From contig NZ_RHNX01000012.1 in NCBI RefSeq assembly GCF_003946335.1, forward strand, positions 1 to 64,000: 64,000 bases of DNA. Reading direction: 5' to 3'. Position 1 is the first letter of the stretch; every line of letters begins with the position of its first letter. This DNA is from Levilactobacillus fujinensis. GTDB lineage: Bacteria > Bacillota > Bacilli > Lactobacillales > Lactobacillaceae. Under the pieces are notes generated by a model. That model ran no database searches, was not told where the DNA came from, and saw only the letters and a program-made list of their open reading frames with translations. Of this stretch, positions 1 to 64,000 are shown in pieces. A program made the translations under genes and the position numbers.

Positions 1-88
1 AAGCCCGTCCTTTGGCTGGAAGCGTTCCCCACAGCAAGCGGAATCCCTGGCATCCGGAGTGCGGCCGTTTTCACTAATTTAGCCGAGT
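1..88 (-). repeat. Partial copy of the composite intergenic repeat (left arm)
   Basis: This stretch matches the left arm of the composite repeat in reverse orientation. It shares a nearly identical block with 34985-35060, including the run GGAATCCCTGGCATCCGGAG and the tail TTCACTAATTTAGCCG. The copy is cut by the window edge and ends about 25 bases from the stop codon of the arabinofuranosidase gene. Confidence 0.8.
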
Positions 89-113
89 TGGAAACGCCCC
101 ACAGCAGACGGTA

Positions 114-1646
<1,533 letters not shown>

Positions 1647-1732
1647 TTATCGTATTAGTGGCAAGCAAATACTATTATTCTTACAGTAACCGTTGCCCTA
1701 ATGATGATAGATTAGGGCCAGCATCAAAGCAA

Positions 1733-1746
1733 TGTTAGCGCTTACA
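1733..1746. promoter_or_regulatory. cre site (CcpA) upstream of abfA
   Basis: TGTTAGCGCTTACA fits the cre consensus WTGNNARCGNWWWCAW when one flanking base is included on each side. It lies in the 370-base divergent gap (1617-1986) between abfA and the surface protein gene, on the abfA promoter side. Carbon catabolite repression of abfA is the natural reading. Nothing else in the gap was assigned except A/T-rich promoter-like sequence near 1860-1930. Confidence 0.7.
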
Positions 1747-1986
1747 AAACTATAACCACGTAACACACTTATAATATAACCGAGGGAGAAGGCCGTGAGA
1801 ATTGAAGATTTCAACGGCTATTTATAATTTTTACCACGATTGTGCAAAACTTTACAAAGAATAAAGTATCATAGCATAAGTAGTTTGTTTTTAAAATAAT
1901 TTCGTTGTTGATATTGATTATTAGCACTAGTAGTACGAAAATAGAAAAGGGGGAATTTTTGTCAGAAAGGTAGGGATTGATTCAAT

Positions 1987-4212
1987 ATGGAAACAAAACG
2001 GACACATTTTAAGATGTACAAGGATGGTCGTAAGTGGGTGTTCGCCTGCGCTATTGTGTTGGCATTAGGTGGTGCCACCGTCACGGCACGTGCCGATACC
2101 AACAACAGTAGCAGCAGTAGTAGTAGCACACCAGCAACGAGCTTGAGTGCCTCGTCATCTGGCAACAGTAGCGAATCAAACAGCAGCTCAGAACAGTCGG
2201 CTAGTGTGAATGTCAGCCAGACGAGTAGTCGCGTAACGTCGGCCAGTGACTCCAGCAACGATGGAAACGGTGAGGTTACAAAAGGGTCAAATGCCAATAC
2301 CACAACGAGTTCCGCCGATACGACAACCGGGTCAGATGCGGCTAAGACCGATACGGATGCTACTAATCAGACGAGCACGACTGATAAGACTGCTAATAGC
2401 AGCGATACTAAGGCGTCAGCAAAGACGGTTGGGGACCACGCACGGCGGGTCTACTCACCAGCAAATTTGCTCCGCGTACAATCACCAGTGGCCACAATGC
2501 CAAATAACACGGCCACAATCACCACGCCAACGACTGATGACAGTACGGCTGTGACGACTGATACTAACGCTGCTGACGACCAAGACTTCAACGATATCTT
2601 TAAGAACCTCGAAGATACCACGACCGTCACAACGGCGCTAGAGCCATACGCTGAGAGCGGTGTTCAGTCTGGTGGGGACGTTTACGATGATTTTCCTGAC
2701 TTAAATAACGTCCTTGGCGTCTCCTCCGTCTTTCATATCTTTGCGCGAGATGCCGAACTGAATGCCCATACCAACGGGAATTTAGCCGTTCAGAACCTGA
2801 CCGGGAACGTTAATTTCGGCACTGGCATTGTTGAAGAACTGCTTGATAAAGATATTTCTTACATACAGAACATCGTCAATATTGCCAATAGCTCATTCGT
2901 TTCCGCAGGGGATACCCGGGAAAATAAGGTTATCTTTGGTGAAGGTATCGAAATCGACTTAAGCAATCCGAACCGGCCCAAGGTTAACGGCGCCAACATT
3001 GACCATTTGGTAGCTTCCGAAGTTTACCAAGACCAAAACGGGCAAACGTATATTGACTTCGATGCAGAATTTGCAAAACTTAAGGCCCTTAACGAACAGC
3101 TGACGACGGCTAACAGTAATGCCACTTATAGTAGCGCCGATTTCGATGACCGCAATAATCGGGTCATCGATGTGAGTGACATGACACCGGATGCCAACGG
3201 CCACATTGTGATCAACTTGAGCCCAGACGTTCTGACCGGGGACACGCCGTTGACAATTTCTGGTTTATCACCAGATGCCGATGGGAATACCGTTATTATT
3301 AACGTGGATACGGGTGGTCAAGCGGACTACTACATTAACTCTCAAATCAAGCTGGTCTACAGTGATGGGAGTGACCGAAATAATCAGGAAACCGAACACT
3401 TCGGGGACAACCATTTGCTGTGGAACTTCTACGATAGCACGGCTAGCGACAAACAGTACGGTGGCACGATCTATGTTGACCGGCCATTCCAAGGGAGTCT
3501 ATTAGCGCCATCCGCTGAAATTGTTGCAAATCAGAACATTGATGGCAACATCGTTGCGGACAAGGTCGTTGTCAACGCCGAAACTCACCGTTGGGATTTG
3601 CAAGATAACAACGACGAAGAAGACGACTTCGATTTGCCAAACATTGAACTGCCAAACGTTGAGTTACCAAACATTGAGGAACCGGAAGCGCCTGACAAGC
3701 CAAACATTGACAAACCAGACGTCGAGTTGCCGAATATCGAAGAACCTGACAAGCCCAATATCGACAAGCCAGATGTTGAGTTACCAAATACTGAGAAGCC
3801 TGGTACTGAAGAGCCCAATACCGAACTGCCAAACACCGAGGAACCAGATGTTGACGAGAACGGCAATTACGAGCACGAAGGTCCGGATGAAGAGGAGCTC
3901 TTAAGCGAACTGGAAGACGAAGTAGTCGACTTTGAAGCTGAAGAAAAGGCCGAAAATCCCGATGCAACTACGGATGGTGAAGCTCTCTTGAATAGAATTG
4001 ACGCAGCGATTGCGAAGGCACAGGCTGAACATGATGCGGTGTTGGTTGCGAAGCTGCAGGCTATTCGAGCACAGCTTCTGAAGGACATGGGCTTATCGAC
4101 TGGCTTACCACAGACCGGTGAAGCGCACCAAGGATGGCTACAGGCACTGGGTCTGTTGTTGGCCGGCGGGTTAGGGAGCACGTTCGTCTACCGCAAGAAG
4201 CGTCAAGATTAA
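1987..4212 (+). CDS. LPQTG-anchored surface protein with choice-of-anchor A-like domain
   Basis: A 741-residue cell-wall protein. The N-terminus carries a KxYKxGKxW-type signal (KMYKDGRKW) followed by a hydrophobic segment. Residues about 38-190 are Ser/Thr/Asn-rich and probably a glycosylatable stalk. Residues about 225-540 resemble choice-of-anchor A domains: NGNLAVQN near the start and a GSLLAPSAEIVA / DGNIVADKV end block. Residues about 548-630 are repeats built on P-N-I/V-E-x-P and DKPNIDKPD. LPQTG is at residues 707-711, followed by a membrane helix and a YRKKR tail, so sortase anchoring is expected. The ligand is unknown. The ATG at 1987 has an AAAGGTAGGG-like site upstream. A strong terminator follows. 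Confidence 0.85.
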   Translation: METKRTHFKMYKDGRKWVFACAIVLALGGATVTARADTNNSSSSSSSTPATSLSASSSGNSSESNSSSEQSASVNVSQTSSRVTSASDSSNDGNGEVTKGSNANTTTSSADTTTGSDAAKTDTDATNQTSTTDKTANSSDTKASAKTVGDHARRVYSPANLLRVQSPVATMPNNTATITTPTTDDSTAVTTDTNAADDQDFNDIFKNLEDTTTVTTALEPYAESGVQSGGDVYDDFPDLNNVLGVSSVFHIFARDAELNAHTNGNLAVQNLTGNVNFGTGIVEELLDKDISYIQNIVNIANSSFVSAGDTRENKVIFGEGIEIDLSNPNRPKVNGANIDHLVASEVYQDQNGQTYIDFDAEFAKLKALNEQLTTANSNATYSSADFDDRNNRVIDVSDMTPDANGHIVINLSPDVLTGDTPLTISGLSPDADGNTVIINVDTGGQADYYINSQIKLVYSDGSDRNNQETEHFGDNHLLWNFYDSTASDKQYGGTIYVDRPFQGSLLAPSAEIVANQNIDGNIVADKVVVNAETHRWDLQDNNDEEDDFDLPNIELPNVELPNIEEPEAPDKPNIDKPDVELPNIEEPDKPNIDKPDVELPNTEKPGTEEPNTELPNTEEPDVDENGNYEHEGPDEEELLSELEDEVVDFEAEEKAENPDATTDGEALLNRIDAAIAKAQAEHDAVLVAKLQAIRAQLLKDMGLSTGLPQTGEAHQGWLQALGLLLAGGLGSTFVYRKKRQD

Positions 4213-4250
4213 TTTATATTTTAAATTCAAGCGACTGTAGGCATGAATCA

Positions 4251-4300
4251 AACAAGCGTTACGCTAACCCACTAGGGAGTTAGCGCAACGCTTGTTTTTT
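4251..4300 (+). terminator. Rho-independent terminator after the LPQTG protein
   Basis: The arms ACAAGCGTT-CGCTAAC and GTTAGCG-AACGCTTGT pair almost perfectly around a short loop and are followed by six T residues. The hairpin lies 39 bases after the stop codon. Confidence 0.9.
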
Positions 4301-4315
4301 ACTAGAATCTAAAGG

Positions 4316-4795
4316 CTGAAAGCTTTAAAGCACCACTTATGACTACTGTCACAACGATACTGAGATTAAAATTGGGCAACTTAGGCCAGGCATCGCCTTA
4401 CCAGCCGGCAGATAGGGACTGGAACGGAGCGAACGTAACTTGAAGCCTCGAAAATGCCAAATCTCCAAGCTTGGTTTTCTACTAAGTCAGTGGGAAATCA
4501 CCTACCGACTTAGTAGAACGACGCGCCTGAGCCCATATCTGTGGACCTCTCGGCTTAGAAGTTGATCTAAGGCAACATGGAACATGCCGCTAGAAACGCT
4601 GTTGGGTTATGTTTAGACCTTAGCAGCCACTTGGGATTCGGTGATTGAAACTGGCGTGCACAGTCAGAGCCGGAAGCGGCCAGGGATGCAGCTAGCCGAG
4701 CCGAAAGTCCGTCCCTTGGTTGAAGGCGTCTCCCACAGCAAGCGGAATTCCTGGTTGCACGTTCGCAAGAGTAACGTGAACATTTTAACTTTCAG
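4316..4795 (-). repeat. Composite intergenic repeat, copy I (near full length)
   Basis: A 480-base copy in reverse orientation. It begins CTGAAAG and ends CTTTCAG; with flanking bases the terminal inverted repeat reads AAAGGCTGAAAG against AAAGTCTGAAAG (11 of 12). The hairpin core lies at 4391-4557. The opposite arm holds the block CCCACAGCAAGCGGAATTCC shared with other copies. It ends 8 bases from the stop codon of the TauE/SafE gene, filling the gap between two convergent genes. No target duplication was recognised. Confidence 0.8.
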
Positions 4796-4802
4796 ACTTT
4801 TT

Positions 4803-5555
4803 CTAGAGAATCATTTTCAAACCCATAACCACCAGCAGAACGCCCATAAATGGTTTCACATAAGTGTTCAGCTTTTCCGGATCAATGTGGGCAAGCAGCC
4901 GGGGTGCACAGAAAGCACCTACCATGGCGCCAATCATCAGGCTGAGACCAATCGACCAGTCGATACTATGCGCGGAAAGGTGGAAGAGTAGGCCGACGAA
5001 GGTGTTGCCGACTAAGACGTAGGCGGAGGTCGCCGCGGCTGGAATCATGTCTAAGCCTAAAACGAGGAGCCCAGCAATGATGGGACCACCACCGCTGAGA
5101 CCGGCAATACCAACCATGAGACCACTTAGGATTCCGTAGAGAACGGCCTGAATAGACTGGTGCTGTGCGGGCTTATTCTGAGTGACGAAGAAGCGCTTAT
5201 AGAGGATCTGAATACCCAGTGCGGTCAGGATGATGGCGACAATCCAGGTGTAGATGGTAGTGGGAATATATGGTGCGAGCAGGGCACCCACAATGGTTGC
5301 CGGGACCGCCGCAATCAACATCTGGTTGCCAACTTTAAAATGAATCTGACCGGTACGGTAATGACCGTATGCCCCGACGACAAGCGACGGAAAGGCCGTC
5401 GCCAGTGAGGTTGCGGCCGCAACAGCGGGAGTAAGGTTGAATACGGATGTCAACAGGCCCAGATAGATTGCGGCACCGCCACCACCCGTTGAAATAACCA
5501 GGATACCAACTAAGAAACCAGTAATTATTAAGACTAACCATTCCATTAATGTCAT
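4803..5555 (-). CDS. TauE/SafE-family membrane exporter (DUF81-type)
   Basis: A 250-residue polytopic membrane protein with about seven to eight hydrophobic segments. It shows the family pattern of two repeated halves with a glycine-rich motif after each first helix (STGGGGAAIYLG near residue 22 and GLSGGGPIIAG near residue 150). The family moves sulfite, sulfoacetate or related small organic anions outward; the substrate here is unknown. An AAGGAG lies only three bases from the first ATG and twelve from a second in-frame ATG at 5546, so the start is uncertain by three codons. The gene is convergent with the surface protein gene across a repeat copy. Confidence 0.85.
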   Translation of the reverse strand: MTLMEWLVLIITGFLVGILVISTGGGGAAIYLGLLTSVFNLTPAVAAATSLATAFPSLVVGAYGHYRTGQIHFKVGNQMLIAAVPATIVGALLAPYIPTTIYTWIVAIILTALGIQILYKRFFVTQNKPAQHQSIQAVLYGILSGLMVGIAGLSGGGPIIAGLLVLGLDMIPAAATSAYVLVGNTFVGLLFHLSAHSIDWSIGLSLMIGAMVGAFCAPRLLAHIDPEKLNTYVKPFMGVLLVVMGLKMIL

Positions 5556-5695
5556 CGTCTCCTTAACGCGTAATCATGTTGACTAGTGTACTGTTTATGG
5601 CAAGAAGCGTCAATTTCAAGTGGGTGATGGGATGCTTCGTCTTGACGAGATCCTGTTGTATGATGGGGCTTAAAGAGTCTTAGGAGGGATAACTT

Positions 5696-6424
5696 ATGGA
5701 ATTAGAAGATAAGCGAATCTTGATTGTTGGCGGTACATCCGGATTTGGTCAAACTGTGGCTGGCCAGGCAGTAGCGATGGGGGCCCATGTCCATGTCATT
5801 GGTCACAGTCAAGCCCATGTTGATCAGGCTGTGGCTGGCCTAAAAGCAGATGGTGCAGTGGTAGCGGGGACGGCGTTGGATGCCCAGAACGTACAGCAGT
5901 TAAAATCATTTTTTGCTGCGAATTCGGATTTTGACCACATCCTGTCATTTCTCGGTGGCGCGATGGGTGGCGGTTTTTTGGACAATTCAGTGGCGACCAT
6001 TCGGCAGGCCATTGAAGACAAGTTCTTTGCGAATCTCCAATTGGCCCAACTTTCGGCGAAGCATTTAAATGAGCACGGATCGTTGATTTTTACGTCTGGT
6101 GCCGGCGGGCATCCCCACGATGCGTCCGGCGCCATTATCGGCAACCAGGCCATCAATACGATGGTGGCCGGACTGGCCGTAGAAATGGCACCCGACTGGC
6201 GGGTTAATGCTGTCGCACCAACTTGGACACCAACCGGATTGTGGCGTGAGTTGACTGCTGACCAAGTTGCCCAGCAAGCGGCCGACTTTGCCCAAGGCGT
6301 GCCGCTGAAACGTATCGCCACTAAGGAAGAGGTGGCTGCAGCTTACTTGTACCTGATGCAAAATGAGTTTGTGACCGGGCAAGTTCTCCATGTGGATGGT
6401 GGGGTTGATTTAGGCGTGAAATAG
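5696..6424 (+). CDS. Atypical short-chain dehydrogenase/reductase without the YxxxK pair
   Basis: A 242-residue SDR-fold protein. The cofactor loop GGTSGFG (residues about 12-18) and the C-terminal block TGQVLHVDGG are clear. The usual NAG motif is replaced by SFLGGAMGG. Where classical SDRs have YxxxK, the protein reads GAIIGNQAINTM, so both the catalytic Tyr and Lys appear to be missing although the preceding Ser (FTSGAG) is present. It may bind a dinucleotide without classical SDR chemistry. AGGAGG precedes the ATG by nine bases. It is a single-gene unit, divergent from the TauE gene. Confidence 0.8.
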   Translation: MELEDKRILIVGGTSGFGQTVAGQAVAMGAHVHVIGHSQAHVDQAVAGLKADGAVVAGTALDAQNVQQLKSFFAANSDFDHILSFLGGAMGGGFLDNSVATIRQAIEDKFFANLQLAQLSAKHLNEHGSLIFTSGAGGHPHDASGAIIGNQAINTMVAGLAVEMAPDWRVNAVAPTWTPTGLWRELTADQVAQQAADFAQGVPLKRIATKEEVAAAYLYLMQNEFVTGQVLHVDGGVDLGVK

Positions 6425-6462
6425 GGTTTAGTCGAAGCGTAAACTTGAAAAGAAAATGTCAC

Positions 6463-6503
6463 CAAAAAAGGCGTTTGGGGCACTCCCCCAGACGTCTTTA
6501 GTA
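6463..6503 (-). terminator. Bidirectional-type hairpin, terminator of the LacI gene
   Basis: Arms GGCGTTTGGGG and CCCCCAGACGTC pair around a four-base loop. Read on the minus strand, six T residues follow, so it best serves the LacI gene. On the plus strand it follows the SDR gene but lacks a good T run. It also forms the first part of a copy of the 95-base repeat. Confidence 0.7.
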
Positions 6504-6560
6504 TCTCCAAACCTGTATTGTTGAAGCAAACGCCAAAAGACGGTCGATTCTGCTTAATGC
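6469..6560 (+). repeat. 95-base repeat, copy 1
   Basis: Hairpin CCCCCAGACGTCTTTAGTAT followed by TTGAAG, GCCAAAAGAC and TTCTGCTTAA. The same order of blocks occurs at 17322-17412 (reverse orientation) and 48091-48190. Similarity runs well past the hairpin, so it is not just a convergent terminator. Confidence 0.65.
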
Positions 6561-6594
6561 TCGCCAGTCAACCGCTTTTGGGTCCTTGCTGGAA

Positions 6595-7605
6595 TTAATC
6601 TATCAGTGATTGCTTGATCTGAAAGTTACTGGGAACGATCAACGACTGTATTGGCAGGCTGGCATTTGCAAATATCTTTAGCAGTATCTCCGCAGCGGTT
6701 TGGCCGAGATCTTGGGGGTTCTGCTGGATGGTTGTAATTTGTGGTTGAACCAGTGTGGACCAATCCCAATCGTCAAACGCGGCCAAGCCGACTTGATCTG
6801 GATAAGCAATGTGATATTGAGATAGGGTGCGAACGACCTGCATTAAGAGGGTTCCTTTAAGAACATAGAAGGCCGTTTTAACGTCTAAGTCTTCACTAAC
6901 GCGCATGATTTCAGCGTAAATTTCGGCGTTGGTGGTCTGCTTGTTAATTTCAATCAGTTGTAGATCTAGGTCTTTTTTTCGACAAACATCTTTAGTTGCT
7001 TGAAAACGGTCAAACCGAGCGGAATTATCTTGAATATTTTCGCTAATGACGGCAAGCCGCTGGTAGCCTAAACGCGAAATATATTCACTGATCATTTTAG
7101 AATAGGCGTAGTTATCAGTCGTGACTTCTGTCCAAATCTGAGGTTCAAGCTTCCGGTCAACAATAACGGTGGGCGTATTGCTCTCCTTGAGGAATTGGTA
7201 GTCGGTCGATGCTTGACTCATCGGTTGGAGAATAATACCGTCGACCTGCAAACTAAGCAGGCGCTCAATCTCGGTTCGCTCCCGTTCGAGTGAGTTATCG
7301 GAATTCATGAGCAGGATCTGATAGTTCTCGTTCTCAAGGATTGTGTCGGCCCCCTTGAAGAGGATAGATGAAAAAATGTTTTCAATGTCGGCAACGACCA
7401 TACCAATAAGATAAGTGCGCTTTTGAATTAGAGATTTTGCCTGCGTATTGACGTGGTAGTTATTCTCGCGAATGACCCGTTCAATAGTTTGGCGGGTGGT
7501 TGCGGACATTTTACCGTAGTGCCCATTAAGAAAACGGGAGACGGTTGCGATGGAGACGCCGGCAATTTTTGCGACGTCTTTAATAGTGGTTGGTTTATTT
7601 TTCAT
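6595..7605 (-). CDS. LacI-family transcriptional regulator of the sugar-acid island
   Basis: A 336-residue LacI/GalR repressor. The N-terminal helix-turn-helix is TTIKDVAKIAGVSIATVSRF, followed by the hinge and a periplasmic-binding-protein-like effector domain. It is codirectional with, and 130 bases downstream of, the lactonase gene. It may be transcribed with transporter and lactonase and also from its own promoter: a TATAAT box lies on the minus strand near 7645-7650. The best candidate targets are three TTGGGAAAACGTTTACC-like boxes at 10097, 10217 and 15579, all in front of genes of the same island. The effector is not predictable from sequence. GGGAG lies upstream of the ATG at 7605. 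Confidence 0.92.
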   Translation of the reverse strand: MKNKPTTIKDVAKIAGVSIATVSRFLNGHYGKMSATTRQTIERVIRENNYHVNTQAKSLIQKRTYLIGMVVADIENIFSSILFKGADTILENENYQILLMNSDNSLERERTEIERLLSLQVDGIILQPMSQASTDYQFLKESNTPTVIVDRKLEPQIWTEVTTDNYAYSKMISEYISRLGYQRLAVISENIQDNSARFDRFQATKDVCRKKDLDLQLIEINKQTTNAEIYAEIMRVSEDLDVKTAFYVLKGTLLMQVVRTLSQYHIAYPDQVGLAAFDDWDWSTLVQPQITTIQQNPQDLGQTAAEILLKIFANASLPIQSLIVPSNFQIKQSLID

Positions 7606-7675
7606 TCAGTCACATTCTCCCATGATTAAGTCTTCAATACTGATTATACCTTACATTAGCTGAATGGGACGAATT

Positions 7676-7730
7676 GAAAAACGCCGAGTCCAGTATGGCG
7701 GTATCGGCCATAGGAGTTCAGCGTTGTTAC
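7676..7730 (-). terminator. Hairpin between lactonase and lacI-type gene
   Basis: AACGCCGA...TATGGC and GGCCATA...CAGCGTT form an imperfect long stem just after the lactonase stop codon. There is no strong T run, so it may be an attenuating or mRNA 3'-end hairpin rather than a full terminator. Confidence 0.45.
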
Positions 7731-7734
7731 GGTG

Positions 7735-8751
7735 TTAATCTGGAATAAGTTTGACGCAAACCGGTTCGGGTACCTGCACTGAATTAAGCGATGGCGTCAA
7801 CTTGCCAGTTACCGCATCAACTGAAAAAATTGATAATAGATTTGTTTTTTGATTCCCGACGATGAGAAAATCATCGTTAGGACTTAGACAGAAGTCGCGG
7901 GGAAAGTCGCCCTGACTTGAAACGTTTTGGATGGCTGTTAAGTGACGGTGCGTGGAATCGCCGGCGATGCGATAGACCATAATTGAATTGTGCCCGCGAT
8001 TTGAAACGTAGAGATAATGACCGTTATGTGCGAGATAAATAGCACCACCACCGGTTTGACCATTCCAATCAATTGGGATAGTAGAGATGAGTTGCGTTTG
8101 GTGAAAAGTGCCAGTAACCGCGTCATAGTTCAGAACGGCAACGGTGCTCGCTAGTTCACCTAACACGTAGACACAGTGTTGCGCGGGATCAAAGCGGAGG
8201 TGCCGGGGGCCGAATCCTGCTCGAAAGTGGAATGTCGCAACGAGGTCTTGAAGTTGGCCACGGTCATTGATAGTGAAAGTAAAGAGGCTATCTGTTCCTA
8301 AGTCCAAGACCAGCAAGCGGCCATCGGGGGTTAAGCAAGTAAAGTGCACGTGAGACGTATTTTGCTGCGGTCGGGGTCCTTGACCAACATTTAGAAAGGA
8401 ATCCAGCCGTTGCAGCTGCCCCGTCGTTGTAAAGTTATAGATATCAGTATAGCCGCCATTATAATTACTGGCGAAAAGCAAATGATGGGTATCATCCACG
8501 TTAAGGTGGACCGGTGCCGGTGCAAAAGAAAGGTAGTCATCGCAGGGGATGAGCTGATCCTCGGTGAGCTTAAAAACTGAGATACCACCGACCTTGCCAG
8601 CTTGATTTGCCGAAAATAAGAAACCACTGCGAGAATAATTCAGGTAAGTGGGTTGTGGGGTATCGGCTAATAAGGTGGGCGGGGTCAGTCCGGTAGCTGT
8701 CAAATGGGTCTGATAGATTCCTTGGGTGTACGTGCCAACAATAATTTTCAT
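7735..8751 (-). CDS. Beta-propeller lactonase family protein (YbhE/Pgl-like)
   Basis: About 338 residues, the usual size of the seven-bladed beta-propeller lactonase family that includes E. coli 6-phosphogluconolactonase. The N-terminus KIIVGTYTQGIY and later blocks GPRHLRFDP, YLYVSNRGHNSI and SQGDFPRDF are family landmarks. It probably opens a sugar lactone made by one of the island's dehydrogenases. The open frame extends to a TTG at 8769, but the ATG at 8751 matches the family N-terminus and is preferred. It lies 26 bases after the transporter stop codon and is cotranscribed with it. No signal peptide, so cytoplasmic. Confidence 0.88.
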   Translation of the reverse strand: MKIIVGTYTQGIYQTHLTATGLTPPTLLADTPQPTYLNYSRSGFLFSANQAGKVGGISVFKLTEDQLIPCDDYLSFAPAPVHLNVDDTHHLLFASNYNGGYTDIYNFTTTGQLQRLDSFLNVGQGPRPQQNTSHVHFTCLTPDGRLLVLDLGTDSLFTFTINDRGQLQDLVATFHFRAGFGPRHLRFDPAQHCVYVLGELASTVAVLNYDAVTGTFHQTQLISTIPIDWNGQTGGGAIYLAHNGHYLYVSNRGHNSIMVYRIAGDSTHRHLTAIQNVSSQGDFPRDFCLSPNDDFLIVGNQKTNLLSIFSVDAVTGKLTPSLNSVQVPEPVCVKLIPD

Positions 8752-8777
8752 GGTGAGCGCTTCTTTCAAAGTGAGTA

Positions 8778-10058
8778 TTAGTTAAACATTACGGCAGCTA
8801 AGAGGAGGTTAATGATACTAGCCAGCCAACCGTAGGGCACGCCGGTCATTAGAAATTTCTTAACATCGAGTTTGACGTGTTCGACGACCCAAAGGTTCCA
8901 GGACTGGGTGATGCAGGTTGAAATGGCGATGGAGACACCAGGAACCAGAATAGCTGCGAAGGCGAAGTACTGATTGAAGAAGCCAGTCGCTGCAAGTACG
9001 GCAGCCGTTGCGGAACCAGCGCCCCAGACCATGAGTGGGCCTCGGAAAAGAGCTAGTGGTGCTAATATCCCAAAAGCAATGGCAAGGACCATGGGACTGT
9101 GGGGGACGATGGCCTGCAAAATGTTGCTGAACCGAGCCGTGTTTTTAACGGCTGCGGCACTGAACATAGTCAAGAATAGTAACATGACAATCAGCCCAGA
9201 GATATCAGAAACAGCTTTTTGAATGGTATCATTGATAATTTTCAAGGCGCCACTGTAGCTCTTGAGGTGTCCCGTGATGAGTAAGACTAAGAAGATAGAG
9301 ATCATCAGGGCTGGAATCGGTTGCCATTTGAAGGCCAGATTCATAAAGACTGGAAAGATAGGCAGAACGTAGGCAATCTTGGGAATTCGGGGCCGGTCTA
9401 CTTCGGCTGCGGCTTCTTGTGTAGGGGCTTCTTCGTTCTTATGAATAGACTTCGCGTGAAGCAGAACTAAGAGAACAACGACTAGCATTTGAACGGCCAT
9501 GGCTGTGAAACCGTAAACGAGATACTTTGGCCCGTAGACGACCTTGGGGAAGAACAATTGAAGTTGCTTAATAATCACAATATTGACGTACATAGGAGCC
9601 CCAATAGACATAACGAACGCCACAACAGCAACGTTTTTTGAGAGGCCTAGAGATTGAAGAATTGGCAACAAAATGACGGCGATAGCGATCACAGCACCAA
9701 CACCATAGGAACTGGTGAAAATGAATGACGTCACAAAGCAGATCAAAATAGTTGCGAGAATGGGGCGTTTGTAACTGATCTTAACGGTCTGTTCGCTGAT
9801 TTCTCCAGCAATACCAGTATCGACTAGTACGCGGCCAAACCAGGAACCAAAAACAATAACCATAATGGTGGATCCATAATCCAGTGCCGGTTGAGAGAAA
9901 ATATCGTTAATCGCAACCTTATAGGGAATGCCACCAATGACGGTCCAAAGAATCGCCATTACTAGGAAGCCGAGCATGATGTTCCCGCCCCGCATCACAA
10001 AAACAATGAAGCCAATAAAGGTGAAGATGAGTAGAATTCCAATAATTGTGTTGGCCAT
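8778..10058 (-). CDS. Ion-transporter-superfamily permease, probable sugar/organic-acid transporter
   Basis: A 426-residue membrane protein with about eleven hydrophobic segments, a soluble acidic linker at about residues 210-228 (EEAPTQEAAAEVDRP) and a second half that mirrors the first. The layout resembles GntP/CitM-like carriers of the ion transporter superfamily, which move gluconate, citrate and similar acids with protons or cations. I could not assign it to one family. It is the first gene of the leftward unit transporter-lactonase-LacI. Its promoter overlaps a cre site and precedes a LacI-type box, so import is probably both substrate-induced and glucose-repressed. Confidence 0.75.
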   Translation of the reverse strand: MANTIIGILLIFTFIGFIVFVMRGGNIMLGFLVMAILWTVIGGIPYKVAINDIFSQPALDYGSTIMVIVFGSWFGRVLVDTGIAGEISEQTVKISYKRPILATILICFVTSFIFTSSYGVGAVIAIAVILLPILQSLGLSKNVAVVAFVMSIGAPMYVNIVIIKQLQLFFPKVVYGPKYLVYGFTAMAVQMLVVVLLVLLHAKSIHKNEEAPTQEAAAEVDRPRIPKIAYVLPIFPVFMNLAFKWQPIPALMISIFLVLLITGHLKSYSGALKIINDTIQKAVSDISGLIVMLLFLTMFSAAAVKNTARFSNILQAIVPHSPMVLAIAFGILAPLALFRGPLMVWGAGSATAAVLAATGFFNQYFAFAAILVPGVSIAISTCITQSWNLWVVEHVKLDVKKFLMTGVPYGWLASIINLLLAAVMFN

Positions 10059-10096
10059 GAGCTAACGCCTCGTTTCGAGTTTTCTAAGTGTAAGTT

Positions 10097-10113
10097 TTGG
10101 GAAAACGTTTACC
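10097..10113. promoter_or_regulatory. LacI-type operator O1 of the sugar-acid island
   Basis: TTGGGAAAACGTTTACC, identical over 17 bases to the box at 10217-10233 on the other side of the divergent promoter region. The core AAACGTTT is palindromic. It lies downstream of the predicted leftward start site, a blocking position for the transporter gene. Confidence 0.75.
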
Positions 10114-10116
10114 TTT

Positions 10117-10130
10117 TGAAAACGCTTATA
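10117..10130. promoter_or_regulatory. cre-like site overlapping the leftward promoter
   Basis: TGAAAACGCTTATA matches 13 of 14 positions of TGWAARCGYTWNCW. It sits directly after the leftward -10 box. It could bind CcpA or be a weaker LacI-type site, since the two proteins use similar boxes. Confidence 0.6.
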
Positions 10131-10158
10131 TTAAACCATGAATCTTGCTCAATGTCAA
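10130..10158 (-). promoter_or_regulatory. Leftward promoter for transporter-lactonase-LacI
   Basis: On the minus strand a perfect TTGACA (10158-10153), a 17-base spacer and TTTAAT (10135-10130) form a good sigma-A promoter. The cre-like site and O1 follow immediately. Confidence 0.7.
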
Positions 10159-10183
10159 ACATAAATAAAAATCGCCTTTTCTA

Positions 10184-10211
10184 TTGACATTATCCAGATT
10201 TGTAATAGTAT
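10184..10211 (+). promoter_or_regulatory. Rightward promoter for the isomerase-SDR-dehydrogenase unit
   Basis: TTGACA at 10184-10189 and TAGTAT at 10206-10211 with a 16-base spacer. The second LacI-type box begins 6 bases after the -10 box, so a bound repressor would cover the start site. Confidence 0.6.
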
Positions 10212-10216
10212 ATGCC

Positions 10217-10233
10217 TTGGGAAAACGTTTACC
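10217..10233. promoter_or_regulatory. LacI-type operator O2 of the sugar-acid island
   Basis: TTGGGAAAACGTTTACC, the exact 17-base copy of O1, 120 bases away centre to centre. The pair could support repression loops between the divergent promoters. Confidence 0.75.
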
Positions 10234-10274
10234 CATTCTTGACGTAAAAAAGTCGTTTTGAAGGAGTGGTCCGC

Positions 10275-11021
10275 ATGTTTGATCGTAATCGGTTAGTTTT
10301 AAATACATTGGTTTCACAGGCACAACAGCAACAAGGAAAATCACAGTTAAAAATTGTAACGGATCTATTGGCAACTGGCGTTCGCAACATTGAGTTACGC
10401 CGGGAGTACACCGCACAGGGCTTGGGAGAATTACAGCGGTTGAACCAGTTACGGTTAGCCAATCGTTTAGTTTACTTTTACTCTGTACCAGATAATCTCT
10501 TTGTTGATCATCAGCTAAATATCAACTTACTGCAATATGTCAGCGAGGCACAACAGTTAGGTGCTAGCTATATTAAGATGACGCTGGGAGATTTTGATAG
10601 CAAGCAGTCCACCGATCAAATTCCGGAACTCTTACGTTTATTACCGGATAACGTGGAGTTGAATATTGAAAATGATCAGACCAAGGAGAACAGTAATGTT
10701 CAAAAGTTGACCGCGTTCTTTGATCTGTTCGATCAGTACGAACGACGGGTGGGTTTTGTGAATGATTTAGGCAATTGGATCTTTACGGGTCAGGATGCCT
10801 TGGTTACCACAACGGCCTTAGTCAAGGATACCCGGTTCGTTCATTTGAAGAGCTACGTTTTACAGTCTAAAAAACCAGTCACGGTCTCATTTACCAAGGG
10901 GGACTTAGACTGGCAGACATTACTTGAAAAATTCAGTTCAACGATCCCTGTGGCCTTAGAGTATCCGGCTAACGCGAGTGAGCTGCAGGGGGACATGACA
11001 ACATTATTCACGAATAAGTAA
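10275..11021 (+). CDS. TIM-barrel sugar (phosphate) isomerase/epimerase-like protein
   Basis: About 248 residues, resembling the xylose-isomerase-like TIM barrel family. Signs are the early strand with Glu (GVRNIELRREY), the acidic strand NVELNIENDQ near residue 135, FVNDLGNW, the strand RFVHLKSY, and the late PVALEYPAN. These positions usually carry metal-binding Glu/Asp/His. The exact reaction is unknown; isomerisation or epimerisation of a keto sugar acid fits the neighbours. A GTG at 10266 is in frame, but AAGGAG at 10261-10266 overlaps it and is well spaced from the ATG at 10275, which I chose. It is first gene of the rightward unit under O2. Confidence 0.75.
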   Translation: MFDRNRLVLNTLVSQAQQQQGKSQLKIVTDLLATGVRNIELRREYTAQGLGELQRLNQLRLANRLVYFYSVPDNLFVDHQLNINLLQYVSEAQQLGASYIKMTLGDFDSKQSTDQIPELLRLLPDNVELNIENDQTKENSNVQKLTAFFDLFDQYERRVGFVNDLGNWIFTGQDALVTTTALVKDTRFVHLKSYVLQSKKPVTVSFTKGDLDWQTLLEKFSSTIPVALEYPANASELQGDMTTLFTNK

Positions 11022-11037
11022 CGAAGGAGTAGTTATT

Positions 11038-11817
11038 ATGGAAAAACTAGATTTTGATACCACTAAATTTCGATTAGACGGAAAGGTTGCCATTATTACG
11101 GGTGGGGCTTCCGGCTTAGGTTCCTACTATACCAAGGCCATGTTGCGGTCTGGTGCATCAGTGTTTATTGTCAGTTACGATGACCGTGGCTGGGACGAAA
11201 CAAAAGCGTTTGCCGCCGAAAATAACGGCCAAGTCGCCTTCTTGAAAATGGATGTTACCGCAGCGGATGCGCCCCAAAAGATTGTGACTGCGGCACTAGC
11301 GGCTTTCAACCGCATTGACATTCTGGTCAATAATGCCGGTATTCAATTACGAGAAAAGTGGCAGGACTTTAAGGACGAAAACTGGCGTAAGGTTATCGAA
11401 ATTAATTTAAACGCGGTCTACTTTATTTCCCATGCGGTGGCATTACAGATGGCTAAGCAGGGTGGTGGAAAAATTATCAACATTGGTTCAATGCAATCAT
11501 TTCGGGCCGGAAAGTTTATTTTCCCCTATACTGCCAGCAAGCATGGTGTCGTAGGGTTGACCAAGGCTTACGCGGATGCACTGGCAACGGATAATATTCA
11601 AGTCAACGCCATTGCACCGGGATATATCGATACACCAATGACCAAGGCGTTACAAAATGACGCGGGCCGGAACACGGAAATATTGGCGCACATTCCAGCT
11701 GGCCACTGGGCTAATCCAGCGGAACTCATGGGGACAGTGGTCTTCTTGGCTAGCGCAGCGTCCAACTACATCACCGGGATCACGATTCCGGTCGATGGGG
11801 GTTACTTACTACGTTAA
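11038..11817 (+). CDS. SDR-family oxidoreductase (KduD / gluconate-dehydrogenase-like)
   Basis: A 259-residue classical SDR. TGGASGLG (residues 21-28) binds NAD(P), followed by NNAG near residue 98, and the triad Ser151, Tyr164 and Lys168 (YTASK). The C-terminal block ITIPVDGGYLLR is typical of the KduD/2-deoxy-gluconate-3-dehydrogenase and gluconate-5-dehydrogenase group. The substrate is probably a sugar acid or polyol. It follows the isomerase-like gene by 16 bases with GAAGGAG in front of the ATG, so the two are cotranscribed. Confidence 0.87.
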   Translation: MEKLDFDTTKFRLDGKVAIITGGASGLGSYYTKAMLRSGASVFIVSYDDRGWDETKAFAAENNGQVAFLKMDVTAADAPQKIVTAALAAFNRIDILVNNAGIQLREKWQDFKDENWRKVIEINLNAVYFISHAVALQMAKQGGGKIINIGSMQSFRAGKFIFPYTASKHGVVGLTKAYADALATDNIQVNAIAPGYIDTPMTKALQNDAGRNTEILAHIPAGHWANPAELMGTVVFLASAASNYITGITIPVDGGYLLR

Positions 11818-11846
11818 AGAAATAGAAATGAATGGAGGAATTCATT

Positions 11847-12794
11847 ATGAGTCAAACAGTTGTTATTCCTAAGGGTCTCTCGCAGGCGGGCAAGGATTAT
11901 TTGAAAGATCATGGGCTGGAAACTATCGAGTTAGCTGACCTACACGAAGAAAATATTTTAGCTCAAGCGCCGAATGCCGACGGAATCGTTTTAATGATGG
12001 ATCCGTTTCGCGTAGAGACAGCCCAAAAAATGCCGAACTTAAAGGTAATTGCGCGTCATGGGGTTGGTTACGATAACGTTGATCCGGCTGCCATGGAAAA
12101 AGCCGGTGTGTGGGTGACGATTACGCCAAACGCCAACGCATCAACCGTTGCGGAAACGACCCTGGCAGAAATGCTGGATCTTTCGAAGAATTTGACGGCT
12201 ATTTCTAGTCATATGCGTCGTGGCGAATTCGGCTACAAGAGTCAACACATGGGATTTGATCTGGGTGGTAAGAAGCTTGGTATTATGGGCTTTGGCCGCA
12301 TTGGTCGCATGTTAGCCCAAAAGGTCAGCGGACTGGGAATGGACATTTTGATCTACGACCCCTTTGTGAAACAGACTGATGTTGGGACGTTGGTTGATCG
12401 GGAAACGTTATTTAAGGAAGCCGACGTGATTACATTGCACATGGCAGTGACCCCTGAGAACACGAATGGTATTGGGAAGCAAGAATTCGCTGCTATGAAA
12501 TCGACCGCCGTTTTGATCAACTTGGGCCGTGGGGCGTTAGTCGACCAACCAGCCTTATTGGCAGCACTGAAGACTGGTGAAATTGGTGGCGCCGCCTTAG
12601 ACGTTTTTGATGAGGAACCCCTCCCACTGACCAGTGAATTTTACAGTCTCAACAATGTTTTACTCACCCCCCACATTGCTTCAAACACCACGGAATGTAT
12701 GTCACGGATGGCGGTCGATGCTGCCAGTGAAGTAGTCCGGGTCCTGGATGGGAAGCAACCGCAGTGGCCCGTTAATCATGTCGCAAAGGACTGA
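11847..12794 (+). CDS. D-2-hydroxyacid dehydrogenase, copy 1
   Basis: A 315-residue NAD-dependent D-isomer 2-hydroxyacid dehydrogenase. The cofactor motif is GFGRIG (residues 148-153), and the catalytic set is Arg228 (NLGRGALVD), Glu257 (DEEP) and His276 (TPHIASN). The closest functional groups are hydroxypyruvate reductases and phosphoglycerate dehydrogenases, so it probably reduces a 2-keto acid and recycles NADH. The ATG at 11847 has GGAGG nine bases upstream and is preferred over 11832. A second copy of the gene lies 0.9 kb downstream. Confidence 0.9.
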   Translation: MSQTVVIPKGLSQAGKDYLKDHGLETIELADLHEENILAQAPNADGIVLMMDPFRVETAQKMPNLKVIARHGVGYDNVDPAAMEKAGVWVTITPNANASTVAETTLAEMLDLSKNLTAISSHMRRGEFGYKSQHMGFDLGGKKLGIMGFGRIGRMLAQKVSGLGMDILIYDPFVKQTDVGTLVDRETLFKEADVITLHMAVTPENTNGIGKQEFAAMKSTAVLINLGRGALVDQPALLAALKTGEIGGAALDVFDEEPLPLTSEFYSLNNVLLTPHIASNTTECMSRMAVDAASEVVRVLDGKQPQWPVNHVAKD

Positions 12795-12799
12795 TCGTC

Positions 12800-13063
12800 A
12801 TGGCCGAAGAACAGAAAACGCAAATTGATCCGGATACTTTTGCCTATCAGGCATTAAGCACCATTCACTTTCGCGAGTCGGTTGACTATGAAGCCCAGCT
12901 CAAGGAACGCTTGACGGTGTTCTTGATGGCAAAGTACTTAGTGGATGATTTTAACCATTTGGAAGATCAGTCGTTTGCAGCCAGTGACGCGGCGGGTGTG
13001 ACGTTATCTAAACTGGGATTTAACGACCTCCTAGCTAAAATCAGCGAACTTAATCACTATTAA
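12800..13063 (+). CDS. Small protein of unknown function in the sugar-acid unit
   Basis: An 87-residue acidic, soluble protein that I do not recognise. It contains no Cys, no membrane segment and no clear motif; it is probably mostly helical (FAYQALSTIHFRESVDYEAQ, then LKERLTVFLMAKYLVDDF). It starts five bases after the dehydrogenase stop codon, so it is almost certainly translated as part of the operon. A regulatory or accessory role for the neighbouring dehydrogenase is possible but is only inference from position. Confidence 0.65.
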   Translation: MAEEQKTQIDPDTFAYQALSTIHFRESVDYEAQLKERLTVFLMAKYLVDDFNHLEDQSFAASDAAGVTLSKLGFNDLLAKISELNHY

Positions 13064-13245
13064 AGTAAAGGGTGTAGACTGAGAAATTAGCTTTATCGGG
13101 TGACGACGTTCCAGTCAGCATCCTAAATGGTTAGGGGTAATGAGTCTCAGTTGCACAGCATTTATAGATGAAGCGCGCATTGTTAACAAGCTAGTCAGGG
13201 TATCTTAGCTAACAATTTCGTTCAATCTTGAGAAATAAATTTTTC

Positions 13246-13306
13246 TGACAAAATAAAGGCGTAGACATTATCGGCGTGTGATAGTGTTCTACGCCTTTAT
13301 TCTGTC
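13246..13306 (+). terminator. Long hairpin terminator after the rightward catabolic unit
   Basis: The arms GACAAAATAAAGGCGTAGA and TCTACGCCTTTATTCTGTC pair over nearly 20 bases, extended by ATTATC/GATAGT. It ends the isomerase-SDR-dehydrogenase-small gene unit. The T run is within the stem, as in many lactobacillar bidirectional terminators. Confidence 0.75.
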
Positions 13307-13309
13307 AAA

Positions 13310-13585
13310 CTGAAGGTTGAAAGCCAAAATGTTTGCGTTACGCTTGCAGGCGTGAGAATTGGCATTACGGAATGGGTTGAACCGGGCACACTCCGGCTGC
13401 CAGGATTTCGCTTGTTGGAGGGGAACGTCGCCAATTAAAGAGCGGGTTTCCGGCTCACCTGGAAGCCGTCAAGTTCAGGCGTCACCCGGGTCGTCCTACG
13501 ATATAAATTGGAAAAGAACCCCGTCTAAAATTGGCGACGCGGCTAGCTACATCCCTGACCGGTTCCGGCTCTGATTGCACAGTGC
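13310..13585 (+). repeat. Partial composite repeat (left arm) between the two dehydrogenase genes
   Basis: It begins CTGAAGGTTGAAAGCC and includes ATGTTTGCGTTACGCTTGC, CACTCCGGCTGCCAGGATT and a later CGTCCTACGAT block, matching the left arm of the full copies. The hairpin core is absent. It separates the tandem dehydrogenase genes. Confidence 0.75.
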
Positions 13586-13682
13586 AGCTGCCCTATTTAC
13601 GATTCTAGATTTCGTTTTCGTGTTAGTTGTTGCCTGTTAGGGCCTGCGGTAGGCTAAAGGTAACAATAATGGAGGCGGTTAC

Positions 13683-14624
13683 ATGAACGGAGTAGTTGGA
13701 ATCCCACAGAGTTTAGCACAGGCGGGAAAGGATTATTTGGTGGATCACGGATTAGAAACAGTCGAACTGACCAGCCTAAAGGCGGCTGATATTATCGAAC
13801 AGGCACCGCAAGTGGATGCTTTGATTCTGCTGGCAAATCCATTTAATACTGTAGCAGCGTTACAATTGCCGAACTTAAAAATTATTGCGCGTCATGGTGT
13901 TGGATACGATAATATTGATCCACTGTGGCTTGAGCAACACGGTATCTGGGCAACAATTACGCCCAATGCAAATGCATCAACCGTTGCTGAGACAACGTTG
14001 GCTGTAATCCTCGATGTGTCCAAGAATGTGACCCGGTCCTCTATTCAGATGCGAAACGGTAACTTTGCTTATCGAAGTAATCACATGGGATTTGATCTGA
14101 GCGGGAAAAAGTTAGGCATCATGGGAAACGGTCGAATTGGTCAAATGGTTGCTAAAAAGGCGGCCGCATTGGACATGGATGTGTTGATCTACGACCCGTT
14201 TGCTAAAGCAACGACGGTTGGGACGTTGGTCGATAGGGAGACCTTACTGAGGGAAGCCGACATTGTAACACTACATATGGCGGTCACGCCGGAGAATAAA
14301 CGGGGGATTGGAGCCCGCGAATTTGCCTTAATGAAAAAAAGTGGCGTCCTGATCAATCTTGGCCGTGGCGCTCTAGTCGATCATTCGGCGCTGATCAAGG
14401 CGTTGCGGTCTGGTGAAATTAGTCAGGCGGCTCTAGACGTTTACGATGAGGAGCCGTTACCGATGACGAGTGAGCTCTATCAGCTGGACAACCTGTTGCT
14501 CACACCGCATATCGCCTCGAACACATTTGAATCGCGGTCACGAATGGCACGGGACGCGGCCAGCGAGGTCGTTCGCGTCCTTGGCGGCAGCCAACCGCAA
14601 TGGCCCATCAATCATCTTGGGTAA
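13683..14624 (+). CDS. D-2-hydroxyacid dehydrogenase, copy 2
   Basis: A 313-residue paralogue of the dehydrogenase at 11847, colinear with no visible indel through the catalytic region. The cofactor motif is GNGRIG instead of GFGRIG; Arg228, Glu257 (DEEP) and His276 are kept. GGAGG stands in front of the ATG at 13683. It has its own leader downstream of a terminator and a repeat remnant, and no LacI-type box was found there, so its regulation may differ from copy 1. A strong bidirectional terminator follows. Confidence 0.9.
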   Translation: MNGVVGIPQSLAQAGKDYLVDHGLETVELTSLKAADIIEQAPQVDALILLANPFNTVAALQLPNLKIIARHGVGYDNIDPLWLEQHGIWATITPNANASTVAETTLAVILDVSKNVTRSSIQMRNGNFAYRSNHMGFDLSGKKLGIMGNGRIGQMVAKKAAALDMDVLIYDPFAKATTVGTLVDRETLLREADIVTLHMAVTPENKRGIGAREFALMKKSGVLINLGRGALVDHSALIKALRSGEISQAALDVYDEEPLPMTSELYQLDNLLLTPHIASNTFESRSRMARDAASEVVRVLGGSQPQWPINHLG

Positions 14625-14632
14625 GAGAAACT

Positions 14633-14700
14633 AAAAAGGTCGTGGTAACTGGGTGTGCACTCCCTTGTATGGAGAGCACAGATAGTTACCACGACCTTTT
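14633..14700. terminator. Bidirectional terminator between convergent genes
   Basis: AAAAGGTCGTGGTAACT and AGTTACCACGACCTTTT are perfect complements, giving a 17-base stem with A and T tracts on both sides. It serves the dehydrogenase on plus and the SDR on minus. Confidence 0.9.
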
Positions 14701-14745
14701 AGAATTAAAAGGCTGAAGCTGATTTTTGGTTGAAATGCCAACGAT

Positions 14746-15510
14746 CTAGTAACTGGTCCAACCGCCGTCAACGGGAACAATGGTGCCATTCACGTAGCTG
14801 GAGGCGTCGGAACATAGGAAGAGGGCAGTTTGCGCAATTTCATCACCGGTCCCGGGTTTTGGTGATAGCGGCATACCGACGCTCTGCCGTTCCATACCTT
14901 GCTTGTCAACACCAGTCATAGACTCGGTGATGTTGGTCTTGATACCGCCGGGAGCAATGGCATTGGTTCGAATGCCAGCGTTCTCATACATGTAAGCCGT
15001 GTTCTTTGTGAGACCGACCACCGCATGTTTCGAAGCGGTGTAGGCAGCACCGGCACGGCCACCACCCAAGCCACCAACGGAAGCAATGTTTAAAATGACA
15101 CCTGATTTTTGCTTAGTGAATAGCTTCAGCGCTTCTCGCGTGGCCAACATCACGCTGGTCGTGTTGACCGTCATGACCTTGTCCCAAAGTTCATTGGTCA
15201 AGGTTCCCACGGGTGCCATGTTGTCCATGATACCGGCGTTATTAACTAAGATGTCGAGGTGACCAAAATTAGTGACCGCCGCTTGAACCATAGCCACGAC
15301 ATCGGCTTCCTTAGTGACGTTGGTGATGCTGGCAACCGCTTCACCACCAGCATCCTTAATGGCAGCAACGACTTCATTTAATCTGTCTTCATTAATGTCT
15401 GCCGCGACGATCTTGGCACCCTCCTTGGCAAATAATTCAGCCATAGATCGGCCCATACCGGACCCGGCACCTGTGATAATCGCTACTTTACCTGGTAATT
15501 GTTGAGCCAC
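14746..15510 (-). CDS. SDR-family oxidoreductase, second of the island
   Basis: A classical SDR of about 254 residues with ITGAGSGMG, NNAG and YTASK motifs and the C-terminal GTIVPVDGGW. It is a dehydrogenase of a hydroxyl group on an unknown substrate. The frame opens at a GTG at 15519, but AAGGAG abuts that codon; the GTG at 15510 is eight bases from it and is preferred. A box nearly identical to O1/O2 lies at 15579-15595 and a cre-like sequence at 15641, so it probably belongs to the same LacI regulon although it is a separate leftward unit. Confidence 0.87.
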   Translation of the reverse strand: MAQQLPGKVAIITGAGSGMGRSMAELFAKEGAKIVAADINEDRLNEVVAAIKDAGGEAVASITNVTKEADVVAMVQAAVTNFGHLDILVNNAGIMDNMAPVGTLTNELWDKVMTVNTTSVMLATREALKLFTKQKSGVILNIASVGGLGGGRAGAAYTASKHAVVGLTKNTAYMYENAGIRTNAIAPGGIKTNITESMTGVDKQGMERQSVGMPLSPKPGTGDEIAQTALFLCSDASSYVNGTIVPVDGGWTSY

Positions 15511-15578
15511 GTTACTCACTCCTTATCAAAATAAATTTTAGGGTAATGTGTTAGGACCAATGAATCGGTCTACAGTAA

Positions 15579-15595
15579 ATTGGAAAACATTTACC
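15579..15595. promoter_or_regulatory. LacI-type operator O3
   Basis: ATTGGAAAACATTTACC matches O1/O2 at 14 of 17 positions. It lies between a minus-strand TATAAT (15626-15621) and the SDR start, a repressing position. Confidence 0.6.
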
Positions 15596-15640
15596 ATACC
15601 ACATCATGTTTCTAACCCTTATTATAATCTTTCTTATAAC

Positions 15641-15654
15641 GGAAAGCGCTAAAT
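15641..15654. promoter_or_regulatory. cre-like site upstream of the SDR gene
   Basis: GGAAAGCGCTAAAT matches 12 of 14 cre positions and contains the central AAAGCGCT. It lies upstream of the minus-strand -10 box. Confidence 0.4.
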
Positions 15655-15736
15655 ATGCTGGCAGTGAACCACAATCTTTGACATTTGAGAGACTAGATGT
15701 AATATATAAAGTAACATCTGATGGAGGGGTTCTAAT

Positions 15737-16600
15737 ATGAAAATTGTTGTTACGGGTGCCACGGGCCATTTAGGCCAACAAATCGTTAAGCAGTTAGCCA
15801 AGCGCGTCAGCACAACCTCGCTTACACTGGGGGTTCACACGCCTGCAAAGGCAACAGCATTCCGTCGGCAAGGCATGCGTGTACTGCCCTTAGACTACCG
15901 CGACCAAACCAGCATTGCGACCGTTTTGAAGGCTGCTGACGTTGCTATTTATGTGCCCAGTAAGAGCCATGACAGCTTTAGCCGGGTAACGGAGTTTGAG
16001 CATGTGGTTGGTGCGGCTGAAGTGGCAGGGGTCAAACATGTGATCGTAATGGGTTTTATTGCCGATCAAGCAACGAATCCATTCGATCTCTCTGCCTTCT
16101 ACGGCTATGTTCCACGGCGGTTGGCAGCGTCTAATCTGTCCTATACTATTTTGCGAAATGCGTTGTACGCTGACCCGTTGGTGCCCTATTTGCCAGAATT
16201 GATCGAACGTCGTAACGTGATCTATCCATTGGGGGATGCATCGTTGAGCTTTATCAGTCTAGAGGAAAGTGCGGCAGCATTTGCTCAAGTAGCGGTTACA
16301 CCAATGCTGTGGACGCGAAATATGTACACGTTAACCCAAGAACGGTCGTATACGATGCCAGCGCTAGCAAGGGTGCTAAGTGACGTTTCTGGTCGACCGA
16401 TTGGATACGCACCGGTAACGTTAAACCAGTTTGGTGACATGTATGATCAGGGGCACGAAGGTCACATGTTGGCCTCGATGTATGCCGGTGGGGCACAAGG
16501 CTTGCTGGCGACCGTGACGGACGATTTTCGTCAGATTATGGGACAACCTGCACAGTCATTACCGGATTTCTTGGCGGCCGAACTTGCACGGGAGTCCTAA
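15737..16600 (+). CDS. NmrA/QOR2-like NAD(P)-binding protein
   Basis: A 287-residue atypical SDR of the NmrA-like group. The cofactor motif VTGATGHLGQQ is at residues 5-15; the fold continues with VAIYVPSKSHDS and a YTILRNALYAD segment. Members are NAD(P)H sensors or quinone reductases (QorB type). A sigma-A promoter with TTGACA at 15678-15683 and TAATAT at 15700-15705 precedes it; GGAGGGG precedes the ATG. It is followed by an Rrf2-type regulator in the same direction. Confidence 0.8.
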   Translation: MKIVVTGATGHLGQQIVKQLAKRVSTTSLTLGVHTPAKATAFRRQGMRVLPLDYRDQTSIATVLKAADVAIYVPSKSHDSFSRVTEFEHVVGAAEVAGVKHVIVMGFIADQATNPFDLSAFYGYVPRRLAASNLSYTILRNALYADPLVPYLPELIERRNVIYPLGDASLSFISLEESAAAFAQVAVTPMLWTRNMYTLTQERSYTMPALARVLSDVSGRPIGYAPVTLNQFGDMYDQGHEGHMLASMYAGGAQGLLATVTDDFRQIMGQPAQSLPDFLAAELARES

Positions 16601-16728
16601 TCGGGTATACTGTTCCTAGTAATCAAATGGGCGTGTGATGGAACCAGTTGTTTTCTACGTAGGTGGTTTAGCAAACAGGTTTTGGGCCGTGATAATTGTC
16701 ATGGCTCCAATTAAAAGGGGAAATTGAC

Positions 16729-17175
16729 GTGCGGTATTCGCATCGGTTGAGTGATGCAGTTCATATTTTGGCCTATATCGATATTTATCATGAGAGTGAC
16801 CTTTCCAGTGTGGCCATTGCAGCCAGCGTGGAGTCTAACCCTGCATTGGTTCGGCGATTGATGGTGGCTCTTCGACGGGCAGGTTTGTTGACGACACAGC
16901 AGGGAACTGCAACGCCCCGCCTGGCCCGTGATCCAGATACGATTTCCCTACTGGATGTGTATCATGCGGTGGAGGAAGATGGTAAGCTGCTGCACGTTGA
17001 TGACAAGACGAACCCCAAGTGCATCGTGGGTGGCAACATTCAAGCAACATTGCGTGGGGCCTATGACGACGTTCAGCGTGCAGCGGAAGCGAAAATGGTG
17101 CAGATCAGTCTGGCCAGTTTAATTAATGATATTTGGACTCGGGAACGGGAAAAGAGGACGACCAAAAAAAGCTAG
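16729..17175 (+). CDS. Rrf2-family transcriptional regulator
   Basis: About 148 residues with the Rrf2 winged-helix pattern: RYSHRLSDAVHILAYI, SSVAIAASVESNPALVRRLM as recognition helix, then a wing (TTQQGTATP) and dimer helix. Only one Cys (PKCIVGG) is present, so an Fe-S cluster of the three-Cys type is unlikely and it may belong to the YwnA-like subgroup. The frame opens at a TTG at 16696, but AAAAGGGG is placed for the GTG at 16729, which I chose. It may control the NmrA-like gene just upstream. Confidence 0.82.
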   Translation: MRYSHRLSDAVHILAYIDIYHESDLSSVAIAASVESNPALVRRLMVALRRAGLLTTQQGTATPRLARDPDTISLLDVYHAVEEDGKLLHVDDKTNPKCIVGGNIQATLRGAYDDVQRAAEAKMVQISLASLINDIWTREREKRTTKKS

Positions 17176-17221
17176 CTAAGCGGTAGTGATATTACGACGT
17201 GGGACTAGATGATAGAGAATT

Positions 17222-17314
17222 TCTGGCAATTGGAGTGCGACCATTTCAACTAGTTTAGCGGTGACGGTTCTTACTGTCGCAAAGTAACACGAGTAGTTTA
17301 ACTTTCAACCTCAG
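17222..17314 (-). repeat. Partial composite repeat (left end only)
   Basis: Reverse-orientation left end: GGAGTGCGACCATTTCAACT, AGTTTAGCGGTGA, TACTGTCGCAAAGTAACACG and the terminal ACTTTCAACCTCAG. It sits 8 bases from a copy of the 95-base repeat. The gap 17176-17693 holds these two repeats and a terminator and no gene. Confidence 0.65.
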
Positions 17315-17321
17315 TTAGCAG

Positions 17322-17412
17322 TTTTAAGCGGAGTCAGCTACCTTTTGTCCCACGTTTCAGCAATGTATATTCGGAGATACTAAAGGCGTCTGGAGTTTTG
17401 TCCCAGACTCGC
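17322..17412 (-). repeat. 95-base repeat, copy 2
   Basis: In reverse orientation it reads GAGTCTGGGACAAAACTCCA, GACGCCTTTAGTATCTCC, ACATTGCTGAA, GGGACAAAAG and CCGCTTAAAA. The block order matches 48091-48190 and, more weakly, 6469-6560. Confidence 0.7.
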
Positions 17413-17432
17413 TAGCAGGCTAGCACCAATCT

Positions 17433-17478
17433 AAAAAGTATCATCCAACAGGAAATTTCTGTCGGGTGATACTTTTTT
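17433..17478. terminator. Bidirectional terminator between Rrf2 and HxlR genes
   Basis: AAAAAGTATCA and TGATACTTTTTT form the stem base, with an inner AACAG/CTGTC stem. A and T tracts flank both sides. Confidence 0.85.
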
Positions 17479-17693
17479 GGATTCTAAAACTGGGCAGTAT
17501 CAACTTGCCTTGGTATGGTAACGTTTAATGGCTGAAACTAGAAATTTAAAAGCTATATCCACAGGTGCTTGCGTCAATGAAAAGATCACAGCCAAACTAG
17601 TGGTAATAATCACCAGCCAGCTACCAGCGATTCGACTTGCCATGGAGGAATACCGCCAACCGAGCTATACGAAAAGGAAATATCTGCCGCGGA

Positions 17694-18056
17694 TTAAACG
17701 TCGTCTCGACTCATCAAGCTGATCTCTTCGCCTGCCGCCTGGCGTCGGTCAATGTTGTCCTCGCCCCAGACGCAGAGCTCATGGAGAATACCAGACAGCG
17801 ACTCGCCATAGTCGGTCAATGAGTAGTCAACACGCGGGGGGACTTGTTTGTAGACGTGACGGGACACAATGTTAGCGGCCTCCAGTTCACGAAGCTGTTG
17901 GGTCAGCATCTTTTGTGAAATCTGCGGGATGGCGCGAGCCAATTCACCGGTTCGCATAGTGTGATGCCGGAGATGACATAAAATAATCGATTTCCATTTG
18001 CCACCGATGATTTCCATCGTGGCTTCGACGCCAATGTGATAGGTTTTAGTGGGCAT
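17694..18056 (-). CDS. HxlR-family winged-helix regulator
   Basis: A 120-residue HxlR-type regulator. MEIIGGKWKSIILCHL is the family hallmark, followed by FSQISQKMLTQQLREL-like recognition (here IPQISQKMLTQQLREL) and a PPRVDYSLTDYG wing. The single Cys near residue 27 (ILCHL) could sense oxidants or electrophiles, by analogy. It is divergent from an MFS pump gene with 130 bases between them, containing a perfect 12-base palindrome, so it likely controls the pump and itself. Confidence 0.88.
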   Translation of the reverse strand: MPTKTYHIGVEATMEIIGGKWKSIILCHLRHHTMRTGELARAIPQISQKMLTQQLRELEAANIVSRHVYKQVPPRVDYSLTDYGESLSGILHELCVWGEDNIDRRQAAGEEISLMSRDDV

Positions 18057-18098
18057 AAATCCGTCTCCTGTCTAATTATTACCTTTTGGTGGGTAGCG

Positions 18099-18110
18099 CA
18101 CTTTAAAGTG
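18099..18110. promoter_or_regulatory. Palindrome, candidate HxlR operator
   Basis: CACTTTAAAGTG is a perfect 12-base palindrome in the HxlR-MFS divergent gap, upstream of the MFS promoter (TTGTTC 18116-18121, TATAAT 18138-18143). Confidence 0.5.
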
Positions 18111-18115
18111 GCTTC

Positions 18116-18143
18116 TTGTTCTTGAGTTCCTAACCAGTATAAT
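18116..18143 (+). promoter_or_regulatory. Promoter of the MFS gene
   Basis: TTGTTC, a 16-base spacer and a perfect TATAAT, 44 bases before the MFS start codon. Confidence 0.6.
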
Positions 18144-18186
18144 CATTAATTATCGTGTTAGCAAACGAAAAATCGAGGAGGTCATT

Positions 18187-19398
18187 ATGACAAAATCAAA
18201 ATCTATTTCACCAACTTTTACGTTACTCGCACTGGCCGTTAGTGCCTTTGCCATTGGTTCTACAGAATTCATTAGTGTTGGGTTGATGCCATTGTTGATC
18301 CAAAGTTTTCACGTCAGTATGGCCCAAGCTGGCTTGACGGTGTCGGTCTACGCCATGGGAATTATGGTGGGGGCACCGTTGATGACGCTCTTAACTGGCC
18401 AGATCAACCGGCACACGTTGATGATTATAATTATGCTCCTCTTCATTGCAGGGAATCTTGTCGCGGCCTTTGCACCAGTTTTCAGTATTTTACTAGCTGG
18501 TCGGGTGGTTGCGGCGCTGGCCCATGGTATCTTCATGACGGTAGCTAGTGTGATTGCAGCAGACGTGGTGGCGCCGTCGAAACGCGCGTCAGCCATTGCA
18601 GTGATGTTTACCGGACTCACAGTTGCCACAGTAACCGGAGTGCCGTTGGGAACCATGATCGGTCAGCTAGGTGGCTGGCGCTGGTCCTTTATTTTCATTA
18701 GTTTGATTGGTGTCATCGGCTTGATTGCCGATTACGTTTTAGTTCCCCGGAATTTGCCACTGCCAAGCAAAGCGACGGCTATGGGAATCATTCGGGTACT
18801 GCGAAATCCGCAATTATTGTTGGCACTGTTGGCAACTGCACTGGGCTACGGGGGGACGTTTGTCGTCTACACCTACCTGTCTCCGTTACTGGAACAGAAG
18901 ATGGGGTGGTCTGCGGGTGCCGTGGTGATTATTCTGGTTGTCTACGGTTTGATGGTCGCGATGGGTAACACTGTCGGTGGCCGGCTGGCAAATGCAAAAC
19001 CACTGGCGGCCTTACTCAAAATGTTCACCGGGTTATTTGTCACGTTACTAGTATTGACGGTGACGGCAAATAGTCAGTGGCTGGGACTCTTAACAGTTTT
19101 GGTAATGGGCTTCTTTGCCTTCATGAATGTTCCGGGACTTCAATTGTACATTGTGCAGTTGGCAGAAAAGGAAACGCCCAATGACATTACGATGGCATCT
19201 GCACTGAATATTTCGGCGTTCAACGTGGGCGTTGCCATGGGTTCCGGGATTGGCGGTCAGGTTACCAGTCAATTTGGTTTGGGGATGACGCCTTTCTTTG
19301 GCGCAGCGATGGTGGCATTGAGTATCGCACTCACGCTGGGACTGATTCGATTAGCCCGGCCATCGAAACGGTTGATTCGTAAGTTTAATCATAGCTAG
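18187..19398 (+). CDS. MFS transporter, AraJ/DHA1-like efflux pump
   Basis: A 403-residue permease with twelve predicted membrane helices. SAFAIGSTEFISVGLMPLL in helix 1 is characteristic of the AraJ/YdhP/Cmr-like DHA1 efflux group. The loop 2-3 signature is shortened (TGQINRHTLMI). Export of a drug, sugar or amino acid is possible. GAGGAGG lies before the ATG. Divergent HxlR suggests induction by a toxic or aromatic compound. A hairpin terminator follows. Confidence 0.85.
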   Translation: MTKSKSISPTFTLLALAVSAFAIGSTEFISVGLMPLLIQSFHVSMAQAGLTVSVYAMGIMVGAPLMTLLTGQINRHTLMIIIMLLFIAGNLVAAFAPVFSILLAGRVVAALAHGIFMTVASVIAADVVAPSKRASAIAVMFTGLTVATVTGVPLGTMIGQLGGWRWSFIFISLIGVIGLIADYVLVPRNLPLPSKATAMGIIRVLRNPQLLLALLATALGYGGTFVVYTYLSPLLEQKMGWSAGAVVIILVVYGLMVAMGNTVGGRLANAKPLAALLKMFTGLFVTLLVLTVTANSQWLGLLTVLVMGFFAFMNVPGLQLYIVQLAEKETPNDITMASALNISAFNVGVAMGSGIGGQVTSQFGLGMTPFFGAAMVALSIALTLGLIRLARPSKRLIRKFNHS

Positions 19399-19473
19399 GC
19401 TTGGCGGTCATTAGCGTAAGAAATGGTTGGCAACGACCACCATTCAACAATAAATTCACTTATAAATAGGGCC

Positions 19474-19510
19474 AAGAAGCGGTGAGAGGAGCAACTTCTC
19501 ACCGCTTTTT
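19474..19510 (+). terminator. Terminator after the MFS gene
   Basis: AAGCGGTGAGA and TCTCACCGCTT pair around a short loop and are followed by a T run. Confidence 0.85.
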
Positions 19511-19652
19511 GTGAAATTTGTGAAAGTGCTTTTATAAGTAATTCATTATTTAAATAATTATATCGAACGACTTTTGCTGGTATTGTTGATATATTCTTGT
19601 ATACTTTGTAGCTAGATAGATTGTTCGGAATGGTTTGTAGGAGGCTAAAACG

Positions 19653-21941
19653 GTGAAGAGGTGGTTAATAGGGGCAGCGATAGTAGTGGGACTAGTGGCT
19701 ATGCCAATTATAAGCCATGCAGCGGATGAATATGATCATCAGGAGACTGATGCCGATTGGCAGCACGCGGTTGATACGGCGCCACAAGGGGTGCCCTTAG
19801 ATAATTTATTTCATATGGCCGGAGCGGGTTCACTTGCTAAAATCGTAGATTCACCACTAGTTCCCAGATCCATAGCGCAATTGACGCTCGACACCAGTGG
19901 TGATTATAAAGAGACGCAGGGTACAGCTATCTGGTCCACAAAATCTGCACAGGCCAACCCGTATATTCGTAGCGATAATCGGTTTGATCTTAAGCGTGAT
20001 CAAGCAATTTCTTTATGGATGTATTTTGGTAATAAAGGTACCAACGCTGCTGATGGGATGGCCTTTGTCCTACAGAACTCGGAAGATGGGAAATATGCTG
20101 AAGCAACTGGTGGTGAAGGTCTCAACGTTTGGGGATCAGATAGAAATTCGATAATAGGTTCTAGCAGTGCAGTTGCGATGACCGCAATTGAAAATAGTTG
20201 GGCACTTGAATTCGATACCAATGTGAATAAGACGGTGAACAGTGGTGGAATGGCAGATTCCTTTGATGCCGGTCCACTCCAACTTAATAATACTGGAGAT
20301 TATTCGCTTGACACTGGTAAAGCATCAGTAGTACGAGATGGCATGCACATTGCGAGTGGATATCCCGCGGACGCCAAGACCTATATGGAACATTACTATA
20401 AGAATCATTACGATCCCGATAGTCGTTCCTATCGTAGTGGTTACTTTTTTACAATGAATCACACGAATCCTAAAGCGGCTGGGAATTTGTCAAATGGAGA
20501 ATGGCATCACTTGAGTCTGAAGTGGAAAGCTGCTGATAAAACCATGACGTATACGTTTAATGATCGTGACCCCAAGACCAACCAAGTGCGCAGCGGCATG
20601 GATATTGTTTCAGATACGCTGGACATTAATACTGATAAGTTGGGAATAGGGGGGGGAGCTGATGGTAATGTTTTTTGGGGGATTACTGGCTCCAGCGGAT
20701 CATTGAGTGAAAATGGACTTGTTGTGATTGATTCGTCTGATAGCTTAGGCCACGTTACGTCTCAGGCTAGCCTTATAGATGTCACACAGAACAAGAAAAT
20801 TTCCAAGGGAGACAGTGTTGCCCCTGGAGATAAGATTTCCTACAAATATACTTTTAATTACGAGGGTGACAGTCAGCAGGATATCGAACCCTTAACGATG
20901 GACGTTCCCCTACCTATGCCGCTGCAATGGCAAACGGGAGGTGTGAGTTATCAGAAAAATCCAGCGAAAAACGAAAATTTTAATTCAAATGAGTTAAATC
21001 AAGAGCGAATCAAAAAGGCTTGGGTCCAACCACTCGATGGGTCTAATCCCCAAGCGGTGGTTACCGTGACCGGAGTCGCTCCTGAAGTAAAGACGACCAC
21101 ATCAGTAGCAGCAGTGACATCTCGGTTTTATGGTCCTAATTATCAAACAAAACTGACGCTACCTAGCTACATGATTAAAGCGAAACGAACATTACAATTA
21201 GATTCTCCCACCACGACGTTTAATTTAAGACATAGCGAGTCTGCAACGATTACGGGGCAACTGACAAATGCAGGAGTCCCCATTCCAGCGAGTGAAATGC
21301 AGGATTATCATGTAGACGCCATGCTGAATGGCCATGCTGTTTCAGCTGGTAGTCTTGACAAAAATGGAAGCTTTGAATTCACGATATCGCCGAAACAGTT
21401 AAACGTGGGTAGCCAAAATAAGTTAGTTTTGGTAGGTGCTGATCAAGTTTCGGATGCAGCAGCGAATGATCGGAATCACCAGTCAAATTCGGTGACAATT
21501 AGTTTAAACCGACAAATTGGCACATTGTATATTAGTAAATTGCCCCAAAATGCGAGTTTTATACCGACCGAGTTGAAAGGACACTCACAATGGGTTTCCC
21601 GGCAGAGCGGGTGGAATCTTGACGTGGTTGATGAACGGGGGGCACAGAATCGGTGGACATTAGCCGTATCTTTGGAAACACCGTTTCATACGGTTGGGGG
21701 AACTACGCCAATGAATGGTAACGTGGCGTTACTTCGCAATGGTTATTCGGAACTGTTAACGACTAGTCCAGCAACGGTCATGAGTAAGACGACCCATGAA
21801 GATGATGAAACCACTCACGTTCTGCAGGAACATTGGGACGCCAACAATGGGTTTGAACTTCAAGTCAACGGTGGAGCGATAGCGGGAAACTATGAGGGAA
21901 CGTTTAACTGGCAACTGATCGATGCACCACAAACGACTTAA
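19653..21941 (+). CDS. Secreted L-type-lectin/WxL surface protein, copy 1
   Basis: A 762-residue protein with a signal peptide (cleavage near SHAAD, residue 24). Residues about 40-350 resemble an L-type (legume-like) lectin sandwich: ISLWMYFGNKG, GMAFVLQN, SWALEFDTNVN, HHLSLKWKA. Residues about 380-560 are beta-rich spacer. The C-terminus is a WxL cell-wall-binding domain: GWNLDVVD near 652 and the terminal FNWQLIDAP. It should bind peptidoglycan non-covalently; there is no LPxTG. The start is GTG with GGAGG in front. A paralogue follows downstream. No DUF916/WxL-interacting partner gene is present in the window. Confidence 0.85.
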   Translation: MKRWLIGAAIVVGLVAMPIISHAADEYDHQETDADWQHAVDTAPQGVPLDNLFHMAGAGSLAKIVDSPLVPRSIAQLTLDTSGDYKETQGTAIWSTKSAQANPYIRSDNRFDLKRDQAISLWMYFGNKGTNAADGMAFVLQNSEDGKYAEATGGEGLNVWGSDRNSIIGSSSAVAMTAIENSWALEFDTNVNKTVNSGGMADSFDAGPLQLNNTGDYSLDTGKASVVRDGMHIASGYPADAKTYMEHYYKNHYDPDSRSYRSGYFFTMNHTNPKAAGNLSNGEWHHLSLKWKAADKTMTYTFNDRDPKTNQVRSGMDIVSDTLDINTDKLGIGGGADGNVFWGITGSSGSLSENGLVVIDSSDSLGHVTSQASLIDVTQNKKISKGDSVAPGDKISYKYTFNYEGDSQQDIEPLTMDVPLPMPLQWQTGGVSYQKNPAKNENFNSNELNQERIKKAWVQPLDGSNPQAVVTVTGVAPEVKTTTSVAAVTSRFYGPNYQTKLTLPSYMIKAKRTLQLDSPTTTFNLRHSESATITGQLTNAGVPIPASEMQDYHVDAMLNGHAVSAGSLDKNGSFEFTISPKQLNVGSQNKLVLVGADQVSDAAANDRNHQSNSVTISLNRQIGTLYISKLPQNASFIPTELKGHSQWVSRQSGWNLDVVDERGAQNRWTLAVSLETPFHTVGGTTPMNGNVALLRNGYSELLTTSPATVMSKTTHEDDETTHVLQEHWDANNGFELQVNGGAIAGNYEGTFNWQLIDAPQTT

Positions 21942-22075
21942 TGTGACTAGGGCGATGTACTGACCGGGCATCACGAATTGTAGTAATCCGCTAGCGTGGA
22001 CGAGAGGTCAACCTGGCGTGATGGCCTAGACCAAATCAGTTTTTAACGGCCAGGCTTTAAATTTTAAAATCAAAT

Positions 22076-22121
22076 AAAAAGTGTGCTTATCCCTTATTTT
22101 GCGGAGATAAGCACACTTTTT
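22076..22121 (+). terminator. Terminator between the two lectin-WxL genes
   Basis: AAAAAGTGTGCTTATC and GATAAGCACACTTTTT form a 16-base stem. Each lectin gene therefore is its own unit. Confidence 0.9.
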
Positions 22122-22235
22122 ATAATTATATTTATCCTCTTCGTGACTTCAATTTTACGTTTTTACTGTTAAAGACCAATTCTCTCGGTATAATTCATTC
22201 TCAGTTAGGAAAAGTGAGTGTAGGGGGGAGTCGCC

Positions 22236-24434
22236 ATGAAATGGATCGTAATGATGTTGGTATGTTGGGGAGTCGTTACTTGCGGTGAACGGCGCGTGCG
22301 GGCGGCTGAGGACGCCGGGTTGAACGCCGCATTGAAATCGGCACCGAATGGAATTCCATTAACTGATCTTTATAAGTTAGACCAAGTCGCGAACGCAACG
22401 ACTGGTCAGTTAAATGGACCGCGTGTTGATCAGTCTGTTGCGCAATTGACCAGTAGCGCGGGGACCGGGACACAAATCAGTGCCCTCTGGTCGAAAGCTA
22501 ATGAAAATGGCGGGGCGATCACAAACCAAGTGAATTTGACACGGAACGCTCTGTGGGGCTTTTGGCTTTACTTCGGTGATAAGGGAGCGGCAACAAGTGA
22601 AGGAATGGCCTTTGTGCTACAAAATGCAGAGCGCAGAATGGTCCCGATTCCTAAAACCGATGCAGGTCAAACAATTGGTGTTTGGGGAGGCGCACCGTCG
22701 GATGGGCGAAATGTGAACCCGGCGTCGGTTGCACGTCAGGGAATCAGTAGTAGTTGGGCGCTAGAATTTGATACACATGTGAACAATGATGAGGGCCATG
22801 AGTTGAATAACTTTTTGGATTATAAGGCCAGCAAGGGGCCCCACATTGCGAGCGGCTATCCGGGGGATTCTAGCAGTTACAAAATTGTAAATAAGAGCGG
22901 GCAGGGCCACCCGACACTCCACCACAACCAACTGCAATATTTAAAGTCGAATCCGGCTGACGGCCGGTGGCGACACGTTACACTAAATTGGGAAGCTAAA
23001 ACGCGACAGATGACCTACGCCTTCAATGACCGAGATCCAGAAACTAATTTGGCGATTAGGCCGGAAGCAACGGATAATATGACCGTGGAGACAAGCTTCT
23101 TGGTACCGCCCAAAAAGACCGGCGCGGTTCAAGAAGCGGCGCAGCGCGCGACTAGTGCCACTTGGGGAATTACGAGTGCCAGTACAACTAGTGATAATCA
23201 AATGGTTGTGGTTGATCAAGATCCCAGATGGCCCAAGATGCGGACGACATCATTAGTTGAGCTGTTGGGCCAGAACGAGCAGAAGGTCAATGACGGCGAT
23301 GTGCTGAAGGGGTTATCTGCGCAAGATAGGATTCGCTTTACATCAAAGATTGATTTTGCCAACGAGGGGATTTTAGTTGGTGGTGTGGGAAATAATGGCC
23401 CTTTCACCGCTAATATTGGACTACCACGGCCAGCAATCGTGAAGGGAATTACGGTTCAGAACGGTGAAAATACGATTCTTGAAACGACTGATGATACAGC
23501 TGAGGGAATTTTAGGCGATCGATTTATCCGGGTGTTGGAGCGGAAGGTGAGTAGGAGAATTCTAACGGCCATGACGGAAGCGACTTTCCCAGCAACGAAC
23601 CAGTCGGTGGAAGTGAAAACGCCGCCAAGTTTGTTTTACGGCAGCACCTACTTTATTAGTGTGCCAACGACTAGCTTTCGGATCGAGAAGTTACTGGACC
23701 TTAAACTGACCAGTTTAGATGACTTGCCTCTGACGACGAGTAAAGATGTTACCCTCAAGGGATTATTGCGAAATGGGTCGCAACCGATTGATTTGATTGA
23801 TCGTGACAATAGCCGGGTTGCCCTCACGCTCAATGGTCAGAATCAAGGAAAGAACGTATTAGGGTTCAAGTGGCTGACTAAAGGAGAAGTTGGAAATTTC
23901 CAGATGACGGTTCCCAAGCGCTTGTTGCAGGTGGGGAAGAATGAAGTGACCGTTAAAGTGACAGATCAGCAAGGCCATGTGTCCAATGACCTAAAAATTC
24001 CGATTAACTTGCGTACTGGTGAGTTAAGCTTTACGGATGTTCCGAGTGATGGTGCATTTATGCCCCAGAGACTGACTGGTAAAACACAGACCATTTCGCG
24101 GCAACCGGGGCCGGGATGGAAACTGGGGGTGCGGGATACCCGTGGTGTCGGTCGAAGGTGGCAATTGCAGATTAATATGGCAGAACAGTTTCATGACAGT
24201 TCTGGGCGACGGTTACAAGGAAAATTGATCTATGTCATAAAAAACGTGTCTTATGTAATTGGGGATCATCCGACGACAGTGTTGCGACGGGAGACAACTA
24301 AGGAAAATGAGGTCACCGAGATTTCAAAGGACGAATGGACGGAGAAGTCCGGTTTGTTGCTAGTGGTCGATAAAGATGCTGTTGCGAGTGATTACCAAGG
24401 TAAAATTCATTGGCAATTGACCGATGTACCTTAA
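22236..24434 (+). CDS. Secreted L-type-lectin/WxL surface protein, copy 2
   Basis: A 732-residue paralogue of the preceding protein with the same layout. The signal peptide ends near RVRAAED. The lectin-like region shows GFWLYFGDKG, GMAFVLQNAE, SWALEFDTHVN and RHVTLNWEA. The C-terminal WxL blocks are GWKLGVRD near residue 627 and HWQLTDVP at the end. Divergence between copies is large outside these blocks, so the duplication is old or the ligands differ. GGGGGGAG precedes the ATG. It is convergent with a TetR gene. Function is adhesion or glycan binding by inference. Confidence 0.85.
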   Translation: MKWIVMMLVCWGVVTCGERRVRAAEDAGLNAALKSAPNGIPLTDLYKLDQVANATTGQLNGPRVDQSVAQLTSSAGTGTQISALWSKANENGGAITNQVNLTRNALWGFWLYFGDKGAATSEGMAFVLQNAERRMVPIPKTDAGQTIGVWGGAPSDGRNVNPASVARQGISSSWALEFDTHVNNDEGHELNNFLDYKASKGPHIASGYPGDSSSYKIVNKSGQGHPTLHHNQLQYLKSNPADGRWRHVTLNWEAKTRQMTYAFNDRDPETNLAIRPEATDNMTVETSFLVPPKKTGAVQEAAQRATSATWGITSASTTSDNQMVVVDQDPRWPKMRTTSLVELLGQNEQKVNDGDVLKGLSAQDRIRFTSKIDFANEGILVGGVGNNGPFTANIGLPRPAIVKGITVQNGENTILETTDDTAEGILGDRFIRVLERKVSRRILTAMTEATFPATNQSVEVKTPPSLFYGSTYFISVPTTSFRIEKLLDLKLTSLDDLPLTTSKDVTLKGLLRNGSQPIDLIDRDNSRVALTLNGQNQGKNVLGFKWLTKGEVGNFQMTVPKRLLQVGKNEVTVKVTDQQGHVSNDLKIPINLRTGELSFTDVPSDGAFMPQRLTGKTQTISRQPGPGWKLGVRDTRGVGRRWQLQINMAEQFHDSSGRRLQGKLIYVIKNVSYVIGDHPTTVLRRETTKENEVTEISKDEWTEKSGLLLVVDKDAVASDYQGKIHWQLTDVP

Positions 24435-24444
24435 AATTTTTACA

Positions 24445-24480
24445 GAAAAAAGGCGGGTTGGCCAAATGCCAGACTCGCCA
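24445..24480 (-). terminator. Terminator of the TetR gene
   Basis: On the minus strand GGCGAGTCTGGC and GCCAACCCGCC form the stem, followed by six T residues. On plus it also lies after the lectin-WxL gene. Confidence 0.85.
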
Positions 24481-24483
24481 TGA

Positions 24484-25134
24484 CTAGGGCTGTAAAACTT
24501 TTTCTAGTTCGGTAACTAAATAGCCCGCTTCGACTTCGTCATTCCAGTCGCGGTTAGGGAACAGGACGTACCGGTCGATGACGTAACCGACGATGACGGC
24601 GATGATGTAACGGAAAATTTCCGTAAACGGCCAGTCAATCATCAGGTGACGCCTTTGAAGATCGACAATGGTGTCCTTAAAAGCAGCGATTAATTCGTTC
24701 CGGGAAGTTTCAATGAACTCCTGGCGTAGGCTTTCGTTGTAAAGTAATTCGCTAAAGAAGACCTTGATGGCATCTTGGTTTTCGTCGGCAAAGGCCATCC
24801 GATTACGGACAAAGTAGTCTAGAAAATCGTGTAAACTCTCCGTGGGATGGTTCAACGTATCCTGTTTAAACTCGGCCTCAACGTCGGGGATGATTTGTTT
24901 AATCAAGGGTTCTAAGGCTGTTCGGAGAATATTAGCTTTAGACTTAAAATGTTTAAACATGGTCCCCTCGGATTGATGCGCGGCCACGGCAATTTGATGC
25001 GTGCTGGTGTTAGCATACCCCTGTTCAGCAAACAGGCGGATGCTAGCAATCAGCACGTCTTTTTGTTTCTGCGTTAATTCTTTATTCGCCTGAACGATTG
25101 CGGGAAATTCGTCCAGAATATTCTTCTTAGCCAT
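24484..25134 (-). CDS. TetR/AcrR-family regulator
   Basis: About 216 residues. The N-terminal HTH is typical (IASIRLFAEQGYANTSTHQI then SEGTMFKHFKSKANIL). The ligand domain has a hydrophobic helix near the C-terminus (IIAVIVGYVIDRYVLF). Targets are not evident: the gene stands alone with convergent surface protein and no divergent partner close by. The frame opens at a GTG at 25146, but GAAGGTGG is placed for the ATG at 25134. Confidence 0.87.
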   Translation of the reverse strand: MAKKNILDEFPAIVQANKELTQKQKDVLIASIRLFAEQGYANTSTHQIAVAAHQSEGTMFKHFKSKANILRTALEPLIKQIIPDVEAEFKQDTLNHPTESLHDFLDYFVRNRMAFADENQDAIKVFFSELLYNESLRQEFIETSRNELIAAFKDTIVDLQRRHLMIDWPFTEIFRYIIAVIVGYVIDRYVLFPNRDWNDEVEAGYLVTELEKVLQP

Positions 25135-25146
25135 GATCAGGACCAC

Positions 25147-25487
25147 CTTCTTTAAAAATCATATCAGTACTTCTGTGGGGAGCAGGATTGCTAAAGCATG
25201 TCGTATTACGGCGTGCTAGAGAGTCTGCCCGCTGTAGAGACATTTTGGCCTAGAAGGGCACTAGTCTTCCCGCTCGACTTGAAGGCATACTAAAAATGCA
25301 TGTTGCCCATGCTGCAGACCGGTTGGTGGATTGCCAGTGGACTCCTGTGTAAGCCAAGAAACCGGCAGATATAGTCGGTACGTCGCACAGTTCTGGCGCT
25401 TATCTGTTGGCCACAGAGCATCCAATTTCAGCTAACAATTGCTTGACGCATACTCCCATTCTACCAGTGATGAGGGTGATTACCAGA
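25147..25487. other. Gap with a degenerate repeat remnant
   Basis: No gene seen. At about 25353-25412 the blocks AAGCCAAGAAACCGGCAGAT and TTATCTGTTGGCC resemble the outer stem of the composite repeat core, in heavily decayed form. Confidence 0.35.
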
Positions 25488-25531
25488 CCAAAAAGCAGTG
25501 ATGTCTGTGTCCGGGACATCACTGCTTTTTG
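25488..25531. terminator. Terminator of the small membrane protein gene
   Basis: CAAAAAGCAGTGATGTC and GACATCACTGCTTTTTG are perfect complements around a short loop. Confidence 0.9.
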
Positions 25532-25549
25532 ATAGAGGTGGGATTATCG

Positions 25550-25819
25550 TTAGGCATGATGCGCAGCACCTGCTTGACGGTATGCGAGGTAAAACTGGAC
25601 GATAGCCAATACCACATTGACCCAGTTAACGACGGTAAACCATACGCTCAGGGCAGCGACAGCAGCTGCACCGTAGAATACCCAAAACCCAACGATGATT
25701 GCAACCACGTTAATCCAACCAAACCATTTCATCAACTCTCGATTGTCAGTAGCTGTACAAGTCCAAACACCGTTAACAACTAACCAAATCGCTAGAATCC
25801 AAAACATAGTGGTAAACAT
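25550..25819 (-). CDS. Small membrane protein of unknown function
   Basis: An 89-residue protein with three hydrophobic segments (about residues 3-19, 34-55 and 60-80), Trp-rich and ending in AGAAHHA. It is not recognised. A GGGGAT-type site lies before the ATG at 25819; an internal ATG four codons later is also possible. It is flanked by terminators on both sides, so it is a single-gene unit. A role in envelope stress or stability is only a guess and is not claimed. Confidence 0.7.
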   Translation of the reverse strand: MFTTMFWILAIWLVVNGVWTCTATDNRELMKWFGWINVVAIIVGFWVFYGAAAVAALSVWFTVVNWVNVVLAIVQFYLAYRQAGAAHHA

Positions 25820-25932
25820 GATTAAAATCCCCTTTCCATTTCTTCGAGCGAGTAATCACTCGCCCTTAAGAACACCTTTAGTTTACCACCAAATTGAAAA
25901 AGGGCAACCCTTTTTTTAAAATTTTTTTGGCA

Positions 25933-25985
25933 TAAAAAAATCGCGACATTGCCCGGTCGTTGAGAGGACATTATCGCGAATTTTA
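25933..25985 (-). terminator. Terminator for the aldo/keto reductase transcript
   Basis: On the minus strand AATTCGCGATAATG and CAATGTCGCGATT pair, followed by seven T residues. It lies beyond the repeat remnant downstream of the reductase gene. Confidence 0.65.
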
Positions 25986-26015
25986 TGACGCGTTTTTAAA
26001 TTGAAAATTAAAAAT

Positions 26016-26275
26016 TAAACGTTCGAAAATACCTATTATGACTGTCGGAACAGCAGTACGGCGACTAAAATTATAGTCAGCGCTTTACCGGTGGGCAGAT
26101 ATGAGCCAACCTGGGGAACGCGTAGTCTAAGCGAGTCGAAAGACCGTTCTTTGACTGGAGATGTTTCCATAGCGAGCAGAATCCCTGGCAGCCGGCGAGC
26201 AACCATACCACCAAACTAACGGTAACAATCTTCACTGTCGCAAGTGTCACGTGAATAAGTTGGGTTTGAACCTTT
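26016..26275 (-). repeat. Partial composite repeat with internal deletions
   Basis: Reverse orientation. Both ends are recognisable (CCTATTATGACTGTCGGAAC at the right end, TTCACTGTCGCAAGTGTCAC and GTTTGAACCTTTG at the left end), plus half of the outer core stem (GGGCAGATATGAGCC) and the AGAATCCCTGGCAGCCGG block. The core hairpins are mostly deleted. It ends three bases from the stop codon of the reductase gene. Confidence 0.7.
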
Positions 26276-26277
26276 GC

Positions 26278-27228
26278 TTATGGTAAATAGTTGCCGGCAG
26301 CGAAGTAGATGTTGTACCACTCCTGCTTCGTTAAGGTCACGTCAGCACCGGCCGCACTGTCCTTGATGTGGGCAGGAGTCATTGTTCCTAACAGAACTTG
26401 AACGTTAGCGGGATGTCGTAGAATCCAGGCAGTTGCGATGCCATTCTTGGAGACGCCGTACTTATCGGCTAGTTTTTGAAGGGCCGCGTTGAGTTCAGGG
26501 TACTTTGGATCATTGATGAACATGCCTTCGAACAAGCCGTATTGGAAGGGTGACCAGGCTTGAATCGTGATGTGCTTACGGCGGGCAAACTCTAACATCC
26601 CACCATCAGTGACGGCGGGAGCATCATCCATGTTGACGCGTAGACCTTCTGTCACCATTTGGGCGTGTGCGGCACCAAACTGAAGTTGGTTGAACATTAA
26701 CTTTTGATCAACGGCTTCTTGAACCATTTGGTACTGTTGAACGTTGAAGTTAGAAACCCCGAAATGCCGAACTTTTCCGGAGCGTTGCAGGGTGTTAAAG
26801 GCGTCTGCGATTTCTTCCGGTTCCATCAGGGGGTCTGGTCTGTGAAGGAGAAAGGCGTCTAAGTAGTCTAACCCCATCCGGTCCAAGATACCATCGACAG
26901 AATCTAGCAGGTGTTGCTTAGAGAAGTCGTAGCGTTGACCAAAGACCAAACCGTCGTGACTTCGCGCAGGGTCCAACACAATCCCACCCTTAGATTGAAT
27001 GTAGAAGTCAGCACGGTTGAGGCCGGATTCCTTTAAGGCGTCCTTGAAGACTCTTTCGGATTGACCATCACCGTAAATATCGGCAGAATCAATATAGGTA
27101 ATGCCAGCTTCGTGAGCAGCTTGGAGAGCCTTGGCTGCATCTGCAACGGAAAGTGTGGCCATCCGCATGATACCTAAAGCGACGGCGGAGGCTTGCCAGT
27201 CAGTACCACCTAAGCGTAATTGCTTCAT
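26278..27228 (-). CDS. Aldo/keto reductase (YdhF-like)
   Basis: A 316-residue NADPH-dependent aldo/keto reductase. The tetrad is visible: Asp47/Asp50 with Tyr52 (DSADIYGDG), Lys80 (IQSKGG) and His129 (FLLHRPD). SNFNVQQY and the late LGTMTPAHIKD cofactor-binding block are typical of the YdhF subgroup. The substrate is an unknown carbonyl compound. AAGGAG lies in front of the ATG at 27228. It is divergent from an ABC exporter operon. Confidence 0.9.
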   Translation of the reverse strand: MKQLRLGGTDWQASAVALGIMRMATLSVADAAKALQAAHEAGITYIDSADIYGDGQSERVFKDALKESGLNRADFYIQSKGGIVLDPARSHDGLVFGQRYDFSKQHLLDSVDGILDRMGLDYLDAFLLHRPDPLMEPEEIADAFNTLQRSGKVRHFGVSNFNVQQYQMVQEAVDQKLMFNQLQFGAAHAQMVTEGLRVNMDDAPAVTDGGMLEFARRKHITIQAWSPFQYGLFEGMFINDPKYPELNAALQKLADKYGVSKNGIATAWILRHPANVQVLLGTMTPAHIKDSAAGADVTLTKQEWYNIYFAAGNYLP

Positions 27229-27364
27229 CAGAAAAACTCCTTCTTGATCGAATTTGACCGCTTAGCAGGGATAAGCCTGCCAGAGGTTAATGGCTTTACA
27301 AAAATAATTGTACACCGAACGCCTGTGAATTTCGCGTTTCGACTCTCCAGTTCGAAAAAAGCAG

Positions 27365-27392
27365 TTGACAATTTACAATGAACCGTTATAGT
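27365..27392 (+). promoter_or_regulatory. Promoter of the ABC exporter operon
   Basis: Perfect TTGACA at 27365-27370 and TATAGT at 27387-27392 with a 16-base spacer. Confidence 0.65.
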
Positions 27393-27438
27393 TAATTACA
27401 CAAGTAGCTAACCAATACACCAGCGGGGGGATTTTAAA

Positions 27439-28200
27439 ATGACAACAGCAACGACGGTCGTGGATGTCCACGGCTTAGAAAAAACTTACGGTAAAGCAAA
27501 CGAACGCCAGTACAAAGCGCTTAAAGACATTAATTTTTCGGTGGCCGAAGGTGAATTTGTCGGCATCATGGGGGCTTCCGGTTCCGGAAAGACAACCTTG
27601 CTAAACATGTTATCCACGTTAGACACGCCGACTAAGGGCGACGTTATTGTGAACGGTCATGACGTCACCCAGATGCGCGGCAATCAACTCGCCGATTTTC
27701 GGGCACAAGAAGTCGGTTTCATTTTTCAAGACTTCAATCTGTTAGAAAGTTTAACGGCCGAAGAAAATATCGGCTTACCGTTGGCATTGAAGGGGACGGC
27801 GTCAAAAATTATGGATCAAGCGATTCATGAAGTGGCAGAGACCTTGTCAATTGCGGACTTACTGCAAAAATATCCCGCCGAACTTTCCGGTGGTCAGAAG
27901 CAACGGGTCGCTGCGGCGCGAGCCATCGTCCATCACCCGTCGATCCTGATGGGGGACGAACCGACTGGAGCATTGGATTCAACGAGTGCCCGCGAACTGC
28001 TCGATCTGTTGACGACCATCAACCAGAAACAGGCAATGTCCGTGCTACTGGTCACGCATGATCCATTTTCAGCCAGCTTCTGTCAGCGCATCCTGTTCAT
28101 TAAGGATGGTCAAATTGGTTCCGAACTCAAACGGGGAAATCAGGACCGGGCCGCCTTTTATCAACAGATTCTGACGGAACTGGGCACGTTTAACGAGTAG
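27439..28200 (+). CDS. ABC transporter ATP-binding protein (MacB/BceA-type)
   Basis: A 253-residue ATPase. Walker A GASGSGKTT is near residue 49, Q-loop FIFQDFNLL, signature LSGGQKQR and Walker B ILMGDEPTGALD are all intact. The GALD variant and size fit the LolD/MacB/BceA group that pairs with FtsX-type permeases. It starts the operon ATPase-permease-GntR. Substrates of the group are antimicrobial peptides or lipids. No two-component system is nearby. Confidence 0.92.
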   Translation: MTTATTVVDVHGLEKTYGKANERQYKALKDINFSVAEGEFVGIMGASGSGKTTLLNMLSTLDTPTKGDVIVNGHDVTQMRGNQLADFRAQEVGFIFQDFNLLESLTAEENIGLPLALKGTASKIMDQAIHEVAETLSIADLLQKYPAELSGGQKQRVAAARAIVHHPSILMGDEPTGALDSTSARELLDLLTTINQKQAMSVLLVTHDPFSASFCQRILFIKDGQIGSELKRGNQDRAAFYQQILTELGTFNE

Positions 28201-28211
28201 GGGGACGGACG

Positions 28212-30023
28212 ATGTTAGGAAAATTAGCACTAGCCGGGATTAAAAACCGGCGTCGAGACTACTTGGTCTTATTGGCGGGTCTGACCATGTCGGCCGCCAT
28301 CTTTTATATGTTTGCCAATTTAGCCACTAACCGAGCCTTCATCAAGGCCAATGCAGTCGTTTCCCAGGCCAGCTTCATCTTTGGTTTTGGGGCGGTTCTC
28401 TTGATCCTGATCACGGTGGTCTACATTATGTACGCGAACAGTTTTCTGCTCAGCATGCGCCAGCACGACTACGGGCTCTTCATGATGCTGGGGGCCACAC
28501 GGAAGCGCGTCGGCGAATTGGTCTTTCTGGAAACGTTGATTTTGGGAACGATTGCGACGGCCATCGGTATTGTGTTGGGCCTGTTGATGAGTAAATTTCT
28601 GGTCGGCTTTCTGCTGAATATGTTGGGTCTTCATTTGGCGCATCTGTCCGCGTTCTATGTGCCAGCAATTATTGCCACGGCCGTGTTATACGTGGGCCTG
28701 TTCATCCTGGCCTCCCTGTTTAATCTAGTTCGACTGACCCGGACAACTGTTTTGAAATTGCTGCACAGCGACGAGCTGGCCAATCAGCCAAAGGTCAAGC
28801 CTTTCCGCCAACTGGTCCAGGGCACGCTAGGAATCATCTTTTTGGCAATCGGTTATTGGGCATTGGCAGCCATCAAGGTGCTGCAGATGACGGCGATTCC
28901 GCTGGCCTTGGTCACGATAACGCTAGGAACTTATCTATTGTTTCGGGCAACGATTCTGGTGGTCATTCGGGGATTGCGGCGGACGGCTTGGGCCAAGAAG
29001 CATTTAAATGGCTTTCTGTTAGGTCAACTCAACTTCCGAGTCCACAACTACACGCGGATGCTGACGATTGTGTCACTGCTCTTTGCGATGGCCTTGGGTG
29101 CAATTACGGTCGGGTCTGGCTATCACAGGCAGTTGCCGATGATGGCCAAAATGATCGGAACCTACAGCATCGCCGTACATGATAAGACACCAGCCGAACA
29201 AAAACTGATGGCGCAACTTCATGTGAGTTACAGTGCAACCTACACGCAGAAGCGTCAAGGCAAGACGGTCTATTACAACGCTGACGAGATTGCCAAGCAA
29301 CCCGTTGAACAACAACGGTATAAAAAATCTGGCCAACCAGAAGCACACCTGTACACGCAGTCACTGAAGGCATTTAAAAAGTCTGGTACGCAGGATATGG
29401 ACTTCATGGCGCTGGCTTTGGGTAAAACTGGTGCTTACACGCCGAAAATTTTATCAGCTGAGCAGTTCGCCAAACAAACTGGGCAAACGGTGACGGTGAC
29501 CACGATTCGGGTGAAGGACCTGCAACAAGATCTGCAGCCACTGAAGCAGTTGAGTAAGCTAGAAAACAAGCGATTCGCACCGCCTGCTGGCATGACGGTC
29601 GGGAGCTACCAAGGCTATGAAGTCATGAATGGGTTCTTCGGGGGGCTTGAGTTTATGGGCTACTTCTTAGGGATCGCCTTCCTTGCAATGCTTGCATCGT
29701 GCCTGATGTTTAAGATCCTTTCGGGTGCGCCCGGTGACCAACGACGTTACCGGATGCTCTACAAGGTAGGGGTGCGGCAAAACCTCATGCGTTGGGGGAT
29801 TGCAAAAGAAATTGGGATTTTATTCTTAATTCCTGGTATTATGGGGGTAATCGACGTCTTGTTCGGTCTACAGATGTTTAAGCCCTTGATGTCAGCGCCA
29901 ATGAGTCCCTACTTAGGGATTGGGAGCACTTTTCTGATTTTCATCGGCCTGTACGTCATTTACTATCTGATTACGCTGGCACTGTACTGGCGGATCGTTC
30001 TGCCTAAAACCACGACGGCGTAA
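28212..30023 (+). CDS. ABC transporter permease, FtsX domain (BceB-like)
   Basis: A 603-residue permease. FtsX-type modules flank a soluble domain: four helices before residue 170, two more near 200-250, one near 285, an extracellular region about 300-470 with KSGQPEAHLYTQ and QQDLQPLK, then three or four helices at the C-terminus. The extracellular domain is smaller than in pumps of the BceB model but similar in place. It starts 12 bases after the ATPase gene. A role in antimicrobial-peptide defence is likely by family. Confidence 0.88.
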   Translation: MLGKLALAGIKNRRRDYLVLLAGLTMSAAIFYMFANLATNRAFIKANAVVSQASFIFGFGAVLLILITVVYIMYANSFLLSMRQHDYGLFMMLGATRKRVGELVFLETLILGTIATAIGIVLGLLMSKFLVGFLLNMLGLHLAHLSAFYVPAIIATAVLYVGLFILASLFNLVRLTRTTVLKLLHSDELANQPKVKPFRQLVQGTLGIIFLAIGYWALAAIKVLQMTAIPLALVTITLGTYLLFRATILVVIRGLRRTAWAKKHLNGFLLGQLNFRVHNYTRMLTIVSLLFAMALGAITVGSGYHRQLPMMAKMIGTYSIAVHDKTPAEQKLMAQLHVSYSATYTQKRQGKTVYYNADEIAKQPVEQQRYKKSGQPEAHLYTQSLKAFKKSGTQDMDFMALALGKTGAYTPKILSAEQFAKQTGQTVTVTTIRVKDLQQDLQPLKQLSKLENKRFAPPAGMTVGSYQGYEVMNGFFGGLEFMGYFLGIAFLAMLASCLMFKILSGAPGDQRRYRMLYKVGVRQNLMRWGIAKEIGILFLIPGIMGVIDVLFGLQMFKPLMSAPMSPYLGIGSTFLIFIGLYVIYYLITLALYWRIVLPKTTTA

Positions 30024-30062
30024 CCGACAAGACGAGTTCACAAAGAATGTGGGAAATGAAAA

Positions 30063-30431
30063 ATGAAATTTAATTTCGATAGTCCGGAACCCATCTACCT
30101 GCAGGTGGCGGAACAGGTGGAAGAAGCCATCTTTACCGGTATTTATCAGGCCGGCGAGCAGGTACCGTCCACGACAGAAATGTCTAAGGAATTTCATATC
30201 AACCCCGCGACCGTTCTAAAGGGAATCAACCGGCTCGTTGCGGCGGGCGTGATTGAGAAACGCCGCGGTGTGGGGATGTTCGTCACCGCCACGGCCGAGG
30301 CGACCATCAGGGAAAAGCGTCGGTCCCAGTTCTCGGAACGCTTTGTTGACGGGTTCACGACCGAGGCCAAGAAACTCAACTTATCCGAGGACGAGCTGAT
30401 TGATTTGGTTAAACACAGTTACGAATCGTGA
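30063..30431 (+). CDS. GntR-family regulator, YtrA/YhcF subgroup
   Basis: A 122-residue GntR regulator with a short C-terminal helix rather than an effector domain, typical of YtrA-type proteins that regulate their own ABC operon. The HTH is IFTGIYQAGEQVPSTTEMSK followed by HINPATVLKGINRL. It is the third gene of the exporter operon, 39 bases after the permease. Autoregulation of the TTGACA promoter upstream of the ATPase gene is likely. Confidence 0.9.
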   Translation: MKFNFDSPEPIYLQVAEQVEEAIFTGIYQAGEQVPSTTEMSKEFHINPATVLKGINRLVAAGVIEKRRGVGMFVTATAEATIREKRRSQFSERFVDGFTTEAKKLNLSEDELIDLVKHSYES

Positions 30432-30450
30432 TCGCGGGTTGTATTAAATA

Positions 30451-30500
30451 GGCTAGGAGTCGTTCTGCGTTTAGGCGGAGGATGACTGCTAGTCTTTTTT
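30451..30500 (+). terminator. Terminator of the ABC-GntR operon
   Basis: GGCTAGGAGTCGTTC and GGATGACTGCTAGTC form an imperfect 15-base stem followed by six T residues. Confidence 0.85.
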
Positions 30501-30510
30501 GATGGAGTGG

Positions 30511-30705
30511 CTGAAACGTGAAGACTTTTACGCTTGCGACCGTAGGAGGTGTCACCGCTAAATTAGGGGTAATGGCCGGGCACCGACTGTTAAGGATAGG
30601 GGACGTCTTCAGGCTAAGAACGGGCTGCCGGCTCGCCTGAAAGCCGCCAAGCTCAGGCATTTCCCAGGTCAGCCCACCATGTAAGCCGGAAAGAACGTCG
30701 ATCCA
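30511..30705 (+). repeat. Partial composite repeat (left arm)
   Basis: Starts CTGAAACGTGAAGACTTTTA and holds CCGCTAAATTAGGGG, GGCTCGCCTGAAAGCCGCCA and CCCAGGTCAGCCCACCATGT. No core hairpin. It fills the gap between the GntR gene and the YqkB-like gene. Confidence 0.7.
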
Positions 30706-30809
30706 CACCAATATAACTATCGTTTAGTAAGCAATATAGTTTACTTTGCCTGATAATTGCGGTATAAATGATTGTGTACAATTGGTTAGTAGGAAAGAGG
30801 GAAATTTTG

Positions 30810-31214
30810 ATGAAAATTACAATTAAAGATGTAGCGCGGGCTTACCTAACGAAAAATTTGCAGCCAGACGCCACGGTTCTACTGACGTTGGACGATGGTT
30901 CTAACCGGTACTCAACGTTGGGCGGGAGCTGTGCCATTGGCGATAAGTTCCAATTTGTTTCCCTAACGGCGGCAGATCCGGACTACACGATTCCCGTGGA
31001 TAATGATGCCGGATTGCATTTAATGACCAATGCGGACACCGAGTTGTACTTGGGCAACGGTCTGATTTTGGACCGAGTCTATAACCAGTTGTCCTTGCGC
31101 GATGATACCGGTATTTTGGATAGCGCGGTGGGGATGATTACCTATACCGCCAAAGAAAAATCAGACTTAGACTTAAAGAAAGAAATGCAAACGTTGGGCA
31201 CGCGAATCTGCTAA
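30810..31214 (+). CDS. YqkB-like, HesB/Fe-S-biosynthesis-domain protein
   Basis: About 134 residues. It resembles the YqkB branch of the HesB-like fold: KITIKDVARAYLTKNL, TLDDGSNRYS and a C-terminal LYLGNGLILDRVYNQLSL. The scaffold Cys motif of true IscA/SufA proteins is not present (only GSCAIG and a C-terminal Cys), so Fe-S carrier activity is doubtful. The ATG at 30810 with GAAAGAGG upstream is preferred to 30768. Confidence 0.65.
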   Translation: MKITIKDVARAYLTKNLQPDATVLLTLDDGSNRYSTLGGSCAIGDKFQFVSLTAADPDYTIPVDNDAGLHLMTNADTELYLGNGLILDRVYNQLSLRDDTGILDSAVGMITYTAKEKSDLDLKKEMQTLGTRIC

Positions 31215-31260
31215 GTGCTGCCTTATGGCGCATGTTTTGGCACCATAGTGGCGTAAATAG

Positions 31261-31307
31261 AAGTTGCTCCTTTCAGAGTTTTTAGATTCTGAAAGGAGCA
31301 ATTTTTG
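31261..31307 (+). terminator. Terminator after the YqkB-like gene (twin of 38289)
   Basis: AAGTTGCTCCTTTCAGA pairs with TCTGAAAGGAGCAATTTTT. The stem is nearly identical to the terminator at 38289-38335. Confidence 0.9.
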
Positions 31308-31428
31308 AGTTATTGTCCCATTTTCTTAATATTCATTTTTTTAAAATATAAACGCAAAAATATAAATATAAATTGAAATTCAATCGTAATTATAAGCAAA
31401 GTGGATCTGAAAAATCTGCCAAATTCGA

Positions 31429-31458
31429 TTGCCAAGTCAAACAACTAACAGGTATAAT
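31429..31458 (+). promoter_or_regulatory. Promoter of the LPQTD adhesin gene
   Basis: TTGCCA at 31429-31434 and a perfect TATAAT at 31453-31458 with an 18-base spacer, 34 bases before the TTG start. Confidence 0.65.
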
Positions 31459-31492
31459 TTGGAAGTAGAAAAGGTTACAGGAGGGGATTTTT

Positions 31493-32842
31493 TTGAAGAA
31501 GAACAGTCAAGTACGGCAACTACTGATTGGGATAGTAAGTTTAGTTATGTTGCTGGTCGTTAGTGTGCTTCCAGTGAAAGCGGCCACTAACCATAATGGG
31601 GCCGACTTTACCACGTCAGCCAAGGTCACGAACGGGCCGGATTTCAAGCACGCCGACACGATTGATATTCAGTATAAGTTGGACTTTGGCAGTACGCCCA
31701 TTCATAACGGGGACACGATTACGTTGGACCTGCCAGCCAATCTGAAGGCCAAGACGCCGGGAGACACATTTGATGTGCTCGACACGGACGGAACTGTCAT
31801 TGGTAAGGCTGTGGTCAGTGACGGCAAAGTCGTGATGACGATGAACGCCGCCCTCGAAGGCAAGACCAATGATAAACTGACGGTCAACCTGGCGACCAAG
31901 TACCGTGGGGAAGACTCCGGTGAAAAGGACGTCATCTTTAACCTCAAAGGTAACCAGACCAGTACGTCGGTCATCAATCTGGTGATCAACGACGCGAACC
32001 TGTCGAAGAAGGGGACCCTGCAGGACGACGGGACCATCAAATGGACGATTCTGGTCAACCGCCAAGAGATTACCATGAAAAATCTGGAAATTACCGACAC
32101 GATTGGCGACTACCAGGAAATGATTCACGGTGTTACCGTCAGCAATGCCTACTGGGTGGATACCACGAACTACAAGCGGGAAAAGCCAGCCATGACGGCA
32201 GCCGATTATAAAATTACATATACCGATCAAGGATTCACGTTGAAATTTAACGATACGGTCAGCAATCTAGTGACCATTGATTACGACACTAAGGTGACCG
32301 ACACATCTCTGATCGACTCGGGTTATAAATTTAGGAATAAAGCCATCATGACTTGGGGTGGCGGTACTTCCGGCAGTAAGCATTCCGAAGAAGCCAACGG
32401 GAAGGTTTCCTCATCAAACGGCAATGGTGCCGTTGGTGGTGGTGACAACAACGAAGGTAATGGAAATGAGAACAACAATGGCGGCGACACGGATGGCGTC
32501 GAAACTTCCGAAGAGGAAGAGGACGACACGACCGGGACTATCGACGTTGACGGCGGGACCGAAGCCGCTGCCGAAGAAGCAGCCCGTGAAGACAAAGCGG
32601 GCGAAAGTGTTGCCAACCAAGCTGAAAAGAAACCAGTGAAGAAGGCTAAGGCTAAAAAGGCTCAGGTCAAGGCAGCTAAGGTTGCTGGTGTGACGGCAAC
32701 GGAGCACCCCAGCAAGACGGTAGCTAAGGCCAACAAGAAATTGCCGCAAACAGATGACCATATTAATGGCATCGCCGTGTTGAGTGGTAGCGTTGTTCTG
32801 GTGGTTTTAGGGTCAGCAGTTATCATTCGGCGTCATTTCTAA
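31493..32842 (+). CDS. Sortase-anchored adhesin-like protein with variant LPQTD motif
   Basis: A 449-residue surface protein. A signal peptide ends near VKAATN (residue 31). Residues about 35-290 form two Ig-like adhesin modules of the collagen-binding/SpaA-like fold (HNGDTITLDLP, GTIKWTILVNRQ-like block, NKAIMTWGGG). Then come a Gly/Asn/Glu-rich linker, a Lys/Ala-rich stretch (KKPVKKAKAKKAQVKAAK) that may contact the wall, and LPQTD followed by a membrane helix and RRHF tail. The sorting motif ends in Asp where Gly is usual. The start is TTG with AGGAGGGG in front. Confidence 0.82.
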   Translation: MKKNSQVRQLLIGIVSLVMLLVVSVLPVKAATNHNGADFTTSAKVTNGPDFKHADTIDIQYKLDFGSTPIHNGDTITLDLPANLKAKTPGDTFDVLDTDGTVIGKAVVSDGKVVMTMNAALEGKTNDKLTVNLATKYRGEDSGEKDVIFNLKGNQTSTSVINLVINDANLSKKGTLQDDGTIKWTILVNRQEITMKNLEITDTIGDYQEMIHGVTVSNAYWVDTTNYKREKPAMTAADYKITYTDQGFTLKFNDTVSNLVTIDYDTKVTDTSLIDSGYKFRNKAIMTWGGGTSGSKHSEEANGKVSSSNGNGAVGGGDNNEGNGNENNNGGDTDGVETSEEEEDDTTGTIDVDGGTEAAAEEAAREDKAGESVANQAEKKPVKKAKAKKAQVKAAKVAGVTATEHPSKTVAKANKKLPQTDDHINGIAVLSGSVVLVVLGSAVIIRRHF

Positions 32843-32859
32843 AGTTGAATTGAACTGAT

Positions 32860-32906
32860 GAAGCATTCGGTTGCCGTGTTGTGGGTGATCGAATGCTTTT
32901 TTTATT
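32860..32906 (+). terminator. Terminator after the LPQTD protein
   Basis: AAGCATTCG and CGAATGCTT close a stem-loop followed by a seven-T run. Confidence 0.85.
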
Positions 32907-33122
32907 TGGAAAAGGGCCGTATGTGTTTGCTGGGGAAATATTCCAAACTAGCCCCTGTTTGTATTTTGAACGCAAGCTTAAAATGACTAAACAAGAGCAG
33001 TTAGTTTAAGCCACGCTGACCAAAATGTGAAAAGAATCATAAGCTTTGGTATACTCAACTTAAGATGAACGAGTGACGATGGTCGCCCGCGACTAAATAT
33101 GAGTTTCCGGGGAGGAGATTTC

Positions 33123-34916
33123 ATGCAGCAATTACGAGAGTATAAACGATTTTGGTTCGTTATCGTTTTGGGGGCCATTGCATTATGGCTTCAGTTCGTC
33201 AATCATCAGGCGGGGTGGGCACAGATATTAGTTACTGTGCTGGGGGTTTTCTTAGCTCTGTTGATGTTTATCGATATGGTTAAAACGTTGCGGTCCGGTA
33301 AATTTGGTGTTGATCTATTGGCGATTACTGCGGTGATTGCCACCTTGGCCGTGAGTGAATATTGGGCAGCACTGATTGTTTTACTCATGTTGACCGGGGG
33401 AGATGCCCTGGAAGACTTTGCGGCTCGGCGCGCCAACAGTGAATTACAGGAGCTCTTGAACAATTCACCACAAACGGCCCACCGCGCTGTGGGTGATGAT
33501 ATCGCGGACGTTGCCATTAATGAAGTCGTCGTAGGGGACCGGTTGTTAGTCCGCCCCGGCGAGGTCATGCCCGTCGATGGGACCTTGTTGACGGGGCCGA
33601 CTACGGTCAACGAAGCATCGTTGACGGGTGAGGCACGGCCGATCGACAAACAGGTCGGTGAGACGGTCATGTCCGGAAGTGTTAACGGGGAAGCCTCCAT
33701 TTACCTGCGGGCTGACCAGACGGCCGATAACAGTCAGTACCAAAACATTGTGCGACTGGTTAAGCAAGCGGAGTCACAACCGGCAAAGTTTGTGCGGATG
33801 GCCGATCGCTACGCGGTACCATTTACGTTATTGGCGTACGTCATTGCTGGGATTGCTTGGGGTTTCTCTGGTGACCCGGTCCGGTTTGCGGAAGTCCTCG
33901 TGGTGGCTTCGCCATGTCCCTTGATTTTGGCGGCACCCATCGCGCTGATTTCGGGAATGAGCCGGGCCAGTCGAAATGGGATTATTGTGAAGACGGGGAC
34001 GACGTTGGAAAAGTTGGCGCAGGTCAAGACGTTTGCATTTGATAAGACCGGGACGATCACGCAGGGAAAATTAGTAGTCGACCAGATTGTGCCAGTGACG
34101 GCAATTTCTCAAGCAGACCTCTTACAGTTGGCTGCGAGTGCAGAACAGCATTCCGGCCACGTGCTGGCGCAGTCCTTAGTGGCTGCCAGCACTGAAAAAT
34201 TACTGCCGGCAGCGGATGTTAATGAGACCACGGCGCAAGGGGTCCAGGCCAACATTGATGGTCAGACTATTCGGGCCGGCAAGGCGGAATTTGTCACGGA
34301 CAAACCGGTGGATAAGGCAGATAAGACGGCGGTCTACGTGTCGGCGGCGGGAATCTATCAAGGCTATGTTAGTTTTAGTGATAAATTGCGGCCGGAAGCC
34401 AAGGATACCATGGCGGATCTCCATCGCTTGGGTGTTCACAACTTGGTTATGATTTCCGGCGACCGTCAGCCGATTGCGAAACAGATTGCCGCCGAAGTGG
34501 GAATCGACCAAGTTCACGCGGAGTGTTTGCCAGCGGATAAAATCAACGTCCTAGCCGAATTGCCAGCCGACCAACGACCAGTCGCCATGGTTGGGGATGG
34601 TATCAACGATGCACCATCACTGGCAACGGCGGATGTGGGAATCGCCATGGGAGCACACGGGGCAACGGCGGCCAGTGAGTCGGCCGATGCCGTGGTTCTC
34701 AAAGATGACCTGACGCGGGTCAGTGCCGCACGGGACATCGCACAGTGGACCATGCGAATCGCCCGACAGGCGGTGTTGATTGGAATCGTTATCTGTACGG
34801 TATTGATGGTGATTGCCAGTTTCGGGGTCATCCCAGCAATCATCGGGGCCGTATTCCAGGAAGTGGTGGATACGGTGACCATCCTCTACGCCCTTCGTGC
34901 CCGTACCGACCGGTAG
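33123..34916 (+). CDS. Heavy-metal P1B-type ATPase with SPC motif
   Basis: About 597 residues with eight predicted helices and no N-terminal metal-binding domain. Motifs: TGE (SLTGEARP), the metal-site helix SPCPLILAAP, phosphorylation site FDKTGTIT, GDGINDAP. SPC instead of CPC and the lack of an N-terminal domain point to the P1B-4-like group (Co/Zn/Cd/Fe export). The usual SEHP of P1B pumps reads QHSGHVLA. The last helix has QEVVDTVTILY rather than HEGG. The ATG at 33123 with GGGGAGGAG upstream is preferred to 33099. A TATACT box lies near 33050. The metal is not certain. Confidence 0.9.
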   Translation: MQQLREYKRFWFVIVLGAIALWLQFVNHQAGWAQILVTVLGVFLALLMFIDMVKTLRSGKFGVDLLAITAVIATLAVSEYWAALIVLLMLTGGDALEDFAARRANSELQELLNNSPQTAHRAVGDDIADVAINEVVVGDRLLVRPGEVMPVDGTLLTGPTTVNEASLTGEARPIDKQVGETVMSGSVNGEASIYLRADQTADNSQYQNIVRLVKQAESQPAKFVRMADRYAVPFTLLAYVIAGIAWGFSGDPVRFAEVLVVASPCPLILAAPIALISGMSRASRNGIIVKTGTTLEKLAQVKTFAFDKTGTITQGKLVVDQIVPVTAISQADLLQLAASAEQHSGHVLAQSLVAASTEKLLPAADVNETTAQGVQANIDGQTIRAGKAEFVTDKPVDKADKTAVYVSAAGIYQGYVSFSDKLRPEAKDTMADLHRLGVHNLVMISGDRQPIAKQIAAEVGIDQVHAECLPADKINVLAELPADQRPVAMVGDGINDAPSLATADVGIAMGAHGATAASESADAVVLKDDLTRVSAARDIAQWTMRIARQAVLIGIVICTVLMVIASFGVIPAIIGAVFQEVVDTVTILYALRARTDR

Positions 34917-34974
34917 CTTTAGACCACCTACGAATTTTCAGGCGCCACACTGTGGGGGAACTGCCAGAGCCTGA

Positions 34975-35113
34975 GAAGCGGTCTCTGGCTGGAAGCGTTC
35001 CCCACAGCAAGCGGAATCCCTGGCATCCGGAGTGCGGCCGTTTTCACTAATTTAGCCGTGATAATTCCTACTGTCGCAAGCGTAACGCAAACATTTTGGC
35101 TTTCAACCTTTAG
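34975..35113 (-). repeat. Partial composite repeat (left arm)
   Basis: Reverse orientation. Shares an almost identical run with 1-88 and ends with the canonical left terminus CTTTCAACCTTTAG. It lies between the ATPase and multicopper oxidase genes. No gene in 34917-35267. Confidence 0.8.
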
Positions 35114-35267
35114 GTATTACTTGTTCCAAGCTTGTTTTATCTCATTTTTTCCACCTACGTTCAAAATTCTGATGAGTCATTTCCTCCGCTCGACTGAATG
35201 CGGTATCATAATCATGTAAGTGACACGGCCGATTAATGACCAAATAAATTGTGGAGGAGTCTAAAGG

Positions 35268-36803
35268 ATGACAAAATCAATTTACACGGATTACTTCTTT
35301 GATGAAGCGGCGTTCAACACGCACGATGGGGGTTATGTTCCGCTGGAGGAACCAGATATTCCGCAACAACCTTTACGGGTGCCACCACTGTTGAAACCGG
35401 ACAAGGAAACGGCGACGGATACATATTACACGGTCGAGGCACAAGCTGGGGAGACCCAACTTTTACCCGGAAAGAAGACCAAGACTTGGGGCTACAATGG
35501 CACGCTGTTGAGCCAAACCATGGTCTTTGCCAAGGGGAAGACCATGCATATTGATTTGAAAAATAGTTTGCCAGAACTAACCACGTTTCACTGGCATGGC
35601 CTGAACGTTCCAGGGCCTTATACCGATGGTGGGTGTCACGCACCCGTTTATCCTGGGCAAACGCGCCACATCGACTTTAAGGTTGACCAGCCGGCGGCCT
35701 TGCTGTGGTTACACGCGCATCCATGTCCATCAACGGCCGAACAGGTTTGGCGTGGTTTGGCTGGTACGGTTATTGTGACCGACAAGCAAGAGGCGAAATT
35801 GCCATTCCCTAGAAATTACGGGGTCGATGACATTCCATTGGTCTTACAAGACCGGCGTTTCCACGAGGATAACCAGTGGGATTACAATGCCGACTACGAT
35901 CCAGATGGTGTTCAAGGGCCAACGGCGATGATCAATGGGACCATCAATCCTTACTTTGACGTGACGACCCAACGCCTGCGTCTGCGGATCTTAGACGGGG
36001 CGAACCGGCGCGAATGGCGGTTACATTTCAGTAACGACTTGCCATTTACGCAAATCGCTTCTGACGGGGGTGTTATGCCAGAACCCGTCGAATTCACGCA
36101 CCTCATGTTGACCTGTGCCGAACGAGCGGAAATTATCGTGGACTTTGGTAAGATCAAGCCGGGGCAGACCGTCACATTATTTAGCGACGATGTACCGTTG
36201 GTTCGTTTCAGAATCCATGACTATCAGCGCGAAGATGTGACATTGCCGGAACACCTCGTGGATATTCCAGACCCAGAAGTGACGCCTGGAATGCCCGTGA
36301 GAAAAGTGGTCATGTCCGGTATGGACGAACAAGTCATGATCGATGGTAAAAAGTTTGAAATGCAACGGATCGACGCCCGGCAAAAGGTCGGCAACGTTGA
36401 GTTGTGGGATGTTTCGAATACGAACGACATGGATGCCGGCATGGTCCACCCGTTTCACATGCACGGCACGCAATTCCTAATCGTTTCACGGAACGGCAAA
36501 GCACCGTACCCGAACGAACACGGTTTCAAGGACACGGTCGGTGTCAACCCCGGTGAAACGGTCCGCATCAAGGTCTGGTTCGAACACACCGGTGTTTACA
36601 TGTACCACTGCCACATCATCGAACACGAAGATGGCGGCATGATGGCCCAAATCGAAGCGTACGACCCAGACCATCCTAAGACCTATAAGCTAATGGACAT
36701 GGATACCTTGATGAACGCTGTTGCCAAAGAACGCGGCATCGACGTCAAGGACCTCCATCTGGCCGGAATGAGTTCGTATGAGAAGATGGGAATGAAGATG
36801 TAA
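35268..36803 (+). CDS. Multicopper oxidase (laccase/SufI/CotA-like)
   Basis: A 511-residue three-cupredoxin oxidase. All four copper-binding blocks are seen: HWHG near residue 108, LHAHP near 149, HPFHMHG near 395 and HCHIIEHEDGGMM near 447, giving one type 1 and one trinuclear site. No signal or Tat peptide is visible, so it is probably cytoplasmic, as for laccase-like enzymes of lactobacilli. It oxidises phenols or metal ions and may lower copper toxicity. GTGGAGG precedes the ATG. The upstream metal ATPase is separated by a repeat remnant, so cotranscription is not assured. Confidence 0.93.
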   Translation: MTKSIYTDYFFDEAAFNTHDGGYVPLEEPDIPQQPLRVPPLLKPDKETATDTYYTVEAQAGETQLLPGKKTKTWGYNGTLLSQTMVFAKGKTMHIDLKNSLPELTTFHWHGLNVPGPYTDGGCHAPVYPGQTRHIDFKVDQPAALLWLHAHPCPSTAEQVWRGLAGTVIVTDKQEAKLPFPRNYGVDDIPLVLQDRRFHEDNQWDYNADYDPDGVQGPTAMINGTINPYFDVTTQRLRLRILDGANRREWRLHFSNDLPFTQIASDGGVMPEPVEFTHLMLTCAERAEIIVDFGKIKPGQTVTLFSDDVPLVRFRIHDYQREDVTLPEHLVDIPDPEVTPGMPVRKVVMSGMDEQVMIDGKKFEMQRIDARQKVGNVELWDVSNTNDMDAGMVHPFHMHGTQFLIVSRNGKAPYPNEHGFKDTVGVNPGETVRIKVWFEHTGVYMYHCHIIEHEDGGMMAQIEAYDPDHPKTYKLMDMDTLMNAVAKERGIDVKDLHLAGMSSYEKMGMKM

Positions 36804-37206
36804 GAGTGCGGAGCGAGCCGTTTAGGTCCTGAGCATTAACGTCACTTCACCGATGACCCCGAACCTGGGTCATTGGTGAAGTGGGGTTAAGCGCAGGGAC
36901 CTGGCTCGCGGAGCACGTTTCAGAAGCCGCCAGACTCGGGATAGAGTGGCGAAAAGCAATTCCCTATAGTAAGTTAAAACAGACTGTAGTGGGAAAAGAC
37001 CTCCTAGTCGGCGAAGCCGGCCAGGAGGTCTTTGCGTACTAAGCGCAGGAACCTGGCTCGGCTCCGCACGTTTCAGAAGCTGCCAGACTTGGGATAGAAT
37101 GGCGAGAGCAAGTCCAATGCCTTCAGATAGAGTTGCCATTAGCAGCGGGTCATTGGTGAAGTGGGGTTAAGTGCAGGGACCTGGCTCGCTCCGCTAAATT
37201 TACATC
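36804..37206. repeat. Hairpin-rich gap with internal direct repeats
   Basis: No gene seen. A 42-base unit beginning GGGTCATTGGTGAAGTGGGG occurs at 36867-36908 and 37147-37188 with one difference. A second unit (GGACCTGGCTCG, GTTTCAGAAGC, GCCAGACT, GGGATAGA) occurs near 36897-36955 and 37047-37105. Strong stems include CACTTCACCGATGACCC with GGGTCATTGGTGAAGTG (36843-36883) and GACCTCCTAGTCGGC with GCCGGCCAGGAGGTC near 36998-37034. Confidence 0.7.
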
Positions 37207-37210
37207 GAAC

Positions 37211-37248
37211 AAAAAAAGACGGTCCCGGAATAAATTCCGAGCCGTCGT
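37211..37248 (-). terminator. Terminator of the ArsR gene
   Basis: Read on minus, GACGGCTCGGAATT and AATTCCGGGACCGTC form the stem, followed by seven T residues. Confidence 0.88.
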
Positions 37249-37587
37249 TTAATGACCATGTGTTTTGCCACGTAATACGTGGTCCACGTGGGCCAGTGTT
37301 TCGTTGACGATATCCAAGATGTGCGGGTCGTCCAGTTGATAGATGCTCTGCTTCCCAACGCGATTGGCTGTGACCAGTTGTTCCTTTTTCAAGAGGGCCA
37401 GTTGATGTGACACGACTGATTGTTCCACCTGCAAAAGGTCGCTGAGTTCACTGACGTTGAGTTCGCGCTGTTCCAGTAGGTACAGAATCTGCAGACGAGT
37501 GGTGTTGCTGAGCAACTTGAAGATGTCTTGGGAGGCGTCTAACGCCGGTTTTTGAATGAGTTTGACTAAATTTGGTGAATCCGCCAT
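37249..37587 (-). CDS. ArsR/SmtB-family metal-sensing repressor (CadC-like)
   Basis: About 112 residues. The winged helix is classical: [20 protein letters not shown], then [20 protein letters not shown] as recognition helix. The C-terminal helix has [21 protein letters not shown], and the Asp/His spacing fits the alpha-5 metal site of CzrA/SmtB-type sensors of Zn, Cd or Co. CadC-type N-terminal Cys residues are absent. The open frame reaches 37686, but AAGGAG precedes the ATG at 37587. It is divergent from cadD, with palindromic boxes between. Confidence 0.88.
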
Positions 37588-37598
37588 TTGGGGGTTGC

Positions 37599-37645
37599 TC
37601 CTTTCATATGAACATGTTAACATATGTTGTGAATAACATATATAG
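37599..37645. promoter_or_regulatory. ArsR operator/promoter region for arsR-cadD
   Basis: Contains AACATGTT (37611-37618) and the perfect palindrome AACATATGTT (37619-37628), with a further AACATATA half at 37635. This A/T-rich tandem of palindromes in the 70-base divergent gap is where an ArsR dimer would act. Confidence 0.55.
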
Positions 37646-37657
37646 GGAGATGGGCGC

Positions 37658-38263
37658 ATGTTAAAGACAATCTTAACGGGAGTCACGGCCTACATTTCAA
37701 CCGGGCTGGACTACTTAGTTATTTTAATGGTAATTTTCGGCCGCGTAAAGCACCAAGACCGCTGGGTGGTCCTAATCGGGGACTTTTTGGGGACCATCGT
37801 CTTGGTCGGAAGTTCGCTAGCAATCGCGTTCTTCTTGGGTTTCGTGCCTGCACCGTGGCTATTAGGACTGCTGGGATTGATTCCGATTTATTTGGGAATT
37901 AAATTGTGGGTTAAAGGTGACGATGATGATCAGGATGCGATTGCTGGCAAGGTGAGCGATCCCAAGAGTCTGATTATCAGTGTGGCGTTGATTACGATGG
38001 CGACCTGTGGAGCAGATAACATTGGTATCTACGTCCCACTATTTACCACGGTTACGCCGAGCAGCATTCCGCTGATTTTACTGACGTTTGCCGTGATGGT
38101 CGTAATTTTCTGGGAACTAGGCTATCGGCTAGCTTGTTTACCAAAGGTGGCAGATGTTTTGGAAAAGCAAGGCCGTTACATTACCATCGCCGTTTACATT
38201 TTGATTGGGTTATACATCATTTGGGATAACGGGACGATACAACATTTACTGCAATTAGGGTAA
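37658..38263 (+). CDS. cadD: CadD-family cadmium resistance transporter
   Basis: A 201-residue membrane protein with six helices. [35 protein letters not shown] and [16 protein letters not shown] are typical of CadD. The acidic DDDD loop after helix 3 probably binds metal; the ATCGADN segment is the conserved intramembrane motif. It confers Cd (and perhaps Zn) resistance by sequestration or export. It is controlled by the divergent ArsR gene. AGGGAG precedes the ATG. Confidence 0.9.
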
Positions 38264-38288
38264 GCGAAAGAATGTGGGACATAACTCA

Positions 38289-38335
38289 AAAAGTTGCTCC
38301 TTTCAGAATCTAATAATTCTGAAGGAGCAACTTTT
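38289..38335 (+). terminator. Terminator after cadD (twin of 31261)
   Basis: AAAAGTTGCTCCTTTCAGAA pairs with TTCTGAAGGAGCAACTTTT. The sequence is almost the same as the terminator at 31261, seven kilobases away. Confidence 0.9.
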
Positions 38336-38364
38336 ATTTACGCCATTCTCTGTAAGTGCACGTT

Positions 38365-39396
38365 TTAAAAGAATAACTTGCTAGCAATTGTTACCCCGGT
38401 CATCAAGACCACGGAGGATAGGGTTGCGGCAAGAAAGGCGTTGCCTCCCCGCTGGAAGATGACGCGGAAGTTAACGCTCATTCCCAGAGCGGCCATGGCC
38501 ATTCCGAGGAAAATGTAGGCCAATTTGACCAAACCAGCCAACGCAGCAGTGCCCAATGGCAGCCAAGTGCCGATGACGCTGGTCAGCAGGAAACCGGCCA
38601 TGAACCAAGGAATTGGGAGTTTGGCGCGACCTTCAGCGGTGTTAGCCGTCGTCGTTTGCCGTTGGTACCACCAGCCGATGATCAGCGCTGCAGGGGCCAA
38701 CAAGAGAACCCGTGAGAGTTTGGTGATGATGGCCGTGTCCAAACTGACCGGTCCCCCTGCGCTACCAGCCGCAACGGCATGCGCGATTTCGTGGAGCGAG
38801 CCCCCAGTCATCACACCGAATTGGACCGCCGTTAAATGTAAGAGTGGCTTCAGACCAATTTCAATCAAGGTGAAGACCGTCCCTAAGATGGCGACGATGG
38901 CCACGGCCAGAACCTCGTTTTCCCGTTGACGTTCGGCCTTGTCGGGACTGACCTTGATCTGCGGGGAGATTCCCATTACGGCAGCGGCGCCACAGATACT
39001 GGTTCCAGTGGCCGTCAAAATGGCCAAGTCACGCTCGACGCCCATTTTGCGACTCAGGTTGTAGGTGAGGAGGACCATGCCGGTGACCACGACAGCGGCC
39101 AACGTGATCGTTTTGACACCGGCCTGGGCCAGTTGAATCAAGTTTAATTTGAATCCTAAAAGAATAATACCTAAACGGAGAAATTTATTACTGATAAAGC
39201 CGATACCTGCGCGATTCGCGTTGACCGCTCTGGGAGCCAACTGACAAGCCATTCCCAATAATAGGGCGATGACCAAGGCGCCGACCAGGTTCAAATAGGG
39301 GAGCTGGGCAAGTTCACTCCCGGCGACTGCACAAATTAAAGTCAGGACAGCTGCACCCCAAAAACTTCGCGTAACCACCGTTGTCCGAATATCCAA
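38365..39396 (-). CDS. YeiH-family putative sulfate exporter
   Basis: About 343 residues with ten or so helices, of the YeiH/UPF0324 family. Landmarks are LGIILLGFKLNLIQL, TGTSICGAAAVMG and GGSLHEIAHAVAAG. The proposed substrate of the family is sulfate or another small anion; the function is not firmly known. The frame extends to 39462, but GAGGAGGAG is well placed for the TTG at 39396 (protein starting LDIRTTVV), which I chose. It is divergent from a LysR gene, the common arrangement for yeiH with a YeiE-like regulator. Confidence 0.85.
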   Translation of the reverse strand: MDIRTTVVTRSFWGAAVLTLICAVAGSELAQLPYLNLVGALVIALLLGMACQLAPRAVNANRAGIGFISNKFLRLGIILLGFKLNLIQLAQAGVKTITLAAVVVTGMVLLTYNLSRKMGVERDLAILTATGTSICGAAAVMGISPQIKVSPDKAERQRENEVLAVAIVAILGTVFTLIEIGLKPLLHLTAVQFGVMTGGSLHEIAHAVAAGSAGGPVSLDTAIITKLSRVLLLAPAALIIGWWYQRQTTTANTAEGRAKLPIPWFMAGFLLTSVIGTWLPLGTAALAGLVKLAYIFLGMAMAALGMSVNFRVIFQRGGNAFLAATLSSVVLMTGVTIASKLFF

Positions 39397-39553
39397 ATCA
39401 ATCTCCTCCTCAAAATAAGTGGTGGCGTCAGCCATTAACCGGTGTGACGCCAAAAAAATCAATAGCCTTAGTTTACCTGAAATGAATTATAAGTTAAAAT
39501 TGGTATATTTAATAACGCTATAAATTTTTCTTATCAAGGGAGTGGTCAAGAAC

Positions 39554-40429
39554 ATGTTGGATGCGCGCTATCATACGTTTTACGTTCTTTCGCAGACCAA
39601 GTCCTATACCCAAACGGCACAACAATTGTTTATTACGCAACCCGCCGTTTCACAACAGATCAAGGGATTAGAAGTCGAGTTAGGCGTGAAATTGGTTCAT
39701 TACCAACGGCCGCAATTGACGATTACACCAGCTGGCGTCGAGTTGGCGGCGTTTATCCAGCGAATTCAAGTGCAGACTGACAAGCTGGTGGGGGAACTGC
39801 GCCATCCGCAAGCACCGCAACGGATCACGTTCAGTACGACCTTGTCGTTGAGCGAGTTTCTGGCGCCACAGTTGATTCAGCAGTTACAGGATAAGTATCG
39901 ACAAATTACCTGCCAAGTGACCAATACCCAAGCGGCACTGACGGCCATCGATGAAGGCACAAGTGATTTTGCGCTGATTGAAGGTAATTTTGACAAGTCG
40001 CGTTACGACTACGAAATTGTGCGGCAGGAACCATTCGTGGCGGTGGTCGCCGCCAATCAGCCGTTAGCTCGGCAGCAGACGGTTGACTGGGCAGACTTAA
40101 CGACATTACCGCTGATTGTCAGAGAAGAGGGGTCGGGTAGTCGTGAAATCCTGGTCAACCTTGCTCAGGCGGCCAACGTGACATTGGCGGAGTTTCCGCA
40201 ACTGTTAACGGTGAACAATCCGGCAGCCATTCGTCAACTCCTACTTCGCGGGGTGGGCGTCAGCTTTCTTTACCGGTCGGTGGTCGCCGATGAATTAGCG
40301 GCGGGGAAACTGAAGGTTCTTCAACTTCCGGCGGGTCATCTTCGGCATGACCTAGACCTGGTCTACGCCCGCGATAGTTTCTATGCGGCCGATTATCGGC
40401 GGTGGGCACGGGGGTTGAAGGAAATGTAA
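39554..40429 (+). CDS. LysR-family regulator, probably of the divergent yeiH-like gene
   Basis: About 291 residues. The N-terminal HTH reads TQTAQQLFITQPAVSQQIKG, and the rest is a type 2 periplasmic-binding-like sensor with LIVREEGSGSREIL. The last feature is typical of YeiE/CysB-like LysR proteins. The frame opens at a GTG at 39542; AAGGGAG overlaps that codon and suits the ATG at 39554 better. The divergent exporter gene is the likely target. Confidence 0.88.
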   Translation: MLDARYHTFYVLSQTKSYTQTAQQLFITQPAVSQQIKGLEVELGVKLVHYQRPQLTITPAGVELAAFIQRIQVQTDKLVGELRHPQAPQRITFSTTLSLSEFLAPQLIQQLQDKYRQITCQVTNTQAALTAIDEGTSDFALIEGNFDKSRYDYEIVRQEPFVAVVAANQPLARQQTVDWADLTTLPLIVREEGSGSREILVNLAQAANVTLAEFPQLLTVNNPAAIRQLLLRGVGVSFLYRSVVADELAAGKLKVLQLPAGHLRHDLDLVYARDSFYAADYRRWARGLKEM

Positions 40430-40461
40430 AGTGACTTGTGGGTTAGTAATTGCTCCTAGGA

Positions 40462-40500
40462 GAGATAGAACGAGATGATCAACGTTCTATCTCGTTTTTT
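40462..40500 (+). terminator. Terminator after the LysR gene
   Basis: AGATAGAACG and CGTTCTATCT pair and are followed by CGTTTTTT. The rest of the gap to 40819 is A/T-rich and carries only a candidate promoter for the next gene (TAGACA 40747, TAAGAT 40771). Confidence 0.85.
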
Positions 40501-40819
40501 ACGGTCAATTTGGTTCTGAAAATTAAATTTACGGCAGTATGAAATCCTATTCAGAAAATAGTAATTGTGGGGGGATATTTGGCATATTAATCGGTTTAAT
40601 CTATAGCATAGAAGCGGGCAATGGCTGTCAGAGAAGTTCAAAAATCCCGGGTGCTTTTCCTGGTTGAAGCGGCCTTATAGCAAGAAAAGGCACTGACGGA
40701 CGTAGTGAGAAAATTAAAATCTCCTATAAATTATTGAGCATAGAATTAGACAAACCCCATGAGATACTGTTAAGATGGTAACATTGCTGTTAAAAATCTA
40801 TGAGAAGGGGTGAGCCATC

Positions 40820-42019
40820 GTGACGAAAAAAACGAAACGGGCCATTTTTATCTTAATCTTTAGTGAATTCTTAGTGTGTTTGGGAATTAGTTTGATCATT
40901 CCTGTCATGCCATTCTTGAAAACCGAGCTACATCTGTCAGCGACCGATATGGGGATTATGAATGCCCTGTTTGCTTTCGCCCAATTCGTGGCGTCACCCC
41001 TCATCGGGCGGCTATCCGATAAGATTGGCCGGAAACCTGTCCTGACCGTTGGGTTGATTCTATACATGGTCTCCGAAGTACTCTTCGCACTGACCAATTA
41101 CCTGTGGGTCTTCGATATTTCCCGGCTGATTGGGGGGCTGTCTGCCGCCATGGTCGTGCCAACCGCCATGGCTTTAGCCTCCGACATTACCACCAAGCGC
41201 CAGCGAGCCAGAGTCATTGGGTGGTTATCCGCTGCCTTTAGTGGGGGCCTGATCTTGGGTCCTGGTATCGGGGGAATCTTAGCCAGTATCAGCTACAAGA
41301 CGCCGTTCTGGGTCGCCGGGGCACTGGGCTTGATTAGTGCCGTTGTCCTTATTGTTCTCTTACCAAACGATGCCGAAGAGAACCGAATCGTAGAAAATGG
41401 ACCTGATGAAGGCGCCAAGCCAGCCGCACATCCAATGACGCGGGCATTCTGGACGGTCCCCATCATCATCTTATTTACCATGATTTTAGTGTCCTCATTT
41501 GGTCTGCAAGGGTTTGAAAGTATCTACAGTATCTACGTCAACGAGGTGTTCCACTTTAGCCTGAGTAATATCGCATTGGTGCTGACCTTGAACGGACTAA
41601 TTTCGCTGTTCCTCCAGGTCGCTATGTTCGACACGCTGGTCAGCAAGTTTGGGGAACGCCGTGTCATTCGTATCTGTTTCTTCTTGGCGGCCATCTGTAC
41701 GATTTGGATTACGCAGGCGCACACTAAGCTAGAAGTCATGGTTGCCACATTGGTCATCTTCTCTGCGTTCGACCTTTTACGGCCAGCGATTACAACACTA
41801 CTGACGAAGGCCAGTGAAGCCAATCAGGGCCTGATCAACGGGCTAAACATGTCGTTGACGAGCATTGGGAATATCGTCGGACCCATCATGTCTGGAATGT
41901 TACTGGACTGGAATACGCACTACCCTTACTTAGTTGTGGCGGTCTTCCTCATCGTGTCCTACCTGATGGCGTTCTTGTTGAAACGACCGGATACCGTGCA
42001 AAAACAACCAGTAGAATAG
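40820..42019 (+). CDS. MFS multidrug efflux transporter (NorA/TetA-like DHA1)
   Basis: A 399-residue, twelve-helix MFS protein. The loop 2-3 motif A is perfect (GRLSDKIGRKPVL) and motif C GLILGPGIGG lies in helix 5, both marks of drug:H+ antiporters of the 12-TMS DHA1 family. The start is GTG with AGAAGGGG nine bases upstream. It is a single-gene unit with its own terminator. Substrates are unknown. Confidence 0.9.
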   Translation: MTKKTKRAIFILIFSEFLVCLGISLIIPVMPFLKTELHLSATDMGIMNALFAFAQFVASPLIGRLSDKIGRKPVLTVGLILYMVSEVLFALTNYLWVFDISRLIGGLSAAMVVPTAMALASDITTKRQRARVIGWLSAAFSGGLILGPGIGGILASISYKTPFWVAGALGLISAVVLIVLLPNDAEENRIVENGPDEGAKPAAHPMTRAFWTVPIIILFTMILVSSFGLQGFESIYSIYVNEVFHFSLSNIALVLTLNGLISLFLQVAMFDTLVSKFGERRVIRICFFLAAICTIWITQAHTKLEVMVATLVIFSAFDLLRPAITTLLTKASEANQGLINGLNMSLTSIGNIVGPIMSGMLLDWNTHYPYLVVAVFLIVSYLMAFLLKRPDTVQKQPVE

Positions 42020-42052
42020 AAAATTTAAAATGTGGTGCGTGATCACCGCGTA

Positions 42053-42086
42053 AAAACGGTCCGTGATAGTTGTCACGGGCCGTTTT
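42053..42086 (+). terminator. Terminator after the MFS gene
   Basis: AAAACGGTCCGTGA and TCACGGGCCGTTTT form the stem. Confidence 0.88.
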
Positions 42087-42189
42087 CTATGCGGCTTTTT
42101 TTGAATGACGATGGTCGTGTAGAAATTAGACGATCGAGAGTTTCAACTGCCAGCTGTCGACTAGAACGATGCGGCCATATTTAAAATCT

Positions 42190-42558
42190 GGCAAACAAAA
42201 AACAGCCAGACAGAAGTCTAGCTGCTCCCCCCAAAGCCCTCGATGGCCATGTGATTCTGTGATAACCGGGCACGGATTCAAGCTGACCTTCTTCCCCCAA
42301 AGAAGACAGGAACCCAGGTACGACGGCAATCAGATTAGTTGGAAGTGATCGGTCATTCAGTCGATCCCCCAATCGGCTAAAACCGTTGCGGGTCAAATAA
42401 ATCAAGATAGGTGACGGGTTACGGCCCCGATAGCCTAAGATTGTTCGCACACCGATAACTTCCCCAAGTTGCGGTATGCCAACGAGGACGGTCAATAGTG
42501 GATTGATGAGTGACGAATTAAGGGTTGAACCCTTTTGTACCCATCCGGATGTTACAAG
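42190..42558 (-). ncRNA. Candidate minus-strand non-coding transcript
   Basis: A perfect minus-strand TATAAT (revcomp of 42563-42568) lies about 370 bases upstream of a clear minus-strand terminator, GCAGCTAGAC-TTCT-GTCTGGCTGT followed by six T residues (about 42225-42194). The -35 region is weak. Inside are local stems such as AAGGGTTCAACCCTT. The only long frame (42181-42495) has no recognisable domain and runs through the terminator. It does not match the conserved blocks of RNase P, tmRNA or SRP RNA that I know. This is a transcription-unit call from signals only. Confidence 0.35.
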
Positions 42559-42642
42559 TACATTATATCGGGGATGATGTATTTCAATAATCCCTTAATC
42601 TAATGATTGGATTACTAAATTTAACCATGTTGGTGGCAGACG

Positions 42643-42925
42643 TGGTATGCTATTAACAAATAAGTAAATGAATTGGTCTAGCTGATTTTTTGTAAGTGTT
42701 CAGGTGAAAAGTGACCGATCATCTGAAAGCGCTGTCTGCCGGCCGCCGATTATGGATTAAATATGCTTGGTGAGGGGATTCATGGCATCATTTTGGTTGG
42801 TTATGATGTTGCCAAATAACTGGGTGAATGATGCCGAAACGGCTGCCATGAGAGTTTTAAATGTATATGTAACTGTTTTTGGTAAGCAAGTTACTTTTTT
42901 TAACTACCTTTCGGTTGGCCGATGA
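42643..42925 (+). other. Weak candidate transcription unit with a 47-codon ORF
   Basis: An extended -10 (TGGTATGCT at 42643-42651) is followed by GAGGGG and an ATG at 42782 opening a 47-codon frame that ends at 42925; it encodes a small hydrophobic/aromatic peptide starting MASFWLVMMLPNNW. Within the frame a GTAACT/AGTTAC hairpin with a seven-T run resembles a terminator, which argues for a small RNA instead. Neither reading is secure. The remainder of the 1.6-kb gap holds the ncRNA candidate and copy II of the repeat. Confidence 0.2.
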
Positions 42926-43012
42926 GATGCTACTAGCCAGTCATTGCCGGATATTCGTTATACTTGAGCAGTTGTCTGACAGGTTGGAAATGAGGATTAA
43001 CGTATTAGCGGT

Positions 43013-43579
43013 TTAAAGGTTGAACGTTAAAAAGGTCGCACGCTGGTTGTCAGGGAGTCTGCTGGCTGTGGGGAACGCCTGCAGCCAGCGGACGGGCTTC
43101 CGGCTCGCCTGAAAGCCGACAAGTTCAGGCGTCTTTCAGGTCGTCCCACGATGTAAGCTGGAAAATCCCGCCTAGCATCGTCGGCACGGCTAGTTACATC
43201 CCTGGCCGCACTTCGGCTCAGATTGTGTCCGTCAATTTCGAACGTTAAATGCCAACCGAGTGCTGCATTTAGTGTAAATCAATAACGTTTCTATAAGGCA
43301 TAATCCGTGTTATCTTAGAATGACTATGTAAGCCGAGAGGTCGGCAGGTATGGGTTCAGGTGCGTCGTTCTACTTAGTTAGTGGGTGGTTTCCCCACTGG
43401 CTTAGTAGAAAACCAAGCTTGGAGACTCGGTATTTTCGAGGCTTCAAGTTGTGTTCGCACCGATCCAGCCCATATCTGCCGGCCGGTAAGGCGATGATTG
43501 GTCAATGTTGCCAAGTGTTGGCCGCAATATTGCTGTTACAACAGTCATACTAGGTGCTTTAGAACTTTCAATTTTTTGG
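43013..43579 (+). repeat. Composite intergenic repeat, copy II (full)
   Basis: About 567 bases, plus orientation. The left arm starts TTAAAGGTTGAACG and has GGCTCGCCTGAAAGCCG and TTTCAGGTCGTCCCACGATG. The linker AACCGAGTGCTGCATTTAG is shared with copy III. The hairpin core is 43329-43496. The right end reads CTAGGTGCTTTAGAACTTTC. It lies upstream of the AraC gene and may carry part of its leader. Confidence 0.85.
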
Positions 43580-43653
43580 CTATTTATATATAGAAAGAAA
43601 ATGTATGCGCTAACAACCGTTTAGTGGAAATAAATTTACGAGGGGGAACTGAT

Positions 43654-44514
43654 ATGCCACGGCCGTATCATGAACGATTGAATTTTATGACGGAATTACC
43701 GCTACGTGTAATCTCACACGGCACGGTGGGGCCCAAAATGGTTCTGCCACATTGGCATCAAGCCGTTGAGTTGGCGTACGCCTTTAAGGGCCGTCCGGGT
43801 ACCGTCCACATTGGGGGCTCGACCTATGAAATGGAAGAGCAGCATCTGTACGTGGTCAACTCGGAAGTGGTTCACAGTTACGAGACTTTTTTAGATGAAG
43901 ATAATCAGATTGTGACGTTGCTTTTGCCGGCCGCTTGGGTGCGTAATGTGGTAGCCAGCGAACAGTTGCCGGTGTGGGGACCGTTAGACCTGGACTTACG
44001 TACCGATCCCTATCATGAATTAGGACAATTTGTGCACACCTTAGCTACTAACGCCGTCACTGAGCCAACTGAGCGGGCGGACTATCTCGCCAGTTTGGGG
44101 GCAGAGTATCAACTGGTTGGTCAACTTTTGAAGCATTTGACCGTCAATGGTCGCGTTAATAGCGATCAATTGCCATTGCCCCATTCCCTGCGGCAAGCCG
44201 TCACGATGATCCAGGAAAACTATAGCCAACCGGTTGCTATTGCCGATATGGCGGCCGAATTAAATTATTCTAGCGTGTATTTTTCTCGATACTTCAAGGA
44301 ATACATGGGGGTCTCGCCCAAGGCCTATCTGGGTCAGATTCGGCTCGAACGGGCGACGCAGCTGTTGATGACATCACAGGATCCCATCCAAAAAATTGCG
44401 CTGCAGACGGGTTTTCGTACGGAAAAAAACTTCTTTGTGACGTTCAAACAGCATTTTCAGATGACACCGAAGACATATCGCGAACGTTACGCGGCCCAAC
44501 AGACCTGGTCGTAG
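43654..44514 (+). CDS. AraC-family regulator with cupin sensor
   Basis: About 287 residues. An N-terminal cupin domain (LPHWHQAVELAYAFKGRPG, then a HLYVVNSEVVHSYE strand) is followed by a C-terminal double HTH (IADMAAELNYSSVYFSRYFK, ending in PKTYRERY). Such proteins usually activate sugar or glycoside genes, but no such gene is adjacent. GAGGGGG is placed for the ATG at 43654 rather than 43624. A following ABC-F gene is codirectional at 132 bases. Confidence 0.88.
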   Translation: MPRPYHERLNFMTELPLRVISHGTVGPKMVLPHWHQAVELAYAFKGRPGTVHIGGSTYEMEEQHLYVVNSEVVHSYETFLDEDNQIVTLLLPAAWVRNVVASEQLPVWGPLDLDLRTDPYHELGQFVHTLATNAVTEPTERADYLASLGAEYQLVGQLLKHLTVNGRVNSDQLPLPHSLRQAVTMIQENYSQPVAIADMAAELNYSSVYFSRYFKEYMGVSPKAYLGQIRLERATQLLMTSQDPIQKIALQTGFRTEKNFFVTFKQHFQMTPKTYRERYAAQQTWS

Positions 44515-44646
44515 CGTAAACGTTGCTTGTTCTGATTTTTTATGGTACACTACCCTAACATGTCAACTAACGAATATGAGTAGAAGCCAACGCTGCCGTG
44601 ACCAGACACGTTGGTTTTTTACGCGAAAAACAGGAGGGAATCGTTC

Positions 44647-46281
44647 ATGTTAACCGTCAATAATGTCAGTATGCAGTTCTCCGACCGGAAGCTCTACGAC
44701 GAAGTTAATCTCAAGTTCACCCCAGGAAACTGCTACGGGGTCATTGGCGCTAACGGCGCTGGGAAGTCGACGTTCCTAAAGATCATCGAAGGCAAATTAA
44801 AGCCAACGTCCGGAAATGTCTCCATGGGTCCTAACGAGCGGATGTCCAGTTTGAACCAAGATCACTTTGCTTTTGAAGACAATTTGGTCATGGACACGGT
44901 CATCCAGGGACACAAGAAGTTGTACGATATCATGACCGAAAAGAATGCCATTTACATGAAGGCCGACTTTAGCGACGCAGATGGGATTCGGGCCGCTGAA
45001 CTGGAAGGCGAATTTGGTGAAATGGGCGGTTGGGAAGCCGAAGCCGAAGCAAGCCAAATGTTACAGGCTTTAGGCATCGACGAATCACTCCATCAAGTGC
45101 CAATGAGCGAACTGACCGAACCACAAAAGGTGAAAGTGTTGTTGGGACAAGCCTTGTTTGGCCATCCTGACGTACTACTTTTGGACGAACCGACCAACGG
45201 GTTGGACGTTCAATCCATTAGCTGGTTAGAAAACTTCTTAGCCGACTACGAAAATACCGTCATCGTTGTTTCCCATGACCGGCACTTCTTGAACCAGGTC
45301 TGCACGCATATGTGCGATGTCGACTTTGGTAAGATCACGCTGTTCGTTGGAAACTACGATTTCTGGATGGAATCTAGCGAGCTGGCTGCCCAATTGAAGG
45401 CGAACGCCAATGCAAAAAAGGCCGACCAGATCAAACAACTCCAAGAGTTCGTGGCGCGATTCAGTGCCAACGCGTCGAAGTCTAAACAGGCTACGTCGCG
45501 GAAGAAGCAATTGGAAAAGATCACACTGGACGATATCAAGCCGTCTTCGCGGAAGTATCCCTTCATCAAATTCAACCCAGAACGCGAATTGGGGAACGAT
45601 TTGGTGCGCTTAGAGCACGTCTCCAAGGCCATCGATGGCGTGACGATCTTAGACGACGTCAGCATGACGTTGCGACCAGGCGAAAAGGTTGCCTTCATCA
45701 GCCGTAACGACGTGACGACCACGACTTTGATGCGGGTCATTTCCGGTGAACTCGAACCAGATAGTGGTCATGTCGTCTGGGGTCAAACGACCAGCACGAC
45801 CTACCTGCCAAAGAACGTCAACGACTACTTTGCTGAAAACCAGATGACGGTGATCGACTGGTTACGTCAATTTGCATCCAAGGAAGAAAGCGACAACACC
45901 TTCCTGCGGGGCTTCTTAGGGAAGATGCTCTTCTCTGGTGACGACGTGAACCGGGAAGTCGACGTGATGTCCGGGGGCGAAAAGGTCCGTGCCATGCTAT
46001 CCAAGATGATGTTGAGTAAGGCTAACGTGCTGTTGCTGGACGATCCAACTAACCACTTGGACTTGGAATCCATCACAGCGTTAAACGATAGTCTTGTTGG
46101 GTTTACTGGCAGTATTCTCTTCACCTCGCATGACCATGAGTTCATTCAGACGATTGCCAACCGGATCATCGAAGTGACGCCTAAGGGCATCGTTGACCGG
46201 GCCGACACGACTTACGACGAATTCTTGGGCCATAAAGAGGTACAAGAACAGGTCGCAGCGTTGTACGACGTTGAACAATAA
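44647..46281 (+). CDS. ABC-F family ATPase (YkpA/YbiT-like) with altered second Walker A
   Basis: About 544 residues with two ABC domains and no membrane segment. ABC-F proteins act on ribosomes as translation factors or resistance proteins. The first domain has intact Walker A GANGAGKST, a degenerate signature LTEPQKVK and Walker B VLLLDEPTNGLD. The linker (EFVARFSANASKSKQATSRK) is rich in Lys. In the second domain the signature MSGGEKVR and LLDDPTNHLD are intact, but Walker A reads SRNDVTTTTL, with Thr where Lys is expected. AGGAGGG is placed for the ATG at 44647. Confidence 0.9.
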   Translation: MLTVNNVSMQFSDRKLYDEVNLKFTPGNCYGVIGANGAGKSTFLKIIEGKLKPTSGNVSMGPNERMSSLNQDHFAFEDNLVMDTVIQGHKKLYDIMTEKNAIYMKADFSDADGIRAAELEGEFGEMGGWEAEAEASQMLQALGIDESLHQVPMSELTEPQKVKVLLGQALFGHPDVLLLDEPTNGLDVQSISWLENFLADYENTVIVVSHDRHFLNQVCTHMCDVDFGKITLFVGNYDFWMESSELAAQLKANANAKKADQIKQLQEFVARFSANASKSKQATSRKKQLEKITLDDIKPSSRKYPFIKFNPERELGNDLVRLEHVSKAIDGVTILDDVSMTLRPGEKVAFISRNDVTTTTLMRVISGELEPDSGHVVWGQTTSTTYLPKNVNDYFAENQMTVIDWLRQFASKEESDNTFLRGFLGKMLFSGDDVNREVDVMSGGEKVRAMLSKMMLSKANVLLLDDPTNHLDLESITALNDSLVGFTGSILFTSHDHEFIQTIANRIIEVTPKGIVDRADTTYDEFLGHKEVQEQVAALYDVEQ

Positions 46282-46292
46282 ATAAAATGTTA

Positions 46293-46352
46293 AAAACGAT
46301 GTTGCTTCTTTGGCGCCAGTTATGGTGAACGGGAAGGCATGTCGTTTTTTTA
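46293..46352 (+). terminator. Terminator after the ABC-F gene
   Basis: AAAAACGATGTTGC and GGCATGTCGTT pair with some G-U, followed by a seven-T run. Confidence 0.7.
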
Positions 46353-46536
46353 TTTGGAAAATCTCGGTTTGAGCAGGCCAGGGTCTAAAATTTGGCCCTG
46401 GTTGCCATTTGTGTGGGAAAATATTTAACATCTTAATTGCCAGAATGCCTAAAACGATAAGGGTTGTCTTGCCCTATGAGGCCATGCTATGGTGGGGTTG
46501 CAGGTGAAGGATAGGGTTTGATGAAGGAGACTAATC

Positions 46537-46821
46537 ATGAAAAACATTAATGATTCAGCTAATCAAGCGGAGCACCTAGACATTACCATTGACGCGGATC
46601 TCAAGCGGGCTGTGACCGAGGTTTACCAGCAGTACGGAATGAGTCTGACCACGGCGATCCACTTATTTATTCAGCAGTCGGTGACCGATCACGACTTACC
46701 GTTTGACCTTGAGCTCAGCAAGGAACAGTTGCAAGCCGAGCTCGCGCGCGAGAAGGCGACTGGTGATACCGAGTCACTGGCGGCGGTCGAGGCGCTGTGG
46801 CAGGACTGGAAGGAACTTTAA
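46537..46821 (+). CDS. Orphan RelB/DinJ-family antitoxin
   Basis: A 94-residue protein. The N-terminal ribbon-helix-helix (LDITIDADLKRAVTEVYQQY, then GMSLTTAIHLFIQQSV) is typical of RelB/DinJ antitoxins, followed by an acidic helical tail. No toxin gene (RelE/YafQ or other) follows: a terminator begins 16 bases after the stop codon. No toxin precedes it either. AAGGAG lies in front of the ATG. It may be a remnant, a solitary regulator or an antitoxin against a toxin elsewhere. Confidence 0.85.
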   Translation: MKNINDSANQAEHLDITIDADLKRAVTEVYQQYGMSLTTAIHLFIQQSVTDHDLPFDLELSKEQLQAELAREKATGDTESLAAVEALWQDWKEL

Positions 46822-46836
46822 ATTCAAGTGAAATGA

Positions 46837-46883
46837 AAAGACAATCCGCCAGCCAAGAAATTGGTTTGGGGATTGTCTTTTTT
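46837..46883. terminator. Bidirectional terminator between antitoxin and DMT genes
   Basis: AAAAGACAATCC and GGATTGTCTTTT pair (one interior mismatch) with A and T tracts outside. Confidence 0.88.
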
Positions 46884-46885
46884 AG

Positions 46886-47830
46886 TTAGAATAAGCGAAT
46901 CAAGATGACGCCGCCAATCAAGAGAAACAGTCCCAGAAACTGAACCGGCACAATGGGTTTATGGTGAGCACCTAGCAGACCAAATTGGTCGACTAGGAGA
47001 CCGCCAGCAATTTGACCCAACAGGGCGAAGACCACAGTCTGGCCGGTTCCTAGAATCGGGGCGAGATAAGCGTTACCTAGCACGAAAATACCACCCATGG
47101 CACCACCGATCCAGATCCACCACGGTTTGCCGTGACCAGTAGCCTGACGAATGGCCCGGAAATTGTGATGCACGAGGAGCACAATTAGGAACAGGCAGAG
47201 CGTCCCAATCAAAAATGAAATGAAGGCAGCGTGTAGCGCGGAATTTAACGCGAGTCCCAGTCGACCGTTAATGGTAGTTTGGGTCGCACCTAACGCACCG
47301 GTTACGATTCCCAGCAATCGCCAGGGCCAGGGGTTACCGTGAGCTGGATTTGGATTGCTGGCGGGTGCCACGTGGGCTTGAATGATTTCGGGCAGGGCGA
47401 CGGTCACAATGATACCGATCAAGGCGACCAGTAAGCCCAGCAACCGGATGAGGGTCAGCGACTGTTGCGGCGAGTGAAACCAACCGAAATTATCGATGAT
47501 GACGCCCATGATGACTTGCCCTAAGATAGGCATGATGGCCGTTTGAATCCCGCCAATATGGGGAAATAGCAAGATGTTAGTGGTTAAAAAGATAACCCCC
47601 AGCAGGCCCCCAATCCAAATCCACCACGGTTGTGTGGTCAGCAGGTGCTGGGAAATACCTAGTGGTTGCCGGTTAAGTAAAAGAATGACCGCTAAAAAGA
47701 GGGTTCCCACGGTGAACGAAACAAATGATGCCTGATAGGGAGAGCCAATGAACCCCCGCAATCTGGAATTTACGGCGGTCTGTAAGGATAAAATGATACC
47801 AATGGTGATGGCAAAGGTGATAGCTGCCAT
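46886..47830 (-). CDS. DMT-superfamily transporter, YdcZ/DUF606 (duplicated)
   Basis: About 314 residues made of two DUF606 repeats of about 150 residues. Each half begins with a related block (LQTAVNSRLRGFIGSPYQAS and TQTTINGRLGLALNSALHAA) and holds a WWIWIGGLLGVIF / WWIWIGGAMGGIF motif. Around ten helices. Substrates of the family are unknown. AGGAGG is placed for the ATG at 47830, not 47866. Single-gene unit. Confidence 0.85.
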   Translation of the reverse strand: MAAITFAITIGIILSLQTAVNSRLRGFIGSPYQASFVSFTVGTLFLAVILLLNRQPLGISQHLLTTQPWWIWIGGLLGVIFLTTNILLFPHIGGIQTAIMPILGQVIMGVIIDNFGWFHSPQQSLTLIRLLGLLVALIGIIVTVALPEIIQAHVAPASNPNPAHGNPWPWRLLGIVTGALGATQTTINGRLGLALNSALHAAFISFLIGTLCLFLIVLLVHHNFRAIRQATGHGKPWWIWIGGAMGGIFVLGNAYLAPILGTGQTVVFALLGQIAGGLLVDQFGLLGAHHKPIVPVQFLGLFLLIGGVILIRLF

Positions 47831-47943
47831 GGATGAGACCTCCTTGATTATATGGTATGGGATCACTTAATTAATGGGGCTTAAAGATATTATCTTTGGC
47901 ACGGTTAAGCTGATAATTCTATCATAACATGATGTTATCTAGA

Positions 47944-48086
47944 GGCCGAAAGCTAAGATGCTTATGTTTGCGTCAATAAGGGTGATCACGCTAAATTAAT
48001 GGAAATGGTCGTACGCTGGCTGGTTCGTGGTAAAGTCCGGGCTTTTGACTCGCTTGAATGCCGCGAAGATCGTGCGTCCCTCAGGG
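47944..48086 (+). repeat. Partial composite repeat, diverged
   Basis: Left-arm blocks GGCCGAAAGCTAAGATG, ATGTTTGCGTCA, GATCACGCTAAATTAATGG and CGCTTGAATGCCGCGAAGAT, more diverged than neighbouring copies. A 95-base repeat copy and another left arm follow directly. Confidence 0.6.
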
Positions 48087-48090
48087 TAAA

Positions 48091-48190
48091 GAAAGAGCCT
48101 GGGACCCCCCCAGACTCCTTTGGTATTTTTTTCTGAGTTTACATTGCTGAAGCGGGGGACAAAAGACAGTTGACTTCGCTTAAAGCGGAT
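48091..48190 (+). repeat. 95-base repeat, copy 3
   Basis: GAGCCTGGGACCCCCCCAGA hairpin, then CTCCTTTGGTAT, ACATTGCTGAAGCG, GGGACAAAAGACAG and CGCTTAAAGCGG. It matches copy 2 block for block and sits between two left arms of the composite repeat. Confidence 0.75.
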
Positions 48191-48192
48191 AA

Positions 48193-48384
48193 CTAAAGGT
48201 TGAAAGCCGAAATGTTTGCGTTACTCTTGCGACAACAAGAATTATCACGCCTAAATTAGTGAAAACAGCCGCACTCCGGCCGTCAGGGATTCCGCTTGCT
48301 GTGGGGAACGCTTCCAGCCAAAGGACGGGCTTCCAGCTCGCCTGAAAGCCGCCAAGATCAGGCGTCTCCCAGGTCGTCCCACGC
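48193..48384 (+). repeat. Partial composite repeat (left arm), well conserved
   Basis: Begins with the canonical CTAAAGGTTGAAAGCC-type end and keeps GCGTTACTCTTGCGACAAC, TCCGCTTGCTGTGGGGAACG and CTCGCCTGAAAGCCGCCAAG. It ends at the stop codon of the nucleoside hydrolase gene with no intervening bases. Confidence 0.8.
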
Positions 48385-49323
48385 TCAGTCAGCTAAGATA
48401 GCGAGTTCGTCGATGCGTTTGAAAAAGGCGTCGTGGTCGACCGTGGTGACCAGTGTCACGGGACGACCGTCCGGAATCTCAAAGGTGCGGCCACGACCGG
48501 GACCAGTAGTTAAGACGTCGCTGGTGACTTCCTTGGTAGTGACCACGGCCGGCGATTCGCTAGCAACCGTTGCCAGTACGTCCCACAGGAAGTAGGTCGA
48601 GTTGGTTTCAAAATGTTGTAATGCAGGGACCAACGCATACCCTTGACCGATGAAGTCGATAGCAGGATGTTGGCGTTGCAGGGCCCAATGTTGACGAATG
48701 GCAGGCGTTAAGGGCACTTGACGGGTACTTTCCAGACCGACCATTTGAATGGCGATGGCGCTGTCCCAGACCGTTTTAACGGCTTGCGGGTCCCAGAAGG
48801 CGTTCCACTCAGTCGTGCCATCCTGTTCGGGTTCGGCAACGTTGCCACGGCCGTCGAAAGTGCCGCCCATCCAGTAGAGCTTGTCAATTTTAGCCGTGAT
48901 GGTCGGATCGACTGTCAATGCTCGGGCTAAGTCCGTTAGGGGCCCCGTCATGACCAGCGTGGTCTTGCCCTCGGTTTCTTGAAGCTTGTCGATCAAGTCG
49001 AGGTGGGCGGGTTTGGAAGCGATTGGTGTGTTAATAGTGCCAGCTTCATTTAAAATGGGAAGAGCATCGAGACTAAAGGCGTCTAACCGCCATTCTTTAG
49101 GGAACGGATGCACACCGCGTGAGTTGGAAGCCGCAACGTTCAGTTGAACGCCATGACCGAACCGATCGATGATTTTCCGGCTAGCAGCCAGTGCCGGTTC
49201 TAAGTAGGAATCAGCACCGACTACGCCGACCCCAGTTAGGGTGACATCTGGCATTTGTAGTAATAACAGTAAAGAAACTAAATCGTCGACGCTGCCGTCG
49301 TGGTTAAAATAGACATTTCGCAT
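48385..49323 (-). CDS. Nucleoside hydrolase (IUNH family)
   Basis: About 313 residues. It hydrolyses the N-glycosidic bond of a nucleoside. The metal motif near the N-terminus is NHDGSVDD in place of the usual DTDPGxDD, keeping three Asp residues. Later blocks LVMTGPLTDLARAL and the WNAFWDPQAVK region are family features. The frame extends to 49410, but AGAGGAGAG is placed for the ATG at 49323. The start of the catalytic motif at residue 5 agrees with this. Substrate preference is not known. Confidence 0.85.
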   Translation of the reverse strand: MRNVYFNHDGSVDDLVSLLLLLQMPDVTLTGVGVVGADSYLEPALAASRKIIDRFGHGVQLNVAASNSRGVHPFPKEWRLDAFSLDALPILNEAGTINTPIASKPAHLDLIDKLQETEGKTTLVMTGPLTDLARALTVDPTITAKIDKLYWMGGTFDGRGNVAEPEQDGTTEWNAFWDPQAVKTVWDSAIAIQMVGLESTRQVPLTPAIRQHWALQRQHPAIDFIGQGYALVPALQHFETNSTYFLWDVLATVASESPAVVTTKEVTSDVLTTGPGRGRTFEIPDGRPVTLVTTVDHDAFFKRIDELAILAD

Positions 49324-49507
49324 GGCTGTAATCTCTCCTCTTATTACGAACATTATAAAATAAATACGTTCGATAGTTCTTATATTATCGAATTTACAAC
49401 GTGAATGCAAGGGAGCAGGTGAACGACTTTAGCTGCGGTTAAGAAAACTTTCATATACTGGTTAACAGGTTAATGAGCCATTCATTAATGGAAAGGATGA
49501 CTAAACG

Positions 49508-49726
49508 ATGAAATCAGTTAAACAAGGTTCTAAGAGGTGGCTAGGTGTCCTAGCTGCAGGGATTATTCTCTTCGCCGGTGGTGGTGGGACGGGCTATATG
49601 CTTGGACAACAACAGGCCAAGTCGGCACAGACTACCCAGATGAAGAAGGCACCAGCGGGCATGAGTGGTCGCCCATCTGGGAAACCAAGTGGGGCACCCG
49701 GTCAAAGTAGTAGCAGTAGCAATTAA
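49508..49726 (+). CDS. Small membrane-anchored or secreted Ser/Gly/Pro-rich protein
   Basis: A 72-residue protein with a basic N-terminus (KSVKQGSKRW), one hydrophobic helix (about residues 12-31, with GGGG at its end) and a low-complexity tail rich in Gly, Ser, Pro and Gln ending in SSSSSN. It could be a single-pass membrane protein with an extracellular tail. It is not recognised. GGAAAGGATG stands before the ATG. It is codirectional with the hydrolase gene 110 bases on. Confidence 0.65.
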   Translation: MKSVKQGSKRWLGVLAAGIILFAGGGGTGYMLGQQQAKSAQTTQMKKAPAGMSGRPSGKPSGAPGQSSSSSN

Positions 49727-49835
49727 CGAACATTAAATGGTTTTACCTAGACCGACTTGTGACGTGCACCATCGGCTTGACCCCTATGGCAGTTAGCCGT
49801 AAACTAAATGACAATTTGAAAAGGGAAGTCGACGC

Positions 49836-50618
49836 ATGCAGTTTAAAACAAATGATGGTGTGACCATCAGCTATGACGACGAGGGGACGGGTGTGCCCAT
49901 TGTCATTCTGACCGGAATTGGCGGCAGTCGCGTCATCTGGGCGGCCCAGGTACCGCACCTAGTTGCGGCAGGCTATCGGGTTATCAACATTGACGCCCGG
50001 AATCAGGGGGCCTCGGCGCATACAATCTATGGTCGTAGAATTACGCGCCATGCCATGGATGTTGCGGAGCTAATGACGCATCTTGACTTGGACCAGGTTA
50101 TTTTATTGGGAAATTCGTTGGGCGCGGCAACCTTCTTTGCCTATCTCTCATTATTTGGTGAGCAACGAGTTAGAGCCGTTATCGACGTTGATCAAAGCCC
50201 TAAAATGGTGGCAGAAGATGGCTGGTCATACGGGTTTAAGGACCTCACGTGGGCGACCTTTCCGGGCTTGTTGATGGCACCGGTGGGAAAATCGACGGCG
50301 GGGCCTATCGATGATGCTGTTTACGCTCAAGTCAAGGCAGCCAAGGTGGCGCACCCGTATGATGCGGCGCTGAATGCCCCCTTATTGATTGATCACGCCG
50401 CACAGGATTGGCGAGATGTGTTGCTCCATTTGCGTGCGCCACTCCTAATCGTGGCTGGGCAGGAGTCACCGTACTTTAACAGTGACTTTGCGGCGGTCAG
50501 CGCAGGCATGGCACACAATGGGATGGCAAAAGTGGTGCCCCATGCCGGTCACGTGGTCATGGCGGAACAGCCGGCGGCATTCAATCAGATCTTGTTGGAC
50601 TTTTTACGAACAATTTAA
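49836..50618 (+). CDS. Alpha/beta-fold hydrolase
   Basis: A 260-residue hydrolase. The oxyanion strand LTGIGGSR near residue 26, the nucleophile elbow GNSLGA (Ser near residue 93) and the catalytic His in PHAGHVVMAE near 240 are visible. The acid is probably the Asp/Glu after VAGQESPYF. The closest groups are esterases, lactonases and non-haem haloperoxidase-like enzymes. AAAAGGGAAG is upstream of the ATG. The substrate is not known. Confidence 0.87.
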   Translation: MQFKTNDGVTISYDDEGTGVPIVILTGIGGSRVIWAAQVPHLVAAGYRVINIDARNQGASAHTIYGRRITRHAMDVAELMTHLDLDQVILLGNSLGAATFFAYLSLFGEQRVRAVIDVDQSPKMVAEDGWSYGFKDLTWATFPGLLMAPVGKSTAGPIDDAVYAQVKAAKVAHPYDAALNAPLLIDHAAQDWRDVLLHLRAPLLIVAGQESPYFNSDFAAVSAGMAHNGMAKVVPHAGHVVMAEQPAAFNQILLDFLRTI

Positions 50619-50678
50619 GTGATTATGTGGGTGTAAAGAACTCGAGCATTTCATTTTAACTCGGATTATCTCCTTTAC

Positions 50679-50738
50679 AAGGGACATCAAAACAAGGGAC
50701 ATCAAAACAAGGGACATCAAAACAAGGGACATCAAAAC
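50679..50738 (+). repeat. Tandem 15-base repeat, four units
   Basis: AAGGGACATCAAAAC is repeated four times exactly without spacers. It lies between the hydrolase stop codon and a bidirectional terminator. Confidence 0.95.
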
Positions 50739-50740
50739 CT

Positions 50741-50791
50741 AAAAAGGCATCAGATGAGCCTCCCAACGTGGGCGGTCATCTGATGCCTTTT
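50741..50791. terminator. Bidirectional terminator between hydrolase and citI
   Basis: AAAAGGCATCAGATGA and TCATCTGATGCCTTTT are perfect 16-base complements with A and T tracts. Confidence 0.92.
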
Positions 50792-50800
50792 CCTGTGCGC

Positions 50801-51754
50801 TTAAACTTCCTTAGCTGCGGTTAAAATACGTTGGGCAATGCCTTCGTCGATTACGAGATCTGTCAACAATTTCCCCCGTAATGCCCCTAGTGCGGCATAG
50901 GTCTTAAACTTGCTCTTGATTACGGCAAAGCGTCGGGGAGTCGCTAACACTTCATCGAGTGAGATGCCAACGACGGTATCCTTTTCCGGGATCAGAAAGT
51001 TTCCCTGAATGTCGTAGGGACGACCGAACAGCATGCCGGCAATCTGACTGGTATCGACGCCAGGGAAAATCTGGGCCTTGGCCTTTTTCCAGACGGCGAT
51101 TGAGTCGATTGAAGCAATCGTCCCGATGCCGCAAAACAGCATGTCCATCCGTGAGGCAATTGCCATCGTTCGTTGCAGAGCAGGTTCTTGCGGTAGGAGG
51201 TCGTGGACCGTTTGGTTGGTCACATACAGTGGGGCGGGTAACGTGACGTAGTCAGCCTCGAAGCGTGAGGCCGCGTGTTCGACCATCCTAGTGGACCCGG
51301 CGCGTGAGTTGTATTTCATATTCTCACCGACGAACTGTGTAAAGGTCAGGTCTTCTTGTAGCTCGGATTTAAAATGATCGATGATGCTATGGACCGTGCT
51401 CCCCCAGGCGAGACCGACCACATGACTCTCAATGATCAGTTGTTCGATACGTTCAGCGGCGTAAGCAACAATGTTACCCGCATTTGTATCGGAGTTCCCA
51501 TCGCCGCGAAGAATGGCAACGTGCGGGATATCGAATGCCTTTTTAAATTCCGTTTCCAATTGAAAGTTTCGTGCAACGGGCGCATTGATCTGAATGGAAA
51601 CAATGCCGGCCTTGAGTGCTTCATCAAGGGCCTTGGTGATGAGGTAGCGGCTCAGATTATATTTACGGGCAATATCCGAGATGGGCAAGTTACCATAATA
51701 GTAGTCCTGCGCGATCAAAACGAGCAGCTCCTCGTGGGTCAAGTTCTTTTCCAT
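50801..51754 (-). CDS. citI: SorC/DeoR-family regulator, CitI-like activator of citrate genes
   Basis: A 317-residue SorC-type regulator: N-terminal HTH (ISDIARKYNLSRYLITKALD) and a sugar-binding-like effector domain (VAYAAERIEQLII, LAWGSTVHSI, GRPYDIQGNFL). Its place divergent from citM and the cit cluster matches CitI of related lactic acid bacteria, a citrate-responsive activator. The intergenic gap to citM is 680 bases, unusually long, and carries a repeat remnant. The gene symbol is by context and family. Confidence 0.85.
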   Translation of the reverse strand: MEKNLTHEELLVLIAQDYYYGNLPISDIARKYNLSRYLITKALDEALKAGIVSIQINAPVARNFQLETEFKKAFDIPHVAILRGDGNSDTNAGNIVAYAAERIEQLIIESHVVGLAWGSTVHSIIDHFKSELQEDLTFTQFVGENMKYNSRAGSTRMVEHAASRFEADYVTLPAPLYVTNQTVHDLLPQEPALQRTMAIASRMDMLFCGIGTIASIDSIAVWKKAKAQIFPGVDTSQIAGMLFGRPYDIQGNFLIPEKDTVVGISLDEVLATPRRFAVIKSKFKTYAALGALRGKLLTDLVIDEGIAQRILTAAKEV

Positions 51755-51804
51755 ACTGCAATCCTCCGCTATGGGTTTAATTTTTTTATTAAAGGTTTAG
51801 TTGT

Positions 51805-52012
51805 AACGCATAAAAATAGTCGTGTTCCAGCGGTCAGGGGGAACACCGCCAACTCCGAGCAAGAAACGGGCTGCCGACTCGCCAGAAAGCCGCAAAAATC
51901 ATGTATTTCTCAGATCGGCGAACGATGTAAGCCGAGAGGTCGCCAGATAGGAGCTCAGGGGTGTTTGGACGGTTCCGGACCTTTATCTGCCGGCCGGTAA
52001 GGCGATGACTGG
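51805..52012 (+). repeat. Deletion derivative of the composite repeat
   Basis: Contains part of the left arm (GGGCTGCCGACTCGCCAGAA, AACGATGTAAGCCGAGAGGT) joined to the outer core stem (GTCGCCAGATAGGAGCTCAG with TTTATCTGCCGGCCGGTAAG), with the inner hairpins replaced by about 20 bases. It lies between citI and the A/T-rich control region of citM. Confidence 0.75.
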
Positions 52013-52254
52013 ACAACACTGCTAATCTGAAATTAAGTATACCATTTTAGCAATTAACCTGGCGTGTGTGTTCTATGTGGGCCTTGTGATCCATCATCCG
52101 GTTCGGGAGGTAAAGGAACTAAGGCGAGTGTTTCGGGTGCCGTGACGCAAGCGAACAAGCATAATTTAGCTGGACAGCCTGGGCGCTGGCCGGCTGATTG
52201 ACGTCAAAACCGGTGAAAAGGTGGCTAAATGATAGAAATAAGTGGTAAATAGTT

Positions 52255-52363
52255 GATTTTATTTAAAACTCTCCCAAACTATTTTAACATTTAAAACTAT
52301 TCTTTTTAAATATATCAAAAAATAAAATAAAAATTTGCAATATTTAAAATCTGCGCGTAAGAT
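52255..52363 (+). promoter_or_regulatory. A/T-rich control region and promoter of the cit operon
   Basis: The block 52255-52350 is about 85 percent A/T with runs such as TTTAACATTTAAAACTATTC, as expected for CitI binding sites. A promoter TTTGCA (52334-52339), 18-base spacer, TAAGAT (52358-52363) lies at its end. CitI operators in relatives are A/T-rich; the match here is by character, not by sequence. Confidence 0.5.
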
Positions 52364-52437
52364 GGGACTTGTTAAAAGTTACACGAGTTATTTATAACGT
52401 AGAAATTAGATGTTGGAAACAGAAAGGAATGAACTTA

Positions 52438-53580
52438 ATGGACAAGGATGAAATTGTTGAGCTCCATGAGGAAAATACGGGGGTTCTTGAGATTGGCGCC
52501 GAAATGGATGTCAAGAACAAGTCCGATCTTGGAAAGGCTTATACGCCGGGCGTGGCTCAGATTTCTAAGGCCATCGAACATGACCCCAACTTGAAGGACA
52601 AGTTGACGATGAGCGGCAAGCTAGTCGCCGTCGTCACCGATGGTTCAGCCGTTCTGGGTTTGGGTAACATTGGTCCTGCTGGTGGACTACCAGTGGTTGA
52701 AGGCAAAGCACTTTTATACAAGGATCTTGCTGGTGTTAACGCCTTACCGTTGGCCGTAAACCAGGTGCCGGTTGACGATTTCGTCAAATCCATTAAGAAT
52801 TTATCCCTCTCATTTGCTGGAATCCACTTGGAAGATATCGCCGCACCCCGTTGTTTTGAAATTGAAGAACAATTGGCCGCACAACTAGACATTCCCGTTT
52901 ACCATGATGACCAAGAGGGGACGGCCATTGTCGTTCTTGCCGGGCTGATCAATGCCGCCAAGGTCGTCAACAAACCACTGCAGGATTTAAAGATCGTGAT
53001 GAACGGTGTCGGGGCTTCCGGTGTTGCCACCGCTAAGTTGCTTAACGGTATTGGTATGAAGAATATTACCCTAGTTGATATCGACGGGGTCGTTAAGCCC
53101 GATTCAGCTGGCTATAACGCATACCAAACTGGTTTGGCTAAACAAATTGGCTTGGATGTGACCGGAGATACGCTTGACGATGTTATTGATGGTCAGGACG
53201 TCTTCATTGGCTTATCTGATGCGGATGTACTCTCTGCTGACCAAGTTAAACGCATGGCCGCTGATCCCATCATCTTCGCTTTGGCCAACCCGAAGCCAGA
53301 AATCAATCCGCAAGTTGCCGCTGATGCCGGTGCCAAAGTGATTGCTACGGGTTCGAGTCAATATGCCAACCAAGTTAACAATATCCTAGTCTTCCCCGGA
53401 TTGTTTAAGGGACTGCTTAGAAGTGGATTGAAGCGCGTGGATCTCGATATCGAAGCCACTGCCGCCAAAGCGCTTGCCAGTCTCGTTGACCAACCGACGG
53501 CCGACCGCATCGTGCCGGGTGTCTTCGACGAGGGTGTTGTTGCCACCGTTACCAAAGCTATCATGGCTGCCGCAAAATAA
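52438..53580 (+). CDS. citM: Malic-enzyme-type oxaloacetate decarboxylase CitM
   Basis: About 380 residues, malic enzyme family. Landmarks are the Tyr block GKAYTPGVAQ, the Lys block VEGKALLYKDLAGVNAL, EDIAAPRCFEIE, DDQEGTA and a Rossmann NGVGASGVATAKLL. In cit clusters of lactic acid bacteria this soluble enzyme decarboxylates oxaloacetate to pyruvate. It is first gene of the operon. The frame reaches 52369, but AAAGGAA precedes the ATG at 52438. The next gene follows at 27 bases. Confidence 0.9.
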   Translation: MDKDEIVELHEENTGVLEIGAEMDVKNKSDLGKAYTPGVAQISKAIEHDPNLKDKLTMSGKLVAVVTDGSAVLGLGNIGPAGGLPVVEGKALLYKDLAGVNALPLAVNQVPVDDFVKSIKNLSLSFAGIHLEDIAAPRCFEIEEQLAAQLDIPVYHDDQEGTAIVVLAGLINAAKVVNKPLQDLKIVMNGVGASGVATAKLLNGIGMKNITLVDIDGVVKPDSAGYNAYQTGLAKQIGLDVTGDTLDDVIDGQDVFIGLSDADVLSADQVKRMAADPIIFALANPKPEINPQVAADAGAKVIATGSSQYANQVNNILVFPGLFKGLLRSGLKRVDLDIEATAAKALASLVDQPTADRIVPGVFDEGVVATVTKAIMAAAK

Positions 53581-53607
53581 TTTGTTGATAAAGGAAGTTT
53601 TAGTCTT

Positions 53608-54588
53608 ATGAGTATTTTCTTGACGTCAATTCAGAGTGTCCTGGCAATCGTTTTGATGATTGCTGTGGGGTATTACGGCCAACAAAAAGGTTGGTTTGAT
53701 GAAAAGTTCTCCGGTTCACTGTCAAAATTAATTATGAAGATTTCATTACCAGCTTCAATTTTCATGGCAATGATGAAGTTCTTCAACCCGACGAAATTAG
53801 CGACCTTGTCAACTGGGGTCATCTACACGATCATTTCCATTCTGGTTGGTTATCTGGTTGCTTGGGCCTTCGTTCGGGTCGTTAAGGTTCCTCGTGGACG
53901 TCGTGGGTTAATGATGACAGCGATTAACGGGGCCAACACCGTGTTCATTGGGATGCCCTTGAACGTGGCGCTGTTTGGACAAGTCTCTGTCCCTTACCTG
54001 CTAACGTATTACATCGTCAACACGGTTATTATTTGGACGCTGGGCGTTTGGGTAATTGCTGGGGATGACCCAACGGTTGAACGCGACGGCGGCAACAAGG
54101 CCAGCTTTGACTGGCATCACTTGATTCCAACGCCACTCTGGGGGTTCATTATCTCCCTGCCATTCATCTACATTCCGGGCTGGGAAAACGGCCTGATGAA
54201 ATTGACCTTTGCCACCACGGCCTTAACGGACATTGGTGCGCTGGTAACACCGCTATCATTGATTTACATTGGGATTATGCTGAAACGCTTTGGGATTCTC
54301 AACATGCGCTTTGACGGTAACGTTATTTGCACCTTGCTTGGACGTTTCGTCGTTTCGCCAATCATTATGGCCATCATCATCTTCTGTGGTCTGCACGTCG
54401 GTGTTCACATGGGTAATGTATTCCAACAAACGCTGATCATTCAAGCGGCAACGCCATCGCTGGCTGTGCTGCCAATCTTAGCGAATACGTATCATGGTGA
54501 TGTGAAGTTTGCGACAAACATCGTGGTGTCCACGTCCGTTCTCTTCATCATTGTCGTTCCAATTATCATGGTGCTCCAGAACCTCTAA
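53608..54588 (+). CDS. AEC-family carrier, probable citrate/malate permease
   Basis: A 326-residue membrane protein with about ten helices, of the auxin efflux carrier family that includes lactic acid bacterial malate permeases MleP. MKISLPASIFMAMMKF, GANTVFIGMPLNVALFGQ and ATPSLAVLPILANTYHGD are family features. Its place after citM makes it the likely importer of citrate or malate. It is not of the CitP/2HCT family usual in some other clusters. A 278-base gap to citC follows with no recognised signal. Confidence 0.87.
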   Translation: MSIFLTSIQSVLAIVLMIAVGYYGQQKGWFDEKFSGSLSKLIMKISLPASIFMAMMKFFNPTKLATLSTGVIYTIISILVGYLVAWAFVRVVKVPRGRRGLMMTAINGANTVFIGMPLNVALFGQVSVPYLLTYYIVNTVIIWTLGVWVIAGDDPTVERDGGNKASFDWHHLIPTPLWGFIISLPFIYIPGWENGLMKLTFATTALTDIGALVTPLSLIYIGIMLKRFGILNMRFDGNVICTLLGRFVVSPIIMAIIIFCGLHVGVHMGNVFQQTLIIQAATPSLAVLPILANTYHGDVKFATNIVVSTSVLFIIVVPIIMVLQNL

Positions 54589-54866
54589 TTTTCGTCTTCG
54601 CTTGGCGGGGACTACTGTGGTTGTTGGTATAGACATGACGAGTTGTTCTTCTCGTTGTGCTCGGTGGGAATCATCGTGTAACCACGAAGGGTAGAGCGAC
54701 TATGGCATAAAAGATAGTCATCACCGCGCTTCAATCACCGTCGCCACCCAGCACAAGCTTTAGCCAGAGGCCCGTTTCACAGGCTGAAGGCGGTCTCCAT
54801 AGTGCGACAAAATCTACTCAATATCACGACAATTATAAGTAAAAAAAGAAAGTGGGGTGATCGCCC

Positions 54867-55937
54867 ATCGAACAGGCAGTCCAAACGTTGAACTTAAATG
54901 ACCCAGCCGTCTTTAAGGAGTGGCAAGAATTTCTTGAGTCGCTAGGCGTTACCAATTTTCAAGCCAACGAACGCCAACAGATCGACACGACCTTGGGCAT
55001 GTACAATGAACGCGGAAACTTAGTTGCAACCGGTTCTGTGGCCGGCAATGTCTTGAAGTACATTGGCGTGTGCAACAAGTTTTCCACGCAGGGTAGTCAC
55101 TTCAATTCAATCGTGTCGGCGCTGATGAACCTGTTGGCACAACGGGGCGTCTTTCACCTCTTCGTGTTCACCAAGGTCAAGTACACGACTAGTTTTCAGC
55201 ACGTCGGTTTTCACGAACTGGCCCGTACCGACCTGGGCGTCATCCTTGAAACGGGAGACACTGGTGTTACCGATTACGTTCACCGCGTGGCGCAAGCTGC
55301 GGCCAAACAGAATTTGGCCACGGCCAGCAAGGTGGGGGCTATCGTGATGAACGCTAATCCGTTCACTCGTGGTCACCGTTACTTGGTTGAACGCGCCGCC
55401 CGTGAAAATGACCTGGTCTACGTCTTCGTGGTCAACGATGATGTGTCGTTGTTTACCACGACGGAGCGCTTGGCGTTAGTCAAAGCCGGCACGGCGGACC
55501 TCACCAATGTGGTCGTGGTCAGTGGTGACCAATACATGGTCAGCTACGTGACGTTTCCCGCATACTTCTTGCCAACGCAAGATGATGCGATACGTTACCA
55601 GACTACATTGGATGCCCGATTGTTCCGCGACCAGATTGCGTCTGCCCTACACATCACCACGCGCTACTTGGGCAGCGAGCCATTCTCGCGGACCACGGGT
55701 ATCTACAACCAAGTTTTACAAACGGAGCTCCCACCGACAGTGACCGTCAAAGTCATTGATCGGCAGACCAGCGGCGATAACGTGATTACCGCCACTCAGG
55801 TTCGACGTGCGCTAGCAGACAATGCGCTAGCAACTGTTCGCAACTGGGTCCCCACCACCACTTATCAATTTATGCAGCAAAACTTAACGACGTTACAGGC
55901 TAGAATTCAGGAAGGAATGAACATTAATGGAAATTAA
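54867..55937 (+). CDS. citC: Citrate lyase ligase CitC, possible ATC start
   Basis: About 356 residues. It acetylates the thiol of the CitD prosthetic group. The nucleotidyltransferase core GAIVMNANPFTRGHRYLVE is near residue 155, and SGDQYMVSY and RYLGSEPFSRTTGIYN follow; the N-terminal GNAT-like part has LGMYNERGNLVATGSVAGN. The first standard start in frame is TTG 54888, 28 bases from AGTGGGGTG. An ATC at 54867, seven bases from that site, adds IEQAVQT. No ATG, GTG or TTG lies between it and the stop at 54858. I place the start at the ATC tentatively. Confidence 0.85.
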   Translation: MEQAVQTLNLNDPAVFKEWQEFLESLGVTNFQANERQQIDTTLGMYNERGNLVATGSVAGNVLKYIGVCNKFSTQGSHFNSIVSALMNLLAQRGVFHLFVFTKVKYTTSFQHVGFHELARTDLGVILETGDTGVTDYVHRVAQAAAKQNLATASKVGAIVMNANPFTRGHRYLVERAARENDLVYVFVVNDDVSLFTTTERLALVKAGTADLTNVVVVSGDQYMVSYVTFPAYFLPTQDDAIRYQTTLDARLFRDQIASALHITTRYLGSEPFSRTTGIYNQVLQTELPPTVTVKVIDRQTSGDNVITATQVRRALADNALATVRNWVPTTTYQFMQQNLTTLQARIQEGMNINGN

Positions 55938-56220
55938 AAAGACTGCGATTGCCGGAACATTGGAATCGTCCGACATTCAGTTAATGATTTCGCAGGCCGA
56001 CAGTGGTATTGCAATCGACTTACAATCAGACGTTAAAAAGGTTTTTGGCGATCAAATCGAGGCCGTTATTACGACCACGTTAAATGAGATGGGTGTCACT
56101 TCCGCTAAGGTCAAGGCGGTTGACAAGGGTGCTTTGGACTGTGTCATTAAGGCACGAACCATCGCTGCTGTGCAACGCGCAGCTGAAACGACCGCTACAC
56201 CAGCATGGGAGGTGCTCTAA
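55927..56220 (+). CDS. citD: Citrate lyase acyl carrier protein (gamma subunit) CitD
   Basis: A 97-residue acyl carrier. Ser14 in GTLESSD carries the 2'-(5''-triphosphoribosyl)-3'-dephospho-CoA group in this family. The body VFGDQIEAVITTTLNEMGV is conserved. The ATG lies inside the end of citC with an 11-base overlap, and GGAAGGA is upstream, indicating translational coupling. Confidence 0.95.
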   Translation: MEIKKTAIAGTLESSDIQLMISQADSGIAIDLQSDVKKVFGDQIEAVITTTLNEMGVTSAKVKAVDKGALDCVIKARTIAAVQRAAETTATPAWEVL

Positions 56221-57134
56221 TGGCTGAGAATGAAGAACGTTTACGCCGGACAATGATGTTCGTTCCTGGGAACAACCCGGCAATGGTCAAAGACGCCGGC
56301 ATTTATGGCGCCGACTCCATCATGTTTGACTTGGAAGATTCAGTTTCCTTACCCGAAAAGGACGCCGCACGTTTATTGGTCTATGAAGCCTTACAGACGC
56401 AAGACTACGGCACCGCTGAAATGGTCGTGCGGGTCAACGGTCAGGACACGCCATTTTACGATAATGACGTGAAGGCCATGGTTAAGGCTGGTATCGATGT
56501 TATTCGTTTGCCTAAGGCAGAATCACCAGAAATGGTTCAAAAACTGGATGCCGACATTGCCGCCGCTGAAAAAGAGTTTGGCCGTGAAGCCGGTTCAACC
56601 CACCTGATGGCCGCCATCGAAAGCGCTAAGGGTGTCTTACGAGCCGCCGACATTGCCGCTGCTTCCGACCGGATGATTGGGATCGCCTTATCCGCTGAAG
56701 ACTACACGACGGACATGAAGACCCACCGTTACCCAGATGGCCGCGAACTTGAATTTGCTCGGAACATGGTGCTCCACGCCGCCCGGGCCGCTGGTGTGGC
56801 CGCTTTTGACACGGTCTTCACCAACATGGATGACACGGAAGGCTTCTACCGCGAAACGGAATACATTCACCAACTTGGTTTCGATGGCAAGTCCTTAGTC
56901 AATCCACGGCAGATCCCAATGGTCAACAAGGTCTACGAACCAACAGAGGCTGAAATCAAGAACGCACGAAACGTGATCAACGCCATTCAGGAAGCTAAGT
57001 TAAAGGGTTCCGGTGTGATCTCCATGAACGGCCAAATGGTCGACCGACCAGTCGTACTCCGCGCACAACGGGTCATGAAGTTAGCTAAAGCGTCCAACTT
57101 AGTTGATGAGGAGGGTAATTATCTTGAAAAGTAA
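56220..57134 (+). CDS. citE: Citrate lyase beta subunit CitE (citryl-CoA lyase)
   Basis: About 304 residues, HpcH/HpaI-type TIM barrel. It cleaves citryl-ACP to acetyl-ACP and oxaloacetate. [14 protein letters not shown] at the N-terminus, [11 protein letters not shown] and [11 protein letters not shown] with metal-binding Glu/Asp are clear. The ATG at 56220 shares one base with the citD stop codon (TAATG) and GGGAGG precedes it, so this start is preferred to 56205. Confidence 0.95.
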
Positions 57135-58662
57135 AGTAAATCGCGAATTACCAGATGATTTAATGCAAAAGCTTGATTACAAGCCATTTGAAACGACCGA
57201 AATTGGTCATCCTGAAATCCAACGGGTAGCACCTAAGGTTCACGTTTCGACCGGAGATGATAAGATTGTCGACTCCATCAAGCAAGTCGTTGCTGACACC
57301 GTTAAAGACGGTATGACTATTTCCTTTCACCATCACTTCCGGAACGGGGACTTCGTCTTCAATCAAGTGATGCGGGTCATCATCGATGCTGGCATCAAGA
57401 ACTTAACGTTAGCCCCATCTTCATTGACCGGTGTGATGAACGATATGGTCATCGAAGCTATCAAGGCCGGGACCATTACCAACATTACCAGTTCTGGGAT
57501 GCGGGGTTCCCTCGGGGACTTTGTTTCTCACGGTGGCTTAAAGAATCCGGTTATCTTCCGTTCACACGGAAACCGGGCACGGGCCATCGAACACGGTGAC
57601 ATTAAGATCGACGTGGCCTTCTTAGGGGTACCAAGTGCTGATCGGTTAGGGAACGCCAACGGGATGGAAGGTAACGCAGTCTTCGGTTCGCTGGGGTACG
57701 CGTTGATGGACGCCCAATACGCTGATCAAGTTGTCTTACTGACCGACAACATCGTCGATTACCCGAATACGCCAGCTTCCATTAAGCAAACGCAAGTGGA
57801 CTATGTGGTCAAGGTCGACAAGGTTGGGGACCCCGACAAGATTGGTTCCGGCGCGACGCGTTTCACCAAGGACCCGAAGGAATTGAAGATCGCCTCCATG
57901 GTGAACGATGTCATCACCCACTCCCCGTACTTCAAGGATGGCTTCTCATTCCAAACGGGTTCCGGTGGTGCTGCATTGGCCGTTACCCGTTACCTGCGTC
58001 AATCCATGATCGACAATCAGATCACCGCGTCGTTTGCCTTAGGTGGCATCACAAAGCCAACGACCGACCTGCTAAATGAAGGGCTGGTCAAAAAGGTGAT
58101 GGACGTTCAAGACTTCGACAAGGGTGCCGCAGATTCTATGCACACTAATGGTAACCAACAAGAGATCGATGCGTCTTGGTACGCCGATCCCGACAACAAG
58201 GGGGCCATGGTCGACCAGTTGGACGTCGTTATTCTGAGTGCCCTAGAAATCGACACCAAGTTTAATGTCAACGTCATGACGGGTTCTGATGGCGTCATTC
58301 GGGGGGCCATTGGAGGTCACCAGGATGCTGCTACTGGGAAATTAACCATCATTTCCGCACCGTTAGTTCGGGGCCGGATCGCCACCGTTGTGCCAGATGT
58401 GACGACCGTTGTCACCCCTGGGGATTCCGTCGATGTGTTGGTTACTGAATTTGGGATTGCAATCAACCCGAAGCGGACCGACTTGATCGCCGTCTTGAGT
58501 AACATTCCTGGTCTGCCAGTCTACAAGATCGAAGACCTCCAGAAGATGGCCGAAAAGCGTGTTGGTACGCCAAAGCCATTGGAATTCACTGACCGCACCG
58601 TTGCCTTGATCGAATACCGCGATGGCACTGTGATCGACACAGTTAAGGAAGTTAAGGACTAA
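57124..58662 (+). CDS. citF: Citrate lyase alpha subunit CitF (citrate:acetyl-ACP transferase)
   Basis: About 512 residues. It exchanges acetyl for citryl on the CitD thioester. Features are [50 protein letters not shown] and [10 protein letters not shown]. The frame opens at 57103, but GAGGAGGG lies at 57107-57114 and suits the TTG at 57124 (LKSKVNREL). It overlaps citE by 11 bases, so citCDEF are coupled. A repeat copy interrupts the operon after it. Confidence 0.95.
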
Positions 58663-58757
58663 GATCAGTTTTGAATGGTCGCACCGCTCCAGCCTATATC
58701 TACCGGCTGGTAAGGTGAAAAGAGCCATACTATAACTGTGTATCGTAAATAAATGAG

Positions 58758-58801
58758 AATAGCCATTGCGGCTGGCGACTTGGCTAGCTACAATGGCTAT
58801 T
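58758..58801 (+). terminator. Hairpin after citF
   Basis: AATAGCCATTG and CAATGGCTATT pair around a GC-rich loop; only a weak T tract follows. It may partly end the transcript or stabilise the citF 3' end before citX. Confidence 0.55.
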
Positions 58802-58809
58802 GTTATTAA

Positions 58810-59407
58810 CTGAAGGTTGAACGTTAAAATGTTCGTGTTACTCTCGTGACAGTAAGCATTATCACCGTTAAACTAGTTGAAATGGTCGCACTCCGGCTGT
58901 GGGGAACGCCTCCAGCCAAAGGACGGGCTTCTGGCTCGCCTGAAAGCCGCCAAGTTCGGCTGTTTTTCAGGGCATCCCACGATGTAAGTCGGGAACCCCG
59001 CCTAACATCGTCGACACGGCTAGCTGCATCCCTGGCCGCCTCCAGCTCAGATTGCACCCGTCAATTTCGAACGTTAAGTGCCAACCGAGTGCTGCATTTA
59101 GCGTGAATCAATAACGTTTCTATAAGACATGATCGATGTTGCCTTAGACCGCCTACGTAAGCCGAGAGGTCGGCAGATATGGGCTCAGGCGCGTCGTTCT
59201 ACTTAGTCAGGGGGTGGTTTTCCCGCTGGCTTAGTAGAAAACCAAGCTTGGAGACTCGGCATTTTCGAGGCTTCAAGTTGTGTTCGCACCGATCCAGCCC
59301 ATATCTGCCGGCCGGTAAGGCGATGGTTTGACAACGTTGCCCAATTTTAGCCGCAGTATTGCGGTTACAGTGGTCACACTAGGTGTTTTAGAGCTTTTAA
59401 CCTTTAG
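58810..59407 (+). repeat. Composite intergenic repeat, copy III, inside the cit operon
   Basis: About 598 bases, the longest copy. Ends are CTGAAGGTTGAACG and CTTTTAACCTTTAG, giving an imperfect terminal inverted repeat of about 45 bases. The left arm holds GGACGGGCTTCTGGCTCGCC and the core is 59158-59326 with all hairpins. It lies between citF and citX, ending 15 bases before the citX ribosome binding site. Confidence 0.88.
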
Positions 59408-59436
59408 TTGCTAAGAATAACGAGGAGGAATTTGTG

Positions 59437-60006
59437 ATGACGACATCTATTTTTGAAACGGGAATGCCAATAGATATTGCGGGGGTACTGGCAAACAAGG
59501 ATCGGCGGGTGGCCTTTCAGCGAGAAGCACTGCGGTCCGACCCTAACCAGACACTACTAGCAATCAAGCTAAATATTCCTGGACCAATTAAAAATAATGC
59601 GGCCATCACACAGCTCTTCAATCGCGGCGTACAGGAGTTTCAGGCAGCTTTAACGGCTAACGGAATTGTCGTGGAACAGCTAGCTGGTTGGGGAACCGTT
59701 GCCGGTAACGAATTGTTCTTACGGACGATCACGGCTGCAGCGGTGGTAAAAAAGGTAGCGGCAACGTTCGAGGATACGACAGAACTGGGCCGAATCTTTG
59801 ATGTTGATGTGTTGGACGGCACCGGCCACTCTTGGTCACGGACTGAACTGGGTGCGGAAGCGCGCCGATGCTTCATTTGCAATCGGCCGGCTAAGGAATG
59901 TGCGCGGTCTCGCCGCCACAGTGTTGCCGACCTGCAAGCCTATATTGATGATATGTATCATAAGACGTTTGACCCAGAGGAGGGCATGACTCGTGACGAC
60001 CACTAA
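59437..60006 (+). CDS. citX: Apo-citrate lyase phosphoribosyl-dephospho-CoA transferase CitX
   Basis: About 189 residues. It attaches the prosthetic group to apo-CitD. The family motif GRIFDVDVLD and the Cys/Arg-rich block RRCFICNRPAKECARSRRHS are present. GAGGAGG precedes GTG-ATG; the ATG at 59437 is preferred. It is separated from citF by 774 bases of repeat but is followed directly by citG with a 14-base overlap. Confidence 0.93.
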   Translation: MTTSIFETGMPIDIAGVLANKDRRVAFQREALRSDPNQTLLAIKLNIPGPIKNNAAITQLFNRGVQEFQAALTANGIVVEQLAGWGTVAGNELFLRTITAAAVVKKVAATFEDTTELGRIFDVDVLDGTGHSWSRTELGAEARRCFICNRPAKECARSRRHSVADLQAYIDDMYHKTFDPEEGMTRDDH

Positions 60007-60862
60007 ACCAACTGAAACGTTAGCGACAGATGCGTTGCGGGCACTGCTCTATGAGGTGTCGGTCACGCCTAAACCAGGCCTAGTGGATCCCGCGTCTCAG
60101 GGTCCGCACCCGGATATGACGGTGTTTACCTTCATCGACAGCGCGTTGAGCCTCCAACCGTACTTCATGCAGTGTGTTGCGGCGGGAACGGCGTTTGCTG
60201 GTAGCGACCTGACCGACTTATTTAGTCAGATTCGGCCCCTCGGGGTAGATGCTGAACGTGCGATGCGCACGGCAACGAATACAGTGAACACGCATAAGGG
60301 CGCCATTTTCTCGCTAGGTATTCTAGTTACGGCCAGCGCGTACGCGGCGCAGGCAGATTTGGAACTGCGGGCAACGGTCAAGGCGATGCTGTATGGACTG
60401 ACTGCGCACGACTTTGATGGGCTTACCGATAAGTCTGCCGACCAACTGACTGCTGGAGAAAAACTGTACTTGCGTGATGGCATTACCGGCATTCGCGGGG
60501 AGGCTGAGGCCGGGTACCCCACCGTCTTCGACATGGCGCTACCGGCGTTACGTCGGAGCACGGGAACGCTCAATCAACGGCTGTTAGACACACTACTGAC
60601 CATTGTAGCTAACTCAACGGACACTAACCTGGTTAAACGGGCTGGTAGTGCGGACATCGTGCCATGGGCTCACCAGCAGGCACAAGATTACCTTGCGCTT
60701 GGCGGGAGTAAGACCACGGCTGGCTGGGCAAAATTGGTGGCGCTGAACCAGGTGTTCGAGCGCGACAATTTGAGCCTCGGCGGGTCCGCTGATTTGCTGA
60801 TTCTAACTGTTTTTCTAGGCCTCCGTGAAGGCATCATCGACAACGACAGTTTTAGCCTGTAG
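59993..60862 (+). CDS. citG: Triphosphoribosyl-dephospho-CoA synthase CitG
   Basis: A 289-residue enzyme that makes the prosthetic-group precursor from ATP and dephospho-CoA. TPKPGLVDPASQGPHPDM, GAIFSLGIL, DGITGIRGEAEAGYP and NLSLGGSADLL are family blocks. The start is GTG with GAGGAGGG upstream and lies within citX. It ends the operon; a terminator follows about 85 bases later. Confidence 0.93.
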   Translation: MTTTKPTETLATDALRALLYEVSVTPKPGLVDPASQGPHPDMTVFTFIDSALSLQPYFMQCVAAGTAFAGSDLTDLFSQIRPLGVDAERAMRTATNTVNTHKGAIFSLGILVTASAYAAQADLELRATVKAMLYGLTAHDFDGLTDKSADQLTAGEKLYLRDGITGIRGEAEAGYPTVFDMALPALRRSTGTLNQRLLDTLLTIVANSTDTNLVKRAGSADIVPWAHQQAQDYLALGGSKTTAGWAKLVALNQVFERDNLSLGGSADLLILTVFLGLREGIIDNDSFSL

Positions 60863-60946
60863 GCCCTTCGTGAGGGCGACTTGAAGCCTTAAAAAGTAAG
60901 CCCTCAAGGTTGTTCCTAGCCTATGTCTGTGGCTAGTTGTATCATC

Positions 60947-60986
60947 TAAAAGGCCGTACCAGTTGAAAGTGCTGGTGAGGCCTTTT
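60947..60986 (+). terminator. Terminator of the cit operon
   Basis: AAAAGGCC-TACCAG and CTGGT-GGCCTTTT form the stem. Confidence 0.85.
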
Positions 60987-61054
60987 GAAGTATCGATGGC
61001 AGTTAGCTATGGTAATTAGGTGATTTAGTGAATTCTTCGATTTGCCGACCGATA

Positions 61055-61582
61055 GCTGAAAATTGAACGTTAAAATGTTCATGTTACTCTTGCGACAGTA
61101 AGAATTAGCACGGCTAAATTAGTGAAAACAGCCGCACTCCGGCTGCCAGGAATTCCGCTTGCTGTGGGAAACGTTTCCAGCCAAAGGACGGGCTTCCAGC
61201 TCGCCTGCATCCCTGGCCGCCTCCGGCTCTGATTGTGCACGTCAATTCCAATCACTGAATCTCAAGTGGTTGCTAAAGTTTAAGCATAATTCAATAGCGC
61301 TTCAAACGGCATGATCCATATTGCCTCAGACCAACTACGTCAGCCGAGAGGTCGGCAGATATGGGCTCAGGCGCGTCGTTCTACTTAGTCGGCAGGTGGG
61401 TTCCCTGCTGGCTTAGTAGAAAACCAAGCTTGGAGACTCGGTCCTTTCGAGGCTTCAAGTTGTGTTCGCACCGATCCAGCCCATATCTGCCGGCCGGTAA
61501 GGCGATGGTTGGACAACGTTGCCTAATTTTAGACCCAGTATCGTTGTGACAACAGTCGTAATGTGTGTTTTGGAACTTTCAG
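61055..61582 (+). repeat. Composite intergenic repeat, copy IV
   Basis: About 528 bases. It starts CTGAAAATTGAACG and ends CTTTCAG, 11 bases before the stop codon of the next gene. The left arm has lost about 100 bases relative to copy III (GGCTTCCAGCTCGCC joins GCATCCCTGGCCGCC). The core lies at 61341-61507. It lies between convergent genes. Confidence 0.85.
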
Positions 61583-61593
61583 TCTTTCAACTT

Positions 61594-62340
61594 TTAATCT
61601 GCAATAAAGTTGGTGACTAACTGGAGCGTCGTTTCTCGAGCAGCACCATCTAACCCGTGGTCGGCGCCAGGAATAAGGTGGAGGGTGCTATTTTTATAGC
61701 CATCGTTGTATCGTTGCGAAGCCTGGTTGGAAACAATCTGGTCGGCGGTGCCGTGAATCAAGCAGACGGGGCCGGTGAAGTTCTGTGCGGTCTCATAGAT
61801 GGGGAGTAGTTGGGCCGTGCGAAGATAAAAACCGCTTAAGGTCTTGCCATTATCCATTGGCAGTTGGGCGGGGATGTGGTGGGGATCGTAGACGAGGCCA
61901 CGGGTGCGTCCAGCAATGGCGTCGTCTTTGAGAGTTGCGGCGGGGGCCATGAGCACTAGCTTGTGGATTAGATCGGGATAGTAGCCGGCCAACATGCTGG
62001 CCACGACGCCTCCTTGAGAATGACCGAGGAGGTCGATTTGAGCGGGGGCGATTCGGGTCTGAACGGCCGCCAAGACGGCCTGTGCGTCGGCAATCTCGTT
62101 GAGCACAGTCATATTGGCGAAGTCGCCGTCACTGTGGCCGTGACCGTTAAAATCAAAACGCACGGTGCCCACACCAATTTGTCGTAAACGTTGTGTGAGT
62201 TGGGCCAATAAGACGGTCTTTGAATAACCGCGGTCACCAGTAAAGCCATGCATAAGAATGGCAATCGTGCCATTAGGTTGGGGTGCTGGTTCGTAAATTC
62301 CCGCTAAGGTTAGACCATCACGGGTCACATTAAATTCCAT
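61594..62340 (-). CDS. Alpha/beta hydrolase, cinnamoyl/feruloyl esterase-like
   Basis: About 249 residues, very like the lactobacillar cinnamoyl esterases (LJ0536 type). HGFTGDRG forms the oxyanion region; the nucleophile is Ser108 (GHSQGG), the acid Asp200 (HGTADQIV) and the base His228 (PGADHG). The insertion between residues about 135-180 with GFYLRTAQLLPIYE is the lid that shapes the phenolic-ester pocket. It would release ferulic or caffeic acid from plant esters. GGAGG is placed for the ATG at 62340. Confidence 0.9.
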   Translation of the reverse strand: MEFNVTRDGLTLAGIYEPAPQPNGTIAILMHGFTGDRGYSKTVLLAQLTQRLRQIGVGTVRFDFNGHGHSDGDFANMTVLNEIADAQAVLAAVQTRIAPAQIDLLGHSQGGVVASMLAGYYPDLIHKLVLMAPAATLKDDAIAGRTRGLVYDPHHIPAQLPMDNGKTLSGFYLRTAQLLPIYETAQNFTGPVCLIHGTADQIVSNQASQRYNDGYKNSTLHLIPGADHGLDGAARETTLQLVTNFIAD

Positions 62341-62400
62341 CTTGAAGACCTCCACTTTTCATTGTTACCTTTTTAGAATACATAATCAATTATGATACAC

Positions 62401-62440
62401 AAACGCCCTCACCTGCAATGTTAATCGGTGAGGGCGTTTA
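62401..62440 (-). terminator. Terminator of the GPH symporter gene
   Basis: AAACGCCCTCACC and GGTGAGGGCGTTT are perfect 13-base complements. The rest of 62441-62653 shows nothing I recognise. Confidence 0.8.
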
Positions 62441-62653
62441 GATAGGGACTTGTGTTATGAGTGGCGGATGCCCGTGTGCCTAAAAGCTGTTGCGACACAA
62501 CTGGACTTGAGACTTATGGGCTAATAAGGCTTAAGAACGGTCTTTACGAGCACGGTTCCAGTAGCTACGAACTAATTGCGGTCAAGTAGGCTTGAAAGGT
62601 CACGTGTGTCTACGATTCAAACATCGCTGGAGGCGACCAGTCCTAACAGTTAA

Positions 62654-64000
62654 TTATTTTTGAGTAGTCAGAGTAACTTCGGTCACCGGTTGACCGTGTT
62701 GGATTGGACCATTGGTTAAGGCGGTCATGTTCTGAACACGAGCGGGTTGGGTGAAGAAGACGACCACGGTATCATCCAAGTCGGCTTGGTGAATACGTTC
62801 GGGGTCGAAGGTCATCAGTAAGTCATTGGCCTTGATCTTTTGACCGTCTTCGTAATGGGTGACAAACCCTTCGCCAAGAAGGTTAACGGTGTCAATTCCG
62901 ACGTGAATGATCATTTCCACACCGGAGTCGGAGATGATGCCCAGGGCGTGTCGGGTTGAGAAGGTAAATTTAACCGTTCCATCAAATGGCGCAAACAGTT
63001 GATTGCTAGATGGTTTGATGGCAAATCCCTTGCCAGGGAAGCCATTCAATTCGTCTGGAATGGCGGTTAAGGCTTCGAGTTCACCATCGGCAGGCGCTAA
63101 GATAGTGGTTGCTTCAGTGGTCGTTACAGGTGTAGCGTCTTCTGGCGCTACGGCGATGTCACCCTTGGCTAATTTCGCTTGGAGTTCGTCGACGATTTCG
63201 GCGTGCATCTTTTCCGTGATTTTAACCTTGAAGGTAAAAATCAACAGGGCCAAGATGGCGCAGGCCAGTGGCGCATAGAAGGCAAATAGCTCAAACGTGT
63301 GAATATTGGTCGACGTCATGTCCTTAGCGGTAGCGCTACCGGTCATGCCGGCAACTAAGGCAATAGAACCGACGATCCCGTTTGATAAGGCACCGGAGAT
63401 CTTATCGATCATTGGCCGAATCGTCAGGGTAACGGCTTCGTTCCGGTTCCCATTTTTTAGTTGGCCATATTCGATGGAGTCGGTCAGTGTCAAGACGGTG
63501 ACCAGTTGGGCAAACGTAAAGTTGAAGAGAATCAGGCCAATGATGACCATGACGAGGTTTGTCCGAGCAGCAATCAACAGGATGTAAGAGAGAATCATGC
63601 TGATTTGACCGATGGTGAATAGCATTTTGCGGGGAATGAATTTATTGAAAATCGGGTAAAGGGGCGCCGTGCAGAAACCAATGATGGTAGCGACTAACCC
63701 GGCAATCCAGAATTCATTTGGCCGACCAATGACAAATTTGAAGAGGTAGTACAGAACCCCGTTGGTTGAGACGTAAGCGATCGAGTACATCAGGTAAGCC
63801 AAACTGGTCCAGAGAATCTGGTCGTTGTGGATGATACCCAAGAAGACATCCTTGATGCTGGTCTTTTCCTTAGCGGCGTCCCGAATCACATTTTGCTTTT
63901 CGGTCGTCCCAAAGGCAACGGCTAGAGCAGAAAGGATGGCGACGATGGCAATAATAATGGCGAAAGCGAGCCAGCCTTGCGGTCCCTGTTCATGCTTACC
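62654..64000 (-). CDS. GPH-family sugar:cation symporter with C-terminal EIIA domain (5' end outside window)
   Basis: The reading frame is open to the window edge, so the first part of the gene is missing (449 residues are visible). The membrane part resembles LacS/RafP/XylP-like glycoside-pentoside-hexuronide carriers with about eight helices visible (FIIIAIVAIL-type start, GNRNEAVTLTIRP). The last about 165 residues are an EIIA-Glc-like domain with both His positions: STRHALGI and MIIHVGIDTV. Phosphorylation by HPr there would tune uptake. The substrate is probably a galactoside, pentoside or similar. Codon 1 is not in view. Confidence 0.9.
   Translation of the reverse strand, partial: GKHEQGPQGWLAFAIIIAIVAILSALAVAFGTTEKQNVIRDAAKEKTSIKDVFLGIIHNDQILWTSLAYLMYSIAYVSTNGVLYYLFKFVIGRPNEFWIAGLVATIIGFCTAPLYPIFNKFIPRKMLFTIGQISMILSYILLIAARTNLVMVIIGLILFNFTFAQLVTVLTLTDSIEYGQLKNGNRNEAVTLTIRPMIDKISGALSNGIVGSIALVAGMTGSATAKDMTSTNIHTFELFAFYAPLACAILALLIFTFKVKITEKMHAEIVDELQAKLAKGDIAVAPEDATPVTTTEATTILAPADGELEALTAIPDELNGFPGKGFAIKPSSNQLFAPFDGTVKFTFSTRHALGIISDSGVEMIIHVGIDTVNLLGEGFVTHYEDGQKIKANDLLMTFDPERIHQADLDDTVVVFFTQPARVQNMTALTNGPIQHGQPVTEVTLTTQK

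Follow-up and report, generated by a model that had tools for sequence, protein, structure and literature searches.

BOX repeats of Streptococcus pneumoniae are assembled from the modules boxA, boxB, and boxC, are 67-637 bp long, and are nearly absent from other streptococci save S. mitis, with related elements in S. suis (PMC3049150). BOX, RUP, and SPRITE repeats are proposed to affect co-transcribed genes and are reported in excess between convergent genes (PMC3049150). The repeat examined here resembles BOX in being high-copy, intergenic, modular, and MITE-like, with inverted ends, target duplications, and strong RNA folds; this likeness was judged by the described features and not by boxA/B/C sequence models (PMC3049150). 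The conserved fold expected of a BOX-like repeat would also be present, judging by the predicted fold of the module and its covariation. It differs from BOX in that its module is a three-way junction of ~165 nt, arranged in head-to-head pairs, distributed over at least 14 genera, and found with or without transposon ends.

Bacterial MITEs share with our repeat the inverted ends, a 7-9 bp duplication, a size of ~640 nt, the lack of a transposase gene, dispersed occurrence, and deletion subtypes. Unlike them, the repeat has an interior made of covarying RNA-type structure, which is better conserved than the ends, and no parent insertion sequence was found. The REP/BIME systems with RAYT likewise consist of numerous palindromic units located between genes and frequently arranged as opposed pairs. 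However, REP units are short hairpins, while the units described here are ~165 nt long and branched, and the genome that carries them has no Y1 transposase. Finally, GOLLD and ROOL, large structured RNAs of the Lactobacillales, are structured non-coding RNAs of lactobacilli as well, but our module is a high-copy dispersed repeat without a match in Rfam 15. A survey of the open-licence literature at the level of titles and beginnings of abstracts revealed no description of this repeat.

The window, that is, the whole stretch of DNA analysed, comprises the first 64,000 nucleotides of contig NZ_RHNX01000012.1 of Levilactobacillus fujinensis. The genome of this organism (G000; 3,007,089 bases, 103 contigs) groups with Levilactobacillus, and its CitX shares 91% identity with the CitX proteins of L. 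koreensis and L. andaensis. NCBIfam models confirmed the identity of citC, citD, citE, citF, citX, and citG. The original prediction, that the genes overlap within citCDEF and within citXG and that 774 bases with a full repeat copy split the two groups, was borne out; the distance is 774 bases to the ATG of citX, or 771 nt if the start is GTG, and the repeat copy measures 598 nt from one terminal inverted repeat to the other. The hairpin predicted behind citF is present as well, although the picture had to be refined: the stretch behind citF also holds a 3' remnant of an older repeat copy, most of which is deleted. The ribosome-binding site of citX begins ~15 nt past the right end of the full copy. 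Searching the own genome with the gap sequence (58663-59433) yielded 57 HSPs.

Table 1. Features of the citF-citX region and a second repeat copy (window coordinates). R1 is a covariance model of domain 2 built from 31 units.
Feature	Position	Strand	Evidence or remark
citF, citrate lyase alpha subunit	57103..58662	+	TIGR01584, 806 bits
3' fragment of older, mostly deleted repeat copy	58676..58718	+	nhmmer model 495-537, E 2.9e-7
Conserved citF-citX intercistronic hairpin	58758..58801	+	-28.9 kcal/mol, no T-run behind
Left target-site copy TTATTAA, 7 nt	58803..58809	+	empty-site alignment, L042-L045
Left terminal inverted repeat	58810..58823	+	13/14 to consensus CTGAAGGTTGAAAG
Unit A, structured module	58896..59020	-	R1 17 bits, E 0.0095 (L181:963-1087:-)
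Unit B, intact structured module	59155..59323	+	R1 203.4 bits (unit B is among the 31 sequences from which R1 was built); covariation
Right terminal inverted repeat	59394..59407	-	12/14 to consensus
Right target-site copy TTGCTAA	59408..59414	+	5/7 to left copy
citX, intact	59434..60006	+	TIGR03124, 168 bits
citG, intact	59993..60862	+	TIGR03125, 310 bits
Second near-complete copy, downstream of citG	61057..61586	+	nhmmer 2-152, 237-618; R1 204.5 bits

After excision of the element with one target copy, the window aligns here without gaps to four relatives, L. koreensis, L. andaensis, L. enshiensis, and L. cerevisiae (L042-L045), whose target site reads TTGTAAA or TTGTCAA. We regard it as secure that the stretch 58810-59407 is an insertion of a MITE-like, non-autonomous element with two opposed structured modules: inverted ends, a target duplication, an empty site, and the lack of a transposase gene are all found. 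The target copies agree in 5/7 positions, the right end in 12/14, and unit A is damaged, which indicates that copies are not all kept intact. Namely, a 19-nt deletion removed one arm of the terminal stem of unit A, while unit A of a sister copy (window 43075-43223, minus strand) gave a stronger R1 match of 28 bits. The intercistronic hairpin is near-identical in the four relatives, which are without the window's insertion. The older fragment lies at the position of the copy found right behind citF in L042, L043, and L044, and it probably has the same origin. A strong citF-citX hairpin was also observed in L046, where it is related, and in L189, in unrelated sequence; the recurring hairpin is possibly an intercistronic processing or stability element. 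In L. cerevisiae (L045:4718-4905) and the metagenome-assembled genome UBA5807 (L050:4610-4990), inspection by eye showed another hairpin repeat with the motif GTTTCAGC(A/T)AT in the citF-citX gap, perhaps a second dispersed repeat family.

Alignment of full copies from the own genome gave the inverted ends CTGAAGGTTGAAAG...CTTTCAACCTTCAG. That genome contains 49 exact occurrences of the end 14-mer and none of the reversed control (100 and 1, respectively, with at most one mismatch), which rules out chance. A profile search of the fetched stretches and the window produced 164 HSPs, merged into 118 elements or fragments. Further copies or fragments in the window, mostly incomplete, lie at 1-87, 4310-4799, 13311-13586, 17217-17312, 17569-17659, 26012-26275, 30526-30707, 34967-35112, 43026-43575, 47940-48086, 48194-48414, and 51811-52069. 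From other species (G003, G025, G005, G022, and G028), 20 stretches were picked by their ends; 12 of these are two-ended, with at most two mismatches, and eight of the two-ended stretches measure 638-641 nt, giving ~640 nt for the complete element. Flanks read by eye show exact 7-9 bp duplications in nine of the 12, a 6/7 match in two, and none in one. Among 33 own-genome copies the longest ORF has 90 aa (median 66), seven copies are without an ORF of at least 50 aa, and no transposase gene lies inside. A coding role of the element seems unlikely, since no ORF is common to all 33 copies, though a 62-codon plus-strand ORF stands at one fixed place in nine of them. Internal-deletion subtypes have common breakpoints, e.g. 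at model positions 88/253, where the alignment of copies shows the direct repeat CTCCGGCT on both sides of domain 1. The matches listed in a search of 34 genomes include no pair of exact ends spaced 1-3 kb apart. With no autonomous element with these ends found, Y1 being the sole transposase family searched, mobilization in trans is assumed.

The module of ~165 nt, represented in the window copy by domain 2 (unit B, 59155-59323), is predicted to fold into a three-way junction that is closed by a long terminal stem and bears two long hairpins as arms, with 58 pairs in the consensus. Relative to 20 shuffles, the fold of the window copy has z-scores of -7.9 on the plus and -5.6 on the minus strand; the sister copy reaches -8.3. 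In an alignment of 31 units (A1), 17 of the 58 pairs show changes in both partners, compared with no more than two when the partners are slid, the pair model being derived from A1 itself. A larger alignment (A2) comprises 90 units from seven genera, aligned by R1 at E <= 1e-11 from 69 hand-picked sources; here 56 of 58 pairs have double-sided changes (1211 cells) and 96.8% of cells are paired, as read from an alignment fitted to, and so biased towards, the model. The A2 covariation score is 0.612, against 0.048-0.069 with slid partners and 0.160 after shuffling. Unit B folds at -88.2 versus -61.6 in the comparison of strands. Domain 2 contains 164 G-U against 50 A-C cells, and own-genome copies 200 against 18; this excess indicates the plus strand of domain 2. 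For unit A, no clear strand preference was seen in own-genome copies. The bias towards one strand fits RNA and single-stranded DNA alike. A known RNA family was rejected, as Rfam 15 gave no match at gathering score: there were none in the window and none in L012 and L047 at E <= 1, and a relaxed search of 58500-59600 returned RNAI (E 5) as its sole match. No tRNA is present in the window, so that a link to tRNA was also discarded.

Our preferred reading, which we consider probable, is that of a MITE-like element with two head-to-head RNA-type modules, where the module would act in read-through transcripts and have a modest effect on citXG. The rival to be taken most seriously, which we consider less likely than not, is an ordinary parasitic MITE, with hairpins as by-products that are conserved through descent from a few active masters and with no host or cis function. 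The intergenic location, the unrelated neighbour genes, and the deletion subtypes with common breakpoints would all suit such a parasite, as would the frequent placement of own-genome copies between convergent genes: by raw counts based on plain ORF picks, without a genome-wide background, 101 elements have a neighbour on each side and lie outside ORFs, and of these 45 are in a convergent and 6 in a divergent setting. The same argument has been made for BOX, RUP, and SPRITE (PMC3049150). A general preference for convergent genes was rejected, because 44 loci of other genomes, counted in the same raw manner, do not share it (12 convergent, 22 co-directional, 8 divergent, and 2 that lack a gene on the left).

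Sequence conservation argues against a mere parasite. Among the 33 own-genome copies, domain 2 has a mean pairwise divergence of 6.7% (528 pairs) and domain 1, which is retained by fewer copies, one of 9.2% (133 pairs), but the spacer reaches 22.5% (528 pairs) and the two end regions 18.7% (276 pairs) and 18.0% (528 pairs). Conservation of the modules is thus two to three times that of the end regions, which are required for transposition. Also, three of the compared common insertions, defined as those with both flanks alike between species, have more compensated than broken pairs. These are the citF-citX insertion common to G002 and G013 (5 compensated, 2 one-sided, 0 broken) and another locus common to G008 and G001 (16/3/2 and 12/2/2). 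The opposite-strand citF-citX copies (L187, L188, and L190) have 0-2 compensated and 0-4 broken pairs. Gene conversion among copies could mimic selection on the module.

The third point against a parasite is that the module is found without the ends and across many genera. Matches of R1 were detected in 34 of 35 Levilactobacillus genomes, with 1 to at least 81 per positive genome, and in 103 of 397 Lactobacillaceae genomes from 14 of 40 genera. There were none in the sampled genomes outside this family: the 11 positives among 295 genomes of the order are all Lactobacillaceae, and the single positive among 398 genomes of the class is the own genome. These counts are lower bounds, since stricter filters were used in the larger searches. 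Wider scoring counted 126 matches in G018, 98 in G032, and 12 in G082. A location on chromosomes only was considered and dropped, because a search of 72,556 plasmid records with the G082 unit gave partial matches in nine. Of four plasmid records examined with R1, two were confirmed to carry units, L. brevis p5 and L. plantarum p_no.1, the other two being negative. Two own-genome copies had no plasmid match and one of those no phage match; the G018 unit was without a match in plasmid or phage records, the G107 unit without one on plasmids, and viral contigs contained no exact match of one pattern. On L. brevis p5 (NZ_CP021461.1), an annotated hypothetical protein at L195:659-937 overlaps a minus-strand module match and may be a spurious ORF.

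Chromosomal location was compared in two genomes. From origin to terminus, successive fifths hold 24, 29, 17, 12, and 0 loci in G018 (82 loci, among 107 matches listed of 126), but 19, 28, 8, 5, and 19 in G032. A bias towards the origin, clear in the former, is absent in the latter and is therefore not claimed. Around the expected terminus of G018 (C1, 0.93-1.72 Mb), a stretch of 0.79 Mb is without a module among the matches listed, and G032 differs in this respect. Downstream ORFs at 12 chosen loci, identified by eye, were varied and included ileS (twice), dnaB, polA, truB, and a permease. With the class of downstream gene varying in this way, the module does not behave as a gene-linked cis-regulator of the riboswitch type.

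Domain 1 is matched by R1 on the minus strand, so that each full element contains two modules, head to head. In two genomes, 39 of 42 close neighbours have this arrangement, 3 are in tandem, and none is tail to tail. In G018 it applies to all 25 neighbour pairs with starts <700 nt apart, among 107 matches listed of 126; in G032 (<900 nt, among 97 listed of 98) 14 pairs are head to head, 3 tandem, and none tail to tail. Among other genera, six module copies of G082 are solitary, with sharp edges. In G112 (L141 and L142) the module was seen by eye in tandem arrays, with a period of ~168 nt and adjoining terminator-like hairpins in L141. Scanning from 900 nt before to 400 nt after the unit at 40 loci of other genomes revealed inverted ends on both sides in 4, on one side in 2, and on neither side in 34. 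Module and transposon are thus separable, and the module also moves or persists otherwise; its borders in other genera are approximate.

Going one step beyond our preferred reading, the module may be a functional RNA of Lactobacillaceae under copy-by-copy selection, packaged by a transposon as an outward pair, so that whatever the insertion orientation and the side of transcription each read-through RNA would bear a single sense module. It would occur from dozens to more than a hundred times per chromosome in most Levilactobacillus and would serve as an orientation-independent tag for mRNA ends, intercistronic processing, or stability, or as the binding site of an RNA-binding protein. We offer this only tentatively.

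It is rather unlikely that the module is constrained as single-stranded DNA, e.g. as a fold for a mobilizing enzyme, rather than as RNA. A strand-specific fold would suit either molecule, and the association with a transposon in Levilactobacillus and the varied neighbour genes would agree with DNA. Y1 transposases are the class known for folded ends. Mobilization by a RAYT was rejected, as PF01797 (Y1) had no match in the own genome, while the control matched in 5 of 14 genomes. Moreover, the ends carry ordinary 7-9 bp duplications and the tolerance of G-U pairs is typical of RNA, both of which speak against a DNA fold.

Comparison of relatives bears on a further proposal, namely that the citF-citX gap recruits or retains the module and so tunes the levels of citX versus citF. 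CitX is encoded in 14 of 34 genomes of the genus; citF adjoins it in 10, and in the other four no citF lies within the fetched stretch. The gap ranges from 111 to about 1000 nt among the 10 genomes. A module is present in seven of them, sense to the genes in G000, G013, G002, and G007 and against them in G027, G031, and G032; it is shortened in G007, and G032 has two tandem domain-2 units. The gaps of G006, G025, and G004 are without it. The same content in all relatives, which would have spoken against the original prediction, is thus not observed. By parsimony over the 10 gaps, at least three insertions are required: the old one behind citF, an opposite-strand one, and the window's own. These insertions, the occupancy of 7/10, and the strong hairpin that recurs even with unrelated sequence (L189) would favour a recruiting gap. 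Against it stand both orientations, the shortened copies, the three gaps without a module, and the repeated hits to be expected from the abundance of the module, occupancy having been counted for the citF-citX gap alone. The variable gap content therefore gives no indication that the module has a fixed regulatory role at this site, and we consider recruitment improbable. Internal stops are absent from 13 of 14 citX matches; the remaining one (L186, in G025, with a gap lacking the module) has one TAG.

The original suggestion that the element supplies a promoter for citXG is highly improbable. The layout of modules diverging around an unstructured spacer would suit outward promoters, but promoter-like sites are at chance level: shuffling predicts 1.0 in the gap, where 1 is present, and likewise 1.0 in a sister copy that is better preserved, where there is none. 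In addition, no part evolves faster than the spacer (22.5%), and citXG is kept in relatives without the element. Its other two suggestions, a processing site or lowered expression of citXG, are possible. Terminator-like sites are somewhat in excess, with 3 in 58600-59500 against 0.9 expected (sd 0.8). A single one of the three is on the plus strand, and of the two minus-strand sites one lies in the old hairpin outside the element; the sister copy has 2 against 1.1 expected.

In our preferred reading, the element entered between the conserved hairpin and the ribosome-binding site of citX, duplicating 7 bp, with the older copy right behind citF surviving as a fragment only. The cit operon transcript would thereby gain a folded stretch of ~600 nt just upstream of citX, which may alter the output of citXG modestly via stability, processing, or partial termination. 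By analogy with pneumococcal BOX repeats, this long folded stretch ahead of citXG would be the likely local effect. Within read-through transcripts the module would, we infer, function as RNA or as one particular single strand. Since the modules point away from each other, transcription through a full element from either side would, we hypothesize, yield an RNA with exactly one module in sense.

These results reveal a strongly covarying RNA-type structure without an Rfam family, present in dozens of copies per genome (126 matches in one) of common lactic acid bacteria. Whichever reading holds, the covariance model is a tool for annotation, and the citF-citX gap, which carries the module in some related species and lacks it in others, is a natural test locus. 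If parasitic, the repeat would be a case of a MITE whose internal fold is conserved above its ends. If the module is functional, it would represent a post-transcriptional layer common to many genera of one bacterial family.
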